Source: an uncultured Alphaproteobacteria bacterium (lineage in GTDB: Bacteria > Pseudomonadota > Alphaproteobacteria > HIMB59). Taken from it: a DNA stretch of 64,000 nucleotides. Shown piece by piece: positions 1 through 64,000 of this stretch. The translations under genes and the position numbers were made by a program. Below the pieces are notes generated by a model, which saw nothing but the letters and a program-made list of their open reading frames with translations, searched no databases and was not told the origin of the DNA. The DNA lies in assembly GCA_902591315.1 (NCBI GenBank), contig CACJAI010000001.1, positions 62,001-126,000 of the forward strand, written 5' to 3'. How positions within the stretch are numbered: the first letter of the stretch is position 1; the number at the start of each line of letters is the position of its first letter.

Positions 1-2
1 GT

Positions 3-134
3 TTGGGGTCAATTTTTATTCATTTGAAAGCTGAAATAAATTGGTACAAGCTTTTTCATGACTTAATTAAAGATTTTTCAGTTAAAAATGTTGAAACCAA
101 TCAAAAAAAAGCATTCAAATTTGCAGATTTATGA
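3..134 (+). CDS. C-terminal end of an upstream CDS truncated by window edge (…FHDLIKDFSVKNVETNQKKAFKFADL*)
   Basis: Open frame 3 from window start to TGA at 132-134; no product recognised. Confidence 0.4.
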   Translation: MGSIFIHLKAEINWYKLFHDLIKDFSVKNVETNQKKAFKFADL

Positions 135-230
135 TTACTTTCAACAAATTTTTAATAAATTTTATAAATCTTAGACTTAACAAATTAGATTTATCTGATA
201 TACAACTTATCTTCTAAAAGGAACAAGTTA

Positions 231-1346
231 ATGATAATAGGCGCAGTTAAAGAGAAAAAAAAGTTTGAGAATAGAGTTGCTATTTCTCCTGATGATGTAA
301 AAAACTATGTGAAAGCCGGTCACCAAGTATTTATTGAAAAGGGGGCAGGTTCACTTTCTGGTTTTAATGATAAATCGTATAAAGAGTCTGGAGCGAGTCT
401 ATCTACTTCAAAAGAAGTTTTTAAGAATTCTGATATTATTTTAAAAATAAATTGCCCAACCCCAGACGAGTCTAAACTAATTAAAAATAACTCTATGGTT
501 ATTTCGCAAATCAGTATACAGAACAACCAAGACAGTATTAAAATTTTAAATTCTAAAAAAATATCAGCTTTTGCTTTAGAATTAGTCCCAAGAATTACTC
601 GAGCTCAAGATATGGATATTTTGTCCTCTCAAGCAAATTTAGCAGGATATCATGCGGTTATAGATGCTGCTCAAGAATTTAACAGAGTATTGCCATTATT
701 CATGACGGCTGCTGGTAAAGTTACTCCGGCAAATGTTTTAGTTATAGGTGCAGGTGTTGCAGGTTTACAAGCTATAGCAACTGCTAAACGATTAGGTGCT
801 ATTGTTTTTGCTACAGACGTTAGAATAGCCTCAAAAGAGCAAGTTGAAAGTCTTGGTGGTAAATTTGTTATGGTCGAGGATGAGGAGTCTAAGAATGCTG
901 AAACGAAGGGTGGTTATGCGAAAGAAATGAGTGCAGAGTACCAAAAAAAACAAGAGGCTTTATTGGCCGAAACTCTAAAGACAATGGATATTGTAATATG
1001 TACTGCTCAAATACCAGGAAGAAAAGCACCTTTAATTTTGAAAAAAGAAATGTTGGAAAACATGCAAAATGGTTCAGTTATTGTTGATCTAGCTGTAGAA
1101 TCAGGAGGGAACTGTGAATTTAGCCAAGTTGGAAAAGTTGTTTCAAAAAATGGTCTTAAGATTGTAGGTCATGCCAACGTTCCTGGCAGAGTTGCAAATA
1201 ATGCCTCAAGCCTTTTTTCAAAAAATATTTCTAACTTTTTAAAATTAATGAACTTTGAAGATAAGAAAAAATCTATGATTAATAAAAGTGATGAAATTAT
1301 TAAAGCTACAATGATTTGCTCAGCTGGAAAGATTTTAATAAAATAA
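231..1346 (+). CDS. pntAA: NAD(P) transhydrogenase subunit alpha, part 1
   Basis: MIIGAVKEKKKFENRVAISPDDV… and Rossmann GAGVAGLQAIATAKRLGA; followed by pntAB and pntB. Confidence 0.95.
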   Translation: MIIGAVKEKKKFENRVAISPDDVKNYVKAGHQVFIEKGAGSLSGFNDKSYKESGASLSTSKEVFKNSDIILKINCPTPDESKLIKNNSMVISQISIQNNQDSIKILNSKKISAFALELVPRITRAQDMDILSSQANLAGYHAVIDAAQEFNRVLPLFMTAAGKVTPANVLVIGAGVAGLQAIATAKRLGAIVFATDVRIASKEQVESLGGKFVMVEDEESKNAETKGGYAKEMSAEYQKKQEALLAETLKTMDIVICTAQIPGRKAPLILKKEMLENMQNGSVIVDLAVESGGNCEFSQVGKVVSKNGLKIVGHANVPGRVANNASSLFSKNISNFLKLMNFEDKKKSMINKSDEIIKATMICSAGKILIK

Positions 1347-1358
1347 AAAGGAGTTACT

Positions 1359-1748
1359 ATGTCAGAAATTTCAAATCAATTAGAAAATTTATCATACAAG
1401 GCACAACAAATTGCAAATGAGGCAAGCCAGTTAGCATCTAGTGTGGCCGAAACATCTGGGGGCCATAGTGACTTTATTATTTTTGGTATAACTGTTTTGG
1501 TATTGGCTTGTTTTGTAGGTTATTATGTAGTTTGGTCGGTTACCCCAGCTTTACATAGTCCTTTGATGGGTGTCACAAACGCTATTTCGTCCGTGATTAT
1601 TGTTGGAGCTTTATTGGCTGCAGGCCCTGTTGATAGCAACATTTCTAAATATTTTGGTTTGGTTGCTGTAACTCTTGCTGCCGTTAACATATTTGGGGGG
1701 TTTGTTGTAACAAATCGAATGCTCTCCATGTTTAAAAAGAAACAATAG
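1359..1748 (+). CDS. pntAB: NAD(P) transhydrogenase subunit alpha, part 2 (membrane)
   Basis: [25 protein letters not shown] motif; operon context. Confidence 0.95.
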
Positions 1749-1755
1749 GTAAAAA

Positions 1756-3147
1756 ATGTCAACTTTAACAACTGCAGCATATTTAGTTTCATCGGTTTTA
1801 TTTATACTTTCTTTAAGAGGGTTATCACACCCCTCCACTGCAAGGAGAGGAAATTTTTTAGGAATTTTAGGGATGACTATAGCCATAGTTACAACACTGT
1901 CCAATCCTGGTGTACTAAGCTATAAAGAAATTGGAATAGCTTTTTTAATAGGTGGTCTGATTGGAACATCAATCGCAGTTAAAATTCAAATGACCGCATT
2001 ACCACAATTAGTTGCTGCTTTCCATAGCTTGGTAGGATTAGCTGCTGTGTTTGTTGCTGCCTCTGCATATTACAATCCTAGTGCCTTTAACATAGGTACC
2101 GTTGGATCTATTCCAATGGGAAGTTTAATTGAAATGTCAATTGGAACAGCGATAGGAGCGGTGACCTTTACAGGATCAATTATAGCTTTTGGAAAACTTC
2201 AAGGTTTTGTCTCTGGAAATCCTTTAGTTTTTAAAGGTCAACATTTTATTAATTTACTTTTGGGCTTAGGTATTATTGCTTTAATTGTTAAGTTTTGCAT
2301 CGATCAAAACCAAGAATTATTCTGGCTTATCGTTTTTGCCTCATTTGTTATCGGGGTACTTTTAATTGTTCCAATAGGAGGAGCAGATATGCCTGTTATT
2401 GTCTCAATGTTAAACTCATACTCTGGATGGGCTGCTGCTGGTATTGGTTTTACTCTATCTAATAACTTATTGATTATTACTGGTGCTCTTGTTGGTTCGT
2501 CAGGTGCTATTTTGAGTTACATAATGTGTAAGGGAATGAACAGATCTTTCTTAAACGTTTTACTTGGAGGGTTTGGTGGTGAACAAGCAGCTAGTGCTGG
2601 TGGAGTAAAAGATGATCGTCAAGCAAAACAAGGTAACGCTGCTGATGCTGCATTTATGATGAAAAATAGTAAAACAATAATTATTGTTCCAGGGTACGGA
2701 ATGGCTGTGGCTCAAGCACAACACGCACTGAGAGAGATGGGTGATTTACTTAAAGCGGCAGGTGCAGAAGTAAGATATGCAATCCATCCTGTAGCTGGAA
2801 GAATGCCGGGACACATGAACGTGTTACTTGCAGAAGCAAATGTTCCTTATGATGAGGTTTTAGAACTTGATGAAATTAATAGAGATTTTTCAGAGACAGA
2901 TGTTGCATTTGTGATTGGTGCTAATGATGTAACTAACCCAGCTGCAAAAACTGATAAGACGAGTGCCATTTATGGTATGCCTATTTTAGATGTTGAAAAT
3001 GCAGGTCAAGTATTTTTCGTTAAAAGGGGTATGGCAAGTGGATATGCAGGTGTTCAAAATGAATTATTTTTCAGAGACAATACTTTAATGCTATTTGGAG
3101 ATGCTAAAAAAGTTTGTGAAGATATAATTAAAGGGTTAGAGAATTAG
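1756..3147 (+). CDS. pntB: NAD(P) transhydrogenase subunit beta
   Basis: Multi-TM plus C-terminal NADP domain ([18 protein letters not shown]…, [10 protein letters not shown]). Confidence 0.96.
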
Positions 3148-3344
3148 TCGAATTTCTTCTTACGCATTAGCTTTTTAAATCTTTTAATTGATTCGGCTTT
3201 TTCACGAAGCTTTCTTTCTGATGGTTTCTCATAATTTTTTCTAAGCTTTAATTCTTTGAAAATACCTTCTCTTAAAAGCTTTTTTTTAAGTACGCGTATT
3301 GCCGCCTCAACATTATTATCTCTGACTTGAACTTCTATTGCCAA
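3144..3344 (-). CDS. rpsU: 30S ribosomal protein S21
   Basis: (M/L)[44 protein letters not shown]; likely TTG start at 3342-3344, so the ORF-track start at 3545 is too long. Confidence 0.93.
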
Positions 3345-3381
3345 TCTAGTAACCTCATAAAGGCGTAATTTATATATAATT

Positions 3382-4011
3382 ATGAAGTCAAAGCAAGAAA
3401 AATTAGCTAACTTATTTATTAACGAAGTACCCAAATTTGGTTGGTCTAGAGAAACTCTCTTACAATGTGCAAAAAAGCAAAGAATTTCAACATCTGTTCT
3501 AGCAAAATTATTTCCATCTTTTGAATATGATGTCTTAAAATTCATAATTGCTCAAAATAACATTCAAGTTGAGAAGAATTACAACTCCTTCAACAACTCA
3601 CGATTAAAAACTAGAGATAAAATTAAAACAATCATGGAGTTGAAATTTGAAAATAACAGTCATCTAAAAAAAGCATTGCCTGAAATGCTAAAATTTCTTT
3701 TAAGACCTGGTAACATATTAATGTCCATTAAAATGCTACATGAAAATAGCGACTTTATATGGAGTTTATCAGGTGATAAATCAAATGATTTTAGTTACTA
3801 TTCAAAGCGAGGTTTGCTTTCAATGATTTATCTTGCCACATTAATTTATTGGCTTAACGATAAGTCAGAAAAAGACATTGCTACCAAAAACTTTATCAGC
3901 AAATCAGTTGATGGAATAGTTGATGGGGTTTCAAGACTCAAACAATTAAGCATATTAAAGAATTTAGCTGAAAACTTCATGTCAAGATACGCATCAAAAA
4001 GAACGTCTTAA
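3382..4011 (+). CDS. COQ9 family / rpsU-divergently transcribed protein
   Basis: Position divergent from rpsU and helical COQ9-like sequence. Confidence 0.8.
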
Positions 4012-4073
4012 ACTAATAAATTCTCTTCATCTAATATCTTAATTCATTATAATGGTTTTATAACTTAGGAGGA

Positions 4074-5465
4074 TTGATGAATTTGCAGAAAACTATAACG
4101 CCTATTGATAATTCTATCTACTTAGAGAGAGAGTTAGCCTCAGATAGTAAAATTAATTCAGTCATAGATACAGCTTCAACAAGTTTTGAAATTTGGAAAA
4201 ACACATCTCTTGATGACCGAATTAATATTGTTAATAAATTTATTGATAACTTAATCGATCTCAAAGATGAAATATCAAAGGAAATTTGTTGGCAAATTGG
4301 AAGACCCATATCTCAATGTGCAGGAGAATTAAGAGGCTTTGAAGAGCGCTCAAGACACATGGTAGATATTGCGAAAGACTCATTACAAAATCTTCCAGCC
4401 ACTCAAAACGAAGAATTTGACAACTATATATACAAAACACCTCTTGGGGTGATTTTTGTAATGGCCCCATGGAATTATCCAATTATTACTGCAACTAACA
4501 CAATTGTTCCTGCTATAATTTCAGGTAATAGTTTAATTTTAAAACATTCATCTCAAACACCAAGATGTGCAGAACTAATTTTTCAAGCTTTTGAAAACAC
4601 TGGGATACCTGAAGGTGTTTTCCAATTTATTCATACTGATCATAAAGCTTGTGAAAAAATAATCTCTGACTCAAGAATAGCTCACGTTGTTTTTACTGGC
4701 TCTGTAAGAGGAGGCCAGGAGGTAAAAAAATATATAGGAACACGATTTATTAATGCTGGTCTAGAATTAGGAGGGAAAGATCCTGCCTACGTTAGAGCAG
4801 ATGCTGATTTAAAACACGCAATTGAAAACCTTGCAGACGGTGCACTATTTAATTCTGGTCAATCTTGTTGTGGTATAGAAAGAATTTATGTAGATAAAAA
4901 AATTTATAAAGAATTTATAGATGGCTTCAAAAGCATTACTGAAAATTATAATTTAAATGACCCCTCAAAACCTGACACAAATTTAGGTCCTGTAGTAAGA
5001 CAATCAGCAGCTAATTTTATTAGAGCTCAAATAAATGAAGCGGAGAGCAGCGGAGCAAAACGTCTTATTGATGAGAGTAAATTTACAATATCCAGAGAAG
5101 ATAATTGTTATGTTAGCCCTCAAGTTATGGTTGATGTCAATCATGATATGAGATTCATGATGGAGGAAACTTTTGGTCCTGCTGTTGGTATTATGCCCGT
5201 AGATGATGATAAAGAAGCAAAAAATTTGATGAATGATAGCCCTTATGGACTAACTGCATCTATTTGGACAAAAGATTTGGAGTTTGCTAAAGAATTTGGA
5301 AAAAATGTTCAAACAGGAACTTTCTTCATGAATAGATGTGATTACTTAGATCCGGCACTTGCATGGACGGGCGTAAAAGACACTGGTATCGGTTGCTCAC
5401 TTTCAGTATTAGCATTTGATCAATTTACAAGACCGCAGAGTTTTCATATGCGCAAAGTAGTTTAG
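4074..5465 (+). CDS. Aldehyde dehydrogenase family protein
   Basis: APWNYP, ELGGKDP, NSGQSCCG catalytic Cys region, EETFGP. Confidence 0.93.
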   Translation: MMNLQKTITPIDNSIYLERELASDSKINSVIDTASTSFEIWKNTSLDDRINIVNKFIDNLIDLKDEISKEICWQIGRPISQCAGELRGFEERSRHMVDIAKDSLQNLPATQNEEFDNYIYKTPLGVIFVMAPWNYPIITATNTIVPAIISGNSLILKHSSQTPRCAELIFQAFENTGIPEGVFQFIHTDHKACEKIISDSRIAHVVFTGSVRGGQEVKKYIGTRFINAGLELGGKDPAYVRADADLKHAIENLADGALFNSGQSCCGIERIYVDKKIYKEFIDGFKSITENYNLNDPSKPDTNLGPVVRQSAANFIRAQINEAESSGAKRLIDESKFTISREDNCYVSPQVMVDVNHDMRFMMEETFGPAVGIMPVDDDKEAKNLMNDSPYGLTASIWTKDLEFAKEFGKNVQTGTFFMNRCDYLDPALAWTGVKDTGIGCSLSVLAFDQFTRPQSFHMRKVV

Positions 5466-5521
5466 AGTGTTGGTCTACAAAGTTATTAATAAAATGTTAA
5501 AATCTAATTATTTAGTCGATT

Positions 5522-6883
5522 ATGAGCATTACTTATAAAGAATTAGAAAAAAAAATAAAATCAAAAGAGATTGATACTGTTTTAGTATCTCTATCCGATA
5601 TGCAAGGTCGACTAGTGGGAAAAAGAGTAACAGGTAAGGCTTTTTTAGACTACGTTCACAAAGAAACTCATTTTTGTGACTATCTTTATACGGTTGATAT
5701 GGATATGTATACAGTTCCTGGATTTAAATCATCCTCTTGGGAGACTGGGTACGGAGATATGACTGTTAAGCCTGACCAAAGAACCATCAAAGTTTTACCA
5801 TGGTTAGATAAAACAGCTTTAGTTCTCGGCGATGCTTTTCAACATGATGGAAAGACTCCTGTTTCGCATTCCACAAGACAAGTTTTAAGAGAGGCGATTA
5901 TAAAAGCAAATAAAATGGGATTTGAACCGATGTTAGGTTCAGAATTAGAATTCTTTCTTTTCAAACAAACTTATGAAGATATACATTCTAGTTATTATAA
6001 AAATTTAAAAGAAACATCATGGTACATAGAAGATTATATGATATTTCAAACTTCAAAAGAGGAGCCTTTTAATCAAGAGTTAAGAAATAGTTTATTAGAC
6101 TCCGGTATATATGTTGAGTGCACTAAAGGGGAGGCCTCACCTGGTCAACAAGAAATTAATGTAGTTTTTACTGATGCTCTTAGTATGGCAGATAACCATA
6201 TTTTAATAAAAAATGCTGCAAAAGAGATTGCTTTTAAACATAATCGGGCAGTTAGTTTTATGGCAAAATACAAACAAGATTTCTGCGGAAGTTCCTGTCA
6301 TATTCATAATTCTTTATTCGATAAAAAAACAAAAAAAAATATTTTCTCTGATACCAAAGACAAATATGGAATGTCTAAAATTTTCAAAAGCTATGTAGCT
6401 GGACAAATTTTATTTTTGAGGGATCTATCAATTTTTTTAGCTCCAAACGTAAATTCTTATAAAAGATTTCAAGAGTCCTCTTTTGCTCCAACATCTGCCG
6501 CCTGGGGAATTGATAATAGAACCGCTGGATTTAGATTAGCAGGACATGGAAGTTCAATAAGAATTGAATGCAGAGTTCCTGGGGCAGATGTTAATCCCTA
6601 CCTTGCTTTTGCTGGATTGATTCAAGCAGGTCTGTATGGAATTGAGAATAAATTAGAACTTGAAGAGCCATTATCTGGAAATATATATCAAAATAGAAAG
6701 GCAAAAAATGTTCCTGGTACACTTTATGAAGCAATTGAACTTGCTAAGAAATCAAAATTATTACCAAAGATTTTCCATTCAGATGTTTTAGAACACTATA
6801 TTCATGCTGCAAAATGGGAGCAGAGTGAATATGATAAATCTGTAAATGACTGGGAGCACCGTCGTTATTTTGAGAGAGGATAA
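5522..6883 (+). CDS. Glutamine synthetase family protein (gamma-glutamylamide ligase-like)
   Basis: GSELEFFLF, GEASPGQQEINVVF, SCHIHNS, RIECRVPGADVNPYLAFA motifs. Confidence 0.9.
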   Translation: MSITYKELEKKIKSKEIDTVLVSLSDMQGRLVGKRVTGKAFLDYVHKETHFCDYLYTVDMDMYTVPGFKSSSWETGYGDMTVKPDQRTIKVLPWLDKTALVLGDAFQHDGKTPVSHSTRQVLREAIIKANKMGFEPMLGSELEFFLFKQTYEDIHSSYYKNLKETSWYIEDYMIFQTSKEEPFNQELRNSLLDSGIYVECTKGEASPGQQEINVVFTDALSMADNHILIKNAAKEIAFKHNRAVSFMAKYKQDFCGSSCHIHNSLFDKKTKKNIFSDTKDKYGMSKIFKSYVAGQILFLRDLSIFLAPNVNSYKRFQESSFAPTSAAWGIDNRTAGFRLAGHGSSIRIECRVPGADVNPYLAFAGLIQAGLYGIENKLELEEPLSGNIYQNRKAKNVPGTLYEAIELAKKSKLLPKIFHSDVLEHYIHAAKWEQSEYDKSVNDWEHRRYFERG

Positions 6884-6895
6884 ATAGGGTTATAA

Positions 6896-8041
6896 ATGCA
6901 AAATATGAATTGGAATTATCCAACAAACGTTTGGTTTGGAGTTGATAGATCAAAAGAAATACAAAAAGCTTGTGATACTTTAGGTATTAAAAATCCTTTA
7001 ATTGTTACAGATCCTGGATTATTGCAAACATCAATTATTGATGAAATCAATAGTAGTCTGTCATCAAATACACAAATTTACAGCGATGTTCAAGGAAACC
7101 CAACTGGTTCAAATGTAACTAATGGTGTAAAAGTTTTTTTAGAGGGTGATCACGATGGTGTCATAGCCATAGGTGGCGGATCTGGAATGGACGCTGGAAA
7201 AGGAATAGCTTTTTTAGCTCATCAATCAAGACCACTTTGGGATTTTGAAGATATTGGAGATTGGTGGACAAGAGCAGACCCAAGTGTAATCAAACCTATA
7301 ATAGCTATACCTACGACTGCAGGAACAGGTTCCGAAGTGGGAAGAGCGGCTGTCTTTTTAAACGAAGAAAATCATAAAAAGAAAATAATTTTTCACCCAA
7401 AAATGTTACCACAGATTGCGATACTAGACCCATCTTTGACATTAAATCTACCAAAAAGTATTACAGCTGGAACAGGAATGGATGCATTGGCACACTGTAT
7501 TGAAGCTTATTCATCTCCTTTTTATCACCCAATGGCAGAGGGCACAGCTTTAGAGGGTTTAAGACTAGTCAAAGAAAATATTCAAGAGGTTTATCATAAT
7601 GGAAATAATGTTGAAGCAAGATCGCATATGTTAGTTGCTTCTATGATGGGTGCAGCTGCATTTCAAAAGGGTCTAGGTGCTATTCACTCTGTTACACACC
7701 CAGTAAATTCCTTATACAAGACTCATCATGGAACAACAAATGGTACAGTTATGCCATTTGTTTTGAATTATAATCGTAGCACTATTGAAGAAAAATTTAC
7801 TAGATTGGCAAATTTTCTAGATATTAAAAATGGCTTCGAGGGTATCCTTGATTGGATTATTGAATTAAAAAAAGATATGGAGATACCTGAAACACTTAAA
7901 GATATGGGTGTTAATGAGGGAGATGAGATTAAATTGGCGCCATTAGCACAAGAGGATCCAAGCACTGGTGCAAACCCACTAGAGATGACAGTAGAAAGAT
8001 TTCAAGAATTAATATTAAATTGTATTGCCGGAAAATATTAA
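6896..8041 (+). CDS. Iron-containing alcohol dehydrogenase
   Basis: IGGGSGMDAGKGIA, TTAGTGSEVGRAAV, AGTGMDALAHCIEAY. Confidence 0.92.
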   Translation: MQNMNWNYPTNVWFGVDRSKEIQKACDTLGIKNPLIVTDPGLLQTSIIDEINSSLSSNTQIYSDVQGNPTGSNVTNGVKVFLEGDHDGVIAIGGGSGMDAGKGIAFLAHQSRPLWDFEDIGDWWTRADPSVIKPIIAIPTTAGTGSEVGRAAVFLNEENHKKKIIFHPKMLPQIAILDPSLTLNLPKSITAGTGMDALAHCIEAYSSPFYHPMAEGTALEGLRLVKENIQEVYHNGNNVEARSHMLVASMMGAAAFQKGLGAIHSVTHPVNSLYKTHHGTTNGTVMPFVLNYNRSTIEEKFTRLANFLDIKNGFEGILDWIIELKKDMEIPETLKDMGVNEGDEIKLAPLAQEDPSTGANPLEMTVERFQELILNCIAGKY

Positions 8042-8820
8042 ATTTTTAGAAATTGTTGGTGAGCTTTTTTTGAAATTGATGCAATAACATCACCATTTGA
8101 TTGAAAATTTAGTGGATTTCCTTTCCAATCACTAATTATACCACCGCTCTCTTCTACAATATTAACTAAAGGGATATAATCATAAGGTTTTAAGAAAGAC
8201 TCTACTACTAAGGGTATTCTTTTTTCAGCCAAAAGTCCGTATTGTACACAATCACCACCAAAGGTTGCATATTTAGTTTTTTTAATCAGAGCATTATATT
8301 TTTTATTCTTATTATTTGATTTGAAAGCTGTCATTCCAGATGTACTAAAATATAATTTGGATAAGTTTAAATTTTTTTGAGATTTCTTAATTTTTTTTCC
8401 ATTACAATAAGCACCATTGTCTCTAATTCCAATCCATGTTTTGTTTATATCAGGACAGTTAATAATTCCAATTACAGGTATTTTATCAATACACAAAGAA
8501 ATTAATGTTCCAAAATTACCATTTCCATTAATAAAATTTTTTGTTCCATCTATTGGGTCGATTACCCATACAAATGGAGAGTTATTTGATTTATTTTGGT
8601 ATTCCTCTCCGTATATATCGTGACTAGGATATTTTTTAATGATCATTGATCGCAATTCTTTTTCAATTTTCATGTCTATTTTAGTTACAGGTGATTTATC
8701 TGATTTGAAATCTATTTTTAGTCGATGAGATGGTGTTTTCTTAATTATTTTTTCTGACGCATTAACGAGTTTTTTAGCAAAGTTTAAATATTGAGATAAA
8801 TCTTTAAGTTTTAAAGGCAT
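8038..8820 (-). CDS. Inositol monophosphatase family protein (HisN-like histidinol-phosphatase)
   Basis: VWVIDPIDGTKNFINGNGNFGTLIS motif. Confidence 0.85.
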   Translation of the reverse strand: MPLKLKDLSQYLNFAKKLVNASEKIIKKTPSHRLKIDFKSDKSPVTKIDMKIEKELRSMIIKKYPSHDIYGEEYQNKSNNSPFVWVIDPIDGTKNFINGNGNFGTLISLCIDKIPVIGIINCPDINKTWIGIRDNGAYCNGKKIKKSQKNLNLSKLYFSTSGMTAFKSNNKNKKYNALIKKTKYATFGGDCVQYGLLAEKRIPLVVESFLKPYDYIPLVNIVEESGGIISDWKGNPLNFQSNGDVIASISKKAHQQFLKI

Positions 8821-8861
8821 TTACAAAATATATAGAAAAAAAGCATTACTACTAATAATTT

Positions 8862-9497
8862 TTAATTTAAGCTATTTTTAAGCTTCTGAAAAATAATCTC
8901 AAAATTTTCTGATGTCTGAGCGCCATTTATAACAATTTGTTTATTTATTATAAATGTAGGAACGCTATTTATACCCATCTTTCTAGCTTGAATTTCTTCA
9001 TTAGCGAGTGGCTCAATATTTTCTTGATCTGACAAATAACTTTTAAAATCTTCAGCGTCAATTTTATGTTTTATAGCTATATCCAACAATACATTGGGGT
9101 CACCTATGTCTTCACCATTTAAGAAATAAGACTCAAATAAACTATCTAAAACATTTTCCTGTACACCCTGTTTGTATGCTAAAGCTAAAAGTCTATGTGA
9201 ATTAAAGGAATTTGGGGTTGTCATAATAGAGTCAAAGTTAAAATTAATTCCTTCTACAAGTCCTTCATCATAGATATTGTCATAAATCGTCTTTGCTGCA
9301 TCAGCACTTCCAAATTTAGAAATTAAATATTCTTGCCTATCCATACCATCAGGTGGCATTCCCGGATTTAATTGAAAAGGTCTCCAAGTTTGTTTGAATT
9401 TTGTATCTTTGTGATTACTAATAGCTTTTTCTAATCTTTTTTTCCCAATATAGCACCACGGGCAAACAGTATCTGAAAATATATCTAGTTCGATCAT
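8862..9497 (-). CDS. DsbA family oxidoreductase (FrnE-like)
   Basis: DIFSDTVCPWCYIGKKRLEKAI; GINSVPTFIINKQIVINGAQ. Confidence 0.9.
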   Translation of the reverse strand: MIELDIFSDTVCPWCYIGKKRLEKAISNHKDTKFKQTWRPFQLNPGMPPDGMDRQEYLISKFGSADAAKTIYDNIYDEGLVEGINFNFDSIMTTPNSFNSHRLLALAYKQGVQENVLDSLFESYFLNGEDIGDPNVLLDIAIKHKIDAEDFKSYLSDQENIEPLANEEIQARKMGINSVPTFIINKQIVINGAQTSENFEIIFQKLKNSLN

Positions 9498-9587
9498 AAA
9501 TTTATTTAAATATTCATGACATAAAAAAATAATAATTCATAGTTATTAAAGTTAAAAATCTGATAAAATAGAAAATGGGAGATTCAT

Positions 9588-9995
9588 ATGATAGGAAATT
9601 TTAACGGAATATTTTATTTAGTAATTTTTTTAATTATTTTAGTGATGAATGCTTTTTACGGCTTTAACTGTTTGTTTAATACCAAAAATTTCATAAGCAA
9701 ATATGGAATTGATGTGACAGCAGCATTTTTTGCTAGGTTTGCTGGAGCAGTAATTGTAGGTGCTGTTTTAATGCAGTTATACATTTTATTTAGAGGCACA
9801 GAGGCTACATGGGCATTCTTTAATTTTATGTTTATAATCATGACCATTATAGCAATATCAGCTTTTTACACTGGTGAGATTGATAAATTAGGAAGAACTG
9901 ACCAATATTCAAGAGAAGGATGGTTATCAACAGGAGGTCTAGCAATAGGTTGGGCTATTCTTTGTTTTGGACTTGCAGATAAGATTTATATTTAA
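9588..9995 (+). CDS. Multi-pass membrane protein, unknown function
   Basis: 135 aa with several hydrophobic segments. Confidence 0.6.
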   Translation: MIGNFNGIFYLVIFLIILVMNAFYGFNCLFNTKNFISKYGIDVTAAFFARFAGAVIVGAVLMQLYILFRGTEATWAFFNFMFIIMTIIAISAFYTGEIDKLGRTDQYSREGWLSTGGLAIGWAILCFGLADKIYI

Positions 9996-10837
9996 CGATT
10001 TCTGATAAAATAAATAAAAATTAAAGAAGTTAAATACATTATGACGCTGTATGTGGCAGCTGGTATAATATACAGTCCACCACCAAAAACACTTGTGCCT
10101 ACAAAAATAGCTAAAGTTCCGTTTTGAAGACCACACTCTATTGAAATAGCTTTTTGTTGTGAGGTTCCTGTTCCAAAAAACTTTGCCCAGTAAAAAGCAA
10201 TTAACATCATTAATAAATTGAGAGAAAGGACTATCAATCCAGTTTGAGCAAAATACTCAACTAAATTTTCTCTCTCAGCTAAAATAGCTCCAATCAAAAC
10301 TAAAACAAACAAAGCAGTTGAAAGTATTTTAGCAAAGTTCTCAATTCTCTTGGTTAAAAAAGATAAGTTAGCTCTGAAAGTCATTCCAATTAAAACAGGT
10401 AATGTTACTATCAAAAACATACTTATAGCTATTCCTGTCAGTGAGATTGAGCCCAAAGAATTGTCAGAAATTAATCCCATCGATATCCCCAAAACTAAAG
10501 GTACAGAAATTACACTTAAAAGGCTCATCACTGCAGTTAAAGATATTGATAGAGCAACATCCCCTTTAGCAAAAGAAGTAAGAATATTAGAAGTTACTCC
10601 ACCTGGAGCAGCAGCGATTAATATTAAACCTATAGCTATTTCAGGTTGAAGTGGCCAAACCAAAACAATTATTAAAGCAACTATTGGTAGAAAAATTAAT
10701 TGACTAATTAAACCTATGATAAAATTTTTAGGTGCCTTCACTACTCTAGCAAAATCTGAAAACGTCAAACCCAAGCCTAAAGTGAACATAATAAAAGCTA
10801 AGGCTAATGGTAGAATTACATCAGTTATGAAATTCAT
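9992..10837 (-). CDS. Bile acid:sodium symporter family protein
   Basis: LGLGLTFSDFARVVKAPKNFIIGLISQ; AAPGGVTSNILTSFAKGDVALS; IECGLQNGTLAIFV. Confidence 0.9.
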   Translation of the reverse strand: MNFITDVILPLALAFIMFTLGLGLTFSDFARVVKAPKNFIIGLISQLIFLPIVALIIVLVWPLQPEIAIGLILIAAAPGGVTSNILTSFAKGDVALSISLTAVMSLLSVISVPLVLGISMGLISDNSLGSISLTGIAISMFLIVTLPVLIGMTFRANLSFLTKRIENFAKILSTALFVLVLIGAILAERENLVEYFAQTGLIVLSLNLLMMLIAFYWAKFFGTGTSQQKAISIECGLQNGTLAIFVGTSVFGGGLYIIPAATYSVIMYLTSLIFIYFIRNR

Positions 10838-10866
10838 AGATAAATATTAACAAAAACTCAAAATAA

Positions 10867-11811
10867 TCATATCTCATAACCAAGTTGTTTTTCCTCTAAG
10901 TCTAACAATTCTTCAGGAAATCCCTCAGCTCTAAATGCAGTATTATATTTATTTTCAAGCCTTTTTACGACCATTGAGGACCATGCACGATCACCAAAAG
11001 TCTTTTTTGCATCTTTAATAATATCAAGAACCAAAGGTGATATTTCTAATTCGACCCCAAGTTTTGAGGCGAGATCCTGAAAAAGACCAACATCTTTCTC
11101 AACTAAGTCCATTGTAAAATTTATATTATATGAACCGTTCAATATTACTTGACTCTCAGTTTCATGGACAAATGAGTTACCCGAAGAAGCTGCAATTCCT
11201 TTAAATGTTTTGTTCAAATCAAGATTTGATTTACTCGCAATAGTCCAAGCTTCTCCCAATGCAACTAAGTGAACAGTAGCTAAATAATTTGTAATAACTT
11301 TAAGAATAGATGCACTTCCAAAGTCTCCAGTATACAAAATTTTTCTACCAAGACATTTTAATACTGGCATTGCTTTATCAAATCCCTCTCTACTTCCTCC
11401 AACAAAAATAGAAATGTTACCAGTTGCTGCCCTATGACAACCCCCACTTACAGGAGCTTCTAAAGCTATCGCATTTTTTTGCTGAATTAATGATGCGTGT
11501 TTTTTTAGTTGTTCATCTTCAGTTGTACTCATCTCAATCCAAATTTGATCTTTTTGTATAGTGTCAATAATACCATCTTTGGACTCTAAAACTTCTGCAC
11601 ATATCTTGGGAGAGGGAAGACAAGTTATTAAAATATCAGAATTCATCACAAGATCTTTTATTGATTTAGCTGTCTTAGCACCCTTTAAATTAAACTCCTC
11701 CATTAATATGTGATTTTTATCTAAAACTGATATTTGAAAATTATTTTCAAGAAGATTATTTGCTAGTTTTCCACCCACATTACCAAGTCCAACAAAACCT
11801 ATTTTCATCAC
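10867..11811 (-). CDS. NAD(P)-dependent oxidoreductase, 3-hydroxyisobutyrate dehydrogenase family
   Basis: IGFVGLGNVGGKLANNLL; EAPVSGG; KVITNYLA. Confidence 0.88.
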   Translation of the reverse strand: MMKIGFVGLGNVGGKLANNLLENNFQISVLDKNHILMEEFNLKGAKTAKSIKDLVMNSDILITCLPSPKICAEVLESKDGIIDTIQKDQIWIEMSTTEDEQLKKHASLIQQKNAIALEAPVSGGCHRAATGNISIFVGGSREGFDKAMPVLKCLGRKILYTGDFGSASILKVITNYLATVHLVALGEAWTIASKSNLDLNKTFKGIAASSGNSFVHETESQVILNGSYNINFTMDLVEKDVGLFQDLASKLGVELEISPLVLDIIKDAKKTFGDRAWSSMVVKRLENKYNTAFRAEGFPEELLDLEEKQLGYEI

Positions 11812-11887
11812 TACCCCCTTTATTTAATAAAATACTATTACTTTATTTTTCAATGTTAATATTAAATAATTCTTATAAAATTAAATA

Positions 11888-12355
11888 ATGTCAATTTACC
11901 TTAGAACAGAAAAAATTATTTCAGATTGGACAGACTATAATGGTCATATGAATTTAGCCTTTTATATCCACTTATTCGATCAAGGTTGGGATGTGTTGCT
12001 TGATAGATTTCAAATGGGAGGAGAGTCAGCTAAAAATGAGAAAAGATCAACATTTGCTGTGGAATCCCACACTAAATATATTCAAGAGGTTAAAGAGGGA
12101 GATGAAGTTGATATAAACTTACTATTCTTAGACCGTGATAAAAAAAGATTTGTATATCAATTGGAAATTGTAAGTAAAAGTGGGAATTTTAGAGCAGCTA
12201 CATCTGAAGTTTGCTCTCTTTATGTTGACTTAAGTATCCGCAAAGTTATTGAAATGGAAGACCATAAATTAAAGTTAGTAGATGATTTCATAGTTGAAAA
12301 TAAAAATCAATTTTCACCAATAGAATTTTACCTTTTAGATAAATTAAAAAAGTAA
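11888..12355 (+). CDS. Hotdog-fold thioesterase family protein
   Basis: SDWTDYNGHMNLAFYIHLFDQGWD; coupled to downstream oxidase. Confidence 0.75.
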   Translation: MSIYLRTEKIISDWTDYNGHMNLAFYIHLFDQGWDVLLDRFQMGGESAKNEKRSTFAVESHTKYIQEVKEGDEVDINLLFLDRDKKRFVYQLEIVSKSGNFRAATSEVCSLYVDLSIRKVIEMEDHKLKLVDDFIVENKNQFSPIEFYLLDKLKK

Positions 12356-13552
12356 ATGAAAGTTGCTATCATTGGGTCGGGCATTGTTGGTCTCACAATT
12401 GCATATACCTTAAGTAAAGAAAATATCGACATAACTATTTTTGAGAAAGAGAGAGACTCACTATCACATGGAACTGGAAGAAATAGCGGTGTTATTCACT
12501 CTGGAATCTACTATCAACCTAAAACTTTAAGGTCAACTCTCTGCATCAGAGGTTCAAAGTTAATGAAAAAATTTATTAGTGAGAACAATCTTTATATCAA
12601 TAATTGTGGAAAGTTATTACTTCCAAAAACAAAAAAAGATATCGAAACACTTAATTTATTGTATGAGAGATCGAAGGAGGTAGGAGTCGAAACAATCAAG
12701 TTAAATAGTTTCGATGAGATTTTAAAAATAGAGCCAAACTGCAATCCCTTATTTAATGATGCTCTTTTTATTAAAGAAACAGCCATAGCTGATCCAAAAG
12801 AGGTATCAAACAAATTGATTGAAATTTTAAAAAAAAGAGGCGTGATAATTAAATACGATACAAAAGTGGACTCAATTTCATCTGATAATACAACTATTAT
12901 ATCAAATAATAAAATTCATAATTTCGATCTTATTATTAACTCTGCTGGTTTACATGCAGACTATTTGGCAAATAAATCAAATTTAAAAACTAGATACACA
13001 TCTTTACCTTTTAAAGGTAAATATTGGAAAATTAGTTTTGGAGATAAAAATGAAATTCCATATAGATTAATTTATCCAGTGCCAAATTTAGACCAACCTT
13101 TTTTAGGAGTCCACACTGTATACGATAAAGATGGAAACTTTTATTTAGGACCTAGTAGCACCCCTGTATTTGGAAGAGAAGCCTATAGGCCTTTTAAAAA
13201 ATTTAATTTTTTAGAGTTTTGTGCCTTAAGTTATAAATTCATTTTGAAAATAATTTTTAATGAGAATAACCTTAGAAATTTAGCTATTAGTGAGTTTAAA
13301 AATCTATTTTTATCTAGTGTCATGAAATCTTCTAATGTTTACTTTAAGCATAAACCAGTAAAAATTGAATTAAGTAGTAAAGCGGGGATTAGATCTCAAA
13401 TGTTTGATAAAAATAGTAAAAAACTATTTAATGATTTTGTAGTTATTAAGCAAAATAACATTATACATATTCTTAATGCTATATCTCCAGCATGGACATC
13501 TTCTTTTGCTATGGCCGAATTTATATGTGAAAAATATACTATAAAAAAATAG
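12356..13552 (+). CDS. FAD-dependent oxidoreductase, L-2-hydroxyglutarate oxidase-like
   Basis: VAIIGSGIVGLTIAYTLSKENIDITIFEKE; GRNSGVIHSGIYYQPKTLRS. Confidence 0.88.
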   Translation: MKVAIIGSGIVGLTIAYTLSKENIDITIFEKERDSLSHGTGRNSGVIHSGIYYQPKTLRSTLCIRGSKLMKKFISENNLYINNCGKLLLPKTKKDIETLNLLYERSKEVGVETIKLNSFDEILKIEPNCNPLFNDALFIKETAIADPKEVSNKLIEILKKRGVIIKYDTKVDSISSDNTTIISNNKIHNFDLIINSAGLHADYLANKSNLKTRYTSLPFKGKYWKISFGDKNEIPYRLIYPVPNLDQPFLGVHTVYDKDGNFYLGPSSTPVFGREAYRPFKKFNFLEFCALSYKFILKIIFNENNLRNLAISEFKNLFLSSVMKSSNVYFKHKPVKIELSSKAGIRSQMFDKNSKKLFNDFVVIKQNNIIHILNAISPAWTSSFAMAEFICEKYTIKK

Positions 13553-13560
13553 AAATAATA

Positions 13561-14004
13561 ATGAAAGCGCCTAATTTTAAGTTGCCAAGCACATCTGGAA
13601 TATTTCAACTAAGTGATTATTTAGGGAAAAACATAATTTTGTATTTTTACCCAAGAGACAATACAAAAGGATGTTCTTTAGAGGCAATTGATTTTAATAA
13701 TTCTCTTAAAACTATAAATAAATATAATTGCATTGTAGTAGGTGTTTCAAGAGACTCAATTGAAAGTCATCAAAAATTTAAAAAAAAAAATAAATTAAAA
13801 TTTGATTTATTATTTGATGAAAAAATAAAGGTTTTAAAAAAGTACAAAGCTTGGGGACTTAAGAAATTTTTAGGAAAAGAATATTATGGTATAATTAGGA
13901 CTACAGTACTAATTAATGAAAAAGGCAAAATTGTAAAAATTTGGAGTAATGTTAGAGTGAAAGATCATGTTAAAAATGTAATTAGCGAACTATCTAATAT
14001 TTAA
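13561..14004 (+). CDS. Peroxiredoxin, BCP/PrxQ type
   Basis: NIILYFYPRDNTKGCSLEAIDF. Confidence 0.88.
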   Translation: MKAPNFKLPSTSGIFQLSDYLGKNIILYFYPRDNTKGCSLEAIDFNNSLKTINKYNCIVVGVSRDSIESHQKFKKKNKLKFDLLFDEKIKVLKKYKAWGLKKFLGKEYYGIIRTTVLINEKGKIVKIWSNVRVKDHVKNVISELSNI

Positions 14005-14067
14005 TTTAATCCAAAATACTTATTCACAAATTATAAACAGAAAAATTTATTTTTTTATCTTTTGTTA

Positions 14068-14096
14068 TTGTCAAAAAAAATAATTTATTTTAATCT
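14068..14096 (+). promoter_or_regulatory. Candidate sigma70-type promoter (TTGTCA – 17 bp – TAATCT)
   Basis: Read by eye; located 7-9 nt upstream of a structured RNA segment. Confidence 0.45.
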
Positions 14097-14102
14097 AATA
14101 AA

Positions 14103-14230
14103 TGTAGAGGGTAGGAAACTTCCCAAAACAAAGAAAAGAGCCAAAGAGGTAGAGGCCTAGAGAAGGGAAACCTGAACTAAGTCGAGACAACTGAGGCTCT
14201 TTTCTGTTTTTGGCCTCACTTTTTATTTTT
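14103..14230 (+). ncRNA. Candidate structured leader RNA / attenuator or sRNA
   Basis: 10-bp perfect inverted repeat GAAAAGAGCC(14133-14142)/GGCTCTTTTC(14195-14204), GAAA-capped hairpins, and an overlapping TGAGGC/GCCTCA + U-tract terminator. Confidence 0.55.
14192..14230 (+). terminator. Rho-independent-like terminator (TGAGGC-loop-GCCTCA-CTTTTTATTTTT)
   Basis: 6-bp perfect stem 14192-14197/14213-14218 followed by U-rich tract. Confidence 0.55.
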
Positions 14231-14273
14231 GAAATTTTTACGATAAATAGCTTATTATTAACAAAAAAAAATT

Positions 14274-15203
14274 ATGTATTTAAAATATTTGTTTGTAATG
14301 ATTTTATTTCCCTTTTACATACAAGCGGGTGAAATAATAAAATTTTCTCCTTACGATGTTAAACTAAAAAAAAATGCTGATATAATAGCAGAACTACATT
14401 TACCAGAGGGCTCTGGTCCATTCCCTTTAATAATTACTCAACATGGAAGTACAAGAAATCAGGATTTTCAAAATGGTAACGGAAAAACTGATGATTATTC
14501 TATTGAAATAGTCAAACAAGGTTTAGAAGCCGGTTTTGCTGTAGCAACTCCTGATAGCTTTTATCATATGAATATTAGTCCTAGTGATAAAATTAATTTT
14601 CCTATAGCCATGTCTTTTGGGGTTGAATTAAAAGATATTTTATCGAACCATCCGAAAATTGATAAAAATAATATTTTTTATACAGGTTTTAGTTTTGGAG
14701 GAACAACTTCTCTTATATCTCTCACAAATGAAACAGTTCAATTATCTCAGTATCAATTAGCCCAATCTAACATCCAATGGAAGGCTGTTGCACCAGTTGA
14801 AGCAAGTTGTAATTTTCAATTCAAGCCAGAACAAATTGATTTCAAGGTTTTATTTGTTCAAGGAAGTGAAAGTCACTACGAACCGAAGCCGTGTATATAC
14901 TATCATGACCAATTGTCAAATTTGAACCTAGATGACCAAATCGAGATTATTATAATTGAAGATGCTAATCACTATTTTTCAACTGATGGTAAAATAACCA
15001 AAGGTGTCGCAGCAAATGGATGTAAAGATAATCCAGTAATTATAACTGAAAATGAATGGATGTTTGCTGACGGTGTAGTCACAACAAGAAAAGATGCATT
15101 TAAAAGTTGCCTAACTGATAGGGCGGGTAATAGGGGTAACTTAAAAAAACTACCAATAGCTGTCAAAGAAGTTGTAAGTTTCTTCATTAAGAATACAGAT
15201 TAA
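14274..15203 (+). CDS. Exported alpha/beta hydrolase (dienelactone hydrolase-like)
   Basis: Signal peptide; GFSFGGTTSL nucleophile elbow; DANHYFS. Confidence 0.8.
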   Translation: MYLKYLFVMILFPFYIQAGEIIKFSPYDVKLKKNADIIAELHLPEGSGPFPLIITQHGSTRNQDFQNGNGKTDDYSIEIVKQGLEAGFAVATPDSFYHMNISPSDKINFPIAMSFGVELKDILSNHPKIDKNNIFYTGFSFGGTTSLISLTNETVQLSQYQLAQSNIQWKAVAPVEASCNFQFKPEQIDFKVLFVQGSESHYEPKPCIYYHDQLSNLNLDDQIEIIIIEDANHYFSTDGKITKGVAANGCKDNPVIITENEWMFADGVVTTRKDAFKSCLTDRAGNRGNLKKLPIAVKEVVSFFIKNTD

Positions 15204-15230
15204 ATTAATATAATATTTTTCTCTTAAAAA

Positions 15231-15305
15231 TGGTGCCGCCGAGAAGAATTGAACTTCCGACCCCACCCTTACCAAGGGTGTGCTCTACCACTGAGCTACG
15301 GCGGC
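15231..15305 (-). tRNA. tRNA-Thr(GGT), CCA encoded
   Basis: Cloverleaf read on minus strand: GCCGCCG…CACCC TTGGTAA GGGTG…TTCAATT…CGGCGGCACCA. Confidence 0.93.
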
Positions 15306-15327
15306 ATTACTTAGAAACTATAAACTA

Positions 15328-15513
15328 TTAATACATATTAAAAAACATTAACAAAAGACAGCCTGCTGTCAGGTATTTAGAGATTTCATAAATAATTTTC
15401 CATTTATTATTATTTTGACTCACACGCCATGTGGCAAAAGTAATTGCCAAAAAAATTAAAGATACAAACCACATTAAATTAGGGTTTTTTGTTAATTCAA
15501 TAATAACTGACAT
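15328..15513 (-). CDS. Small membrane protein
   Basis: 61 aa, two hydrophobic stretches. Confidence 0.5.
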   Translation of the reverse strand: MSVIIELTKNPNLMWFVSLIFLAITFATWRVSQNNNKWKIIYEISKYLTAGCLLLMFFNMY

Positions 15514-15515
15514 GA

Positions 15516-15704
15516 TTAACTCACAAGGTAAAACTTATCTACCAGATAGTTTATTAACAAGACTAATCCAATCATAAATACCCAATATAGTTTTTTGTTG
15601 TTTTTAATAAAGGGTATCCCGATAGCACTGTATCTAAATAATTTATGAAGTCCCCAAATAATTAAGGGGATTAAAAACAACCAAAAAATAATTTCCCAAA
15701 TCAT
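15516..15704 (-). CDS. Small membrane protein
   Basis: 62 aa, two hydrophobic stretches. Confidence 0.5.
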   Translation of the reverse strand: MIWEIIFWLFLIPLIIWGLHKLFRYSAIGIPFIKNNKKLYWVFMIGLVLLINYLVDKFYLVS

Positions 15705-15717
15705 TTTCTAAATTTAA

Positions 15718-16329
15718 TTATTTCTTTTTTAATAAGACTATCCTAATTTTAATATTTGAACCAAAATCTTTATTGTTTGGAAGATAATTTAAAGGTCTTG
15801 ATATGTAGATTGAGTTAAAATCTGTTAACTTTTCCAAGACATTATCAAATTTTAATTCTTTCCATAAATCTACTCTATGTGTAAATATAAAATAACCATT
15901 TTTTGCAAGATAATAATAAACCAGTTTAAAAAGTGATTGATGATTTTTACAATATGTCATTGCACCAATAAGACTTACCACACTGTACTTATTTACTATT
16001 TGAATTTTATTCTCAAAACTCTTTTTATAAAGATATCTATATTTTCCATTTCTTTTAGATATATCTAATATTTTTCTAGAAATATCAGATCCATCACAAA
16101 TGCAGTCAGGGTAAGTTCGTAAAAATTCATCAACAAAAAGTCCTGTGCCACATGCTAAATCTAAAATAAATTTTGGTTTTGTTTTGATATATTTCTTTAA
16201 AATTTTAACTGATTGTAATGGCGCTTTGTAGTTCCATGCATACAATGTCTCATCATATGAACTAGACCAATTATCGTAATATTTTTCTATGTCTTTTTTG
16301 TTACCAATGCCTTTACGAAGAGATTTCAT
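15718..16329 (-). CDS. Class I SAM-dependent methyltransferase
   Basis: ILDLACGTGLFVDEFLRTYP; YDNWSSSYDETL N-terminus. Confidence 0.85.
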   Translation of the reverse strand: MKSLRKGIGNKKDIEKYYDNWSSSYDETLYAWNYKAPLQSVKILKKYIKTKPKFILDLACGTGLFVDEFLRTYPDCICDGSDISRKILDISKRNGKYRYLYKKSFENKIQIVNKYSVVSLIGAMTYCKNHQSLFKLVYYYLAKNGYFIFTHRVDLWKELKFDNVLEKLTDFNSIYISRPLNYLPNNKDFGSNIKIRIVLLKKK

Positions 16330-16418
16330 TTAAATTTAAAAACTAGCTAATTTATTATTATTTAACAATTAATCTTCATCATATTGTAATTTTTGTAAAA
16401 TGATGATATTTAAATTTT

Positions 16419-16499
16419 ATGGATAATAATAAACCAAAACCTGATTGTGGTTGTTCTTGCTCATGCTGTTGCACTTGCGGCGACGGTTGTTGTCAATAA
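16419..16499 (+). CDS. Cysteine-rich micropeptide (MDNNKPKPDCGCSCSCCCTCGDGCCQ)
   Basis: Complete 26-codon ATG-to-TAA ORF with 9 Cys; below the length threshold of the ORF track. Confidence 0.5.
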   Translation: MDNNKPKPDCGCSCSCCCTCGDGCCQ

Positions 16500-16651
16500 A
16501 TAATTTTAATAAGAACAATTATTCCTAAAATAAAACCGAATATTACGTCTACGTACTTTCCTTTTTTTCTAGCCATTAGATAAAAAGAAATTAAAGCTAA
16601 ACATATAACTACAATACTTGATAAATTTGTTACAAAAGAAGAGGGCTCCAT
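16493..16651 (-). CDS. Small membrane protein (52 aa)
   Basis: MEPSSFVTNLSSIVVICLALISFYLMARKKGKYVDVIFGFILGIIVLIKIIY. Confidence 0.45.
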   Translation of the reverse strand: MEPSSFVTNLSSIVVICLALISFYLMARKKGKYVDVIFGFILGIIVLIKIIY

Positions 16652-16654
16652 TTA

Positions 16655-17380
16655 TTATTCTTCCCATTTAAAACGATCGAAAGATTTAAAAATCTCAAAT
16701 ATTCCTTTTTCCCATTGTTTAGATATGTATTGATAATCATCATCGTTAATTTCAAGAGATTGTTGGTAAACTATTTCTGATAAATTATTTTTATATACAA
16801 CTAAGTCGATTGGCGGACCAACAGATAAATCTGCTTTCATTGTACTATCCATACTTATTAAAGCACATCTTGCTGCATCTCCAAGATAAGTTTCTGACTT
16901 AACAACTCTGTCTAATATAGGCTTTCCATATTTTATTTCTCCAATGACAAGGTAAGGTTTGAATTCACTAGATTTAATAAAGTTACCCTGTGGGTAAACC
17001 AAATATAATTCCGACTCTTGATCTTTTATATGCCCGCCAACTATAAAAGTTGAGCCTAATTCAATAGTCTCTTGATTTATACCATCTGGTGAGGAATGTT
17101 TTACATTTAATCTCCCAATGTATTTTGCGATTTCATTTAAATTAAATAAGTTATTTAAATTATTTCCATTTTTATCATCTTCTAAATCTTTAGTAATAGA
17201 GTTAAAAACTGCTTGAGAAGTAGCCAAATTTCCTGAAGTTAAAATTATTATATTTCTATCAATGCCCTTGTGGACATACATTTTAGAATAAGAGTTATAG
17301 TTATCTAGGCCTGCATTTGTTCTCCTATCAGATGCAAAAACCATCCCTTCGTTTACTTTTATTCCTACACAATAAGTCAT
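16655..17380 (-). CDS. Proteasome-type peptidase of the Anbu family
   Basis: MTYCVGIKVNEGMVFASDRRTNAGLDNYNSYSKMYVH. Confidence 0.9.
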   Translation of the reverse strand: MTYCVGIKVNEGMVFASDRRTNAGLDNYNSYSKMYVHKGIDRNIIILTSGNLATSQAVFNSITKDLEDDKNGNNLNNLFNLNEIAKYIGRLNVKHSSPDGINQETIELGSTFIVGGHIKDQESELYLVYPQGNFIKSSEFKPYLVIGEIKYGKPILDRVVKSETYLGDAARCALISMDSTMKADLSVGPPIDLVVYKNNLSEIVYQQSLEINDDDYQYISKQWEKGIFEIFKSFDRFKWEE

Positions 17381-17485
17381 AATTTAATTAAATAGCTAAT
17401 TTTTTAAAAATACAAACGAATATTTACATACCTTCAATCTAAACTATGCATAACTACTAATAGGCATTTATAGTATTTTTAGAGA

Positions 17486-18931
17486 GTGGGTATAAATTGG
17501 AAAAATTATAATTCAAAAAATAGCTATGATGAGTATTTAACCTCTGAAAAAAGTCTTAGAAAAGAAGCTAAAGTAATTTCTAAAATATTAAATAGTTACT
17601 CAATCAAAGATTTAGAAAGAATTGAACAAAATTGTCAAAGCACAATAAGTTCTCGTGGAATTAATTTTAAGGTTTACTCAGCTGATAAAAAAGCTGCAGA
17701 GGAAAAAAAATGGCCATTAGATATTATTCCAAGGATTATTCTAAAATCCCAATGGCTTAAGGTAAGAAAAGGGTTAATACAAAGATGTAAAGCATTAAAT
17801 CTTTTTATAAATGATGTCTATAATCAAAAAAAAATATTTAAAGACAACATTGTTCCAAAAGAATTAGTATTTAAATCTCAAAATTATCTTAAGCAATGTG
17901 AGGGGTTTCATCCGAAAAAAAAGATTTGGTCTCACATTTCAGGAATTGATTTAATAAGGAACATTGATGGAAAATTTTTAGTATTAGAAGATAATCTTCG
18001 TGTACCTTCAGGTGTTTCATATATGCTTGAAAATAGAATGGTAATGGGGGAGGTGTTTCCTGAATTATTCACGCGTTATAGAGTTTCACCGATCAATCAC
18101 TATTGCAACAGACTCTATCATTGTATGTTAGATGCGATACCTTATAAAAAAAATACCCCAACAATGGTTGTATTAACGCCAGGTGTTTATAATTCTGCAT
18201 ACTTTGAACATTCATTTTTAGCACAGCAAATGGGTATTGCTCTTGTTGAGGGAAAAGATCTTTATGTCGAAAATGACAAAGTTTACGTAAAGACAGTCAA
18301 AGGGGGCTTAAGAGTTGATTGTATATATAGAAGGATTGATGATACTTTTTTAGATCCCAAAACTTTTTTTAAAGGATCTTTGTTAGGTGTAGCAGGTTTA
18401 TACAAATCTTATAGAAAAGGCAATGTTGGACTTCTAAATGCGCCTGGAAGTGGGGTAGCAGATGATAAGGTTATTTACTCATATGTTCCTAAAATAATTA
18501 AATATTATTTAGATGAAGAGCCTAAATTGGACCAAGTAGAGACATATTTATGTCACAATAAATCCGAGAGAGATCACGTAATATCTAATATTTCAAAAAT
18601 GATAGTAAAACCAGCTGATGGCTCTGGTGGTTATGGAATTATAGTAGGGCCTAAATCTTCTAAATCTGAGAGAGAGGCATATATTAGAAAAATTTTACAC
18701 AACCCAAGAAACTTTATAGCTCAACCTTTAGAAATATTATCAACTACCCCAACTTTGCAGGGGAATTTAATTGAACCTCGACATCAAGATTTACGACCAT
18801 TTATTCTTTCTGGAAGAGAGACATACGTAACTATGGGTGGTTTGACGAGAGTTGCTCTTAAAAAGGGAAGCACGATAGTAAATAGCTCACAGGGTGGAGG
18901 CTCAAAAGACACTATGATTGTAGAGGATTAA
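17486..18931 (+). CDS. Circularly permuted ATP-grasp family protein
   Basis: GIDLIRNIDGKFLVLEDNLRVPSGVSYMLENR; KPADGSGGYGIIVG; RPFILSG; GTG start. Confidence 0.9.
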   Translation: MGINWKNYNSKNSYDEYLTSEKSLRKEAKVISKILNSYSIKDLERIEQNCQSTISSRGINFKVYSADKKAAEEKKWPLDIIPRIILKSQWLKVRKGLIQRCKALNLFINDVYNQKKIFKDNIVPKELVFKSQNYLKQCEGFHPKKKIWSHISGIDLIRNIDGKFLVLEDNLRVPSGVSYMLENRMVMGEVFPELFTRYRVSPINHYCNRLYHCMLDAIPYKKNTPTMVVLTPGVYNSAYFEHSFLAQQMGIALVEGKDLYVENDKVYVKTVKGGLRVDCIYRRIDDTFLDPKTFFKGSLLGVAGLYKSYRKGNVGLLNAPGSGVADDKVIYSYVPKIIKYYLDEEPKLDQVETYLCHNKSERDHVISNISKMIVKPADGSGGYGIIVGPKSSKSEREAYIRKILHNPRNFIAQPLEILSTTPTLQGNLIEPRHQDLRPFILSGRETYVTMGGLTRVALKKGSTIVNSSQGGGSKDTMIVED

Positions 18932-18934
18932 ATC

Positions 18935-20371
18935 TTAGATCTTTTGCTTTACAACTATAGTCTGATTTAAATTTTCAACTTCTAATAATTCCTCATCTCC
19001 ATTAGTCCATTTAATTTTAATCTTAAACTCATTTTCATTATCTCTAATTCCATAATGAGCAACTGGCTCCATTTGGCACAGATAACCTGATCCGGCATCA
19101 ATTGTTTTTGAATGTGTTCTTTCATTTGTGTAAAGAGTTACTGTAGCTCCTCTAGCTGGTGCACCATTGATATTTAAAGGTCTAATTCTTAAAAAAGATC
19201 TTTTCTCATCATTGTGGTATTTAAATAGAGTCAAAGGTTGAGCACCAGACTCACCATGAGATAAAAGAATCTCTAGAACTCCATCATTATCAATATCTGC
19301 AACTGCTGCTCCCGTTCCAAGACCATTTGGCTCTAGAGCTTGCTCTAGTTTAATTTCTTCAAAAACACCATTTTCAATTATTTTATAAAGTCTATTTGGC
19401 TCTCCTATGTTATTCAGAAACACCTCATCATAACCATCATTATCAAAATCTGCCGAAATTACTGTTCTAATTTTTGATGGCTCGTCAAAAGTAGAATTAG
19501 CAATATTTTTAAATTTATCGTTATCTAAAACGTACGCTCTATTAAAACCTTCCCAATTACCGTTTAGAATATCAAGTCTTCCTCGATAAAGAATATCAGA
19601 TAATGCTGTACCTCTTCCATTTTGATAAATATCTTTAACATTCATTTGACTGGCTACATCTGAATACTTTCCATTTTGATTAAAATAAAGAAAATTTGGG
19701 CCTCTTTCATTAGCTGCAAAAACATCTATTTGATCAGATAAGATATGACCAGCAACTACAGCTCTACCTCCTGTAACTTTATCAAGTCCCAGACTTGCAG
19801 CTAGATCTACAACTCTATTATCAATAAACTCATAAAATCTTGTTGGACCACCATAATTAGCAACATAAATACCATAATTTCCATTACCCTCTCTGTCGAC
19901 ACAAACTACTGATCTTCCTGCTGTTAAATTTAATTCACTTTGATTAATATTTTTTTCAAATAAATCCTCTATTGCATTCTGCGAATTTATTAAAAGCCTG
20001 TCCGAGTACCTTTTCATTCCACTGTAGGTATCGGTGTTAAGAAAATAAATCTCCTCAAGACCATCTTTATCAATATCGCATGCTGCAACTCCAATTGTAG
20101 ATCTCTCTGGGTCAGAAAAAATATTATCAGTAATTTTATTTTCAAATCTTTCTCCATTAAAGCCTAAAGCTAAATTACTAAATCTAAATCCGGTCACTAT
20201 AAATTCATCATTACCATCATTATCAAAATCAGTTACAGCCACCCCGTAACTTAGTCTGGGACTTTGATCAGGCAATAAATGACTGATATTTTTGAAATAG
20301 CTTTTTTCTGCAAATACGTTCATAGAATAAAAAATAAATAAAAGTAAAAACGGAAATTTATAAAATTTCAT
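18935..20371 (-). CDS. Exported FG-GAP/VCBS repeat protein with C-terminal ASPIC/UnbV-like region
   Basis: Repeated DFDNDGxDEF/DIDNDGVLEIL motifs; signal peptide; C-terminal GYLCQMEPVAHYGI. Confidence 0.85.
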   Translation of the reverse strand: MKFYKFPFLLLFIFYSMNVFAEKSYFKNISHLLPDQSPRLSYGVAVTDFDNDGNDEFIVTGFRFSNLALGFNGERFENKITDNIFSDPERSTIGVAACDIDKDGLEEIYFLNTDTYSGMKRYSDRLLINSQNAIEDLFEKNINQSELNLTAGRSVVCVDREGNGNYGIYVANYGGPTRFYEFIDNRVVDLAASLGLDKVTGGRAVVAGHILSDQIDVFAANERGPNFLYFNQNGKYSDVASQMNVKDIYQNGRGTALSDILYRGRLDILNGNWEGFNRAYVLDNDKFKNIANSTFDEPSKIRTVISADFDNDGYDEVFLNNIGEPNRLYKIIENGVFEEIKLEQALEPNGLGTGAAVADIDNDGVLEILLSHGESGAQPLTLFKYHNDEKRSFLRIRPLNINGAPARGATVTLYTNERTHSKTIDAGSGYLCQMEPVAHYGIRDNENEFKIKIKWTNGDEELLEVENLNQTIVVKQKI

Positions 20372-20429
20372 ATAATTGATACTATTTTTTTGATGATCTA
20401 GATTTAGATATGATTGGTACCACTATTTA

Positions 20430-21164
20430 GTGTATACAAAATTTCAGACTTTAATTAAAAATAATATCACTTTAGCTGTTATCACTATCTTACTTGTATT
20501 GATTGTGAATAAAAATTCTTATTCAAGTGAAAATACAAAAGATGAAGCTTACTACTATGATACACTTGCCGAAAATTGGATTTATATATTTCCAGATGGA
20601 AATAGGAATGCTGCAGGACCGAAGTTTTTTAAATATCTTATAGACCAAGACCTCAGTTTTGAGGATTTTGTTGAATTCAATAAAAGATATTGCCCAGTGT
20701 CTGGATCTTTGATAGCGCCTGGATCTGAGCCAGCACTTATAAGTATGAATGAGGTCGACTCAGATAATAAAGTATGTGGAGATATGTATCGTTGTTGTTG
20801 GCCTTGTGTATGTGATTCAATGAAATATGCAAAAGCTATGGAGATATCACATAAATTTCAAGGCATTGAAGAAAGATTTACTGTTATGACTATTGATAAT
20901 CCATGCAATAAAAAAGATTTTCCACTAGAGGTAAACAGGGATTATTTTTGTAATGGTGATCAAATGAATGAAAACCAAGTGTATACTTTAGATCAAAAAA
21001 TGGTCATTGGTTACTTACACAACCCAACAAGCTGTAATAGCAGTGATCTTTTAGCTATAAATAATCATCCTGTCGTTGGTGAACAATGTAAAATAAGAAA
21101 TTCTACTAATGAAGATCAACTAATATCTGGAATGGGTGATATTTTTATTAAACTTTCAAAATAA
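20430..21164 (+). CDS. Secreted/membrane-anchored Cys-rich protein of unknown function
   Basis: N-terminal hydrophobic anchor; CGDMYRCCWPCVCD; GTG start. Confidence 0.65.
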   Translation: MYTKFQTLIKNNITLAVITILLVLIVNKNSYSSENTKDEAYYYDTLAENWIYIFPDGNRNAAGPKFFKYLIDQDLSFEDFVEFNKRYCPVSGSLIAPGSEPALISMNEVDSDNKVCGDMYRCCWPCVCDSMKYAKAMEISHKFQGIEERFTVMTIDNPCNKKDFPLEVNRDYFCNGDQMNENQVYTLDQKMVIGYLHNPTSCNSSDLLAINNHPVVGEQCKIRNSTNEDQLISGMGDIFIKLSK

Positions 21165-21179
21165 ACTTACGTATTTAGT

Positions 21180-21662
21180 TTAGTACTTGGACTTAATACC
21201 TGGACACTCGTCCATTAGGTCATACATTGCATTTTCAAATCTAGAGATGTCAACTAATATTGGAAAAAATAATGTTGTGCTTGGCCCAGCTTCTAAACCG
21301 AAAAGCCAAAGACCATCAGACACATCCACACCATCAGTATCATATGCATATACCTCCTGGACACCAACTTCACCATTTAAAATAAAATATTCTACTCCAT
21401 CATCTCCTACTTGACTTGCTGCTGAATTCCATAATGCTTTATTAAAATCATATATTGCAATAAGGTTCATATCCATTAATGGCTGGACATAAGTAATAAC
21501 ACAACCATCAATTTCATATTCATTTGTTACAAGTCCCCATCCGCTATCACCACCAAGCATAAAACCAAGGGCATCATGAACTACATCCTCGTTTACTCTG
21601 GAGAATGCAGAGCTAAAACAAAAAAACAAAAAAACAAAAAAAACAAATATTTTTTTAAACAT
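21180..21662 (-). CDS. Exported protein, unknown function
   Basis: Signal peptide MFKKIFVFFVFLFFCFSSAFS. Confidence 0.6.
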   Translation of the reverse strand: MFKKIFVFFVFLFFCFSSAFSRVNEDVVHDALGFMLGGDSGWGLVTNEYEIDGCVITYVQPLMDMNLIAIYDFNKALWNSAASQVGDDGVEYFILNGEVGVQEVYAYDTDGVDVSDGLWLFGLEAGPSTTLFFPILVDISRFENAMYDLMDECPGIKSKY

Positions 21663-21667
21663 AATAT

Positions 21668-21853
21668 TTAATCAATAACAATATAATCACCATAGAGTAT
21701 AGTATTACTTCCCTCTAATCTATGCTTTTTGATTAACTTTACAGATTTATATTTTTTACGTAATTTTTTTAATTCTTTTGAGGCCTCTTTTCTATATTTT
21801 TTGTTTTTCCACCATGATGAATTACCAATTTCTAAAGTAATTACTTTCTTCAT
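21668..21853 (-). CDS. Small basic protein, unknown
   Basis: 61 aa lysine-rich ORF in a same-strand gene string. Confidence 0.4.
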   Translation of the reverse strand: MKKVITLEIGNSSWWKNKKYRKEASKELKKLRKKYKSVKLIKKHRLEGSNTILYGDYIVID

Positions 21854-22282
21854 TCAAAAAACAATAAATATTAAAAAAATATATCTAGATATCTTTGAAA
21901 TACTTACTAATGTCAAAAAAGTTAAAAACCTTACTCTCAAAACTCCAGCTATAATTGTAAGTGGGTCACCAATAACTGGTACCCAGGCCAGTAGTAAAGA
22001 CCAAATACCGTATTTTTTAAAATAAATTTCACTTCTTTCTATTTGCGTCTCACTTGCAGGAAACCACTTTTTATCTTTAAAAATTAATATTTTTTTTCCT
22101 AAATACCAATTAAATGAAGAACCAAGAATATTTCCAAAACTTGCAACTACCAAAAGTAAATATTTATCAAATGAACCTGTTAATAGCATTGTTGATAAAA
22201 CTAACTCGGAAGATAGGGGAAGTATAGTAGCCGCGAGAAAACTAATAAGGACAAGTTGGAAGTATGAGATGAATATTATCAA
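21854..22282 (-). CDS. VTT/DedA-superfamily membrane protein (YqaA-like)
   Basis: ASFGNILGSSFNWYLGK; WVPVIGDPLTIIAGVLRV. Confidence 0.85.
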   Translation of the reverse strand: MIIFISYFQLVLISFLAATILPLSSELVLSTMLLTGSFDKYLLLVVASFGNILGSSFNWYLGKKILIFKDKKWFPASETQIERSEIYFKKYGIWSLLLAWVPVIGDPLTIIAGVLRVRFLTFLTLVSISKISRYIFLIFIVF

Positions 22283-22293
22283 ATTAAAATTAC

Positions 22294-22707
22294 TTAAATG
22301 TAGGTTTCAGCCTTTAAAATATCTAATATTAACATAAACGTAAAATAACCTGCGTTAATGAATACAATAAAACTAAACATATAAATAATTTCCTTTGAGA
22401 CGTTTTCACTTACAAAATTAGGAAAGAAATATTTTCCAAGAAGAAAACTTATTTCCGAATATATTACTGTTATTGTAGCAGCAATAAAAAGAACATAAGT
22501 AAATTTTCCAAAAAAATTTACAATTAATAAGCTAGCAAAAGTAATTAATAATAAAAAAAGAGAGGAATATATTGACAAATTAGAAATTGTTAATTTTTGT
22601 TTATAAATTTTTCTTGTTAGCAGTAGTAAAAAAAAAATTATTGTTAATATTGATGATACTAAAAAAACCTTAGTGTTATAAAGAGAGTCTGAAAAAAAAA
22701 TGTCCAA
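22294..22707 (-). CDS. Multi-pass membrane protein, unknown
   Basis: 137 aa, about four hydrophobic segments. Confidence 0.5.
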   Translation of the reverse strand: MDIFFSDSLYNTKVFLVSSILTIIFFLLLLTRKIYKQKLTISNLSIYSSLFLLLITFASLLIVNFFGKFTYVLFIAATITVIYSEISFLLGKYFFPNFVSENVSKEIIYMFSFIVFINAGYFTFMLILDILKAETYI

Positions 22708-22710
22708 AAA

Positions 22711-22803
22711 TTATTTTTTTCTAATTTTTCTGATAGTCATCACTGAAAGGAACAATACAAAAAATATTAAAGCAAATGCTCCAATTAAAAATATCCATTT
22801 CAT
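22711..22803 (-). CDS. Small single-TM protein (30 aa)
   Basis: MKWIFLIGAFALIFFVLFLSVMTIRKIRKK. Confidence 0.35.
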   Translation of the reverse strand: MKWIFLIGAFALIFFVLFLSVMTIRKIRKK

Positions 22804-22838
22804 AGGTTAATTATACAAATTTTGCTTTAAGTTGGAAG

Positions 22839-25415
22839 TTATGATCTCAAAACTCTAAGGTTTTTATTAGCAATTACTAATCCATATTTATCTTTGGAAA
22901 AAATTAATTTATCTTCAATATTTTCACCTATATCTAGAATTACCTCTGATAAAGGGTTTAAAACTTCATCTTGGAGTAATCTTTTTAAAGGTCTGGCTCC
23001 AAATAACGGATCAAACCCTTTTTCTTTTAAATAACTAAGGGCCTCATCAGTAAAACCAATTGAAATACCTTTCGAGGAGACTCTTTTTTCAATTTGTTGA
23101 ATTTGATTATTTAAAATCGCACTAATATTTTCCTTTGATAATTTATTAAATAAAATTATGTCATCAATTCTATTTAAAAACTCTAATCGAAAATGATTTT
23201 TTAGCTCTTCAAGAGCAAGGCTCTTTTTTGTAGTATAGTCAAAATTATCATCAACAGGGATTTGTGAGCAAATGTTAGAGGTCATAATAATAAGAGTATT
23301 TTTAAAATTAACTATTTTTCCTTTAGAATCTGTTAACCTACCATCGTCTAAAATTTGTAGGAGAATATTAAATACATCGGGATGAGCTTTTTCAATTTCA
23401 TCAAACAAAATAACCTGATAAGGGCGTCTACGCACAGAGTCAGTTAACTTCCCACCATCATCGTAACCAACATAACCAGGCGGAGATCCAATAAGCTTGC
23501 TTACTGAGTGTTTTTCCATGTACTCGGACATATCAAGCCTTAGCATTTGTTTTTCATTGTCAAAAACATATTCTGCTAACGCTTTGGATAATTCAGTTTT
23601 TCCTACACCAGTTGGTCCTAAAAAAAGGAACGAACCCAAAGGTTTATCAGGATCTTGAAGACCTGCTTTTGAAATCTTAATTGCCTTAGATACTTTTTCA
23701 ATAGCATCTTGTTGACCAATAACTCTTTTTTCTAAAAGTTTTTCTATGTTTATTAACTTATCTTTTTCGCCTCCGATAAGTTTTTCTAAAGGGATACCCG
23801 TCCACTTTGAGACCACACTTGCTATATCTTCAGCATTAATAACTTCATTTATGATTGTAGCCTGCTCTTTTTTATTTAATTCTTCATAGTCTTTTTGAAG
23901 ACTTGGGAGCAAGCCATACATGATTTCACTCGCTTTTGTTAAATCACCACTTCTTTGAGCACCTTCGAGGTCTTCTTTTGCTTGATCAATTCTTTCATTT
24001 AAATTTCTTTTTGTATCTAGTATCTTTTTTTCTGACTCCCAAGTGCTATTGAGTATATTTAGTTTTTGTTGAATAACTGATATTTGACTTTCAATTTTTT
24101 CATTTTTTTTATCATCTTTTTCATTATCTTTTGAAAGAACGTTTTTTTCCATCTGCAGTTTAATAAGATCTCTGTCAAGCTGGTCAATTTCCTCAGGTTT
24201 ACTGTCAATTTCCATTTTAACTTTACTCGCAGCCTCATCCATTAAATCAATAGCTTTATCTGGCAAAAAACGATCAGTTATATATCGATCAGATAATTGA
24301 ACTGATGATAAAATAGCCTCATCACTAATTCTTATTCCATGATGGATTTCATATTTTTCTTTTAGACCTCTTAAAATAGCAACAGCATCCGTTGAAGAGG
24401 GCTCATTAACAAAAACTGGTTGAAAACGTCTAGTTAAAGCTGCATCTTTTTCAAAATATTTTTTATACTCATCTAAAGTTGTTGCACCAACGCAATGTAA
24501 TTCACCTCTAGCTAATGCTGGCTTTAGCATGTTAGATGCATCCATCGCTCCATCTGTTTTTCCAGCACCAACAAGCGTATGAATTTCATCTATAAATAAA
24601 ATAATCGAACCATTTTGTTTATGAATTTCTTTTAAAACATTTTGAAGTCTTTCTTCAAATTCTCCACGATATTTGGCACCAGCGAGCAATAACCCCAGAT
24701 CAAGAATTCGAATAACTTTGTTTTCTAATGAGTTTGGAACATCTTTATTCGCAATTCTTTGTGCCAAACCCTCTATCAATGCAGTTTTACCCACACCAGG
24801 GTCTCCAATTAATATTGGATTATTTTTAGTTCTCCTTGATAAAACTTGAATAGTTCTTCGAATTTCCTCATCTCTTCCAATAACCGGATCTAACTCTCTT
24901 TTGTGTGCCTTTTGAGTAACATTGATTGTATACTTTTCTAACGCGTTAAAATTATCATCAGAATTTTCACTCTCGGATTTTACATCTTTTCTGAACTCTT
25001 TTATTTTTGTTTTAATTAATTCAGGACTGAGACCATTTTTTTTTAATAAGTTTTCAATTTGGTCATCTGATTTTATGCAACTTAAAAATAAAGAGTCGAT
25101 CGATACAAAACTATCTTCATTAGACTTTGCAATTTTTTCTGCATCTTCAAAAAGACTCAATAATTTAGGATCAGCGTAAATTTGACTACTGTTAGAGTTG
25201 TTTACCTGTTCTTTAGATAATAACTCAGAAATAGTTGTTTTAATAATACCTGTGTTAATTTTCTCAAAAATTTTATTAATTAATTCATGATTGGAATTTA
25301 ATAATTCATTAAAAATATGAATAGGGGCAATTTTTTGATGTTTTTTACTTAGGGCTAAATTTTGTGCAGAATTAATAATTTTTTTTGAACTATTAGTATA
25401 TTTTTCAAAATTCAT
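22839..25415 (-). CDS. clpB: ATP-dependent chaperone ClpB
   Basis: Two AAA+ modules ([37 protein letters not shown]), coiled-coil middle domain; likely start MNFEKYT at 25415, so the ORF-track start is too long. Confidence 0.95.
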
Positions 25416-25440
25416 CATATAATTTATTTGGTTATAATTT

Positions 25441-25548
25441 ATGAAGAAACAAGACCTAAAAAAAAAATTATTTGAACAAGAAAAAAAAGACAAATTAGCT
25501 CAAAAATTAAGAGAAAATTTAAAAAAAAGAAAAAAAATTAAGAAATAA
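25441..25548 (+). CDS. Small lysine-rich protein upstream of murA (35 aa)
   Basis: MKKQDLKKKLFEQEKKDKLAQKLRENLKKRKKIKK, 4 bp before murA. Confidence 0.5.
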   Translation: MKKQDLKKKLFEQEKKDKLAQKLRENLKKRKKIKK

Positions 25549-25552
25549 GTTA

Positions 25553-26809
25553 ATGCAAACTGTAGTTATAAAGGGCCCCTCAACCTTAAAAGGACAAATA
25601 AACATTTCTGGTTCAAAAAATGCATCTTTGCCTATTATAATTTCTACTCTGTTAGCAAAAGGTGAGTGCCTTATTCAAAATATACCTAACCTTAGAGACA
25701 CAAGATTTCTAATCTCAATTTTAAAAGATTTAGGATGTGATGTTGATTTTCAGAGAAACACTCTATTTGTTAAAAGTTCTGCTATCACAAAAAAATCAGC
25801 TGATTATGAATATGTTCGTCAAATGAGAGCATCTATTGTTATCTTAGGACCTGCGATTTCAAGATATAAAAAATTTAAAATTGCTCTTCCTGGCGGTTGC
25901 TCTATTGGCACTAGGGGAATTGATTTGCATTTAAATGCTCTAAAGTTAATGGGCACAAAAATCTCAATAAAAAATGGCTATGTAATAGCTGAGAGAAAAA
26001 AAAATAAGTTAAACCCTATTGATCATAAATTTCCAAAAATTAGTGTTGGTGCAACACAAAACATTTTAATGGCAGCTAGTCTTGCGAGTGGAAAAAGTAT
26101 ACTAAAAAATTGTGCCATTGAGCCCGAAGTCATAGATTTAATTAATTTTTTGAATAAATGTGGTGCACTTATAAAAGTAAAGAATAGGACAATTATAGTT
26201 AGAGGTGTAGAAGAATTAAAACTCCAGGATTACAAAGTAATACCTGACAGGATAGAAGCTGGTTCATACATTTTAGCAACTATGGCAACAAAAGGGAGAC
26301 TCAAATTGAATAACTTCAATCCAAAAGACCTTGCTCTTCCTTTAAAAGTTTACAAAGAAATGGGTTTAAAAATAAAAAAGCTATCTAATTCCTCTTATGA
26401 AATTTACTGCAAAGCACTTAAACCAATAAAAAAAATTTCAACTAAAGAATTTCCAGGATACCCTACAGATTTACAGGCTCAGCTAATAGCAACACAACTT
26501 AAGTCTGGTTTAAAGTCGAAAGTAGTCGAAAATATATTTGAAAATAGATTTATTCATATTCCAGAGCTAAGAAGATTTGGGGCAAATTTATCAATTAAAG
26601 GAAAAACAGTAACAATTGATAAAACATTTAACTTACTTGGCGCAGAGGTCATGGCAACAGATATTAGGGCTAGTTTTTCTCTAATAATCGCAGCAATGAT
26701 GTCTAAGGGAAAAACTGTAATAAATAGAATTTACCACCTCGATAGAGGATATGAAGATTTTGATTTAAAATTAAAAAAATGTGGCGTAAACATTATTAGA
26801 AAAAAATGA
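25553..26809 (+). CDS. murA: UDP-N-acetylglucosamine 1-carboxyvinyltransferase
   Basis: GPSTLKGQINISGSKNASLPII; LPGGCSIGTRGIDLHL; DRIEAGSYILA. Confidence 0.95.
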   Translation: MQTVVIKGPSTLKGQINISGSKNASLPIIISTLLAKGECLIQNIPNLRDTRFLISILKDLGCDVDFQRNTLFVKSSAITKKSADYEYVRQMRASIVILGPAISRYKKFKIALPGGCSIGTRGIDLHLNALKLMGTKISIKNGYVIAERKKNKLNPIDHKFPKISVGATQNILMAASLASGKSILKNCAIEPEVIDLINFLNKCGALIKVKNRTIIVRGVEELKLQDYKVIPDRIEAGSYILATMATKGRLKLNNFNPKDLALPLKVYKEMGLKIKKLSNSSYEIYCKALKPIKKISTKEFPGYPTDLQAQLIATQLKSGLKSKVVENIFENRFIHIPELRRFGANLSIKGKTVTIDKTFNLLGAEVMATDIRASFSLIIAAMMSKGKTVINRIYHLDRGYEDFDLKLKKCGVNIIRKK

Positions 26810-27441
26810 AAAATCAAAATTTAATAATTGCTTGCCCTAAAGGTAGGCTTGAAGAAAAAGTTGTAAAATTTTTATCCGAAAGGGGTTTAAGAATAGAAAA
26901 GTCTTTCTTCGATGATAGTGTTAGAAAATTAACTTTTGATACAAATCTTAATGAGATAAAAGTAATTAAGTTAAAACCATCTGATATTCGATCATATATT
27001 ATGCTAGGTGCAGCTGATATTGGATTTGTTGGATATGACGAGATTCTTGAAAATAGCTCACAAAATATTGTTCTCTTAAAAAAGACTAGTATAGGAAAGT
27101 GTAGAATATCTATAGCTTCAAATAAAGAAAAAATTAATTTTTCGGAAAAGAAAATTTTTAAAGTTGCAACGAAATTTAAAAATATCTCTGAGAATTATTT
27201 TAAAGATTTAAATATACAGACTGAAACAATCAAATTAAATGGTTCTATCGAGCTTGCAGTAAAATATGGGATAGCTGATTTTATCTTAGATTTAGTTCAA
27301 TCAGGCAAGACATTAAAAGATAATCAACTTTATGAAAATGTAGTAATAAACAATGACATCTCAACTGTAATAATTAGCAGCTATTTCGCATATGATTTAA
27401 AAAAAAAATTTATTAAAAAACTTTTAACGCAAGGTTTATAA
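26806..27441 (+). CDS. hisG: ATP phosphoribosyltransferase, short (catalytic-only) form
   Basis: IACPKGRLEEKV; LGAADIGFVGYDEI; ADFILDLVQSGKTLKDN. Confidence 0.9.
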   Translation: MKNQNLIIACPKGRLEEKVVKFLSERGLRIEKSFFDDSVRKLTFDTNLNEIKVIKLKPSDIRSYIMLGAADIGFVGYDEILENSSQNIVLLKKTSIGKCRISIASNKEKINFSEKKIFKVATKFKNISENYFKDLNIQTETIKLNGSIELAVKYGIADFILDLVQSGKTLKDNQLYENVVINNDISTVIISSYFAYDLKKKFIKKLLTQGL

Positions 27442-28712
27442 TGAGAGTTGTAAATAAAAAATGGATCTTTGATCATCTCAATTTACCTGTCAAAACAAAT
27501 TCTAATGTAAGTTTTACTGTAAAAAAAATTATAGAGGACATTAAAAAAAATAAAGATATAGCTCTATTAAAGTATGTAAAAAAGTTTGAGAACAAAAATG
27601 CAAATTTGAAAAGTATTATCATACCAAAAAAAACTTTAAAGGAAGCTTATAATTCTCTTTCGAATGAAAGTAAAAAGTCTCTTAAATTAGCTTACAAAAG
27701 AATTTTTTATTATCACTCAAAACAAAAAAAAACATCATATTCTTTCAAAGATCAACTCGACTCGAAGTTTTACATTGAATGGAAACCAATTGAAAATGTA
27801 GGTTTATACATACCTGGTGGGTTAGCTTCTTATCCCTCAACTGTTTTAATGACAGCTATACCTGCAAAAATAGCCAAGGTCCCAAATATTATGATTTGTG
27901 TCCCTTCTCAAAATGGTCAAACATCAAAACTAACTCTTGCAGCTGCATATTTATGTGGAGTAAATATCGTTTACAATGTTGGTGGTGCTCAAGCTATTGC
28001 AGCTCTTGCTTTTGGTACAAAAATTATAAAAAAAGCGGATAAAGTATTTGGCCCAGGTAACCAATACGTAGCTGAAGCAAAAAAACAATTATTTGGAGTT
28101 ATAGGAATAGATTTACCAGCTGGCCCATCTGAGGTCTTAGTAGTGGCAAACAATAATTCTAATCCTACCTGGATAGCCTACGATGTTCTCGCGCAAGGCG
28201 AACATGACCCTAATGCAAAAACGTATGTTTTATCTAAATCCAAAAATATTTTAATTAAAGTTAAAAATGAACTAAAAAAAATTATGGAAGAGACAAATTT
28301 TAAAAATGTTGATCAATCTATAAAAAATAATTGCTATTTAATTTTAGCTAAGAGTCAAAAAGAAATATATGAAATTTCAAATTTTATTGCTCCAGAACAT
28401 CTTCATATTCACGAAAAATTTAATAAAAATATATTAAAAAATATTAAAAATGCTGGATCTGTATTTTTAGGTGAAAAATCCCCTGTTGCTTTGGGAGATT
28501 ATACAATTGGAACTAATCACGTATTACCTACAGATCAAACTGCAAAATTTTCATCTGGTTTGAGTGTCGATGATTATACAAAAAAAACAGTTTTCATTGA
28601 CCCTAGAAAAAAAACTCTTAAGAAAATAGCAAATCACACAATTAATCTTGCGAGACAAGAGGGCCTGGAGGCACACGCTTTATCAGTTGAAATTAGAAAG
28701 ATCAAACCATAA
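27441..28712 (+). CDS. hisD: Histidinol dehydrogenase
   Basis: [49 protein letters not shown]. Confidence 0.95.
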
Positions 28713-28723
28713 GATACAACAAT

Positions 28724-28945
28724 ATGTCTAAAGAGGATGCGATAGAATTTCAAGGTGTAGTTTCAGAGCTACTTCCAAATGCTATGTTTAAAGTTAAGCT
28801 AGATAATGACCATGAAGTCATTGCCCATACATCTGGAAAAATGAGGAAAAATAGAATTAGAGTTCTCGCTGGAGACCGAGTAACAGTTGAAATGACACCA
28901 TATGATTTAACTAAGGGCAGAATAACATTTAGGTCGAAGAACTAA
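28724..28945 (+). CDS. infA: Translation initiation factor IF-1
   Basis: [60 protein letters not shown]. Confidence 0.97.
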
Positions 28946-28973
28946 TGAATAATTTTTTAAAAGGAGCAATGCT

Positions 28974-30101
28974 ATGTCTACAAAACTTATTGTTACAAAC
29001 TATAAAAATTTTAAGTGCGGAGTTAAACTCAATGAAGGAGAATTGGTTAATATTCGCTTTCAACCCAACGAAGATGTTCAAATTGGAGATATCTATAAAG
29101 TAAAAATTACAGAAATTTTACCTAATGATAGTGGAGCATTTGTCTCTTACGGTAACGGAGATCAAAGAGGTTTCTTCAAAAGAATTAACTTTCCAAATGG
29201 CGATAAGGCGCATGAAGGACAATCTTTATTACTTCAAGTAAGAAGTATAGGCTCTAAAGATAAAGTTCATCTTTTTACAAATAATGTCATTTTAACTGGT
29301 AAATTTATAAATTTATTACCATATGGTGACGAAATAATTTTAAGTAGAAGAACAAGAAAAAACTTAGACACAAATCAACAAGATAAAATTATGGATGCTC
29401 TGAGTGAGTCTGAAGTAGGATTGATAGCTAGGCATAATCTTATTCCTGAAAACATCGAAATAGCTCAATCTGAGTTGAATGATTTAAATAATCAATGGAA
29501 AGAAATAGAATTAAATGCAAAAGAATTAAGCGATGAGGGTCTTGTTTTTCAAAATACATATTTTGATCAAAATTTTGTTTGTGATTACTCTGATAAAAAT
29601 ACTGATCAAATCATCTTTAGTGACAACGATCGTTTCGAAAGAGTAAAAAACTGGGATGAAAAACTAGACTCTACTTTTGCAAATCTATGTGAAGAGATGT
29701 CTAATGAACAAATTGAAGAGGTATTTAATTTAGGTGAAAAGATAGATTATTTAATCGGTCATAATTACGATTTACCTAGCGGAGGTAATATCATGATTGG
29801 TAAAACAGATGCTCTTACAGCTATAGATGTCAATACAGGTTCAGCAAAAAGATTTGATACAAATAGAGAAGCTATCCAATTAATTTCTAAGCTCATAAAA
29901 TTAAAAAATATATCTGGAAAAGTAGTTATTGACCCTGTAGCTAGTGATCAAAATACACTTAGAAAACTCGTAGGTATGTTAAAGAATGAATTTAGGGATG
30001 ATTTAAGTATTACAAATGTTTATGGTTACACAAGGGGTGGGCTTTTAGAATTGAGCAGATCAAGAAACGATCGCTCTATTGATGAATTAAACCTTCAATA
30101 G
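28974..30101 (+). CDS. Ribonuclease E/G family protein (short)
   Basis: DIYKVKITEILPNDSGAFVSYG; ALTAIDVNTGSAKRFDTNREA; KVVIDPV; AAAGGAG SD before ATG. Confidence 0.85.
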   Translation: MSTKLIVTNYKNFKCGVKLNEGELVNIRFQPNEDVQIGDIYKVKITEILPNDSGAFVSYGNGDQRGFFKRINFPNGDKAHEGQSLLLQVRSIGSKDKVHLFTNNVILTGKFINLLPYGDEIILSRRTRKNLDTNQQDKIMDALSESEVGLIARHNLIPENIEIAQSELNDLNNQWKEIELNAKELSDEGLVFQNTYFDQNFVCDYSDKNTDQIIFSDNDRFERVKNWDEKLDSTFANLCEEMSNEQIEEVFNLGEKIDYLIGHNYDLPSGGNIMIGKTDALTAIDVNTGSAKRFDTNREAIQLISKLIKLKNISGKVVIDPVASDQNTLRKLVGMLKNEFRDDLSITNVYGYTRGGLLELSRSRNDRSIDELNLQ

Positions 30102-30111
30102 TCTTTCGCAG

Positions 30112-30187
<76 letters not shown>

Positions 30188-30234
30188 GTAGCGCATAATT
30201 CTTATTACAAATAGTTTCTTTTTACTAGTAAAAA

Positions 30235-30432
30235 TTAATTATCTGCTGAACAGGACATATCATTTCCACAACAGGTTGGAGATTTAATTTTGCCGTGATC
30301 ATTTGGGCACTTGGATATTTGCACTTCTGATCCATTATCTAGCTTTAGCACATCATCAACCAAAGGCGCATCACATTTTCCACATGTTGCATTTACTGAC
30401 ATTCCACAATTTGAACATTCGTAAGTTGCCAT
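30235..30432 (-). CDS. Small zinc-ribbon-like protein
   Basis: CSNCGMSVNATCGKCDAP…CPNDHG…CCGNDMSC. Confidence 0.7.
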   Translation of the reverse strand: MATYECSNCGMSVNATCGKCDAPLVDDVLKLDNGSEVQISKCPNDHGKIKSPTCCGNDMSCSADN

Positions 30433-30518
30433 ATTTTCTCCTATAATTAAGATCCTATAAATTTAAAATGAAAATGAAATAAAATTATTTTCAATTATTA
30501 AAAGATTAGAGGTTACAA

Positions 30519-30890
30519 ATGACAAATTTTGAAAAAGTGAGATTATTTATGAAAACATATGGTCAAGAAGTAAAAGATAAAGCTGGATTTAGTGACGCTA
30601 AGACCAACAAGTTGAGAATTGACCTTATCAAAGAAGAATTAGAAGAATTAACTGAAGCAATGCAGGATGAAAATTTACTTGAGTTAGCAGATGCATTGAC
30701 GGACATACTTTATGTCACTTATGGAGCAGGCCATGCTTTTGGTATTGATTTAGATAAGTGTTTTGAGGAAGTTCAAAACTCTAATATGAGCAAATTAGGT
30801 GAGGATGGAAAACCCATTTATAATGAGGCTGGAAAAGTAATGAAAGGCCCAAATTATTTTAAACCAGACCTTTCAAAATATTTAAATTAA
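30519..30890 (+). CDS. MazG-like/nucleoside triphosphate pyrophosphohydrolase family protein
   Basis: LRIDLIKEELEELTEAMQDENLLELADALTDILYVTYGAG. Confidence 0.85.
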   Translation: MTNFEKVRLFMKTYGQEVKDKAGFSDAKTNKLRIDLIKEELEELTEAMQDENLLELADALTDILYVTYGAGHAFGIDLDKCFEEVQNSNMSKLGEDGKPIYNEAGKVMKGPNYFKPDLSKYLN

Positions 30891-31211
30891 TTACTTTGGC
30901 ATATTTGTAGCACCAGTTTCTAAAGAAAAGATCTTACCATCTTTAAAAGTGAATACTGCCATAACTGCCTGTGTGTTACCATCTGAAAATGTTACAAATG
31001 AGTGCTCAATTCCAATTTCATCATTTTCATAAATAATTCTAACCTTGTCTCTATTAATATCATCACTCATTGCCCACTGTATAACATCTTGTTTAGTTAA
31101 AACTTTTCCAGAAGCATGCATTGTGAATGTATAATCATCATGAAGCACCTCATTCATTCCAGCTTCATCTTTATTCATAAAGACCTCATCATATTTTTTT
31201 AATATTGACAT
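30891..31211 (-). CDS. SnoaL/NTF2-like domain protein
   Basis: YDEVFMNKDEAGMNEVLHDDYTFTMHASGKVLTKQDV. Confidence 0.65.
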   Translation of the reverse strand: MSILKKYDEVFMNKDEAGMNEVLHDDYTFTMHASGKVLTKQDVIQWAMSDDINRDKVRIIYENDEIGIEHSFVTFSDGNTQAVMAVFTFKDGKIFSLETGATNMPK

Positions 31212-31226
31212 TTTTAAACCTTTTTT

Positions 31227-31529
31227 TTATTCGTCTAATGAGACTTGTGTTAATTCGAACAATTCAATGCTTTGTATACATTCATCATAAATTGGCTTCA
31301 TCACAGGGTTAGTTCCTTTAACGATACCCATCATTTCCTCTTCATTATGAACATGAACTTTAAACATGATACCGCTTTTATCAGGTAAAATTCCAGGAAC
31401 TGTTTTTTCGACATGTGCTGCAGCTTTCCTCATTGCCATCCCCTCATCAGATTGAAAAAAAGCCATAAATTTTTCAAATTTGCCTTCACCCTCTTTTAAT
31501 CTACCAATTGCTAACATCATTTTTTCCAT
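31227..31529 (-). CDS. Hypothetical protein (100 aa)
   Basis: Intact ORF adjacent to SnoaL-like gene. Confidence 0.5.
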   Translation of the reverse strand: MEKMMLAIGRLKEGEGKFEKFMAFFQSDEGMAMRKAAAHVEKTVPGILPDKSGIMFKVHVHNEEEMMGIVKGTNPVMKPIYDECIQSIELFELTQVSLDE

Positions 31530-31660
31530 GATTACACTCTCCTTTATTAAGTTTACTTTAGCTTATTATTTAAAAAAAATATTAATTTTTTATTAACACA
31601 TTATGCAAATAAATCATAATTAAGTTTCATCCAGCATAATTCAAAGTCGTACTTACAATT

Positions 31661-31852
31661 ATGAAAACTATTTTTAAAATTGGTTCCAAAAGTCATACAC
31701 TTAAATATCAAAGAAAAATGTCAGAGGGTGAAGTAAAAAAAATGAAATCCTTTGTTACATCAAAAGGCTTAAAGATAGAAAAAACAGGTAAGTTTAAGAT
31801 AATTGAAGTTAGTGATCATAAAGACTCTAGGACATACAAAATTAATTTATAA
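31661..31852 (+). CDS. Small hypothetical protein (63 aa)
   Basis: Intact ORF, 17 bp before the left island boundary. Confidence 0.4.
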   Translation: MKTIFKIGSKSHTLKYQRKMSEGEVKKMKSFVTSKGLKIEKTGKFKIIEVSDHKDSRTYKINL

Positions 31853-31869
31853 AAATTACAAATTTAATG

Positions 31870-31885
31870 AAAGGGGCGTTCTGTT
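31870..31885. repeat. Direct repeat copy 1 (putative att site)
   Basis: AAAGGGGCGTTCTGTT identical to 33594-33609. Confidence 0.7.
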
Positions 31886-31932
31886 TCCTAACACATCGTC
31901 CCTAAGTCGCAGTATATAACAACTTTTTAAAA

Positions 31933-31954
31933 CTGTATGCAAAAACTGTATGCA
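31933..31954 (+). repeat. CTGTATGCA iterons, left cluster (2 copies: 31933-31941, 31946-31954)
   Basis: Exact 9-mer repeats. Confidence 0.75.
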
Positions 31955-32062
31955 CTAATTTCTCGTTTTTGATGAATTTGCGACTTCTGTTCGCAAAAGT
32001 ATACGGATAGGAAGACTTCAAAGTGGAATAATTGACTTATTTGAGTTAAGAATTATTAAATA

Positions 32063-32995
32063 ATGATTAAAAATTATTTCAGATTAATCTTAGGAAGAAA
32101 ACACACTCATTTTGAAGAGTGTTATAAAAATAATTATATTGGTGTTAGTTTTGGAATAGATAAAGATTTATCTAATGACCTTCCTGAGAATTGGAGAGAT
32201 TTTAATAAAAAATATATTCCATTATATTTAGAAAAAAACCCTGATAAATCTAAAGTGACCGCAGGTCTTGCTTGTGGTGCAATACATACTGTATCTAAAT
32301 CAATCAATATTGGTGATCATGTCATTTGTCCTGATGGCAGTGGTAAATATTACGTTGGCGTAGTTAAGAGTGAATATGTTTATAAACCAGATAGACCTCT
32401 ATTTCATTGTAGAGAAGTAGAATGGTTGAGAACATCTATTAATCGTTCTGATATGTCACAAGAGTTACAAAATTCTACTGGTTCAATTGGCACAATTTCA
32501 AACATCACAAAATATTCTAATGAATTACAAAACTTTATCTCTGATAATAATCAAAATGATGTTTTAACATCAATTGATAAAAATATAGAGGATCCATCAA
32601 TGTTTGCTCTTGAGCGTCATTTGGAAGATTTCTTAATTGCAAACTGGAAACAAACAGAAATTGCTCAAAATTATGACATTTATGAAGATGATGAATTATT
32701 TGGTCAGCAATTTCCTACTGATACAGGTCCAATTGATATACTTGCGATTAGTAAAGATAAAAAAGAACTTTTAGTTATTGAATTAAAAAAAGGTAGAGCA
32801 AGTGACAGTGTTGTTGGTCAAATACAAAGATACATGGGATATATTAAAAGTGAATTTCTGGAATCTGATCAAAAAGTTCGAGGTATAATTATTGCTTTAG
32901 AAGAAGACTTAAAACTAAAGAGAGCATTGTCAGTAACCAACGATATTGAGTTCTATAGATATAAAATTAATTTTGAATTAATAAATTCGAAATGA
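32063..32995 (+). CDS. Putative modification-dependent endonuclease: N-terminal EVE/PUA-like region plus C-terminal PD-(D/E)XK (NucS/DUF91-like) nuclease
   Basis: INIGDHVICPDGSGKYYVGVVKSEYVY…HCREVEWL; FPTDTGPIDILAISKDKKELLVIELKKGRASDSVVGQIQRYMGYIK. Confidence 0.65.
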   Translation: MIKNYFRLILGRKHTHFEECYKNNYIGVSFGIDKDLSNDLPENWRDFNKKYIPLYLEKNPDKSKVTAGLACGAIHTVSKSINIGDHVICPDGSGKYYVGVVKSEYVYKPDRPLFHCREVEWLRTSINRSDMSQELQNSTGSIGTISNITKYSNELQNFISDNNQNDVLTSIDKNIEDPSMFALERHLEDFLIANWKQTEIAQNYDIYEDDELFGQQFPTDTGPIDILAISKDKKELLVIELKKGRASDSVVGQIQRYMGYIKSEFLESDQKVRGIIIALEEDLKLKRALSVTNDIEFYRYKINFELINSK

Positions 32996-33429
32996 AAATC
33001 CTACTCACACTCTTCGTTTTGTTGTATTCGTCTTCGGTGTTTTCAAAAGATGTTGCTTTTGTATATAATTCTTACACATCAGCAGAATGGGTTTATTTTA
33101 CCAAAAATGCATCACCCGCTGCAGAATGGATATATTTTACTAGAAATGCATCACCCGCAGCGAACTGGATTTATGTTACTTCAAATTGTTCTTATGCAGA
33201 CATAGAAGTTGTTACAGGTAGTCCTACTTATGCAGAATGGGTTTATTTTAAAAAAATTGCATCACATGCAGCAGAATGGATATATTTAACTAGAAATGCA
33301 TCACCCGCAGCAGACTGGATTTATGTTACGAATTCTTCATCAAATTCTGATTATACAATTTGTTTTCCAAGTTCTTTTGAATATTCGGAGAAACATATAG
33401 CAGCAATTTATGTTCTATATTTAAAATAG
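32992..33429 (+). CDS. Secreted short-tandem-repeat protein
   Basis: Signal peptide MKILLTLFVLLYSSSVFS then repeats AEWVYFTKNASPA/AEWIYFTRNASPA/ANWIYVTSNCSYAD; overlaps the upstream gene by 4 bp (ATGA). Confidence 0.65.
   Translation: MKILLTLFVLLYSSSVFSKDVAFVYNSYTSAEWVYFTKNASPAAEWIYFTRNASPAANWIYVTSNCSYADIEVVTGSPTYAEWVYFKKIASHAAEWIYLTRNASPAADWIYVTNSSSNSDYTICFPSSFEYSEKHIAAIYVLYLK
33082..33331 (+). repeat. ~100-bp near-identical repeats at 150-bp spacing within the repeat-protein gene
   Basis: GCAGAATGGGTTTATTTTA…GGATTTATGTTAC at 33082 and again at 33232. Confidence 0.85.
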
Positions 33430-33517
33430 AAATTTTTAAAAAGAAAATAAAATGAAAAAACTACTTTAGTTTAACTTTTTATTCTACGTGATTTATCGCC
33501 TAGAATGAAACTTTAGA

Positions 33518-33549
33518 CTGTATGCAAACTGTATGCAAAACTGTATGCA
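33518..33549 (+). repeat. CTGTATGCA iterons, right cluster (3 copies: 33518, 33529, 33541)
   Basis: Exact 9-mer repeats at 11-12 bp spacing. Confidence 0.8.
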
Positions 33550-33593
33550 ACTTGTTTTTCAAAAAGTAAGAGGAAATAAAGGTTAATTAAATA

Positions 33594-33609
33594 AAAGGGG
33601 CGTTCTGTT
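33594..33609. repeat. Direct repeat copy 2 (putative att site, within ssrA terminator hairpin)
   Basis: AAAGGGGCGTTCTGTT identical to 31870-31885. Confidence 0.7.
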
Positions 33610-33850
33610 GCCCGGCCGCCCCAAAGCCGCGCTTACCTAATTAGATTAAGCAGCGAGTGCTAATTCATTATCGTTAGCAATTATTTTAAGTTTCTATGTC
33701 GAAGAAACGCTTACAACGAGCAAAAACTATATCCTTCAGAGCACGTCAAACCTATATCACCCCCATAAAAATTTTTATGGTGGAGGTGTCGGGTACCGCC
33801 CCCGAGTCCGATACACCTATTACATATAGCGTTTATTGCTATAGTTGATA
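33597..33850 (-). ncRNA. ssrA: Circularly permuted two-piece tmRNA (coding piece ~33597-33764, acceptor piece from 33778 to ~33850)
   Basis: Tag ORF GCT AAC GAT AAT GAA TTA GCA CTC GCT GCT TAA = ANDNELALAA* (33646-33678 minus); acceptor GGGGGTG/CACCTCC-A-CCA with G3-U70 pair. The 5' boundary near 33850 is approximate. Confidence 0.93.
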
Positions 33851-33896
33851 AACAACGAAGATAATATAGTCTAATTAATGAATCCTTTAAACACCT

Positions 33897-34823
33897 ATGA
33901 AGAAAAAAATCACTAAAGTGCCAAAATTTAAAGATTTTAAAACTACAAGAGCTACTTCATCTGCTTTAGAAAAAATACTATATAAACAAATCCCAATTTT
34001 AGACCATGGTTTCATAAGGGTTATTGATTACATGGGAACAGATCAGTCAATAGTCCAAGCAGCCAGAGTCTCCTATGGTGAGGGAACAAAAAAATTACGT
34101 GAGGACCGTGGTCTTATTAGATATCTTTTAAGTCACTGGCATACAACTCCGTTTGAGATGTGTGAAATTAAGTTTCATATTAAACTTCCTATTTTTGTTG
34201 CTAGACAATGGATTAGACACAGAACTGCAAATGTAAATGAATACTCTGCGAGATATTCAGTATTAGATAAAGAGTTTTATGTTCCAGAAATGGATCAACT
34301 TGGATCTCAATCCACTACAAACAAGCAAGGTAGATCAAATACTTTAGATAAAAAGTTTGCAAAACAAGCCCAAGATTTAATTCAAAAGAATTCCGAACAA
34401 CTCTATGATGACTACCAAAATTTATTGAATGGTAAGCTTTTGAATAATGATGAATACGTTGAAGGGGAGGGTCTAGCTAGAGAGCTAGCTCGAACAACTC
34501 TTCCATTAAACTATTACACACAATGGTATTGGAAAGTAGACCTTCATAATCTTATGCATTTTTTAAGATTGCGAGCAGATAGCCATGCTCAGTATGAAAT
34601 ACAAATTTATGCTGAAAAAATGGTTGAAATTTTAAAAAAGTGGGTACCCTTAACATACGAAGCTTTTGAAGATTACCGTTCGGACTCTTTCCAACTCTCT
34701 AAAGAGGCTTTGAAAATTGTTAGAGATAAATTAGCGAATAAAAAAATTAAGAAGTCTAATTACAAACTATCTCCAAGAGAGCTTAGAGAATTAGAAGTAA
34801 AGTTTAATATTAAATTATCTTAA
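33897..34823 (+). CDS. thyX: FAD-dependent thymidylate synthase
   Basis: RQWIRHRTANVNEYSARYS motif; LRADSHAQYEIQ. Confidence 0.95.
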   Translation: MKKKITKVPKFKDFKTTRATSSALEKILYKQIPILDHGFIRVIDYMGTDQSIVQAARVSYGEGTKKLREDRGLIRYLLSHWHTTPFEMCEIKFHIKLPIFVARQWIRHRTANVNEYSARYSVLDKEFYVPEMDQLGSQSTTNKQGRSNTLDKKFAKQAQDLIQKNSEQLYDDYQNLLNGKLLNNDEYVEGEGLARELARTTLPLNYYTQWYWKVDLHNLMHFLRLRADSHAQYEIQIYAEKMVEILKKWVPLTYEAFEDYRSDSFQLSKEALKIVRDKLANKKIKKSNYKLSPRELRELEVKFNIKLS

Positions 34824-35566
34824 CTTTGAAATTTTTTTGTAATTGCGTTTGTTATATTTTCAAATTTTAGAGAATAATCATCTTTATAATCAAAACAATA
34901 GGGCTTTCCGTCGTCACAGCTTTTAGGGATATTTAAATTAAAAGGAAGTTCTTCAATTAAATTTATATTTTCTTTGAGTAGTAGAGACTTAGTCTTAGAC
35001 TCACCAAAAATATATTTTTTTTTATTTTGTTCTTCTAAATAAGACATATTTTCAACTACACCAAGTATTGGAACATTTACCTTAATAAACATATTAATTC
35101 CTCTTATTACATCTTTTAAAGAAAGAAGCTGTGGAGTTGTTATAATAAGAGTTCCATTCAGTTTAAGTTTTTGGGACATTGATATTTGTACATCTCCAGT
35201 ACCAGGGGGGAAATCAACAATCAAATAGTCTAAATCACCCCAAATTGTCTTGTTAATGAGCCCATCAAGCCCTTTTGCTAACATTGGTCCTCGCCAAACA
35301 ATTGCTTGTTCTTCATTGACAAGAAAACCTATCGACATTGCCTTTATCCCAAATACTTCAAAGGGTAAAAACTTCCCATCTTCAACTTTAGGTTCCTTAT
35401 CTCCGATGCCGAGTAATGTTGGGACACTAGGTCCATAAATGTCTGCGTCTAAAAGGCCAACTTTGTATCCTTGGTTTGCTAAAGTTATAGCGATATTGCA
35501 AGCTACAGTTGATTTACCAACACCACCTTTACAGCTCGATATTCCAAAACAAGTCTTGATATTCAT
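34820..35566 (-). CDS. Mrp/ApbC-family P-loop ATPase, short form
   Basis: CKGGVGKSTVACNIA; VDFPPGTGDVQISM. Confidence 0.9.
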   Translation of the reverse strand: MNIKTCFGISSCKGGVGKSTVACNIAITLANQGYKVGLLDADIYGPSVPTLLGIGDKEPKVEDGKFLPFEVFGIKAMSIGFLVNEEQAIVWRGPMLAKGLDGLINKTIWGDLDYLIVDFPPGTGDVQISMSQKLKLNGTLIITTPQLLSLKDVIRGINMFIKVNVPILGVVENMSYLEEQNKKKYIFGESKTKSLLLKENINLIEELPFNLNIPKSCDDGKPYCFDYKDDYSLKFENITNAITKKFQS

Positions 35567-35592
35567 ATATTAAACACTACATATAATGTATC

Positions 35593-36690
35593 GTGAACAA
35601 AAACAAATTTAAAATTTTTGCACTTGATGGCCCATGGGGACCTTCATCAGGGAACAATAATAGAGGTTCTGGAGGTTTCTCAGGTGGTAACAATGATTCA
35701 ATTGATGACCTTCTCAAAGATTTAAAAAATAAATACAAAATTAAAATGCCTTTTAAAGGTGGTTTTAAGGGTGTTTCATTTTTAATTTTAATAGCTTTTG
35801 TAATTTGGCTTGCTACTGGTTTTTATAGAGTTGAGCCTGATGAACAAGGAGTTGAACTACTTTTTGGTAAATGGAATGAAAGCACCACAGATCCAGGGCT
35901 CCATTATTTTTTCCCAACACCTATAGGAAAAGTCTTAACACCAAAAGTTGAGGCAATTAGGAAAATTAATGTTGGCTTTAGATCTAATGGTAATTCTACA
36001 AGAGATGTCCTTGAAGAAAGTATGATGCTTACTTCTGATCAAAATATATCTGATTTAGATTATACAGTTCTTTATAGAATTAAAGATGCAGGACAATTTC
36101 TATTTAATCTAAGAGATCCAGAAGAAACTGTAAAAGTTATATCTGAAAGTGTGCTACGAGAGGTCGTTGGTCAAACTAACTTAGAGGGACTACTAACCGT
36201 TTCTAGACAATCCGTTGAGAGAGACTCAAGATCTTTACTACAAGAGCTCTTGGATGAATATGAAGTTGGAATACTAATTCAATCTATACAATTACAAGAC
36301 GTTAACCCTCCAAGAGAGGTCATAGATGCATTTGATGATGTTCAAAAAGCAAGACAGGATAAGGAGAGAACAGTCAACCAAGCAGAGGCTTACAGTAACA
36401 GAATTGTGCCTGAGGCAAGAGGTGAGGCTGAAAAAATACTCCAAGAGGCAGAGGGTTATAAAAATAAATTAATTAAACAAGCTGAAGGTGAGGCAAGTAG
36501 ATTTCTCCAAGTGTTAGACACATATGAGCAATCTAAAGAGACAACCAAAAAAAGAATTTATTTAGAAACATTAAGAGATGTCCTATCAGGATCTAGTAAA
36601 ATAATGATTGATCAGAATTCTGGCAACGGGGTAGTTCCGTATTTGCCTTTAAACGAGTTAAACAAGAACAAGCAGACAGGTAACAACTAA
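35593..36690 (+). CDS. hflK: FtsH protease modulator HflK
   Basis: Gly/Asn-rich N-terminus, GFYRVEPDEQGVELLFGKW; GTG start; hflC downstream. Confidence 0.93.
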   Translation: MNKNKFKIFALDGPWGPSSGNNNRGSGGFSGGNNDSIDDLLKDLKNKYKIKMPFKGGFKGVSFLILIAFVIWLATGFYRVEPDEQGVELLFGKWNESTTDPGLHYFFPTPIGKVLTPKVEAIRKINVGFRSNGNSTRDVLEESMMLTSDQNISDLDYTVLYRIKDAGQFLFNLRDPEETVKVISESVLREVVGQTNLEGLLTVSRQSVERDSRSLLQELLDEYEVGILIQSIQLQDVNPPREVIDAFDDVQKARQDKERTVNQAEAYSNRIVPEARGEAEKILQEAEGYKNKLIKQAEGEASRFLQVLDTYEQSKETTKKRIYLETLRDVLSGSSKIMIDQNSGNGVVPYLPLNELNKNKQTGNN

Positions 36691-37559
36691 TGAAAATGAG
36701 AAACTATATAATTGTTGGACTATCTTTCTTCTTTATCTTGTTTGCATCAGGCTTTTTCTTTGTTGTTGATCAAACAAAACAAGTAATTGTTTTGCAATTT
36801 GGTGAACCGCGTGCTGTGCATCAATCTCCTGGTTTGAAATTTAAACTACCATTTATCCAAAACGTTGTTTACTACGACAGTAGGGTTTTAAACTTAGATC
36901 CTGCTCAAGAAGAGGTAATACTAAGAGACCAAAAGCGTATTGTGGTCGACTCAATAGTTAGATATATGATCAAAGATCCTTTAAAGTTTTTTCAAACAAC
37001 TAGAACAGAGTTAGCCCTTAATGATCGTTTGGGTAGAATCGTAAACTCATCTGTAAGAGGTGTAATAGCTCAGTATCAATTAAATGATTTGTTATCTGAT
37101 GATCGTGATAAAATTATGGCTGAGATTTTTGAAAATGTTCGTGAAGATCAAGATACCTTTGGTATTGAAATTGTTGACCTGAGGTTAAAAAGAACAGAAC
37201 TTACGCCAGAAGTTCAATCTAACGTGTTTGACAGGATGAGAACTGAAAGAGAAAGAGAAGCAAATTTATTAAGAGCGGAAGGTCAAGAGATTTCACAAAA
37301 AATTAAGGCTACTGCAGATAGAGAGAAAATTGAAATTATAGCTGAAGCAGAAAAACAATCTAATATTTTAAAAGGTGAAGGTGAAGCAGCAAGAAACCAA
37401 ATTTTAAATGAGGCTTTTGCAAAAGACCCTGAGTTTTTTGAATTTATTAGATCAATGGAAGCCTATGCAGATACTTTTAAAGACGGAACAACTACCATGG
37501 TTATATCTCCTGATAGTGATTTCTTTGAGTACTTTGAAAATTCTGAGGGCGCCAACTAA
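36690..37559 (+). CDS. hflC: FtsH protease modulator HflC
   Basis: VVDQTKQVIVLQFGEPRAVHQSPGLKFKLPFIQNVVYYDSRVL. Confidence 0.93.
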   Translation: MKMRNYIIVGLSFFFILFASGFFFVVDQTKQVIVLQFGEPRAVHQSPGLKFKLPFIQNVVYYDSRVLNLDPAQEEVILRDQKRIVVDSIVRYMIKDPLKFFQTTRTELALNDRLGRIVNSSVRGVIAQYQLNDLLSDDRDKIMAEIFENVREDQDTFGIEIVDLRLKRTELTPEVQSNVFDRMRTEREREANLLRAEGQEISQKIKATADREKIEIIAEAEKQSNILKGEGEAARNQILNEAFAKDPEFFEFIRSMEAYADTFKDGTTTMVISPDSDFFEYFENSEGAN

Positions 37560-37573
37560 ATATAATTTTTATA

Positions 37574-38962
37574 ATGAAAAGACTTTTTGTTTTATCTCTT
37601 TTCAGTATTTTTCTTACAATCCAGAGTGCTTCGGCACAATTTGAGAGAGGTTATGCAGATTTAGTTGATGAACTTCTACCTTCGGTTGTAAGTATAGCTA
37701 CTAGTCAAACTGTAGAAAGACAAACTAGGCAATTACCTGAATTGCCAGAAGGCCATCCTTTCAATGATATGTTTGATGATTTTTTTGGTAATCAAATGCC
37801 AAAACGTGAAAATCTAACTGGTCTTGGATCAGGCTTCATTATTAGTGATGAAGGTTATGTAGTAACAAATAATCATGTAATAAGCGGTGCAGATCAGATT
37901 ACTGTAATTTTCAATAATGGTATCGATGAAGTTCCTGCAGAACTTGTTGGAACTGACCCTAAAACTGACTTAGCTGTTTTAAAAATTGACCCTTCATCTG
38001 TTGATATACAAAATGTTAATTGGGGAGACTCGGATTTGTCAAGAGTTGGAGATATTGTACTAGCTATTGGTAATCCTCTGGGTTTAGGAGGAACTGTAAC
38101 TTCAGGAATAATATCATCTATAAATAGAGATATAGGCGGTGGCCCTTACGTTGATTTTATACAGACTGATGCACCAATCAATAGAGGTAACTCGGGTGGT
38201 CCTTTATTTAATTTAGATGGAGAGGTAATTGGAATTAATTCAATGATTATCTCTCAAACAGGTGGAAGTGTTGGCTTAGGTTTTTCTATTCCCTCTCAAA
38301 CAGCAAAATTAATTGTTGAACAAATAATCTCATTTGGTCAAGCAAAAAGAGGAAGACTTGGTGTTCAAATTCAAGATTTAACTGAAGAATTTTCTGATAG
38401 TTTAGGCTATGACTCAACGGAGGGAGCATTTGTTGCTTCTGTAGAACCAAATAGTCCTGCTGCGTTATCAAACATTCAAGCTGGAGATATAATAATTGAG
38501 TTTAACAATCAAAAAATCACATCATTTAAAGATTTACCTAAAGTTGTTGCAGAAACTCCAATAGATAGTGAAGTAATTGTTAAAGTTTGGAGAAACGGAG
38601 AAATTATAGATATACAGGTAAAGGTGGGTGAATTAGAAGAGGGCCGCAAACTTGCTAAAAATGATGGAGTTTATATAAAAGATTTAGATATAACTGTTCT
38701 TGAGTTAACAATTGACTCTATAAATTCTTTAGGATTAGACTCAAAAACTTCAGGTATTTTGGTCACAGAAGTAGGAGATAAAAACGAAAATCTTCTAAAG
38801 AATGATGTTATAATCCAAGTATCTAGCGAAAAAATTAAAGATATTAGTTCTTTTGAAACGATCATATCTAAAAGTATTAAGTTGAATAGAGATAAATTGT
38901 TGCTAAGAGTTATTAGAGACGGTAATGAATTTTGGTTAATAAATCCATTCGTTATTGAGTAA
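37574..38962 (+). CDS. DegP/HtrA-family periplasmic serine protease
   Basis: TNNHVISGAD, TDLAVLKI, NRGNSGGPLFN triad; two PDZ-like regions. Confidence 0.94.
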   Translation: MKRLFVLSLFSIFLTIQSASAQFERGYADLVDELLPSVVSIATSQTVERQTRQLPELPEGHPFNDMFDDFFGNQMPKRENLTGLGSGFIISDEGYVVTNNHVISGADQITVIFNNGIDEVPAELVGTDPKTDLAVLKIDPSSVDIQNVNWGDSDLSRVGDIVLAIGNPLGLGGTVTSGIISSINRDIGGGPYVDFIQTDAPINRGNSGGPLFNLDGEVIGINSMIISQTGGSVGLGFSIPSQTAKLIVEQIISFGQAKRGRLGVQIQDLTEEFSDSLGYDSTEGAFVASVEPNSPAALSNIQAGDIIIEFNNQKITSFKDLPKVVAETPIDSEVIVKVWRNGEIIDIQVKVGELEEGRKLAKNDGVYIKDLDITVLELTIDSINSLGLDSKTSGILVTEVGDKNENLLKNDVIIQVSSEKIKDISSFETIISKSIKLNRDKLLLRVIRDGNEFWLINPFVIE

Positions 38963-39863
38963 ATTCCTTTTTGTTGTAGGCCCCACTTGTTCGGGTAAAA
39001 ATGATTACGCATATGAGTTATCAAAATTAATAGACATAGAAGTTATTAATGCTGACAGTATACAAGTATATAAACAACTAAAGATTTTATCAAATAGACC
39101 AACAGAGCAAGAATTAAAGATAGTCCCACATCATCTCTATGGACATGTGAATAATAAAGAATATTCAGTTAATCTTTGGATTAATGAAGTTAAACAAGTA
39201 ATTAAAAATATTCACAGTAGAAATAAAATACCTGTGTTTGTTGGTGGTACTGGTTTTTATATTCAATCACTAATAGAAGGATTATCAGTAATGCCATCAA
39301 TTAGTTACAAATTTAAAAAACAAGCAGAAGATTTATATCTAGACAAGGGCCCAGATCATTGCCTGAATATTTTAGAAAAATATTATAAAGAAAAAATTTT
39401 TCCAAAAGATAAACAAAGATTATTAAGTCGTTTAGCTTTTTGCTTGGAGCATAATGACACAATAGAAAATAATTATGGTAGCAAAGAACCGATCACTCCT
39501 AATTCACTTGTTATTCAAGTTACAAAACCCAAGAAAGATCTTTACGAAAAAGCAGAATTAAGATTTCATCAAATGATAAACAAGGGCGCTTTAGAAGAGG
39601 TTAAATCACTTTATGAAAATAAAAAAATATCAAAAACTCTCTATAAAGCTCATGGTCTGCCAGAATTGCTATCTTGTGTTAGAAATAAATTAAGTTTAGA
39701 TGAGGCTATTTATTTAGGAATTAAAAATACCAAGAGGTATATTAAAAGACAGTTTACATGGTGGAATAACCAAAAATTTAGCCAACTTAATTTGAGAATA
39801 AACTATAAAAAAAGCTTCCCTAAAGATTCAATTGAAAATATAAGTATATACCTAAATGGCTAA
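38955..39863 (+). CDS. miaA: tRNA dimethylallyltransferase
   Basis: VVGPTCSGKNDYAYELSK; INADSIQVYKQLKILSNRPT; TTG start. Confidence 0.92.
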   Translation: MSKFLFVVGPTCSGKNDYAYELSKLIDIEVINADSIQVYKQLKILSNRPTEQELKIVPHHLYGHVNNKEYSVNLWINEVKQVIKNIHSRNKIPVFVGGTGFYIQSLIEGLSVMPSISYKFKKQAEDLYLDKGPDHCLNILEKYYKEKIFPKDKQRLLSRLAFCLEHNDTIENNYGSKEPITPNSLVIQVTKPKKDLYEKAELRFHQMINKGALEEVKSLYENKKISKTLYKAHGLPELLSCVRNKLSLDEAIYLGIKNTKRYIKRQFTWWNNQKFSQLNLRINYKKSFPKDSIENISIYLNG

Positions 39864-41628
39864 TGAAAACGAATTCACGGGAGCGGATATTTTACTCAAA
39901 GCCCTTAAAGACCAAGAGGTTGATACAATTTTTGGATATCCAGGCGGAGCTGTTCTTCCCATTTATGATGCAATATTTGGCCAAAACTTTTTAAAACATG
40001 TATTAGTAAGGCAAGAGGCTGGTGCTGTTCATGCAGCAGAAGGCTATGCTAGATCAAGCGGAAAAGTAGGTGTGTTGTTAGTAACATCCGGTCCTGGTGT
40101 GACCAATGTCGTTACTGGATTAACTGATGCATTGATGGATAGCATTCCAATTGTCTGTATCAGTGGACAAGTCCCATCACATTTAATTGGAACAGACGCA
40201 TTTCAGGAATGTGATACAACTGGAATTACAAGACCTTGCACTAAGCACAATTATTTAGTCAAGGATGTAAGCAAACTCTCAGAGACTATTCATGAGGCAT
40301 TTAAAATTGCTAGCTCTGGTAGACCAGGTCCTGTTTTAATTGATATTCCCAAAGATGTTCAGTTTGCAAAGTCAAAATATATATCAAAGAAAGATATTAG
40401 TTTTAGAGAGCACAGAATTAAAGCTGGTTCAAAAAACGTTGATAAAAACTTTGTCGAAGAACTAGTAAATCATATTAAAAAATCCGAGAGACCTATATTT
40501 TATGTTGGTGGTGGATGTTTAAACTCAGGCCATGAAGCTAGCCAAGAACTTATTAAACTTGTAAATAAAACAAATATTCCAATTACTACAACTCTTCATG
40601 GATTGGGATGTTTTCCAGGTGAAAATAAAAGTTCACTTGGGATGTTAGGTATGCATGGAAATTACGAAGCTAACTTGGCTATGAACAAATGTGATTTGAT
40701 GATTAACGTTGGAGCAAGGTTTGATGACCGTGTTACAGGCAGATTAGATGCTTTTTCTCCGGACTCTATAAAATTCCATATAGATATTGATCAAAGTTCA
40801 ATCAATAAAAACGTTAAAGTCAATTTTCATACTAATACTGACATTGCTCTAACACTCAAAGAAATTAACTCATTCATAGACTCCAATAGCATTGATTTTG
40901 GCGATAAAGATTATAATAATTGGTGGGGTCAAATTAATGAATGGAGAAAAAAAGAATGTCTCCACTACGAACAAGGCGATGAAGTGATCAAGCCACAACA
41001 CGCTATTTCCAGACTTTACGAATTAACAAAACAAAAAGACACTTTTGTTACTACAGAAGTTGGTCAGCATCAAATGTGGGCAGCTCAATATTATAAGTTT
41101 TCAAAACCAAACAGATGGATTACATCAGGTGGTTTAGGCACAATGGGTTTCGGTATGCCTGCCGCAGTCGGTGCACAAATGGCAAATCCAGACTCATTAG
41201 TTATAGATATAGCTGGTGAGGCGTCTTTTCTTATGAATATCCAAGAAATAGCTACAGCTGTTCAATATAAGTTACCTATCAAAATTTTTATATTAAATAA
41301 TGAATATATGGGAATGGTTAGACAGTGGCAGGAACTATTACATGGTAGTAGATACTCAGAGAGTTATGTGGATGCCCTACCTGATTTTAAAAAATTAGCA
41401 GAGAGTTTCAATGCTGTTGGAGTTAGGGCAAAAAATATTTCTGAATTAGACGATACAATTAATGAAATGATTTCTATTGATAGGCCAGTTATAGCCGATA
41501 TTTGGGTAGATAAAAAAGAAAATTGTTTTCCTATGATACCAAGTGGAGCTGCCCACCATGAAATGTTACTATCTAAATACGATAAAGAAAATCCTGAAAA
41601 TCAGGAAAAAGGAAAAGTACTAGTTTAA
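39856..41628 (+). CDS. ilvB: Acetolactate synthase large subunit
   Basis: FGYPGGAVLPIYDA; RQEAGAVHAAEGYARSSGKVGVLLVTSGPGVTN. Confidence 0.96.
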   Translation: MANENEFTGADILLKALKDQEVDTIFGYPGGAVLPIYDAIFGQNFLKHVLVRQEAGAVHAAEGYARSSGKVGVLLVTSGPGVTNVVTGLTDALMDSIPIVCISGQVPSHLIGTDAFQECDTTGITRPCTKHNYLVKDVSKLSETIHEAFKIASSGRPGPVLIDIPKDVQFAKSKYISKKDISFREHRIKAGSKNVDKNFVEELVNHIKKSERPIFYVGGGCLNSGHEASQELIKLVNKTNIPITTTLHGLGCFPGENKSSLGMLGMHGNYEANLAMNKCDLMINVGARFDDRVTGRLDAFSPDSIKFHIDIDQSSINKNVKVNFHTNTDIALTLKEINSFIDSNSIDFGDKDYNNWWGQINEWRKKECLHYEQGDEVIKPQHAISRLYELTKQKDTFVTTEVGQHQMWAAQYYKFSKPNRWITSGGLGTMGFGMPAAVGAQMANPDSLVIDIAGEASFLMNIQEIATAVQYKLPIKIFILNNEYMGMVRQWQELLHGSRYSESYVDALPDFKKLAESFNAVGVRAKNISELDDTINEMISIDRPVIADIWVDKKENCFPMIPSGAAHHEMLLSKYDKENPENQEKGKVLV

Positions 41629-41640
41629 TTAATTTTTATA

Positions 41641-42177
41641 ATGTCCTCTACTTCAGTTTATCCTACACCTATAAACGCTTTTAAACAGTCTAAGAGAAGC
41701 GTTCTTTCTGTTATTGTTGATAACGAACCTGGTATTCTTGCACGTATAGTGGGTTTATTTTCAGGTAGAGGATATAATATTGAAGCATTAAATGTAACAG
41801 TTGTAGACGTTAAGAAAAATCTTTCTCGAATTACTATAGAGACTTTAGGTGAAGAAAAAGTAATTAGTCAAATTATAGCACAACTAGAAAAACTTGTTCC
41901 CGTTCATAGCGCAACTAATTTAGCAAACTTAAGTGAGTCTTATGAGGCAGAGATTTGCCTAATTAAAATCGAATTTGAAAATGATGAACAAGATCAAAAA
42001 ATACTCAATTTTGCAGATATTTATCGTTCAAGAACTGTTCAAAAAAGACAAAATATTGTTGTTTATGAAATATCTGGCACAAGTGAGCGAATAAACAAAT
42101 TTTTAGATGACTTAGACACAATCGGTGGTATAAAAGTCGAATTAGTTCGAAGTGGGCCTATAGGGCTCGGAATATAA
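41641..42177 (+). CDS. ilvH: Acetolactate synthase small subunit
   Basis: [30 protein letters not shown]. Confidence 0.95.
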
Positions 42178-42194
42178 CGTTTTTAGGGGGTAAT

Positions 42195-43211
42195 ATGAAG
42201 GTTTATTACGAACAAGATGCTGATTTTAACATAATAAAAGACAAAAAAATTGTAATAATAGGTTTTGGATCGCAAGGTCATGCTCATGCATTAAATTTAA
42301 AAGACTCTGGGGCCTCTAATGTAGTTGTGGGATTGAGAGAAGGTTCTTCATCAATTGAAAAAGCAAAGAATGTGGGCTTAAAAACTCAAACACCTGGAGA
42401 CGCAGTAAAGGATGCAGATATTGTAATGTTCTTAGCTCCTGATGAAAATCAGCAAGAAATTTATCAAACTCAAATTCACGACAATATAAAAAATGGTGCT
42501 GCTTTAGCATTTGCGCATGGTTTAAATATTCATTTTCAGCTTATAACAGCAAGAGAGGATTTAGACGTTTTTATGGTCGCTCCAAAAGGCCCAGGTCATA
42601 CTGTAAGAGGAGAGTATCTTAAAGGTGGTGGAGTGCCATGTTTACTCGCAGTAGATAAAAATGTAAGTGGTAATGCAAAAGAAATTGGTCTTGCGTATGC
42701 TTCTGCTTTAGGAGGAGGTAAATCTGGTATAATTGAAACTACATTTAAAGAGGAATGTGAAACAGATTTATTTGGTGAGCAAACAGTTCTTTGTGGAGGG
42801 TTAATGTCTCTTGTAAGAAACGGTTTTGAAACTCTTGTTGAGGCTGGTTATGCCCCTGAAATGGCTTATTTCGAATGTTTACATGAAGTAAAATTAATTG
42901 TTGATCTAATGTATGAAGGTGGGATGGCTAACATGAGGTATTCGATATCTAATACAGCTGAATACGGTGATTATACCAGAGGCCCAAGAGTAGTTCCTAA
43001 CGAAGCTACTAAAGCTGAAATGAAAAAAGTTCTAAGTGAAATACAAGATGGTACTTTCACAAAAGAATGGATGGCCGAACATAAGTCAGGGCAAATTAAG
43101 TTTAAACAAATGAGAGACCAAGGTGCAAAACACCAAATTGAAGAGGTAGGAGCTAAATTAAGGTCTATGATGCCATGGATAGCATCTAATAAACTTGTAA
43201 AGGATATCTAG
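42195..43211 (+). CDS. ilvC: Ketol-acid reductoisomerase
   Basis: [36 protein letters not shown]. Confidence 0.96.
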
Positions 43212-43213
43212 TA

Positions 43214-44782
43214 TTGCCGGATAAAGTTTTAATATTTGATACTACTCTTAGAGATGGAGAGCAGTCTCCTGGAGCTTCGATGAATCAAGAAGAAAAACTC
43301 TCTATTGCTCGACTATTAGAGGAGTTAAAGGTTGACATAATTGAGGCTGGTTTTCCCATAGCATCAAAAGGCGACTTTAACTCAGTACAAGCAATTGCAA
43401 GCGAAATTAAGGACTGCCAGATAGCTGGATTAGCTAGGGCAAAACACGAGGATATTGAAACAGCTTGGAATGCTGTAAAAAAAGCGAAAAATCCAAGAAT
43501 TCACACTTTTATTGCCACAAGTCCAATTCATATGAAGTTTAAACTAAAGTTAACTGAAGATGATGTCTTAGAAAAAATTAAAGATAGCGTATCATTTGCG
43601 AGAAATTTATGCCCTAATATTGAGTGGAGTTGTGAAGATGGTGGGAGATCTTCAATTGATTTTCTATATAAATGCATAGAGTTGGCTATCGAAAGCGGGG
43701 CATCTACAATTAATATTCCTGACACAGTCGGCTATACTTTACCATTTGAATTCGGAGAGATTATAAAAAAAGTTAAAAATAATGTTCCTAATATTGATAA
43801 AGCAATAATTTCTGTTCATTGTCACAATGATTTGGGGTTAGCGGTTGCAAATTCTTTAAATGCAGTTGAAAATGGTGCAAGACAAATTGAATGTACAATA
43901 AATGGATTAGGAGAAAGAGCGGGTAATGCTGCACTAGAAGAAGTAGTAATGGCTATGAAAGTCAGATCAGATCTATTAAAAGTCCAATCTAATGTCAATA
44001 CGCGAGCCATTTCAAAAACATCAAAACTTGTATCATCAATTACAGGTTTTCCTGTTCAGCCTAATAAAGCGATTGTTGGCGCTAATGCCTTTGCTCATGA
44101 GTCAGGAATTCACCAAGATGGAGTCTTAAAAAATGTTCAAACTTATGAGATTATGTCACCAGAAACAATTGGTTTAAAGAAATCAAGTTTAGTGCTTGGT
44201 AAGCACTCTGGTAAACATGCATTCAAAGAAAAATTAAAAATTTTGGGATACGATGTCGGAGATAACTATATCAATGAGATCTTCGAAAAATTCAAGCATT
44301 TAGCTGATAAGAAAAAAGATGTTTATGATGAGGACATAATAGCATTGGTAGATGATACACACTTTAATCAATCAAATACTTTAAAACTAAAAAATTTAAG
44401 TATTATGTCTGGCACTAACTCTAAACATGTTGCATCTTTAGAATTAAAATTTAATGATGAGATTAAAGAGGTAAGTGGGTCTGGAAATGGACCTGTAGAT
44501 GCAGTATTCAGCTGTATTTCAAAAGTAGTAGGATTTTCACCAAAATTGGTCTTATATCACATAAATGCTATCACACCAGACTCTGATGCACAAGGTGAAG
44601 TCGCAGTAAAACTTGAGTATTCAAACAAAGAGTTCATTGGTAAAGCATCTGATATAGATATTATCGTAGCTTCTGCAAAATCTTATATCAATGCATGTAA
44701 TAAAATATTAAACTTTGAAAAAAATTCTAATTTGCAAGAAGGAGTTTCTGAGATTAGCATCTCAAATATCAAAGGAATTTAA
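43214..44782 (+). CDS. leuA: 2-isopropylmalate synthase
   Basis: IFDTTLRDGEQSPGASM; TTG start. Confidence 0.95.
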   Translation: MPDKVLIFDTTLRDGEQSPGASMNQEEKLSIARLLEELKVDIIEAGFPIASKGDFNSVQAIASEIKDCQIAGLARAKHEDIETAWNAVKKAKNPRIHTFIATSPIHMKFKLKLTEDDVLEKIKDSVSFARNLCPNIEWSCEDGGRSSIDFLYKCIELAIESGASTINIPDTVGYTLPFEFGEIIKKVKNNVPNIDKAIISVHCHNDLGLAVANSLNAVENGARQIECTINGLGERAGNAALEEVVMAMKVRSDLLKVQSNVNTRAISKTSKLVSSITGFPVQPNKAIVGANAFAHESGIHQDGVLKNVQTYEIMSPETIGLKKSSLVLGKHSGKHAFKEKLKILGYDVGDNYINEIFEKFKHLADKKKDVYDEDIIALVDDTHFNQSNTLKLKNLSIMSGTNSKHVASLELKFNDEIKEVSGSGNGPVDAVFSCISKVVGFSPKLVLYHINAITPDSDAQGEVAVKLEYSNKEFIGKASDIDIIVASAKSYINACNKILNFEKNSNLQEGVSEISISNIKGI

Positions 44783-46569
<1,787 letters not shown>

Positions 46570-46577
<8 letters not shown>

Positions 46578-46998
46578 ACAATTTCTTGTTATTATCCTAT
46601 TTTTAATATACGGAAACTTTAATATTGTCATAAATGATATTGTTATTTTTTCACTGATAAATATAGCTTTTTTTACAGTTTTTAAGGAAAAAAATATTAA
46701 AATTATTGATATCTTTATATTTATCTTATCAACTTTTGTTATAGAGGTTTTTGTAGGATTGCCGATATTAATTAGCGTTGTGGTCTTGTTCATACCTCTT
46801 CTTATAATGAATTATTTTATTAGTAATTATAATTTTGGATTATTTATTAAATCATCAATTATTTTTTTACTTAGTTTTATTTGTTTCTACTCTTTCGATC
46901 AAACAATAGTGTTTAGATTACTAAATTTACAATATTTTATCTGTTTATTTATTTTAATTTTAATATTTTTAGGACTTTCAAATTATGGAAAAGAATAA
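46570..46998 (+). CDS. mreD: MreD-like membrane protein
   Basis: Position between mreC and mrdA; multi-pass membrane protein. Confidence 0.7.
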
Positions 46999-48757
46999 GA
47001 CAAGTGAAGATAGTATAAAAATATTAAATAGAAGATCGTTCATCATCATAATATTTGGTGCTATTTTATCGTTAATAGTTTCTTTGAGATTATTTTCATT
47101 ACAGGTTATTAACTTTAAATTTTATAAAAAAAAATCAGTTGAAAATAAACTTTCTATAAAACTAACACCTCCTTTAAGGGGTGATATTTACGACTCTAGA
47201 AAAAATTTACTAGCTGGAAGTTCGTCATTGTATGAATTTGTAGTTTTTAAAAACTTAAGTAAAAAGCATTTTCAAGAAATTAGAAAACTTGATGGTCTTA
47301 TTAAGTTAAATTTAAATTTAGACAAAATATCAAAACAATTAAAAAAATATAATGATTACTCTGGCTTTAGTTTAAGTAGAGCCTCTTGGGAACAGATAGT
47401 AGAATTTGAAAAAAATAAATTTTTATTTAATTCTATAAAAATTATTGAATCAAAAAAAAGATATTATCCATATCAAAATTTTTCACAAATTATAGGCTAT
47501 ATGGGTCAAACCACACAATCATCTGAACTTTACTCACAAGGTGTATATCATTTAGAAAAAAGTTATGAACAACATTTAAGGGGCATACCAGGTAAAATAT
47601 TTAGTGAAGTTAACGCTAAAGGCAAAATTATTAGAGAAATATCTATTGAAAAATCAATTAAAGGCAATGATTTAGACTTAACTTTAGATTTAACTCTTCA
47701 AAATTATGCTCAATCTCAGCTCCCCTTGGACAAAAAAGGATCTATTGTTGTTATCAGTGTTTCAGACGGGTCAATCTTGTCAATGAACTCCAATCCTACT
47801 TTTGATGCACAAATTTTTGAGGATAGAGTAAATAATAAAATTAAAGATTTACTTAAAGATGATCAGAAACCACTTTTTAATCGTGCTTTCTCTGGTTTCT
47901 ATCCTCCAGGCTCTGTGTTTAAACCTATCTCTGCTTTAGTTGGCCTTCAACGAAATTTAATTGACTCCCAAAAAGAAGTTTTTTGCAAAGGACACTCCTC
48001 ATTAGGCGATAGAAATTATTATTGTTGGAAAAAAGAGGGGCACGGAAAAGTTAATCTCAAAAAAGCCATAAAAGAGTCTTGTGATGTATATTTTTATGAA
48101 TTAGCCAAAAAAATAAATATTGATGATATAGCCGGCTTATCTAGCAATTTAGGTTTGAATAAAGAGTATGACATTGGTTTATCAAACTTAGGAAAAGGAC
48201 TTATTCCTAATAAAAAATGGAAAAAAGCTTTTTTAGATGAAAATTGGTATCAAGGCGAGACGTTAATTACTTGTATCGGACAAGGGTACAATCAAACATC
48301 TCCGCTACAGCTTGCAACACTATATTCTGCTTTATTAAATGGAGGAAAATATCCAATACCTAAACTTGATAAAAATGCTCCTACAAGATTTACAGGTAAA
48401 TTACTAAACAAAGAGCATAAAAAAATTATAATTAATTCTCTTAACGCTGTTGTTCAAGAGCCAAGAGGAACAGCACATAAATTGAGTATATCTAATCCAG
48501 AATTTGTTAAAATTGGAGGTAAAACAGGAACTTCTCAAGTAATTAGAATTAAAGAGAGTGAAAGAGAGGATGATCAGTATAAATCAAAGGAAATAGAAGA
48601 GAGATTTAAAGATCACTCAGTATTTGTTGGATATGCCCCATTTGATAAGCCAAAATATATAGCCTCAGTTATTATTGAAAATGGTGGATCTGGATCAGCA
48701 GTAGCCGCTCCAATTGCCCATAAGATCCTAGATTTTGCTTTTAAAAATAATGTTTAA
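46985..48757 (+). CDS. mrdA: Penicillin-binding protein 2
   Basis: FSGFYPPGSVFKPISALVGL; KIGGKTGTSQV. Confidence 0.93.
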   Translation: MEKNKTSEDSIKILNRRSFIIIIFGAILSLIVSLRLFSLQVINFKFYKKKSVENKLSIKLTPPLRGDIYDSRKNLLAGSSSLYEFVVFKNLSKKHFQEIRKLDGLIKLNLNLDKISKQLKKYNDYSGFSLSRASWEQIVEFEKNKFLFNSIKIIESKKRYYPYQNFSQIIGYMGQTTQSSELYSQGVYHLEKSYEQHLRGIPGKIFSEVNAKGKIIREISIEKSIKGNDLDLTLDLTLQNYAQSQLPLDKKGSIVVISVSDGSILSMNSNPTFDAQIFEDRVNNKIKDLLKDDQKPLFNRAFSGFYPPGSVFKPISALVGLQRNLIDSQKEVFCKGHSSLGDRNYYCWKKEGHGKVNLKKAIKESCDVYFYELAKKINIDDIAGLSSNLGLNKEYDIGLSNLGKGLIPNKKWKKAFLDENWYQGETLITCIGQGYNQTSPLQLATLYSALLNGGKYPIPKLDKNAPTRFTGKLLNKEHKKIIINSLNAVVQEPRGTAHKLSISNPEFVKIGGKTGTSQVIRIKESEREDDQYKSKEIEERFKDHSVFVGYAPFDKPKYIASVIIENGGSGSAVAAPIAHKILDFAFKNNV

Positions 48758-49853
48758 GGAATTTAAAAGTATTTTTAACATAAATTGGATTTATGTTTTT
48801 GTACTTTTTATAATTTTTTGGATTGGAGAGATCAATCTTTACTCAGCTGCTGACGGTTCTCTTAATCCATGGGCATCAAATCAATTAATAAGATTTGTAT
48901 TTTTTCTACCTTTATTTTTTTTAATAATAATGTTGGAGCCAAAGTTTATTTTTAATTTTGCAGAGTTTTTTTTAATTTTAGTTTTGATCGGTCTGATAAC
49001 TACATTAATCTTTGGTTATACAGGGATGGGCGCTACTAGATGGATAAGAATAGCTGGATTTAATTTACAAGTATCGGAATTTACCAAAATAGCTTTGGTC
49101 ATATTCTTGGCTAAGTACTTTCACAAACTCAATGCCGAAAAGACTATAGGCCTGATTAAATCAATATTACCCCTCGTTGTATCAATATTATTTTTCATAT
49201 TGGTTGCTATTCAACCAGATTTAGGAACTGCTGTAATTATTTTAAGTTTAGGCCTAGTAGTTATTTTCTACGCAGGCATTAAACTAATATATCCTTTATT
49301 GTCATTAGGTCTAATTTTATCGATAAGTCCAATTTTATGGACATTTTTAGAGCCTTACCAACAAAATAGAATACAAATTTTTTTAAACCCTGACCTAGAC
49401 CCACTTGGAAAGGGCTATCATATTATTCAATCTAAGATTGCAATAGGATCTGGCGGGCTTAAAGGTAATGGTTTTCTTGAGGGTTCCCAAAGTAGCCTAG
49501 ATTTTCTTCCAGAAAAAGAGACAGATTTTGTTTTTGCAATTTTTTCCGAACAGTTTGGTTTCACAGGGTCTATATTATTAATTTCACTTTTCTTTATCAT
49601 GTTTTTAATTCCAGTTTTAAAAACATATAAACTCACACAGGTTTTTAATAAAATAATCTTATTTGTATTATCTTTTAAAATTTTTTTTGAATTTCTCATA
49701 AATATATCTATGACCATAGGTATCTTACCAGTTGTTGGAGTAGCATTACCTTTTATGTCTTACGGAGGAAGTTCTTTGTTGAGTAATTTATTAATTTGTG
49801 CACTATTATTAAACTTTATGTCTATCAACGAAAATAAGAGAATGTTTTCATGA
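48735..49853 (+). CDS. rodA: Rod shape-determining protein RodA
   Basis: AIQPDLGTAVIILSLGLVV; LPEKETDFVFAIFSEQFGF; PFMSYGGSSLLSN. Confidence 0.94.
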   Translation: MLLKIMFKEFKSIFNINWIYVFVLFIIFWIGEINLYSAADGSLNPWASNQLIRFVFFLPLFFLIIMLEPKFIFNFAEFFLILVLIGLITTLIFGYTGMGATRWIRIAGFNLQVSEFTKIALVIFLAKYFHKLNAEKTIGLIKSILPLVVSILFFILVAIQPDLGTAVIILSLGLVVIFYAGIKLIYPLLSLGLILSISPILWTFLEPYQQNRIQIFLNPDLDPLGKGYHIIQSKIAIGSGGLKGNGFLEGSQSSLDFLPEKETDFVFAIFSEQFGFTGSILLISLFFIMFLIPVLKTYKLTQVFNKIILFVLSFKIFFEFLINISMTIGILPVVGVALPFMSYGGSSLLSNLLICALLLNFMSINENKRMFS

Positions 49854-50200
49854 AAACAATCGTAAGAAGACCTTGGGGATCGTATCTTGTCCTTGGTAAA
49901 TCAAAGAATTTTTTAATTAAAAAAATTATTGTAAAACCAGAGGGAGTTTTATCATACCAATCTCACAAGTTTAGATCAGAACATTGGATAATTATTGAGG
50001 GTAAAGCAACTATAATCATAAACAATCGTACATATTATAAGTCAGAAAATGAAAACATATATATACCTAAAAAATCTAAACATAGGGTTTTAAATGAGAG
50101 CTCAAAAAAGAAATTAGTTTTAATTGAAGTGCAAACAGGAAGTAAATTTTTGGAGTCAGATATTAAAAGATATTCTGATATTTATGGAAGAAAAAATTGA
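49850..50200 (+). CDS. Cupin, mannose-6-phosphate isomerase type II-like
   Basis: RPWGSYLVLGKSKNFLIKKIIVKPEGVLSYQSHKFRSEHWIIIEGKA. Confidence 0.85.
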   Translation: MKTIVRRPWGSYLVLGKSKNFLIKKIIVKPEGVLSYQSHKFRSEHWIIIEGKATIIINNRTYYKSENENIYIPKKSKHRVLNESSKKKLVLIEVQTGSKFLESDIKRYSDIYGRKN

Positions 50201-50586
50201 AAATATTAGCTGAAATATCTGTAGGTGAGCTTTTTGATAAAATTACTATATTAAATATAAAATTAAAAAAAATTAATGATCCTAAAAAATTAAAGAACAT
50301 TAAAATCGAGCTAGATGCCTTAATAGCGCAAAGTAATAAAATAATTTTAAAAGACGACGGAATATTAAAAAAACATATAAAAAATCTGCAAAATATAAAT
50401 GAAGAACTTTGGGATATAGAAAATACCAAAAGAGAATGTGAGGCTAATAAAGAATTTGGAGATATTTTTATAAAAATATCAAGAGACGTACACTTTAAAA
50501 ATGATATTAGGGCATCAATAAAAAAAGAAATTAATTTTTTGTCTGACTCAAAGATAACAGAAGAGAAAGAATACTCTAAGTATTAA
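50197..50586 (+). CDS. DUF6165-like protein
   Basis: MKILAEISVGELFDKITILNIKLKKI; TTG start. Confidence 0.65.
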   Translation: MKILAEISVGELFDKITILNIKLKKINDPKKLKNIKIELDALIAQSNKIILKDDGILKKHIKNLQNINEELWDIENTKRECEANKEFGDIFIKISRDVHFKNDIRASIKKEINFLSDSKITEEKEYSKY

Positions 50587-51094
50587 CCTTATTTAAACTT
50601 ATAAGTTTATTTTTAATTTTTTCTCTACCACCAAGAAAACTTAATTCTAAGAGTACTACTATACCTTTAATACTAGCTTTAGTTTTTTTAATTAGTTTCA
50701 TTGATGCACGTATTGTCCCACTAGTTGCAAAAATATCATCAATAATCACAACTTTATCTGAATTTTTAATCATATCACTTTGAATTTCTAATTGATTAGT
50801 GCCATACTCAAGTTTGTAACTTGTATTAAATGTTTTGCCTGGTAATTTTCCTTTTTTTCTAATCATTACTAACTTTTTTTTTAATTTGTATGCGATGGCT
50901 GAAGCAAAAATAAATCCTCTTGAGTCTATCCCAACTACAGTGTTAGCATTTAATTTAATTACCTCCTTTGACATTGAGTTAACAACTCTGTTAAAAACTT
51001 TAGGATTTGATAAAATTGTCGAAATATCGTAAAAAGCGATACCTTTTTTCGGAAAGTCTTTTATAATTCGAATACGTTTTAAATCATTATTCAT
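50576..51094 (-). CDS. apt: Adenine phosphoribosyltransferase
   Basis: IKDFPKKGIAFYDISTIL; VVIIDDIFATSGTI; start MNNDLK at 51094 (ORF track overextends). Confidence 0.92.
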   Translation of the reverse strand: MNNDLKRIRIIKDFPKKGIAFYDISTILSNPKVFNRVVNSMSKEVIKLNANTVVGIDSRGFIFASAIAYKLKKKLVMIRKKGKLPGKTFNTSYKLEYGTNQLEIQSDMIKNSDKVVIIDDIFATSGTIRASMKLIKKTKASIKGIVVLLELSFLGGREKIKNKLISLNKVNT

Positions 51095-51881
51095 GAAAAG
51101 GTCAATTAAATCAGTATTTAATAAAAAAAACAAAAAAAAAATTATTTGTCTAACATCTTATAGCTACAATTATACAAAAATTATTGATGATTTAGTTGAT
51201 GTTGTTTTAGTTGGTGACTCAATGAGTAACGTGCTGTATGGAATGGACTCAACAAGAACTATTGACGATCAAATTATGATCAATCATGCTACTGCAGTAA
51301 AAAAAGGTGCAGATAAATCCCTGGTTTTTTTCGATTTGCCCTATAATAAAAATTTTAGTGAGTCCAATACTGTAAAACGTGTCTTATCCATTATGAAAAA
51401 AACTTTATGTGATGGTGTTAAAATTGAGGGTAATACTGAATTAGAAGATGTAATTAAGTATTTGAAGAAAAAAAAAATTCCTGTGATGGCACATTTAGGC
51501 TTACAACCACAGAAATTTAGCAGTACAAAAAAATTCAAAATATATGGAAAAAAGAAAGAGGATTTAAATAAAATTATTTCTGACTCATTGTGTTTAGAAA
51601 AGGCAGGTGCTGTATCCATCCTATTGGAGGGAATGTTAACAAAAATAGCAAAGCAAGTTACTAAAGTCCTATCAATACCTACAATTGGAATTGGTGCCTC
51701 TGAGTTTTGTGATGGTCAAATATTAGTATCTGAGGATATGCTTGGAATGTATGGAAATAATCATCCAAAATTTGTTAAAAGATATGAAGATTTATCGAAA
51801 AATATTAAAATTGCTGTAAAAAAATACTCTAGAGAGGTAAATAAAAATAAATTTCCAAATAAAAAATTTAGATATGACTAA
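51093..51881 (+). CDS. panB: 3-methyl-2-oxobutanoate hydroxymethyltransferase
   Basis: LVGDSMSNVLYGMDSTRTI; KIEGNTELEDVI; GIGASEFCDGQILVSEDMLG. Confidence 0.93.
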   Translation: MKRSIKSVFNKKNKKKIICLTSYSYNYTKIIDDLVDVVLVGDSMSNVLYGMDSTRTIDDQIMINHATAVKKGADKSLVFFDLPYNKNFSESNTVKRVLSIMKKTLCDGVKIEGNTELEDVIKYLKKKKIPVMAHLGLQPQKFSSTKKFKIYGKKKEDLNKIISDSLCLEKAGAVSILLEGMLTKIAKQVTKVLSIPTIGIGASEFCDGQILVSEDMLGMYGNNHPKFVKRYEDLSKNIKIAVKKYSREVNKNKFPNKKFRYD

Positions 51882-52876
51882 TAAGTTCTATTAATTGAAC
51901 TTATTAGAAGATTTATAAAAAGATCTTTTTGATAACCCTTAAATAGTTTTAATATCTTTAAAGATTTTTTATTATATTTATCACAGAAAGTTTTTACATC
52001 ATCATTAATTTTATATTTTTTCATTAAACTCATTATTTCCGTATAATCATTTTTTAATCTTTTGCTTTTGTTAAATATTTTTTTTACAAAATTAACTTCT
52101 GTATTATTTGATTTTTTTAAGAGTAATATAATTGGAAGAGTAATTTTCCCTTCATAAAAATCTTTACCATTCTTTTTACCTGTTACTCTTTTTCCAAAAT
52201 AATCAAGGTAATCATCCATGATTTGAAATATAATTCCAAAATACAATCCTAATTTATTCAAACTTGAAATTATTTTTAAATTTTTACCAGTTAAAATGGC
52301 AGGAATTTTCATTGATGCTGCAAATAATTCTGCAGTTTTTAAGGATATAATCTCTATATATTTACTTTCAGAGATATGAATATTATTTTCATGAGTGAGT
52401 TGCAAAAATTCTCCCTCAGAAATTTTACTACTTACTTGAGACAGTGATGCCATTGCTTTTAAAGAATTAGCTTTTGTCATTAATTGAAACGACTTTGAAA
52501 ATAAAAAGTCACCAAACAAAACACTAAATTTATTACTCCATATAGAGTTAATACTCTTTTGGCCTCTTCGTAATTTACTCTCATCAATTACATCATCATG
52601 CAGTAGGGTAGCTCCATGAATGAATTCGATTGCAGCAGACATATCAATATCGCTCGATATTTGTGAGTAATCTTTATTTATCATTTTACTTGATAACAAA
52701 CATATAACTGGGCGTAATTGTTTTCCCCTCTTCTTAAAAAAATAATTACCTAATTTTGGTATAATAGGGACATTACTAACTAAAAATCTATCAAGCTCTT
52801 TATTAGTTTTAACTAACTTTACATTAATTTCTTTATGAATTAACTTTATGGTTTGTTCAAAACTAATTTTTGGCAT
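51878..52876 (-). CDS. Polyprenyl diphosphate synthase (octaprenyl-type)
   Basis: GGK-like region, LLHDDVIDESKLRRGQKSIN; FQIMDDYLDYFG. Confidence 0.9.
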   Translation of the reverse strand: MPKISFEQTIKLIHKEINVKLVKTNKELDRFLVSNVPIIPKLGNYFFKKRGKQLRPVICLLSSKMINKDYSQISSDIDMSAAIEFIHGATLLHDDVIDESKLRRGQKSINSIWSNKFSVLFGDFLFSKSFQLMTKANSLKAMASLSQVSSKISEGEFLQLTHENNIHISESKYIEIISLKTAELFAASMKIPAILTGKNLKIISSLNKLGLYFGIIFQIMDDYLDYFGKRVTGKKNGKDFYEGKITLPIILLLKKSNNTEVNFVKKIFNKSKRLKNDYTEIMSLMKKYKINDDVKTFCDKYNKKSLKILKLFKGYQKDLFINLLISSINRTY

Positions 52877-52881
52877 TTACT

Positions 52882-53589
52882 ATGATCTTATACTCCAAAG
52901 ATTTTCTACTAGATGGTAAAATTGTATATTATCAATTAAAGAAAGGCTATAGGAGTGGTATTGAGCCTATTATTTTAGCTTCTTATGCAAAAAAAAAGCA
53001 CAATAAAATTTTAGATATGGGATCTGGTTGTGGTTCTATTTCCCTAATTGCTGCTTATAGAAATCCAGAATCTGAAGTCATTGGTTTTGAAAAAAATGAA
53101 ACTCACCATAAAATTTCAATTTTAAATCATAAAGAGAATAATTTTAAAAATTTAAAATTTATAATTCATGACAATTGTATTTTTGATAAAAAATATGAGA
53201 GTTACTTTGATTTAATTTTATCAAATCCTCCTTTTTATTTTGCTGATAAAGTAATAAAGTCCAAAAATCCCTCCATCAATGCCTCAAAATATATAACTGA
53301 GTCAAATTTGGAAAAATGGATTAATAACATAATTCTCTATTTAAAGATAAAAGGAACAGCATTTATAATAAACAGATTTGAAAACGTGGATTTTATGTTA
53401 GATATATTGAAAAAATTTAATCTAGAAGTGATTATAACACCCTTATTATCTTTTGAAGGGACAAAACCTAAAAATGCCCTTTTAAAAATCACTAAAAGTA
53501 ATTATTTTATAGAGAAAACATCAAATGCAATTATAATCCACGATAATTTATCAAAGTACTCTAAAGATATAGAAAAATGGTTTAAATAA
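52882..53589 (+). CDS. tRNA1(Val) methyltransferase-like SAM methyltransferase
   Basis: ILDMGSGCGSISLIAAYRNP; DLILSNPPFYF; true ATG probably 52882. Confidence 0.8.
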   Translation: MILYSKDFLLDGKIVYYQLKKGYRSGIEPIILASYAKKKHNKILDMGSGCGSISLIAAYRNPESEVIGFEKNETHHKISILNHKENNFKNLKFIIHDNCIFDKKYESYFDLILSNPPFYFADKVIKSKNPSINASKYITESNLEKWINNIILYLKIKGTAFIINRFENVDFMLDILKKFNLEVIITPLLSFEGTKPKNALLKITKSNYFIEKTSNAIIIHDNLSKYSKDIEKWFK

Positions 53590-54383
53590 TGTTCAGTTCT
53601 AATAAAACAATAATATCAATAGACCTCAAAGGAATGATTGCATCTGGAAGTAGAGCGCCATTAAATATGGACAATCTAAATGGACTTTTTATAAAAATAA
53701 TGAAAATGAAATTTGATGCACTATCAATCGTTATTAACTCTCCTGGTGGCTCTCCAGTGCAATCATCTTTAATTGCACAAAAAATAAGAGAAATATCAGA
53801 TAAGAAAAAAGTTAAATGTTATTGTTTCGTAGAGGATGTTGCTGCATCCGGTGGGTATTGGCTTGCATGTGCAGCAGATGAGTTATATGCAGATGTAAAT
53901 TCTATTGTTGGTTCAATAGGTGTTATATCAGGTGGTTTTGGATTTACGGACCTAATTAAAAAAATAGGTGTAGAGAGAAGGATATTTACAGCTGGAGAGA
54001 ATAAAAGCTTTTTGGATCCATTTTTAAAAGTAAATAGAAAAGATGAAGAAAAATTGAAAAAACTTCAAAAGCTAATACACGAAAATTTTATTGATTGGGT
54101 ATCCTCGAGAAGAAAAAAGAAAATTAGTGATAAAAATAAAAAAATTATATTCTCTGGTTCCTTTTGGTTAGCTAATGAGGCAAAAGAATTAGGTTTAATT
54201 GATGGAATTGCATCTGAGTCATCTTTTTTTAAAAGTAAATTTGGTGAAAAGACTAAAATTAAAAAAATAAAACAACCAAAGTCTCTAAAACAAAAGCTTG
54301 GTCTTGGTATTAATTCTTTAAATAGTGAGGATTTAATTACTAAATTAAAAGAAGAGTTTCTTTTTAACAAATTTGGTATCTGA
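53589..54383 (+). CDS. S49 family (SppA-like) serine peptidase
   Basis: VINSPGGSPVQSSLIAQKIR; VEDVAASGGYWLACAADE; VGSIGVISGGFG. Confidence 0.9.
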   Translation: MFSSNKTIISIDLKGMIASGSRAPLNMDNLNGLFIKIMKMKFDALSIVINSPGGSPVQSSLIAQKIREISDKKKVKCYCFVEDVAASGGYWLACAADELYADVNSIVGSIGVISGGFGFTDLIKKIGVERRIFTAGENKSFLDPFLKVNRKDEEKLKKLQKLIHENFIDWVSSRRKKKISDKNKKIIFSGSFWLANEAKELGLIDGIASESSFFKSKFGEKTKIKKIKQPKSLKQKLGLGINSLNSEDLITKLKEEFLFNKFGI

Positions 54384-54386
54384 TCA

Positions 54387-55736
54387 ATGACAACAGAAAA
54401 TATGGAAGACTTAGTATCTCTATGTAAGAGAAGAGGGTTTATTTTTCCATCAAATGACATCTACGGTGGCATGAAAGGTCTCTATGATTTTGGACCTATG
54501 GGTGTAGAGCTAAAATTAAATTTAAAATCAGCCTGGTGGAAATCAATAGTCTATGAAAGAGATGATGTTGAGGGATTGGACTCAACTATTTTAACCTCAC
54601 CTACTGTTTTAAAATATTCAGGTCACGAGGATACATTTTCTGATCCTTTAGTTGATTGCAAGAAATGTAAATCAAGATGGAGGGCTGATCAACTTGAAGA
54701 CGGAAAATGTCCAAATTGTAAATCAACTGATTTAACTGATCCTAGACCATTTAATTTAATGTTTAAAACAGCTATTGGTCCTGTAGATGACGGGAGTTCA
54801 TTTGCATATTTGAGACCAGAAACTGCTCAGCAAATATTCGTAAATTTCAAAAATGTTGTCGACTCAACCAGTAGGGTACCTCCTTTTGGAATAGCTCAAA
54901 TTGGAAAAGCATTTAGAAATGAAATCACTCCGAGAAACTTTATTTTCAGAGTTAGAGAATTTGAACAAATGGAACTTGAGTATTTTGTTAAACCTGGCTC
55001 TGATGAGAGTTGGCATAAATATTGGGTAGATAAACGTTTAAATTGGTGGGCTGATCAAGGTGTCAAATCAGAGAAATTAAAATTACTCGAGGTAGAAAAA
55101 AAAGATCTATCACATTACTCCAAAGCAACTTTTGATATTATGTATGACTTTCCACATGGCCTTGAGGAACTTGAGGGTATTGCAAATAGAACTGATTTTG
55201 ATTTAGGATCACATTCTAAAAATCAAAAAGATTTTAATATTAAAGCTAAAGTTCAAGAAAATAAAAATTCTACAACAAAATTAGCTATTCAAGATTTAGA
55301 AAATAATGAATGGTTTGTACCATACGTCATAGAGCCTTCAGCTGGTGTTGAAAGAGGTGTTTTGGCAGTTTTAAACGAAGCTTATACTTCAGAGGAAGAA
55401 AATAAGAGAACATTGTTAAAACTCAAACCTCATTTATCACCAATTAAAGCTGCGGTCATTCCTCTTAAGAGAAATAATTCTGACTTGGTCAATACAGCAA
55501 ATAGTGTCAAATCAGAGTTACAATCACTTGGTCTAGGCAGAGTTATGGTTGAAAATACAGGAAATATTGGAAAAAATTATCGTAGACATGATGAGATTGG
55601 GACACCTTTGTGTGTTACTATTGATTTTGAAACTTTAGAAAATCAAACAGTTACTGTACGAGATAGAGATACTATGAAACAAGAAAAAGTATCACTTTCT
55701 GAAATAGCAAATTATTACTCTCGATATTTTAAATAA
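54387..55736 (+). CDS. glyS: Glycine--tRNA ligase, single-chain (homodimeric-type)
   Basis: [69 protein letters not shown]. Confidence 0.93.
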
Positions 55737-55737
55737 T

Positions 55738-56316
55738 TTATTTATTAACTCTAGGCTCCCTGAGTATGTAATAATTATTTATTTGTAATAATATTTCTGA
55801 ATTAGTTGGAAGTTTTTGAGGTTTTTTCTCATACACTTTAATTGAAAGTTTTTTTTTATTTAGTTGTCGATGTTTAATCCTCGAAACTACCTCTTGACCT
55901 ACAAAGCATCCTTTCGAATAGTCTACTAATTCATCATTGACTTCAGATGGAAGTAAAGAGGATTGTTTAAGCAGGTTTGAGTCAATTATTCCAGTTGAAA
56001 GTTGATCTAAAATATAATTTTTATCAAATTCTCTTTTATCAACTTTTTCAATACTGAGTTTTACGTCAGATAACAATGCATATTTATTTAAGAATGTAGG
56101 CAAATCATTTTGATCATTCGAGCAAACTAATTCATATGACTCGTCTGATTTAGTAATTATTATTTCATATAGAATCTTTCCTTGTGGAGATAGTATATAG
56201 CTCTTTAACTCTTCCTTTAATTTAGTTAAGTCATTGGTAATTATATTTTGAAGGAAATCAAATCTTTCTTCCCCAAATACTCTAATTTTTATTGGATTAA
56301 GTGTTTCAATTTGCAT
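55738..56316 (-). CDS. Folate-binding YgfZ/GcvT-like protein (short)
   Basis: YSKGCFVGQEVVSRIKHR signature. Confidence 0.88.
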   Translation of the reverse strand: MQIETLNPIKIRVFGEERFDFLQNIITNDLTKLKEELKSYILSPQGKILYEIIITKSDESYELVCSNDQNDLPTFLNKYALLSDVKLSIEKVDKREFDKNYILDQLSTGIIDSNLLKQSSLLPSEVNDELVDYSKGCFVGQEVVSRIKHRQLNKKKLSIKVYEKKPQKLPTNSEILLQINNYYILREPRVNK

Positions 56317-56342
56317 GTAATATATTATCTATATGTATATAT

Positions 56343-57263
56343 ATGCATTTACTATTTATTTCTTCAAATAGAATAGGTGACTCCTTAATTAACCTTCAAG
56401 TTTTAAATAATTACATCAGAAAATATAAGAAAAATATTGAGGTAACATTAGTTTCTGGTCCTTTACCAATGCCTATTTATGATGATTATTCTATGATTTC
56501 TAGAAGGATTAATCTTACTAAACAAAAATATAATCTACATTGGTTAAAACTCTATAAAGAACTTTCACCACTTAAATTCGATGAAATAGTAGATTTTAGA
56601 TCCTCGATCATTGGTTATTTTTTGAGAGTAAAAAAAAGAAATATATTCAAAATGAAAAAGGGTAAAAATATTTATGAACAAATACATAACAGATTTGATA
56701 CTGATCTAAAAAAAGATTTTAAAATATTGATCGATAGAGTTCGTAATATTTTTCCAAATTCAAATTATGCGTGTCTAGCACCATTTACAAATTGGCCACC
56801 AAAAGAATGGCCTTCAGAACAATTTGTTAAAATAGCAAAATATCTAATTGAAAAAGGCATTGATAAAATATTTATTTTAGGATCAGAAAATGAAAGTTCA
56901 AAATTTCATCACTTTGACTCAGAACTAGGCGATAAAGTAATTAATAGATGTGGTAAGCAACATATTCTCAACGATTATGGTTTACTTCAAAAATCAAGGT
57001 TATTTATTGGAAATGACTCATCCATGATGCATATGGCTTCATTGAGTAAAACTCCAACAATTGGTCTTTTTGGTCCCACAAATGATAATATTTATTTTCC
57101 TAAAATTTTTGATCATTGTCATCTTGTTAGGTCATCAGAGTCATATGAAAGCCTTGTTAGTAAAACTCAAAACTATACTTTAAATAATTGTTTAATGAAT
57201 GATGTGTCTTATAATCAAGTAATTGATAAAATAGATTATATTTTAAATGCTCAAAATTTTTAA
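56343..57263 (+). CDS. Glycosyltransferase family 9 (heptosyltransferase-like)
   Basis: ISSNRIGDSLINLQVL; FIGNDSSMMHMASLSKTPTIGLFGPTN; start ATG 56343. Confidence 0.85.
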   Translation: MHLLFISSNRIGDSLINLQVLNNYIRKYKKNIEVTLVSGPLPMPIYDDYSMISRRINLTKQKYNLHWLKLYKELSPLKFDEIVDFRSSIIGYFLRVKKRNIFKMKKGKNIYEQIHNRFDTDLKKDFKILIDRVRNIFPNSNYACLAPFTNWPPKEWPSEQFVKIAKYLIEKGIDKIFILGSENESSKFHHFDSELGDKVINRCGKQHILNDYGLLQKSRLFIGNDSSMMHMASLSKTPTIGLFGPTNDNIYFPKIFDHCHLVRSSESYESLVSKTQNYTLNNCLMNDVSYNQVIDKIDYILNAQNF

Positions 57264-58260
57264 GCCTTGCGATTTTCATGTACATCTAAGAGAGGGCCAA
57301 CTTTTAAAATACGTATTAAAAGAAAATAATAAAAATTTTCAAAAAATTTTAGTTATGCCTAATTTAATAAAGCCAATTACTAATAAAAATATTTTATCAA
57401 AGTATAGATCCTTCGTTTTAAATAATAATAACAATACTGAAATTCTTTTTACAATCTATTTAAACCAAGACTGCTCTATTATTGATTTAAAAAATATGGT
57501 TAATGAAAAATTATTTTTTGCAGCTAAATTATATCCTCTTCATGCCACTACTAATTCTTCATCAGGAGTAAAAGACATCAAAAAAATGTCTAAATATTTC
57601 GAATTTTTAGAAAATAATAAAATACCATTATGCTTGCATGGTGAACACATTCATGAAAATGATGATCCTTATGAGCGTGAAAAAAGATTTCTTGATTTTG
57701 AGTTATCTTGGTTAGTAAAAAATTTTAAAGGTTTAAAGATAACTTTAGAACATATAACAACTAAAGATTCTGTAGATTTTGTAAAATCGCACAAAAACAT
57801 TGCAGCTACTATAACAACACATCATTTACTTGAAAATACAAACACTTTTCTTGGAAATTTTTTAAGACCAGAAATATTTTGTAAACCTGTAATTAAAAGT
57901 GTAAATCACCAAAAATCATTATTAAATGCTGCTCTTTCTGGCAATTCAAAATTTTTCTTTGGTTCTGACTCAGCTCCACATCTTAAAAATCGCAAATTTA
58001 ATGAGTTTTGTTGTGCTGGTGTATATTCCACAAAATATTCTGTCTCAAATATATTGGAGCTCTTTTACACCTCAAAAAAGTCAAATAATTTAAATAAATT
58101 TTTGACAATTAATGGATGTAAACATTATAACCTTAAGTTTGATGACACTCTAATTTCATATTCTAGAAAAAAAGATTTTACATTTAAAAAATACTCTAAA
58201 TTCAAAAACGACAGTTTAATTAACTATAATCACTTTAAAAATTACTGGTCTAAAAACTAG
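57247..58260 (+). CDS. pyrC: Dihydroorotase (homodimeric type)
   Basis: PCDFHVHLREGQLL; LYPLHATTNS; LCLHGE; FFGSDSAPH. Confidence 0.93.
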   Translation: MLKIFKPCDFHVHLREGQLLKYVLKENNKNFQKILVMPNLIKPITNKNILSKYRSFVLNNNNNTEILFTIYLNQDCSIIDLKNMVNEKLFFAAKLYPLHATTNSSSGVKDIKKMSKYFEFLENNKIPLCLHGEHIHENDDPYEREKRFLDFELSWLVKNFKGLKITLEHITTKDSVDFVKSHKNIAATITTHHLLENTNTFLGNFLRPEIFCKPVIKSVNHQKSLLNAALSGNSKFFFGSDSAPHLKNRKFNEFCCAGVYSTKYSVSNILELFYTSKKSNNLNKFLTINGCKHYNLKFDDTLISYSRKKDFTFKKYSKFKNDSLINYNHFKNYWSKN

Positions 58261-59288
58261 ATTAGGACTTTTGTAAAATGGCCCATTTTTCTGCCAGTTT
58301 TTGACTCTTTTTTGTGATAATCATGAAAATATTCATTTTCTTTGAATGATTTCTCACGATAGTTATAAATATCGTCCCCTAGAATATTTATCATTTCAGA
58401 TTTAGATTTTAATGAAGGCTCTACCTTTTCAAGATCACATACAGATCTGATATGAGACTCAAATTGACTAACATTGTATGACTCAATAGTTAGATGTCCT
58501 GAGTTGTGAACTCTGGGAGCAATTTCATTTAATAATAATTTTTTTTCTTCATTTATAAAAAATTCTAAACAAAAAGTTCCAACATAGCTTATTTTTTCTG
58601 CAAAATTATAAGCATGGTTTGTCGCTTCTTTAATGATCGATTTCTCTGAGTTAGCTGGTGAAAATGATTTGAAAAGAATTTGATTTTTATGAATATTTTC
58701 AATTGGTTGATAGGTAAAAATAGTACCATCTTTATACCTGACAGCAATGATAGAGATTTCTTGTTGTAATTTAATTTTTTTTTCCAAAATATACTCATTA
58801 TTTGGTATGTCAGATATATCTTTATAACAATTAATTACTATTTGGCCTTTACCATCATATCCAAGTTTGCGAGTCTTCAATATTGCAGGAAAAAATTTAG
58901 GATCAACTGATTTTAAATCAGATGTATTGTTAATTTCCAAATAGGGAACAGTAGGGATATTAATCTTATTTACATAATTTTTTTCAGTTAATCGATCTTG
59001 AATAATTTGATTAATTTCAGAACTAGGTGAAATTTTAATCTTTTGTTCAATATATGATAAAGTTTTAAAAGGGATATTTTCAAACTCATAAGTCACAAAA
59101 TCACATTTTTTAATAAAATTATCTATCTCGTGAAAATCATCATACTTTTTTATTAAGAAGTGATTTGCATATTTAATTGCTGGGGAGTCATCAGTATCAG
59201 AGTATATAAAAGTTTGAATATTTAATTTACTAGCCACTTGGCATAACATCATACCTAATTGACCTCCACCTAAGATACCGATGATCAT
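58257..59288 (-). CDS. purK: N5-carboxyaminoimidazole ribonucleotide synthase
   Basis: IGILGGGQLGMMLCQVASKL; NEIAPRVHNSGHLTIE. Confidence 0.94.
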   Translation of the reverse strand: MIIGILGGGQLGMMLCQVASKLNIQTFIYSDTDDSPAIKYANHFLIKKYDDFHEIDNFIKKCDFVTYEFENIPFKTLSYIEQKIKISPSSEINQIIQDRLTEKNYVNKINIPTVPYLEINNTSDLKSVDPKFFPAILKTRKLGYDGKGQIVINCYKDISDIPNNEYILEKKIKLQQEISIIAVRYKDGTIFTYQPIENIHKNQILFKSFSPANSEKSIIKEATNHAYNFAEKISYVGTFCLEFFINEEKKLLLNEIAPRVHNSGHLTIESYNVSQFESHIRSVCDLEKVEPSLKSKSEMINILGDDIYNYREKSFKENEYFHDYHKKESKTGRKMGHFTKVLI

Positions 59289-59776
59289 TATCTAGGTGTC
59301 TTTTTAACTTTTTTTGTTTGAGCCAGTCTCCATTTTACTAAACTTCTTTCAATATTGGGGTCATAATTACTAATAATTGAAGCTGCATATAATGCAGCAT
59401 TTTTGGCTCCATTTTCACCAATAGCCACAGTTCCAACTGGAATGCCAAAAGGCATCTGAGCTATTGAAAGTAAACTATCTAAGCCTTTTAGTGTTTTTGA
59501 CTCAATTGGTACCCCGATTACTGGAATATGAGTTATAGCTGCAATCATGCCTGGTAAATGAGCAGACCCACCAGCTCCAGCAATAATAATCTTAATACCT
59601 CTGTCATAAGCTTGTTCAGCATACTCATAGAGTCTTTTGGGAGTTCTGTGAGCTGAAACTATTTTTTTTTCATGGACAATCTTTAATTCTTTTAGAATTT
59701 TACCCGTATGCCTAAGTGTGGACCAATCACTTTGGCTTCCCATTACTATTGAGATTTTAGGGATAGATATTTTCAT
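59288..59776 (-). CDS. purE: N5-carboxyaminoimidazole ribonucleotide mutase
   Basis: IVMGSQSDWSTLRH; SAHRTPKRLYEYA; IAGAGGSAHLPGM. Confidence 0.96.
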   Translation of the reverse strand: MKISIPKISIVMGSQSDWSTLRHTGKILKELKIVHEKKIVSAHRTPKRLYEYAEQAYDRGIKIIIAGAGGSAHLPGMIAAITHIPVIGVPIESKTLKGLDSLLSIAQMPFGIPVGTVAIGENGAKNAALYAASIISNYDPNIERSLVKWRLAQTKKVKKTPR

Positions 59777-60543
59777 TTTTTTGAAAACTTCTTTTCAGTG
59801 ATTTTGAAGTAAAGTTTATAAGGCAATACTTTACCAAATTTCATTATAGAATTAAAAGGAAAAGGGAAGGATATTTCAAAACCTTTTTTATATATTTTAC
59901 TATAAATAATCCTAGCTGCATCTTTGGGTGACATTAAATATGGCATTTTAAACGAATTTACTTTTGTAGCAGGAGTTTCTACAAATCCTGGACAGATAAG
60001 TTTTACATTGAGATTATCATGCATTTCAGATTTTATAGCCTCGGCTAGATTAATTAAAGCCGCTTTTGAGGGTCCGTATAAAATAGATTTTGGGAGACCT
60101 TTATATCCAGCTGTGGAGGACATTATTGCCAAGGTATAATTTGAATTTAGCTCGAAATTTTTTTTTATTAGCTCTATTGATAAATAAATACTTAAAACAT
60201 TGGTATCAAAAGTTGCCTTTGCATTTTCAAAGTTAAAATCATTTAGACTATCGGGGATATAAATACCTGCATTTAAAATAAATGTACTAATATTTGCATT
60301 TTTTTTAAATACCTCATCTATAATTAGCTTACTTGAGTCAAAATTTGATAAATCTATTTTTACAAACTCAAATTTTGGATTATCAATTGTTTCATTTGGT
60401 ATTTTGGTATCATCTCTTGCTAAGCCTATCACATTCCAGCCTTGTCTGAGATACTCTTCACATAGTGCGTAGCCAATCCCACTACTAGCACCTGTTATAA
60501 AAACTACTCTATCTTGTGTATTCTTTGATGAATTTTTTTGCAT
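59773..60543 (-). CDS. Short-chain dehydrogenase/reductase
   Basis: FITGASSGIGYALCEEYL; NAGIYIP; YGPSKAAL. Confidence 0.9.
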   Translation of the reverse strand: MQKNSSKNTQDRVVFITGASSGIGYALCEEYLRQGWNVIGLARDDTKIPNETIDNPKFEFVKIDLSNFDSSKLIIDEVFKKNANISTFILNAGIYIPDSLNDFNFENAKATFDTNVLSIYLSIELIKKNFELNSNYTLAIMSSTAGYKGLPKSILYGPSKAALINLAEAIKSEMHDNLNVKLICPGFVETPATKVNSFKMPYLMSPKDAARIIYSKIYKKGFEISFPFPFNSIMKFGKVLPYKLYFKITEKKFSKK

Positions 60544-61996
60544 TAGATATATGAGTACTAATTTTAGACTTGTCCATTTTATTTACAGTATAGTACATCA
60601 TAGAGAGTCTCTGATTAGTTTTAAAATAATTTTTATTTTTATATATAAAATTCCAATATAAACCATCTAATGTTTGTGTCCAATCTCCCCGACTATAATT
60701 ACTCATCTTTAGTAAGTAATTTGAACCGCATAAATATGGTTTTGTTGCAAAAATACCTCCATCGCTAAACATCCCCATTCCATAGACATTTGGTGTCATA
60801 ACCCAATCAGATGAGTCAATGAATGTCTCCATAAACCATTTATAAACTTCAGATGGCTTTAATCCAGCTAAGTTCATTATATTACTAATTATCATCAATC
60901 TTGGGATATGGTGAACATATCCACTTTTTTTTAAATTTAATATCATGTCATTTAAAATAGGAATGTTTGTTGTACCCTCATACCAATGTTTTGTTAATTT
61001 TCTGTCATTTCCAAAAAAGTTACCTTTATTAAAATCTTTATAATAGTGAATATTTAAGTATCTCATAAATTCTCTCCAACCAAAGACTTGTCTAATAAAC
61101 CCTTCGTAATTATTGATGCCAACTTTAGTATATGAAAAAGAGCTCAATTTATTGAGCACTTGTTCTGGTGTTATTAAACCTATATTTAATGGTGCACTAA
61201 TTATGCTATGATTAATGTATGGATCACTGGTGCTCACAAAATCTTCGTAATGTCCAAAGTTTTCAAGTTTACTGCTAATAAAATTATCAAGAACTTTAGA
61301 TGAGTCTTTAAAATTCATTGGAAATATTATTTTCTTTTCTAAATTTCCAAAGTGTTTTGAAAAAAATTTATCAATTAATTTTTTTATTTCCTCAAAATAT
61401 TTTGACTCAAATGTATAAGATTTAGGACTTTGATAACCTTTAGGAACTCTTTTTCTATTATCCTCATCAAAACTCCACTTATCTCCAATAGGTTTATTGT
61501 CTTTTACAAATATTTGAAAACTTTTCCGAACATTGCTATAAAAATTAGCAAGTTGAGGTTTTTTTGTAGTAACCATATCTTTATAATCGGTTCTACTAAC
61601 AAGGAACATAGGAGATTTATGAAAAATTAGTTCAATTTTGCTATTTTTACAAAATTGCTCAAATTTAATTCTGAATTCTAAGTCTTCTATTTCGAAGATA
61701 TTAATTTTAGAAATGTTTTTTTTACTTAAGAAGCTTTTTAGACCAGCAAAATAGTCTTTGAAATTAGAAATATTTTTATCAAGAGAAATATAATTTACTT
61801 TAAAATTATTTTTTTTTAGATAGTCCCTGTATTCCCTCATTGATGCCAAAAAATAATAAATTTTTTGTTTGTGATGTTTAAAATAACTACAAAGGCCCAT
61901 ATCCTCTTGTATAAAAAAATCACATGAGTTTTTAAATTCTGTTAAGTACTTCTTATCAAATAGTTGATTTCCAAGAACTACAAAGCATTCCTTCAT
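60509..61996 (-). CDS. Cryptochrome/photolyase family protein (COG3046/FeS-BCP-related)
   Basis: VVLGNQLFDKKYLTEF; EDMGLCSYFKHHKQKIYYFLASMREY; VYGMGMFSDGGIFATKPYLCGSNYLLKMSNY. Confidence 0.88.
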   Translation of the reverse strand: MKECFVVLGNQLFDKKYLTEFKNSCDFFIQEDMGLCSYFKHHKQKIYYFLASMREYRDYLKKNNFKVNYISLDKNISNFKDYFAGLKSFLSKKNISKINIFEIEDLEFRIKFEQFCKNSKIELIFHKSPMFLVSRTDYKDMVTTKKPQLANFYSNVRKSFQIFVKDNKPIGDKWSFDEDNRKRVPKGYQSPKSYTFESKYFEEIKKLIDKFFSKHFGNLEKKIIFPMNFKDSSKVLDNFISSKLENFGHYEDFVSTSDPYINHSIISAPLNIGLITPEQVLNKLSSFSYTKVGINNYEGFIRQVFGWREFMRYLNIHYYKDFNKGNFFGNDRKLTKHWYEGTTNIPILNDMILNLKKSGYVHHIPRLMIISNIMNLAGLKPSEVYKWFMETFIDSSDWVMTPNVYGMGMFSDGGIFATKPYLCGSNYLLKMSNYSRGDWTQTLDGLYWNFIYKNKNYFKTNQRLSMMYYTVNKMDKSKISTHISNAKKFIKEYTR

Positions 61997-62006
61997 TTTG
62001 TTTTTA

Positions 62007-62708
62007 TTATTTTGTGATTAAAGTTGATCTTCCACCATCAAGTTGGAAGTTTTGTCCTGTAATCCATGATGATTTTTTAGATACCAAGAAAGAAGCCAAA
62101 TTACCTATGTCATCACCTGTTCCAAGTCTTGACATAGGGTGAAGTTTTCCAATTCCTTCAGCAACCTTTTCATTAGAAACCATAAAATTTGACATTTTGG
62201 AAAAAGATAGGCTAGGAGATATTGTATTAAATCTTATCTTCGGAGCATAGTCTGCGGCTAAAGAATTTGATAAACCAATTAATGCACTTTTTGCAGAGGA
62301 GATTGCTGTATGATTTTTAAAACCTCTAACAGCTGCTATTGATGAAAAAAATACTACTGAAGATGAATCCGACATCTTAGTTATGCAATGATTAAGGAAA
62401 TGAACGATATTATAAAAATTATCATCCATTATTTTTTTAAAATCATCAACAGAGGTGTTTGAGAAAGGTTTTAAGTTTATCGAGCCAATGGCAAAGATTA
62501 TGCCAGATATTTCGTAGTTAATTGATTTTATGAAACTTTCTGTATTCGTGTAAGCATTAATATCTAGAACATTTTTTTCAAAATTACCTTCAACATCACT
62601 ATCAAATTCGCTTCTTGATATTAGAACTAAATCATTATCATCTTTTAGGTTGTTAACACATGATTTGCCAACAGAACCATTTGCACCAATAACTAGAATT
62701 TTACCCAT
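62007..62708 (-). CDS. Short-chain dehydrogenase/reductase
   Basis: ILVIGANGSVGKSC; SSIAAVRGFKNHTAISSAKSALIG; ITGQNFQLDGG. Confidence 0.88.
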   Translation of the reverse strand: MGKILVIGANGSVGKSCVNNLKDDNDLVLISRSEFDSDVEGNFEKNVLDINAYTNTESFIKSINYEISGIIFAIGSINLKPFSNTSVDDFKKIMDDNFYNIVHFLNHCITKMSDSSSVVFFSSIAAVRGFKNHTAISSAKSALIGLSNSLAADYAPKIRFNTISPSLSFSKMSNFMVSNEKVAEGIGKLHPMSRLGTGDDIGNLASFLVSKKSSWITGQNFQLDGGRSTLITK

Positions 62709-62740
62709 GCAGTTTATACAAAATGTAACCCTAATTAGAT

Positions 62741-63760
62741 TTAATTCTTAAGTATTTGAAGGCTATAACAAGTAGCTGATACAAACAATAAAGTGCCTAT
62801 TATTTGATGGATAGAACCCAAAGAGACTTGAACATTACTCAAAACAACAAAAACACCAATAAATAACTGAATTAAAACTAGAAATAGCACAATCAGGAAA
62901 TGGATTTTTTGATATTTATTTTCAATTCCCTTAAAATGTTTAAAGCACATATAAAGAATTGTTAAAAATGATAAATAAGCTAAGGCTCTATGAAAAAAAT
63001 GTATGAAGACACTGTTATCAAAAAAACCAAAAAGTCGATCCTCAATAAAAATTAAATTTTCAGGAATGTAATTATCTCCCATTTTGGGCCAAGTATTAAA
63101 TGATTTTCCAGCATCTAAACCAGCCATAAAAGCACCGTAAATTACTGTAAAAAAAATTATTATATTAAAAAAAATAAAAAAAGTTTTATGTGAGCTAAAA
63201 TTATTTTTATAAATTCCAATATCAAGCCTTTTCAAGAAAAGATAAGCAATTAAAGAGAGAATTATTTGAGCTATAATTAAGTGAACGGCAAGTCTTAAAT
63301 GGCTAACGTATGGATTAACATCTAATCCACTTTTTACCATCCACCATCCGATAATACCTTGTGCCCCTCCAAGAAAAAGAAGGAATGAATATGAGTATAA
63401 CTCTTCATTAGAAAAGTATTTTTTCAAAGCAAAGTAAATAAAAGGGATGATAAAAATAATTCCTATTAGTCTTCCCAATACTCTATGTCCATATTCCCAC
63501 CAAAAGATGTATTTAAACTCTGATAGTGTCATGTTTATATTTTTTATTTGATATTCAGGATATTGCTTATAGTCTTCAAAAACTTTTAACCAATCTCCAT
63601 GGGATAAAGGGGGTATTGTTCCCATAAATAATCTCCAATCAACCATGGACAAACCAGACTCAGTTAATCTTGTCAAACCACCAACAATGATCATCAGCAA
63701 TATAATTGACATGAGACTTGCAAGCCAAAGACTTATCTGAAAATTCTCGGATTTATACAT
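62741..63760 (-). CDS. ctaA: Heme A synthase (COX15/CtaA)
   Basis: GGLTRLTESGLSMVDWRLFMGTIPPLS; EYGHRVLGRLIG; FFHRALAYLSF; IHQIIGTLLF. Confidence 0.94.
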   Translation of the reverse strand: MYKSENFQISLWLASLMSIILLMIIVGGLTRLTESGLSMVDWRLFMGTIPPLSHGDWLKVFEDYKQYPEYQIKNINMTLSEFKYIFWWEYGHRVLGRLIGIIFIIPFIYFALKKYFSNEELYSYSFLLFLGGAQGIIGWWMVKSGLDVNPYVSHLRLAVHLIIAQIILSLIAYLFLKRLDIGIYKNNFSSHKTFFIFFNIIIFFTVIYGAFMAGLDAGKSFNTWPKMGDNYIPENLIFIEDRLFGFFDNSVFIHFFHRALAYLSFLTILYMCFKHFKGIENKYQKIHFLIVLFLVLIQLFIGVFVVLSNVQVSLGSIHQIIGTLLFVSATCYSLQILKN

Positions 63761-63868
63761 CTAATCTAAATTTATAATTTTTTAGAATATATTTAGTATA
63801 TTAATTTTAGTCGCATTAAGCCTGTCTAACTGATAGATCTTATAGTCTAAATATTTAAAAATTTCAAA

Positions 63869-64000
63869 ATGACATATCATATTAACGTTATAGATCATGA
63901 GGGTTCACCTCATAAAATTGAAGCAACAGTTGGTTTTTCAATAATGGAGATTATTAGAGACGCTGGATTAGATATTGAAGCTATATGCGGGGGTTGTTGC
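63869..64000 (+). CDS. [2Fe-2S] ferredoxin, truncated by window end
   Basis: MTYHINVIDHEGSPHKIEATVGFSIMEIIRDAGLDIEAICGGCC…. Confidence 0.85.
   Translation, partial: MTYHINVIDHEGSPHKIEATVGFSIMEIIRDAGLDIEAICGGCC

Follow-up and report, generated by a model that had tools for sequence, protein, structure and literature searches.

A small integrase-less island at ssrA belongs to a large family of iteron-flanked units in tandem arrays

Introduction

Elements known as CIMEs lack integration genes yet retain their att sites, and they build up tandem structures by accretion, as set out in the excerpted text of PMC5704250. Additive flexible islands, in the excerpts of the two sources that describe them, collect cassettes with sizes from 330 bp at tRNA genes with repeated 3' ends (PMC4119200, PMC10872708), the repeats in the fGI-2 of Methylophilaceae being the last 20 nt of tRNA-Lys (PMC10872708). 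Gene exchange is fast in streamlined ocean bacteria, although visible mobility genes are often missing from their islands, and for HIMB59 the excerpted island study describes tRNA or IS hallmarks as absent and proposes homologous recombination (PMC10734472).

The DNA analysed here, referred to as the window, is a single stretch of 64 kb from a MAG of 0.99 Mb that is 65% complete. The host order apparently corresponds to the HIMB59-type marine Alphaproteobacteria; the published order, in the same excerpts, likewise contains two families (PMC10734472). The relatives sampled were 51 other genomes in the same genus and a second family of the same order, and the arm and integrase searches took in 162 genomes of the order.

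The island at ssrA in the window

A preliminary description of this DNA had proposed a mini-island bounded by ssrA-derived direct repeats, with iteron clusters inside both boundaries and two overlapping ORFs in between, and all of these elements were recovered, as listed here in window coordinates:

31661..31852, plus strand: left-flank ORF, conserved, 63 aa; in empty-site genomes it stops about 21 bp from ssrA
31870..31885, no strand: distal core repeat at the left end of the unit, exact repeat that copies the ssrA 3' end
31933..31954, plus strand: left-arm iterons, two CTGTATGCA 13 bp apart (31933-31941, 31946-31954)
31977..31997, no strand: left-arm inverted repeat TTTGCGA-N7-TCGCAAA, seen in the sequence, with related sequence in other units of the window's class
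32063..32995, plus strand: nuclease ORF, 310-aa PD-(D/E)XK, PADLOC PDC-S02, assigned by profile matches
32992..33429, plus strand: probable secreted protein, 145 aa, with repeats of about 13 aa, assigned from the sequence
33518..33549, plus strand: right-arm iterons, three CTGTATGCA, 11 and 12 bp apart (33518, 33529, 33541)
33594..33609, no strand: proximal core repeat, the ssrA 3' end
33594..33895, minus strand: ssrA, permuted tmRNA gene, insertion target, tag ANDNELALAA

The 16-bp repeat AAAGGGGCGTTCTGTT occurs in exactly two copies in the 64-kb window (31870-31885 and 33594-33609), and no third site of this kind is present there when up to 3 mismatches are allowed. The right copy coincides with the 3' end of a tmRNA of the permuted alphaproteobacterial type (Rfam RF01849, 33594-33895, minus strand, 195.5 bits). 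The terminator hairpin that had been claimed at this place is there as letters, the minus strand reading GGGGCG-loop-CGCCCC-TTTT, but it does not stand out as a fold: an isolated 66-nt fold fails to single out the core hairpin (z -0.12), and the hairpin is ordinary because the core is the tmRNA 3' end, conserved in all relatives.

The iteron CTGTATGCA is found five times in the window, where 0.32 copies are expected, and every copy lies within the unit boundaries; moreover, paired CTGTATGCA in the host genome is confined to this unit, so that the iterons are not a common feature of the genome. Relative to a 12-bp core, the left-arm iterons lie at +60 and +73, positions that are identical in units with another iteron sequence, and the right-arm iterons lie at -79, -68, and -56. 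The unit (~1.7 kb) retains attL and attR as direct repeats of the target, as CIMEs do, and holds two ORFs that overlap by 4 bp (32063-32995, 32992-33429), neither of which is an integrase, replication, or packaging gene, which sets it apart from PICI-like elements and tycheposons.

The ssrA sites of close relatives, whose comparison had been suggested as a check, are of both kinds, empty and occupied. Specifically, in nine genomes of the same genus, the 63-aa flank ORF stops some 20-40 bp from ssrA and the insert is absent, and one or more units whose distal core can be recognised are present in at least 15 genomes of the genus, among them that of the window. When the window flanks are joined (left flank plus right core), 313 of 317 columns are identical to the G017 site, with similar results for four other genomes. 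Left flank, core, and ssrA thus reproduce the relatives' empty site; therefore, the insertion is clean, and the distal core marks the insertion point. The two ORFs are not vertically conserved at this position, the nuclease being present in only 3 of 100 relatives and once inside a different defence island.

Cargo of the units

The 310-aa nuclease matches the PADLOC profile PDLC04799 (PDC-S02) over its full length (E 2e-145), its C-terminal domain reaches 39.2 bits against Pfam NucS_C (cut-off 24), and the protein aligns with the solved NucS 2vld and bears a GPIDILAI...LLVIELKKG motif. Judged from these sequence matches, it is a probable single-gene phage-defence nuclease of a candidate family. 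A 76%-identical homologue in G011 resides in an island with type I restriction genes, a neighbourhood that bears on a defence role of the PDC-S02 nuclease only circumstantially.

The 145-aa secreted-looking repeat protein has no significant match in Pfam. Its N-terminal signal-peptide leader (MKTLLTLFVLFFSSSV-like, window 32992-33033) is common to 11 cargo proteins with mostly unrelated mature parts. DNA identity is 84% over the 42 nt of the leader but drops to 38% on its upstream side and 47% on its downstream side, a pattern that swapping of leaders or of mature domains among cargo genes might leave. The ten other leader-sharing cargo genes are located in L040, L042, L044, L173, L186, and L189, and many genomic copies of the leader sit in ssrA or tRNA-Gly arrays.

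The cargo of the other units includes PDC-S11 proteins, type I restriction genes, HNH and EEP nucleases, PEBP, DUF805, and many small secreted proteins, and nucleases, methyltransferases, and unknowns make up most of the top 25 PHROGs-annotated cargo families. Genes for replication, packaging, or capsid-related functions were not noticed in the units, nor were conjugation genes noticed in the catalogued ones. Apart from the units, the G011 island (L082; G011:C1, 1148-12479) also contains a probable metallopeptidase and a 1110-aa nuclease-helicase-like ORF.

A family of units with iterons at both ends

The island of the window is one of many: integrase-less units of its kind form a large family and occur in tandem arrays, which goes beyond what the preliminary description had envisaged. 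Across the order, 80 units lying between successive ssrA-core copies were catalogued, with a median of about 1.05 kb and up to seven units in tandem; an apparent 11-kb unit in G066, the longest, was excluded as doubtful. The arrays comprise four units in G050 and seven in G075, a member of the second family, and many genomes of the order have additional 12-bp core copies grouped next to ssrA, on its strand. The longest ORF runs from the distal core towards ssrA in 59 of 78 units.

In a lambda-type attP, tandem direct sites about one helical turn apart flank the core and are bound by the N-terminal domain of the integrase. The units are bounded by direct core repeats with direct iterons, which form short tandem series just inside both ends at fixed spacing; as in lambda-type arms, several direct sites spaced by 11-13 bp are found at fixed distances on both sides of the core. 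The layout is consistent with the anatomy of tyrosine-recombinase (lambda-type) arm sites, in which integration would have split the attP into a left and a right arm. The positions of the window class (+60/+73 and -79/-68/-56) recur with other iterons, for example GTGTGTGCA, GTGTCTGCT, CTTCGTAGT, and CTTCGTGT, and other unit classes have other fixed layouts. Arms of the window class (class I) occur only at ssrA arrays in the 162 genomes. A conserved sequence beside the right iterons, TCATCGCCTAGAATGAAACTTTAGA, might have been what is left of the start of a lost integrase, but this idea was rejected, as the start codon is not conserved.

The iterons of the left and right ends are matched within the unit in 50 of the 73 units of at least 500 bp, compared with a mean of 10.4 and a maximum of 20 when partners are shuffled (10,000 permutations). 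The other 23 are without a matched iteron by the criterion used, and the two ends carry different iterons in L042.1, L044.1, L040.6, L063.2, and L063.3; hence, part of the family is chimeric or decayed. Separately, a unit of ~800 bp with one reverse ORF of 173-175 aa lies in or beside the ssrA array of eight genomes of one genus (L152, L175, L177, L178, L180, L182, L184, L190) and is apparently a long-established cassette.

Integrases and the search for a helper

Among 102 cargo proteins, the listed PHROGs matches include only two to integrases, and these are the halves of one frameshifted gene in G076. The unit that holds it, the only catalogued one with an integrase, also encodes a permease and an ArsR-like regulator. 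In G102, an intact integrase, 53% identical to the G076 Int, is located directly downstream of ssrA, and the right arm between core and integrase contains tandem GCTTCGGC-type iterons; elements that combine the same core with an integrase, which the preliminary description had recommended looking for, thus exist in relatives. The integrases of the G076/G102 type have an N-terminal part of about 180 aa and go with other iteron types than that of the window.

The integrase-less unit L174.2 (G104) has both arms and the ACGGCAC iterons in common with the Int unit of G076, but of Int it retains only the first 28 codons or so, at the position that the gene has in the G076 unit; another integrase remnant is found in G138. 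Since L174.2 and G138 retain such remnants, at least some integrase-less units are integrase-deleted versions of integrase-bearing ones. The loss of integration genes from an integrase-bearing ancestor, typical of CIMEs, is therefore seen in L174.2, G138, and G076, whereas the window unit displays the absence of an integrase only.

No integrase for CTGTATGCA-type arms was recovered from the 162 genomes, from IMG/VR searched by arm/core DNA, or from a DNA search of the phage collection, and a helper could have been missed because the MAG is only 65% complete. The host genome has a single PF00589 match, a protein of 286 aa, a length typical of most genomes in the genus, which we infer to be the housekeeping Xer; an IntI-type integrase was not found in this genome at its 65% completeness. 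Integrases elsewhere in genomes of the same genus were considered as helpers and set aside, the inspected loci being at or near tRNA genes or devoid of the ssrA core. The preliminary reading of the window island, as mobilised in trans or left over from a larger element, gains support, and either version may hold for this copy, no integrase that goes with its iterons having been recovered.

Paired CTGTATGCA was detected in 15 stretches of IMG/VR, none with the ssrA core, and these were taken as chance; the core plus TKCC was detected in 22 stretches, eight of which appear to be phage-borne tmRNA genes (four checked), the rest looking like chance occurrences in GC-rich contigs. The viral tmRNA loci are L133, L137, L143, and L151, identified with Rfam, and L139, L140, L145, and L147, identified by sequence only. 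Among the marine viral contigs that themselves encode a permuted alphaproteobacterial tmRNA with the same core sequence, one measures 242 kb. Neither the conserved inner right arm nor the N-terminal half of the integrase has a match in IMG/VR, and neither the DNA of the window unit nor the secreted protein (32992-33429) has one in the phage collection.

Movement between genomes and other RNA genes

Cargo DNA is shared between the two families, with 90% identity over 494 bp (G011/G083) and 88% over 817 bp (G050/G121). The HisD proteins of the second-family genomes G059 and G083 are 45% and 42% identical to that of the window's genome, and by this yardstick the vertical descent of the two cargo pairs was rejected. 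The identity spans the cargo, with the outer arms outside it, and therefore shows the passage of cargo between arms, not the movement of whole units. One PEBP-like cargo is framed by CTGTATGCA-type arms in one genome, and a second genome has it between GTGTCTGCT arms. In G050 (L063, -2642..-244 from the ssrA core), neighbouring units have exchanged their right arms, CTGTATGCA/GTGTCTGCT being followed by GTGTCTGCT/CTGTATGCA; this would be the expected trace of a single homologous crossover between an integrated and a circular unit, and gene conversion could produce the same outcome.

The same architecture is present at tRNA-Gly and at a Pelagibacter-like ssrA. By tracing the leader sequence to other places, arrays were reached at tRNA-Gly(gcc) in G100 (L244, G100:C61, 1145-3980) and G059 (L245, G059:C5, 1156-7389), where units whose tandem iterons are matched (AGTACATTG; TGTAGCGTA-type) lie between repeats of the tRNA 3' end (TGGAGCGGGCGAAGGGATTC). 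Moreover, in G366, a genome of 1.2 Mb in one contig with a Pelagibacter-like tmRNA that was part of a class-wide sample, a 2302-bp integrase-less unit lies between two ssrA cores and has TGCGG iterons at both ends (L238, 3727-6040).

Proposed mechanism and alternative explanations

The units are probably integrative cassettes that are not autonomous and are moved in trans by integrases with several arm specificities. A lambda-type tyrosine recombinase, provided in trans by a phage or by an element with an integrase, would bind the iterons as arm sites; the unit would be excised as a circle carrying R-arm/core/L-arm, and the circle would insert at a core, either that of ssrA or that of a unit already in place, so that arrays would grow and shrink. 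Different iteron sequences would represent different integrase specificities on one core, and cargo would be swapped between arms, probably via homologous recombination in the conserved inner arm sequence. The matched arms, the presence/absence polymorphism, and the exchange of cargo lead us to favour, with reasonable confidence, a living trans-mobilised system over a graveyard. A broader reading, to which slightly less than even weight is given, is that of an integron-like cassette economy without a resident integrase, in which many iteron-reading integrases would share one RNA-gene core. If so, any passing helper would be able to insert cargo cassettes of its own class in the array, take them out, or pass them on, and the economy would work at several RNA genes (ssrA, tRNA-Gly) across streamlined marine Alphaproteobacteria.

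It is unlikely that the units are instead CIME-like fossils, each a decayed, formerly autonomous ssrA-targeting element that has lost its integrase and is immobile save for homologous recombination or passive carriage in composite elements. Integrase frameshifts and stubs are found where decay would leave them, several units have mismatched arms, the 800-bp unit with the same 175-aa ORF beside ssrA in many genomes of one genus looks like a fixed remnant, and the arm swap at L063 is explicable by homologous crossover; however, drift would erase the intact and matched arms that most units possess, and fossils fit poorly with very similar cargo in different families, with presence/absence polymorphism among close relatives, and with a PEBP-like cargo lodged between either of two arm types.

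The units could also be satellites of temperate phages, in which case a helper phage would use the same core through its integrase and would package or transduce them. This is quite improbable: although the intact Int is about 30% identical to the integrases of temperate phages and anti-phage functions are among the cargo, the units show no noticed genes for replication, packaging, or capsid-related functions, nucleases, methyltransferases, and unknowns prevail among their top 25 PHROGs families, core-bearing phage contigs, where checked, hold a tmRNA gene of their own instead of an attachment site, and the window unit finds no DNA match in the phage collection.

Lastly, iteron clusters are also typical of Rep-dependent origins, and chimeric units show that homologous recombination acts at the locus, but it is very improbable that the iterons are replication or regulatory sites in islands replaced by homologous recombination through their flanks, given their fixed core distances on both sides in units with unrelated cargo, their same placement beside an intact integrase, the lack of any noticed Rep gene, and the exact core duplication and clean empty sites, which point to site-specific recombination.

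Comparison with known systems

Arrays of integrase-less cassettes with arm sites would supply a concrete mechanism for the gene exchange of streamlined ocean bacteria, the iteron would be a readable code that tells which integrase moves which cassette, and reading between ssrA cores would offer a simple mining route to phage-defence and secreted proteins. In the literature as far as excerpted, no description was found of the ssrA locus of the window or of integrase-less mini-cassettes in which one core is combined with many types of arm iterons that match between the ends.

Tycheposons and marine phage satellites, as portrayed in excerpts of PMC10872708 and PMC10803314, resemble the units in being integrated at RNA genes of marine bacteria and in carrying adaptive cargo; unlike the units, tycheposons possess a tyrosine recombinase and measure 4-200 kb, and marine phage satellites possess phage-related machinery. 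Integron cassettes and CALINs share with the units small, promiscuous, arrayed cassettes and a missing recombinase that acts in trans (PMC11389934, in excerpt), whereas here the core is the ssrA 3' end, direct-repeat arms lie inside both ends, and the host's own (incomplete) genome has no IntI. The likeness to a lambda-type attP lies in tandem direct sites, spaced by about one helical turn, to the left and right of the core; the difference is that attP here belongs to elements without an integrase gene and exists in many specificity versions.

Additive flexible genomic islands have in common with the units a tRNA/tmRNA target, 3'-end repeats, and cassettes that vary by strain (PMC4119200 and PMC10872708, in excerpt), and the units indeed occupy the same place across species, vary between strains, and target an RNA gene. 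Conversely, the excerpted accounts of flexible islands (PMC4119200, PMC10872708) make no mention of arm iterons, matching ends, stubs of integrases, or relatives with an integrase at the same core. CIMEs are similar in the missing integration genes, the retained attL and attR, and the tandem structures formed by repeated integration at one core (PMC5704250, in excerpt). In contrast to CIMEs, the units are about 1 kb and mostly contain one to three genes, display many end-matched arm types on one core, carry no noticed conjugation gene that would hint at ICE/IME ancestry, and are spread order-wide, with cargo moving between families. Measured against these sources in their excerpted form, att-flanked integrase-less elements, tandem accretion, and cassettes at RNA genes are known, and the many end-matched iteron types on one core are new.
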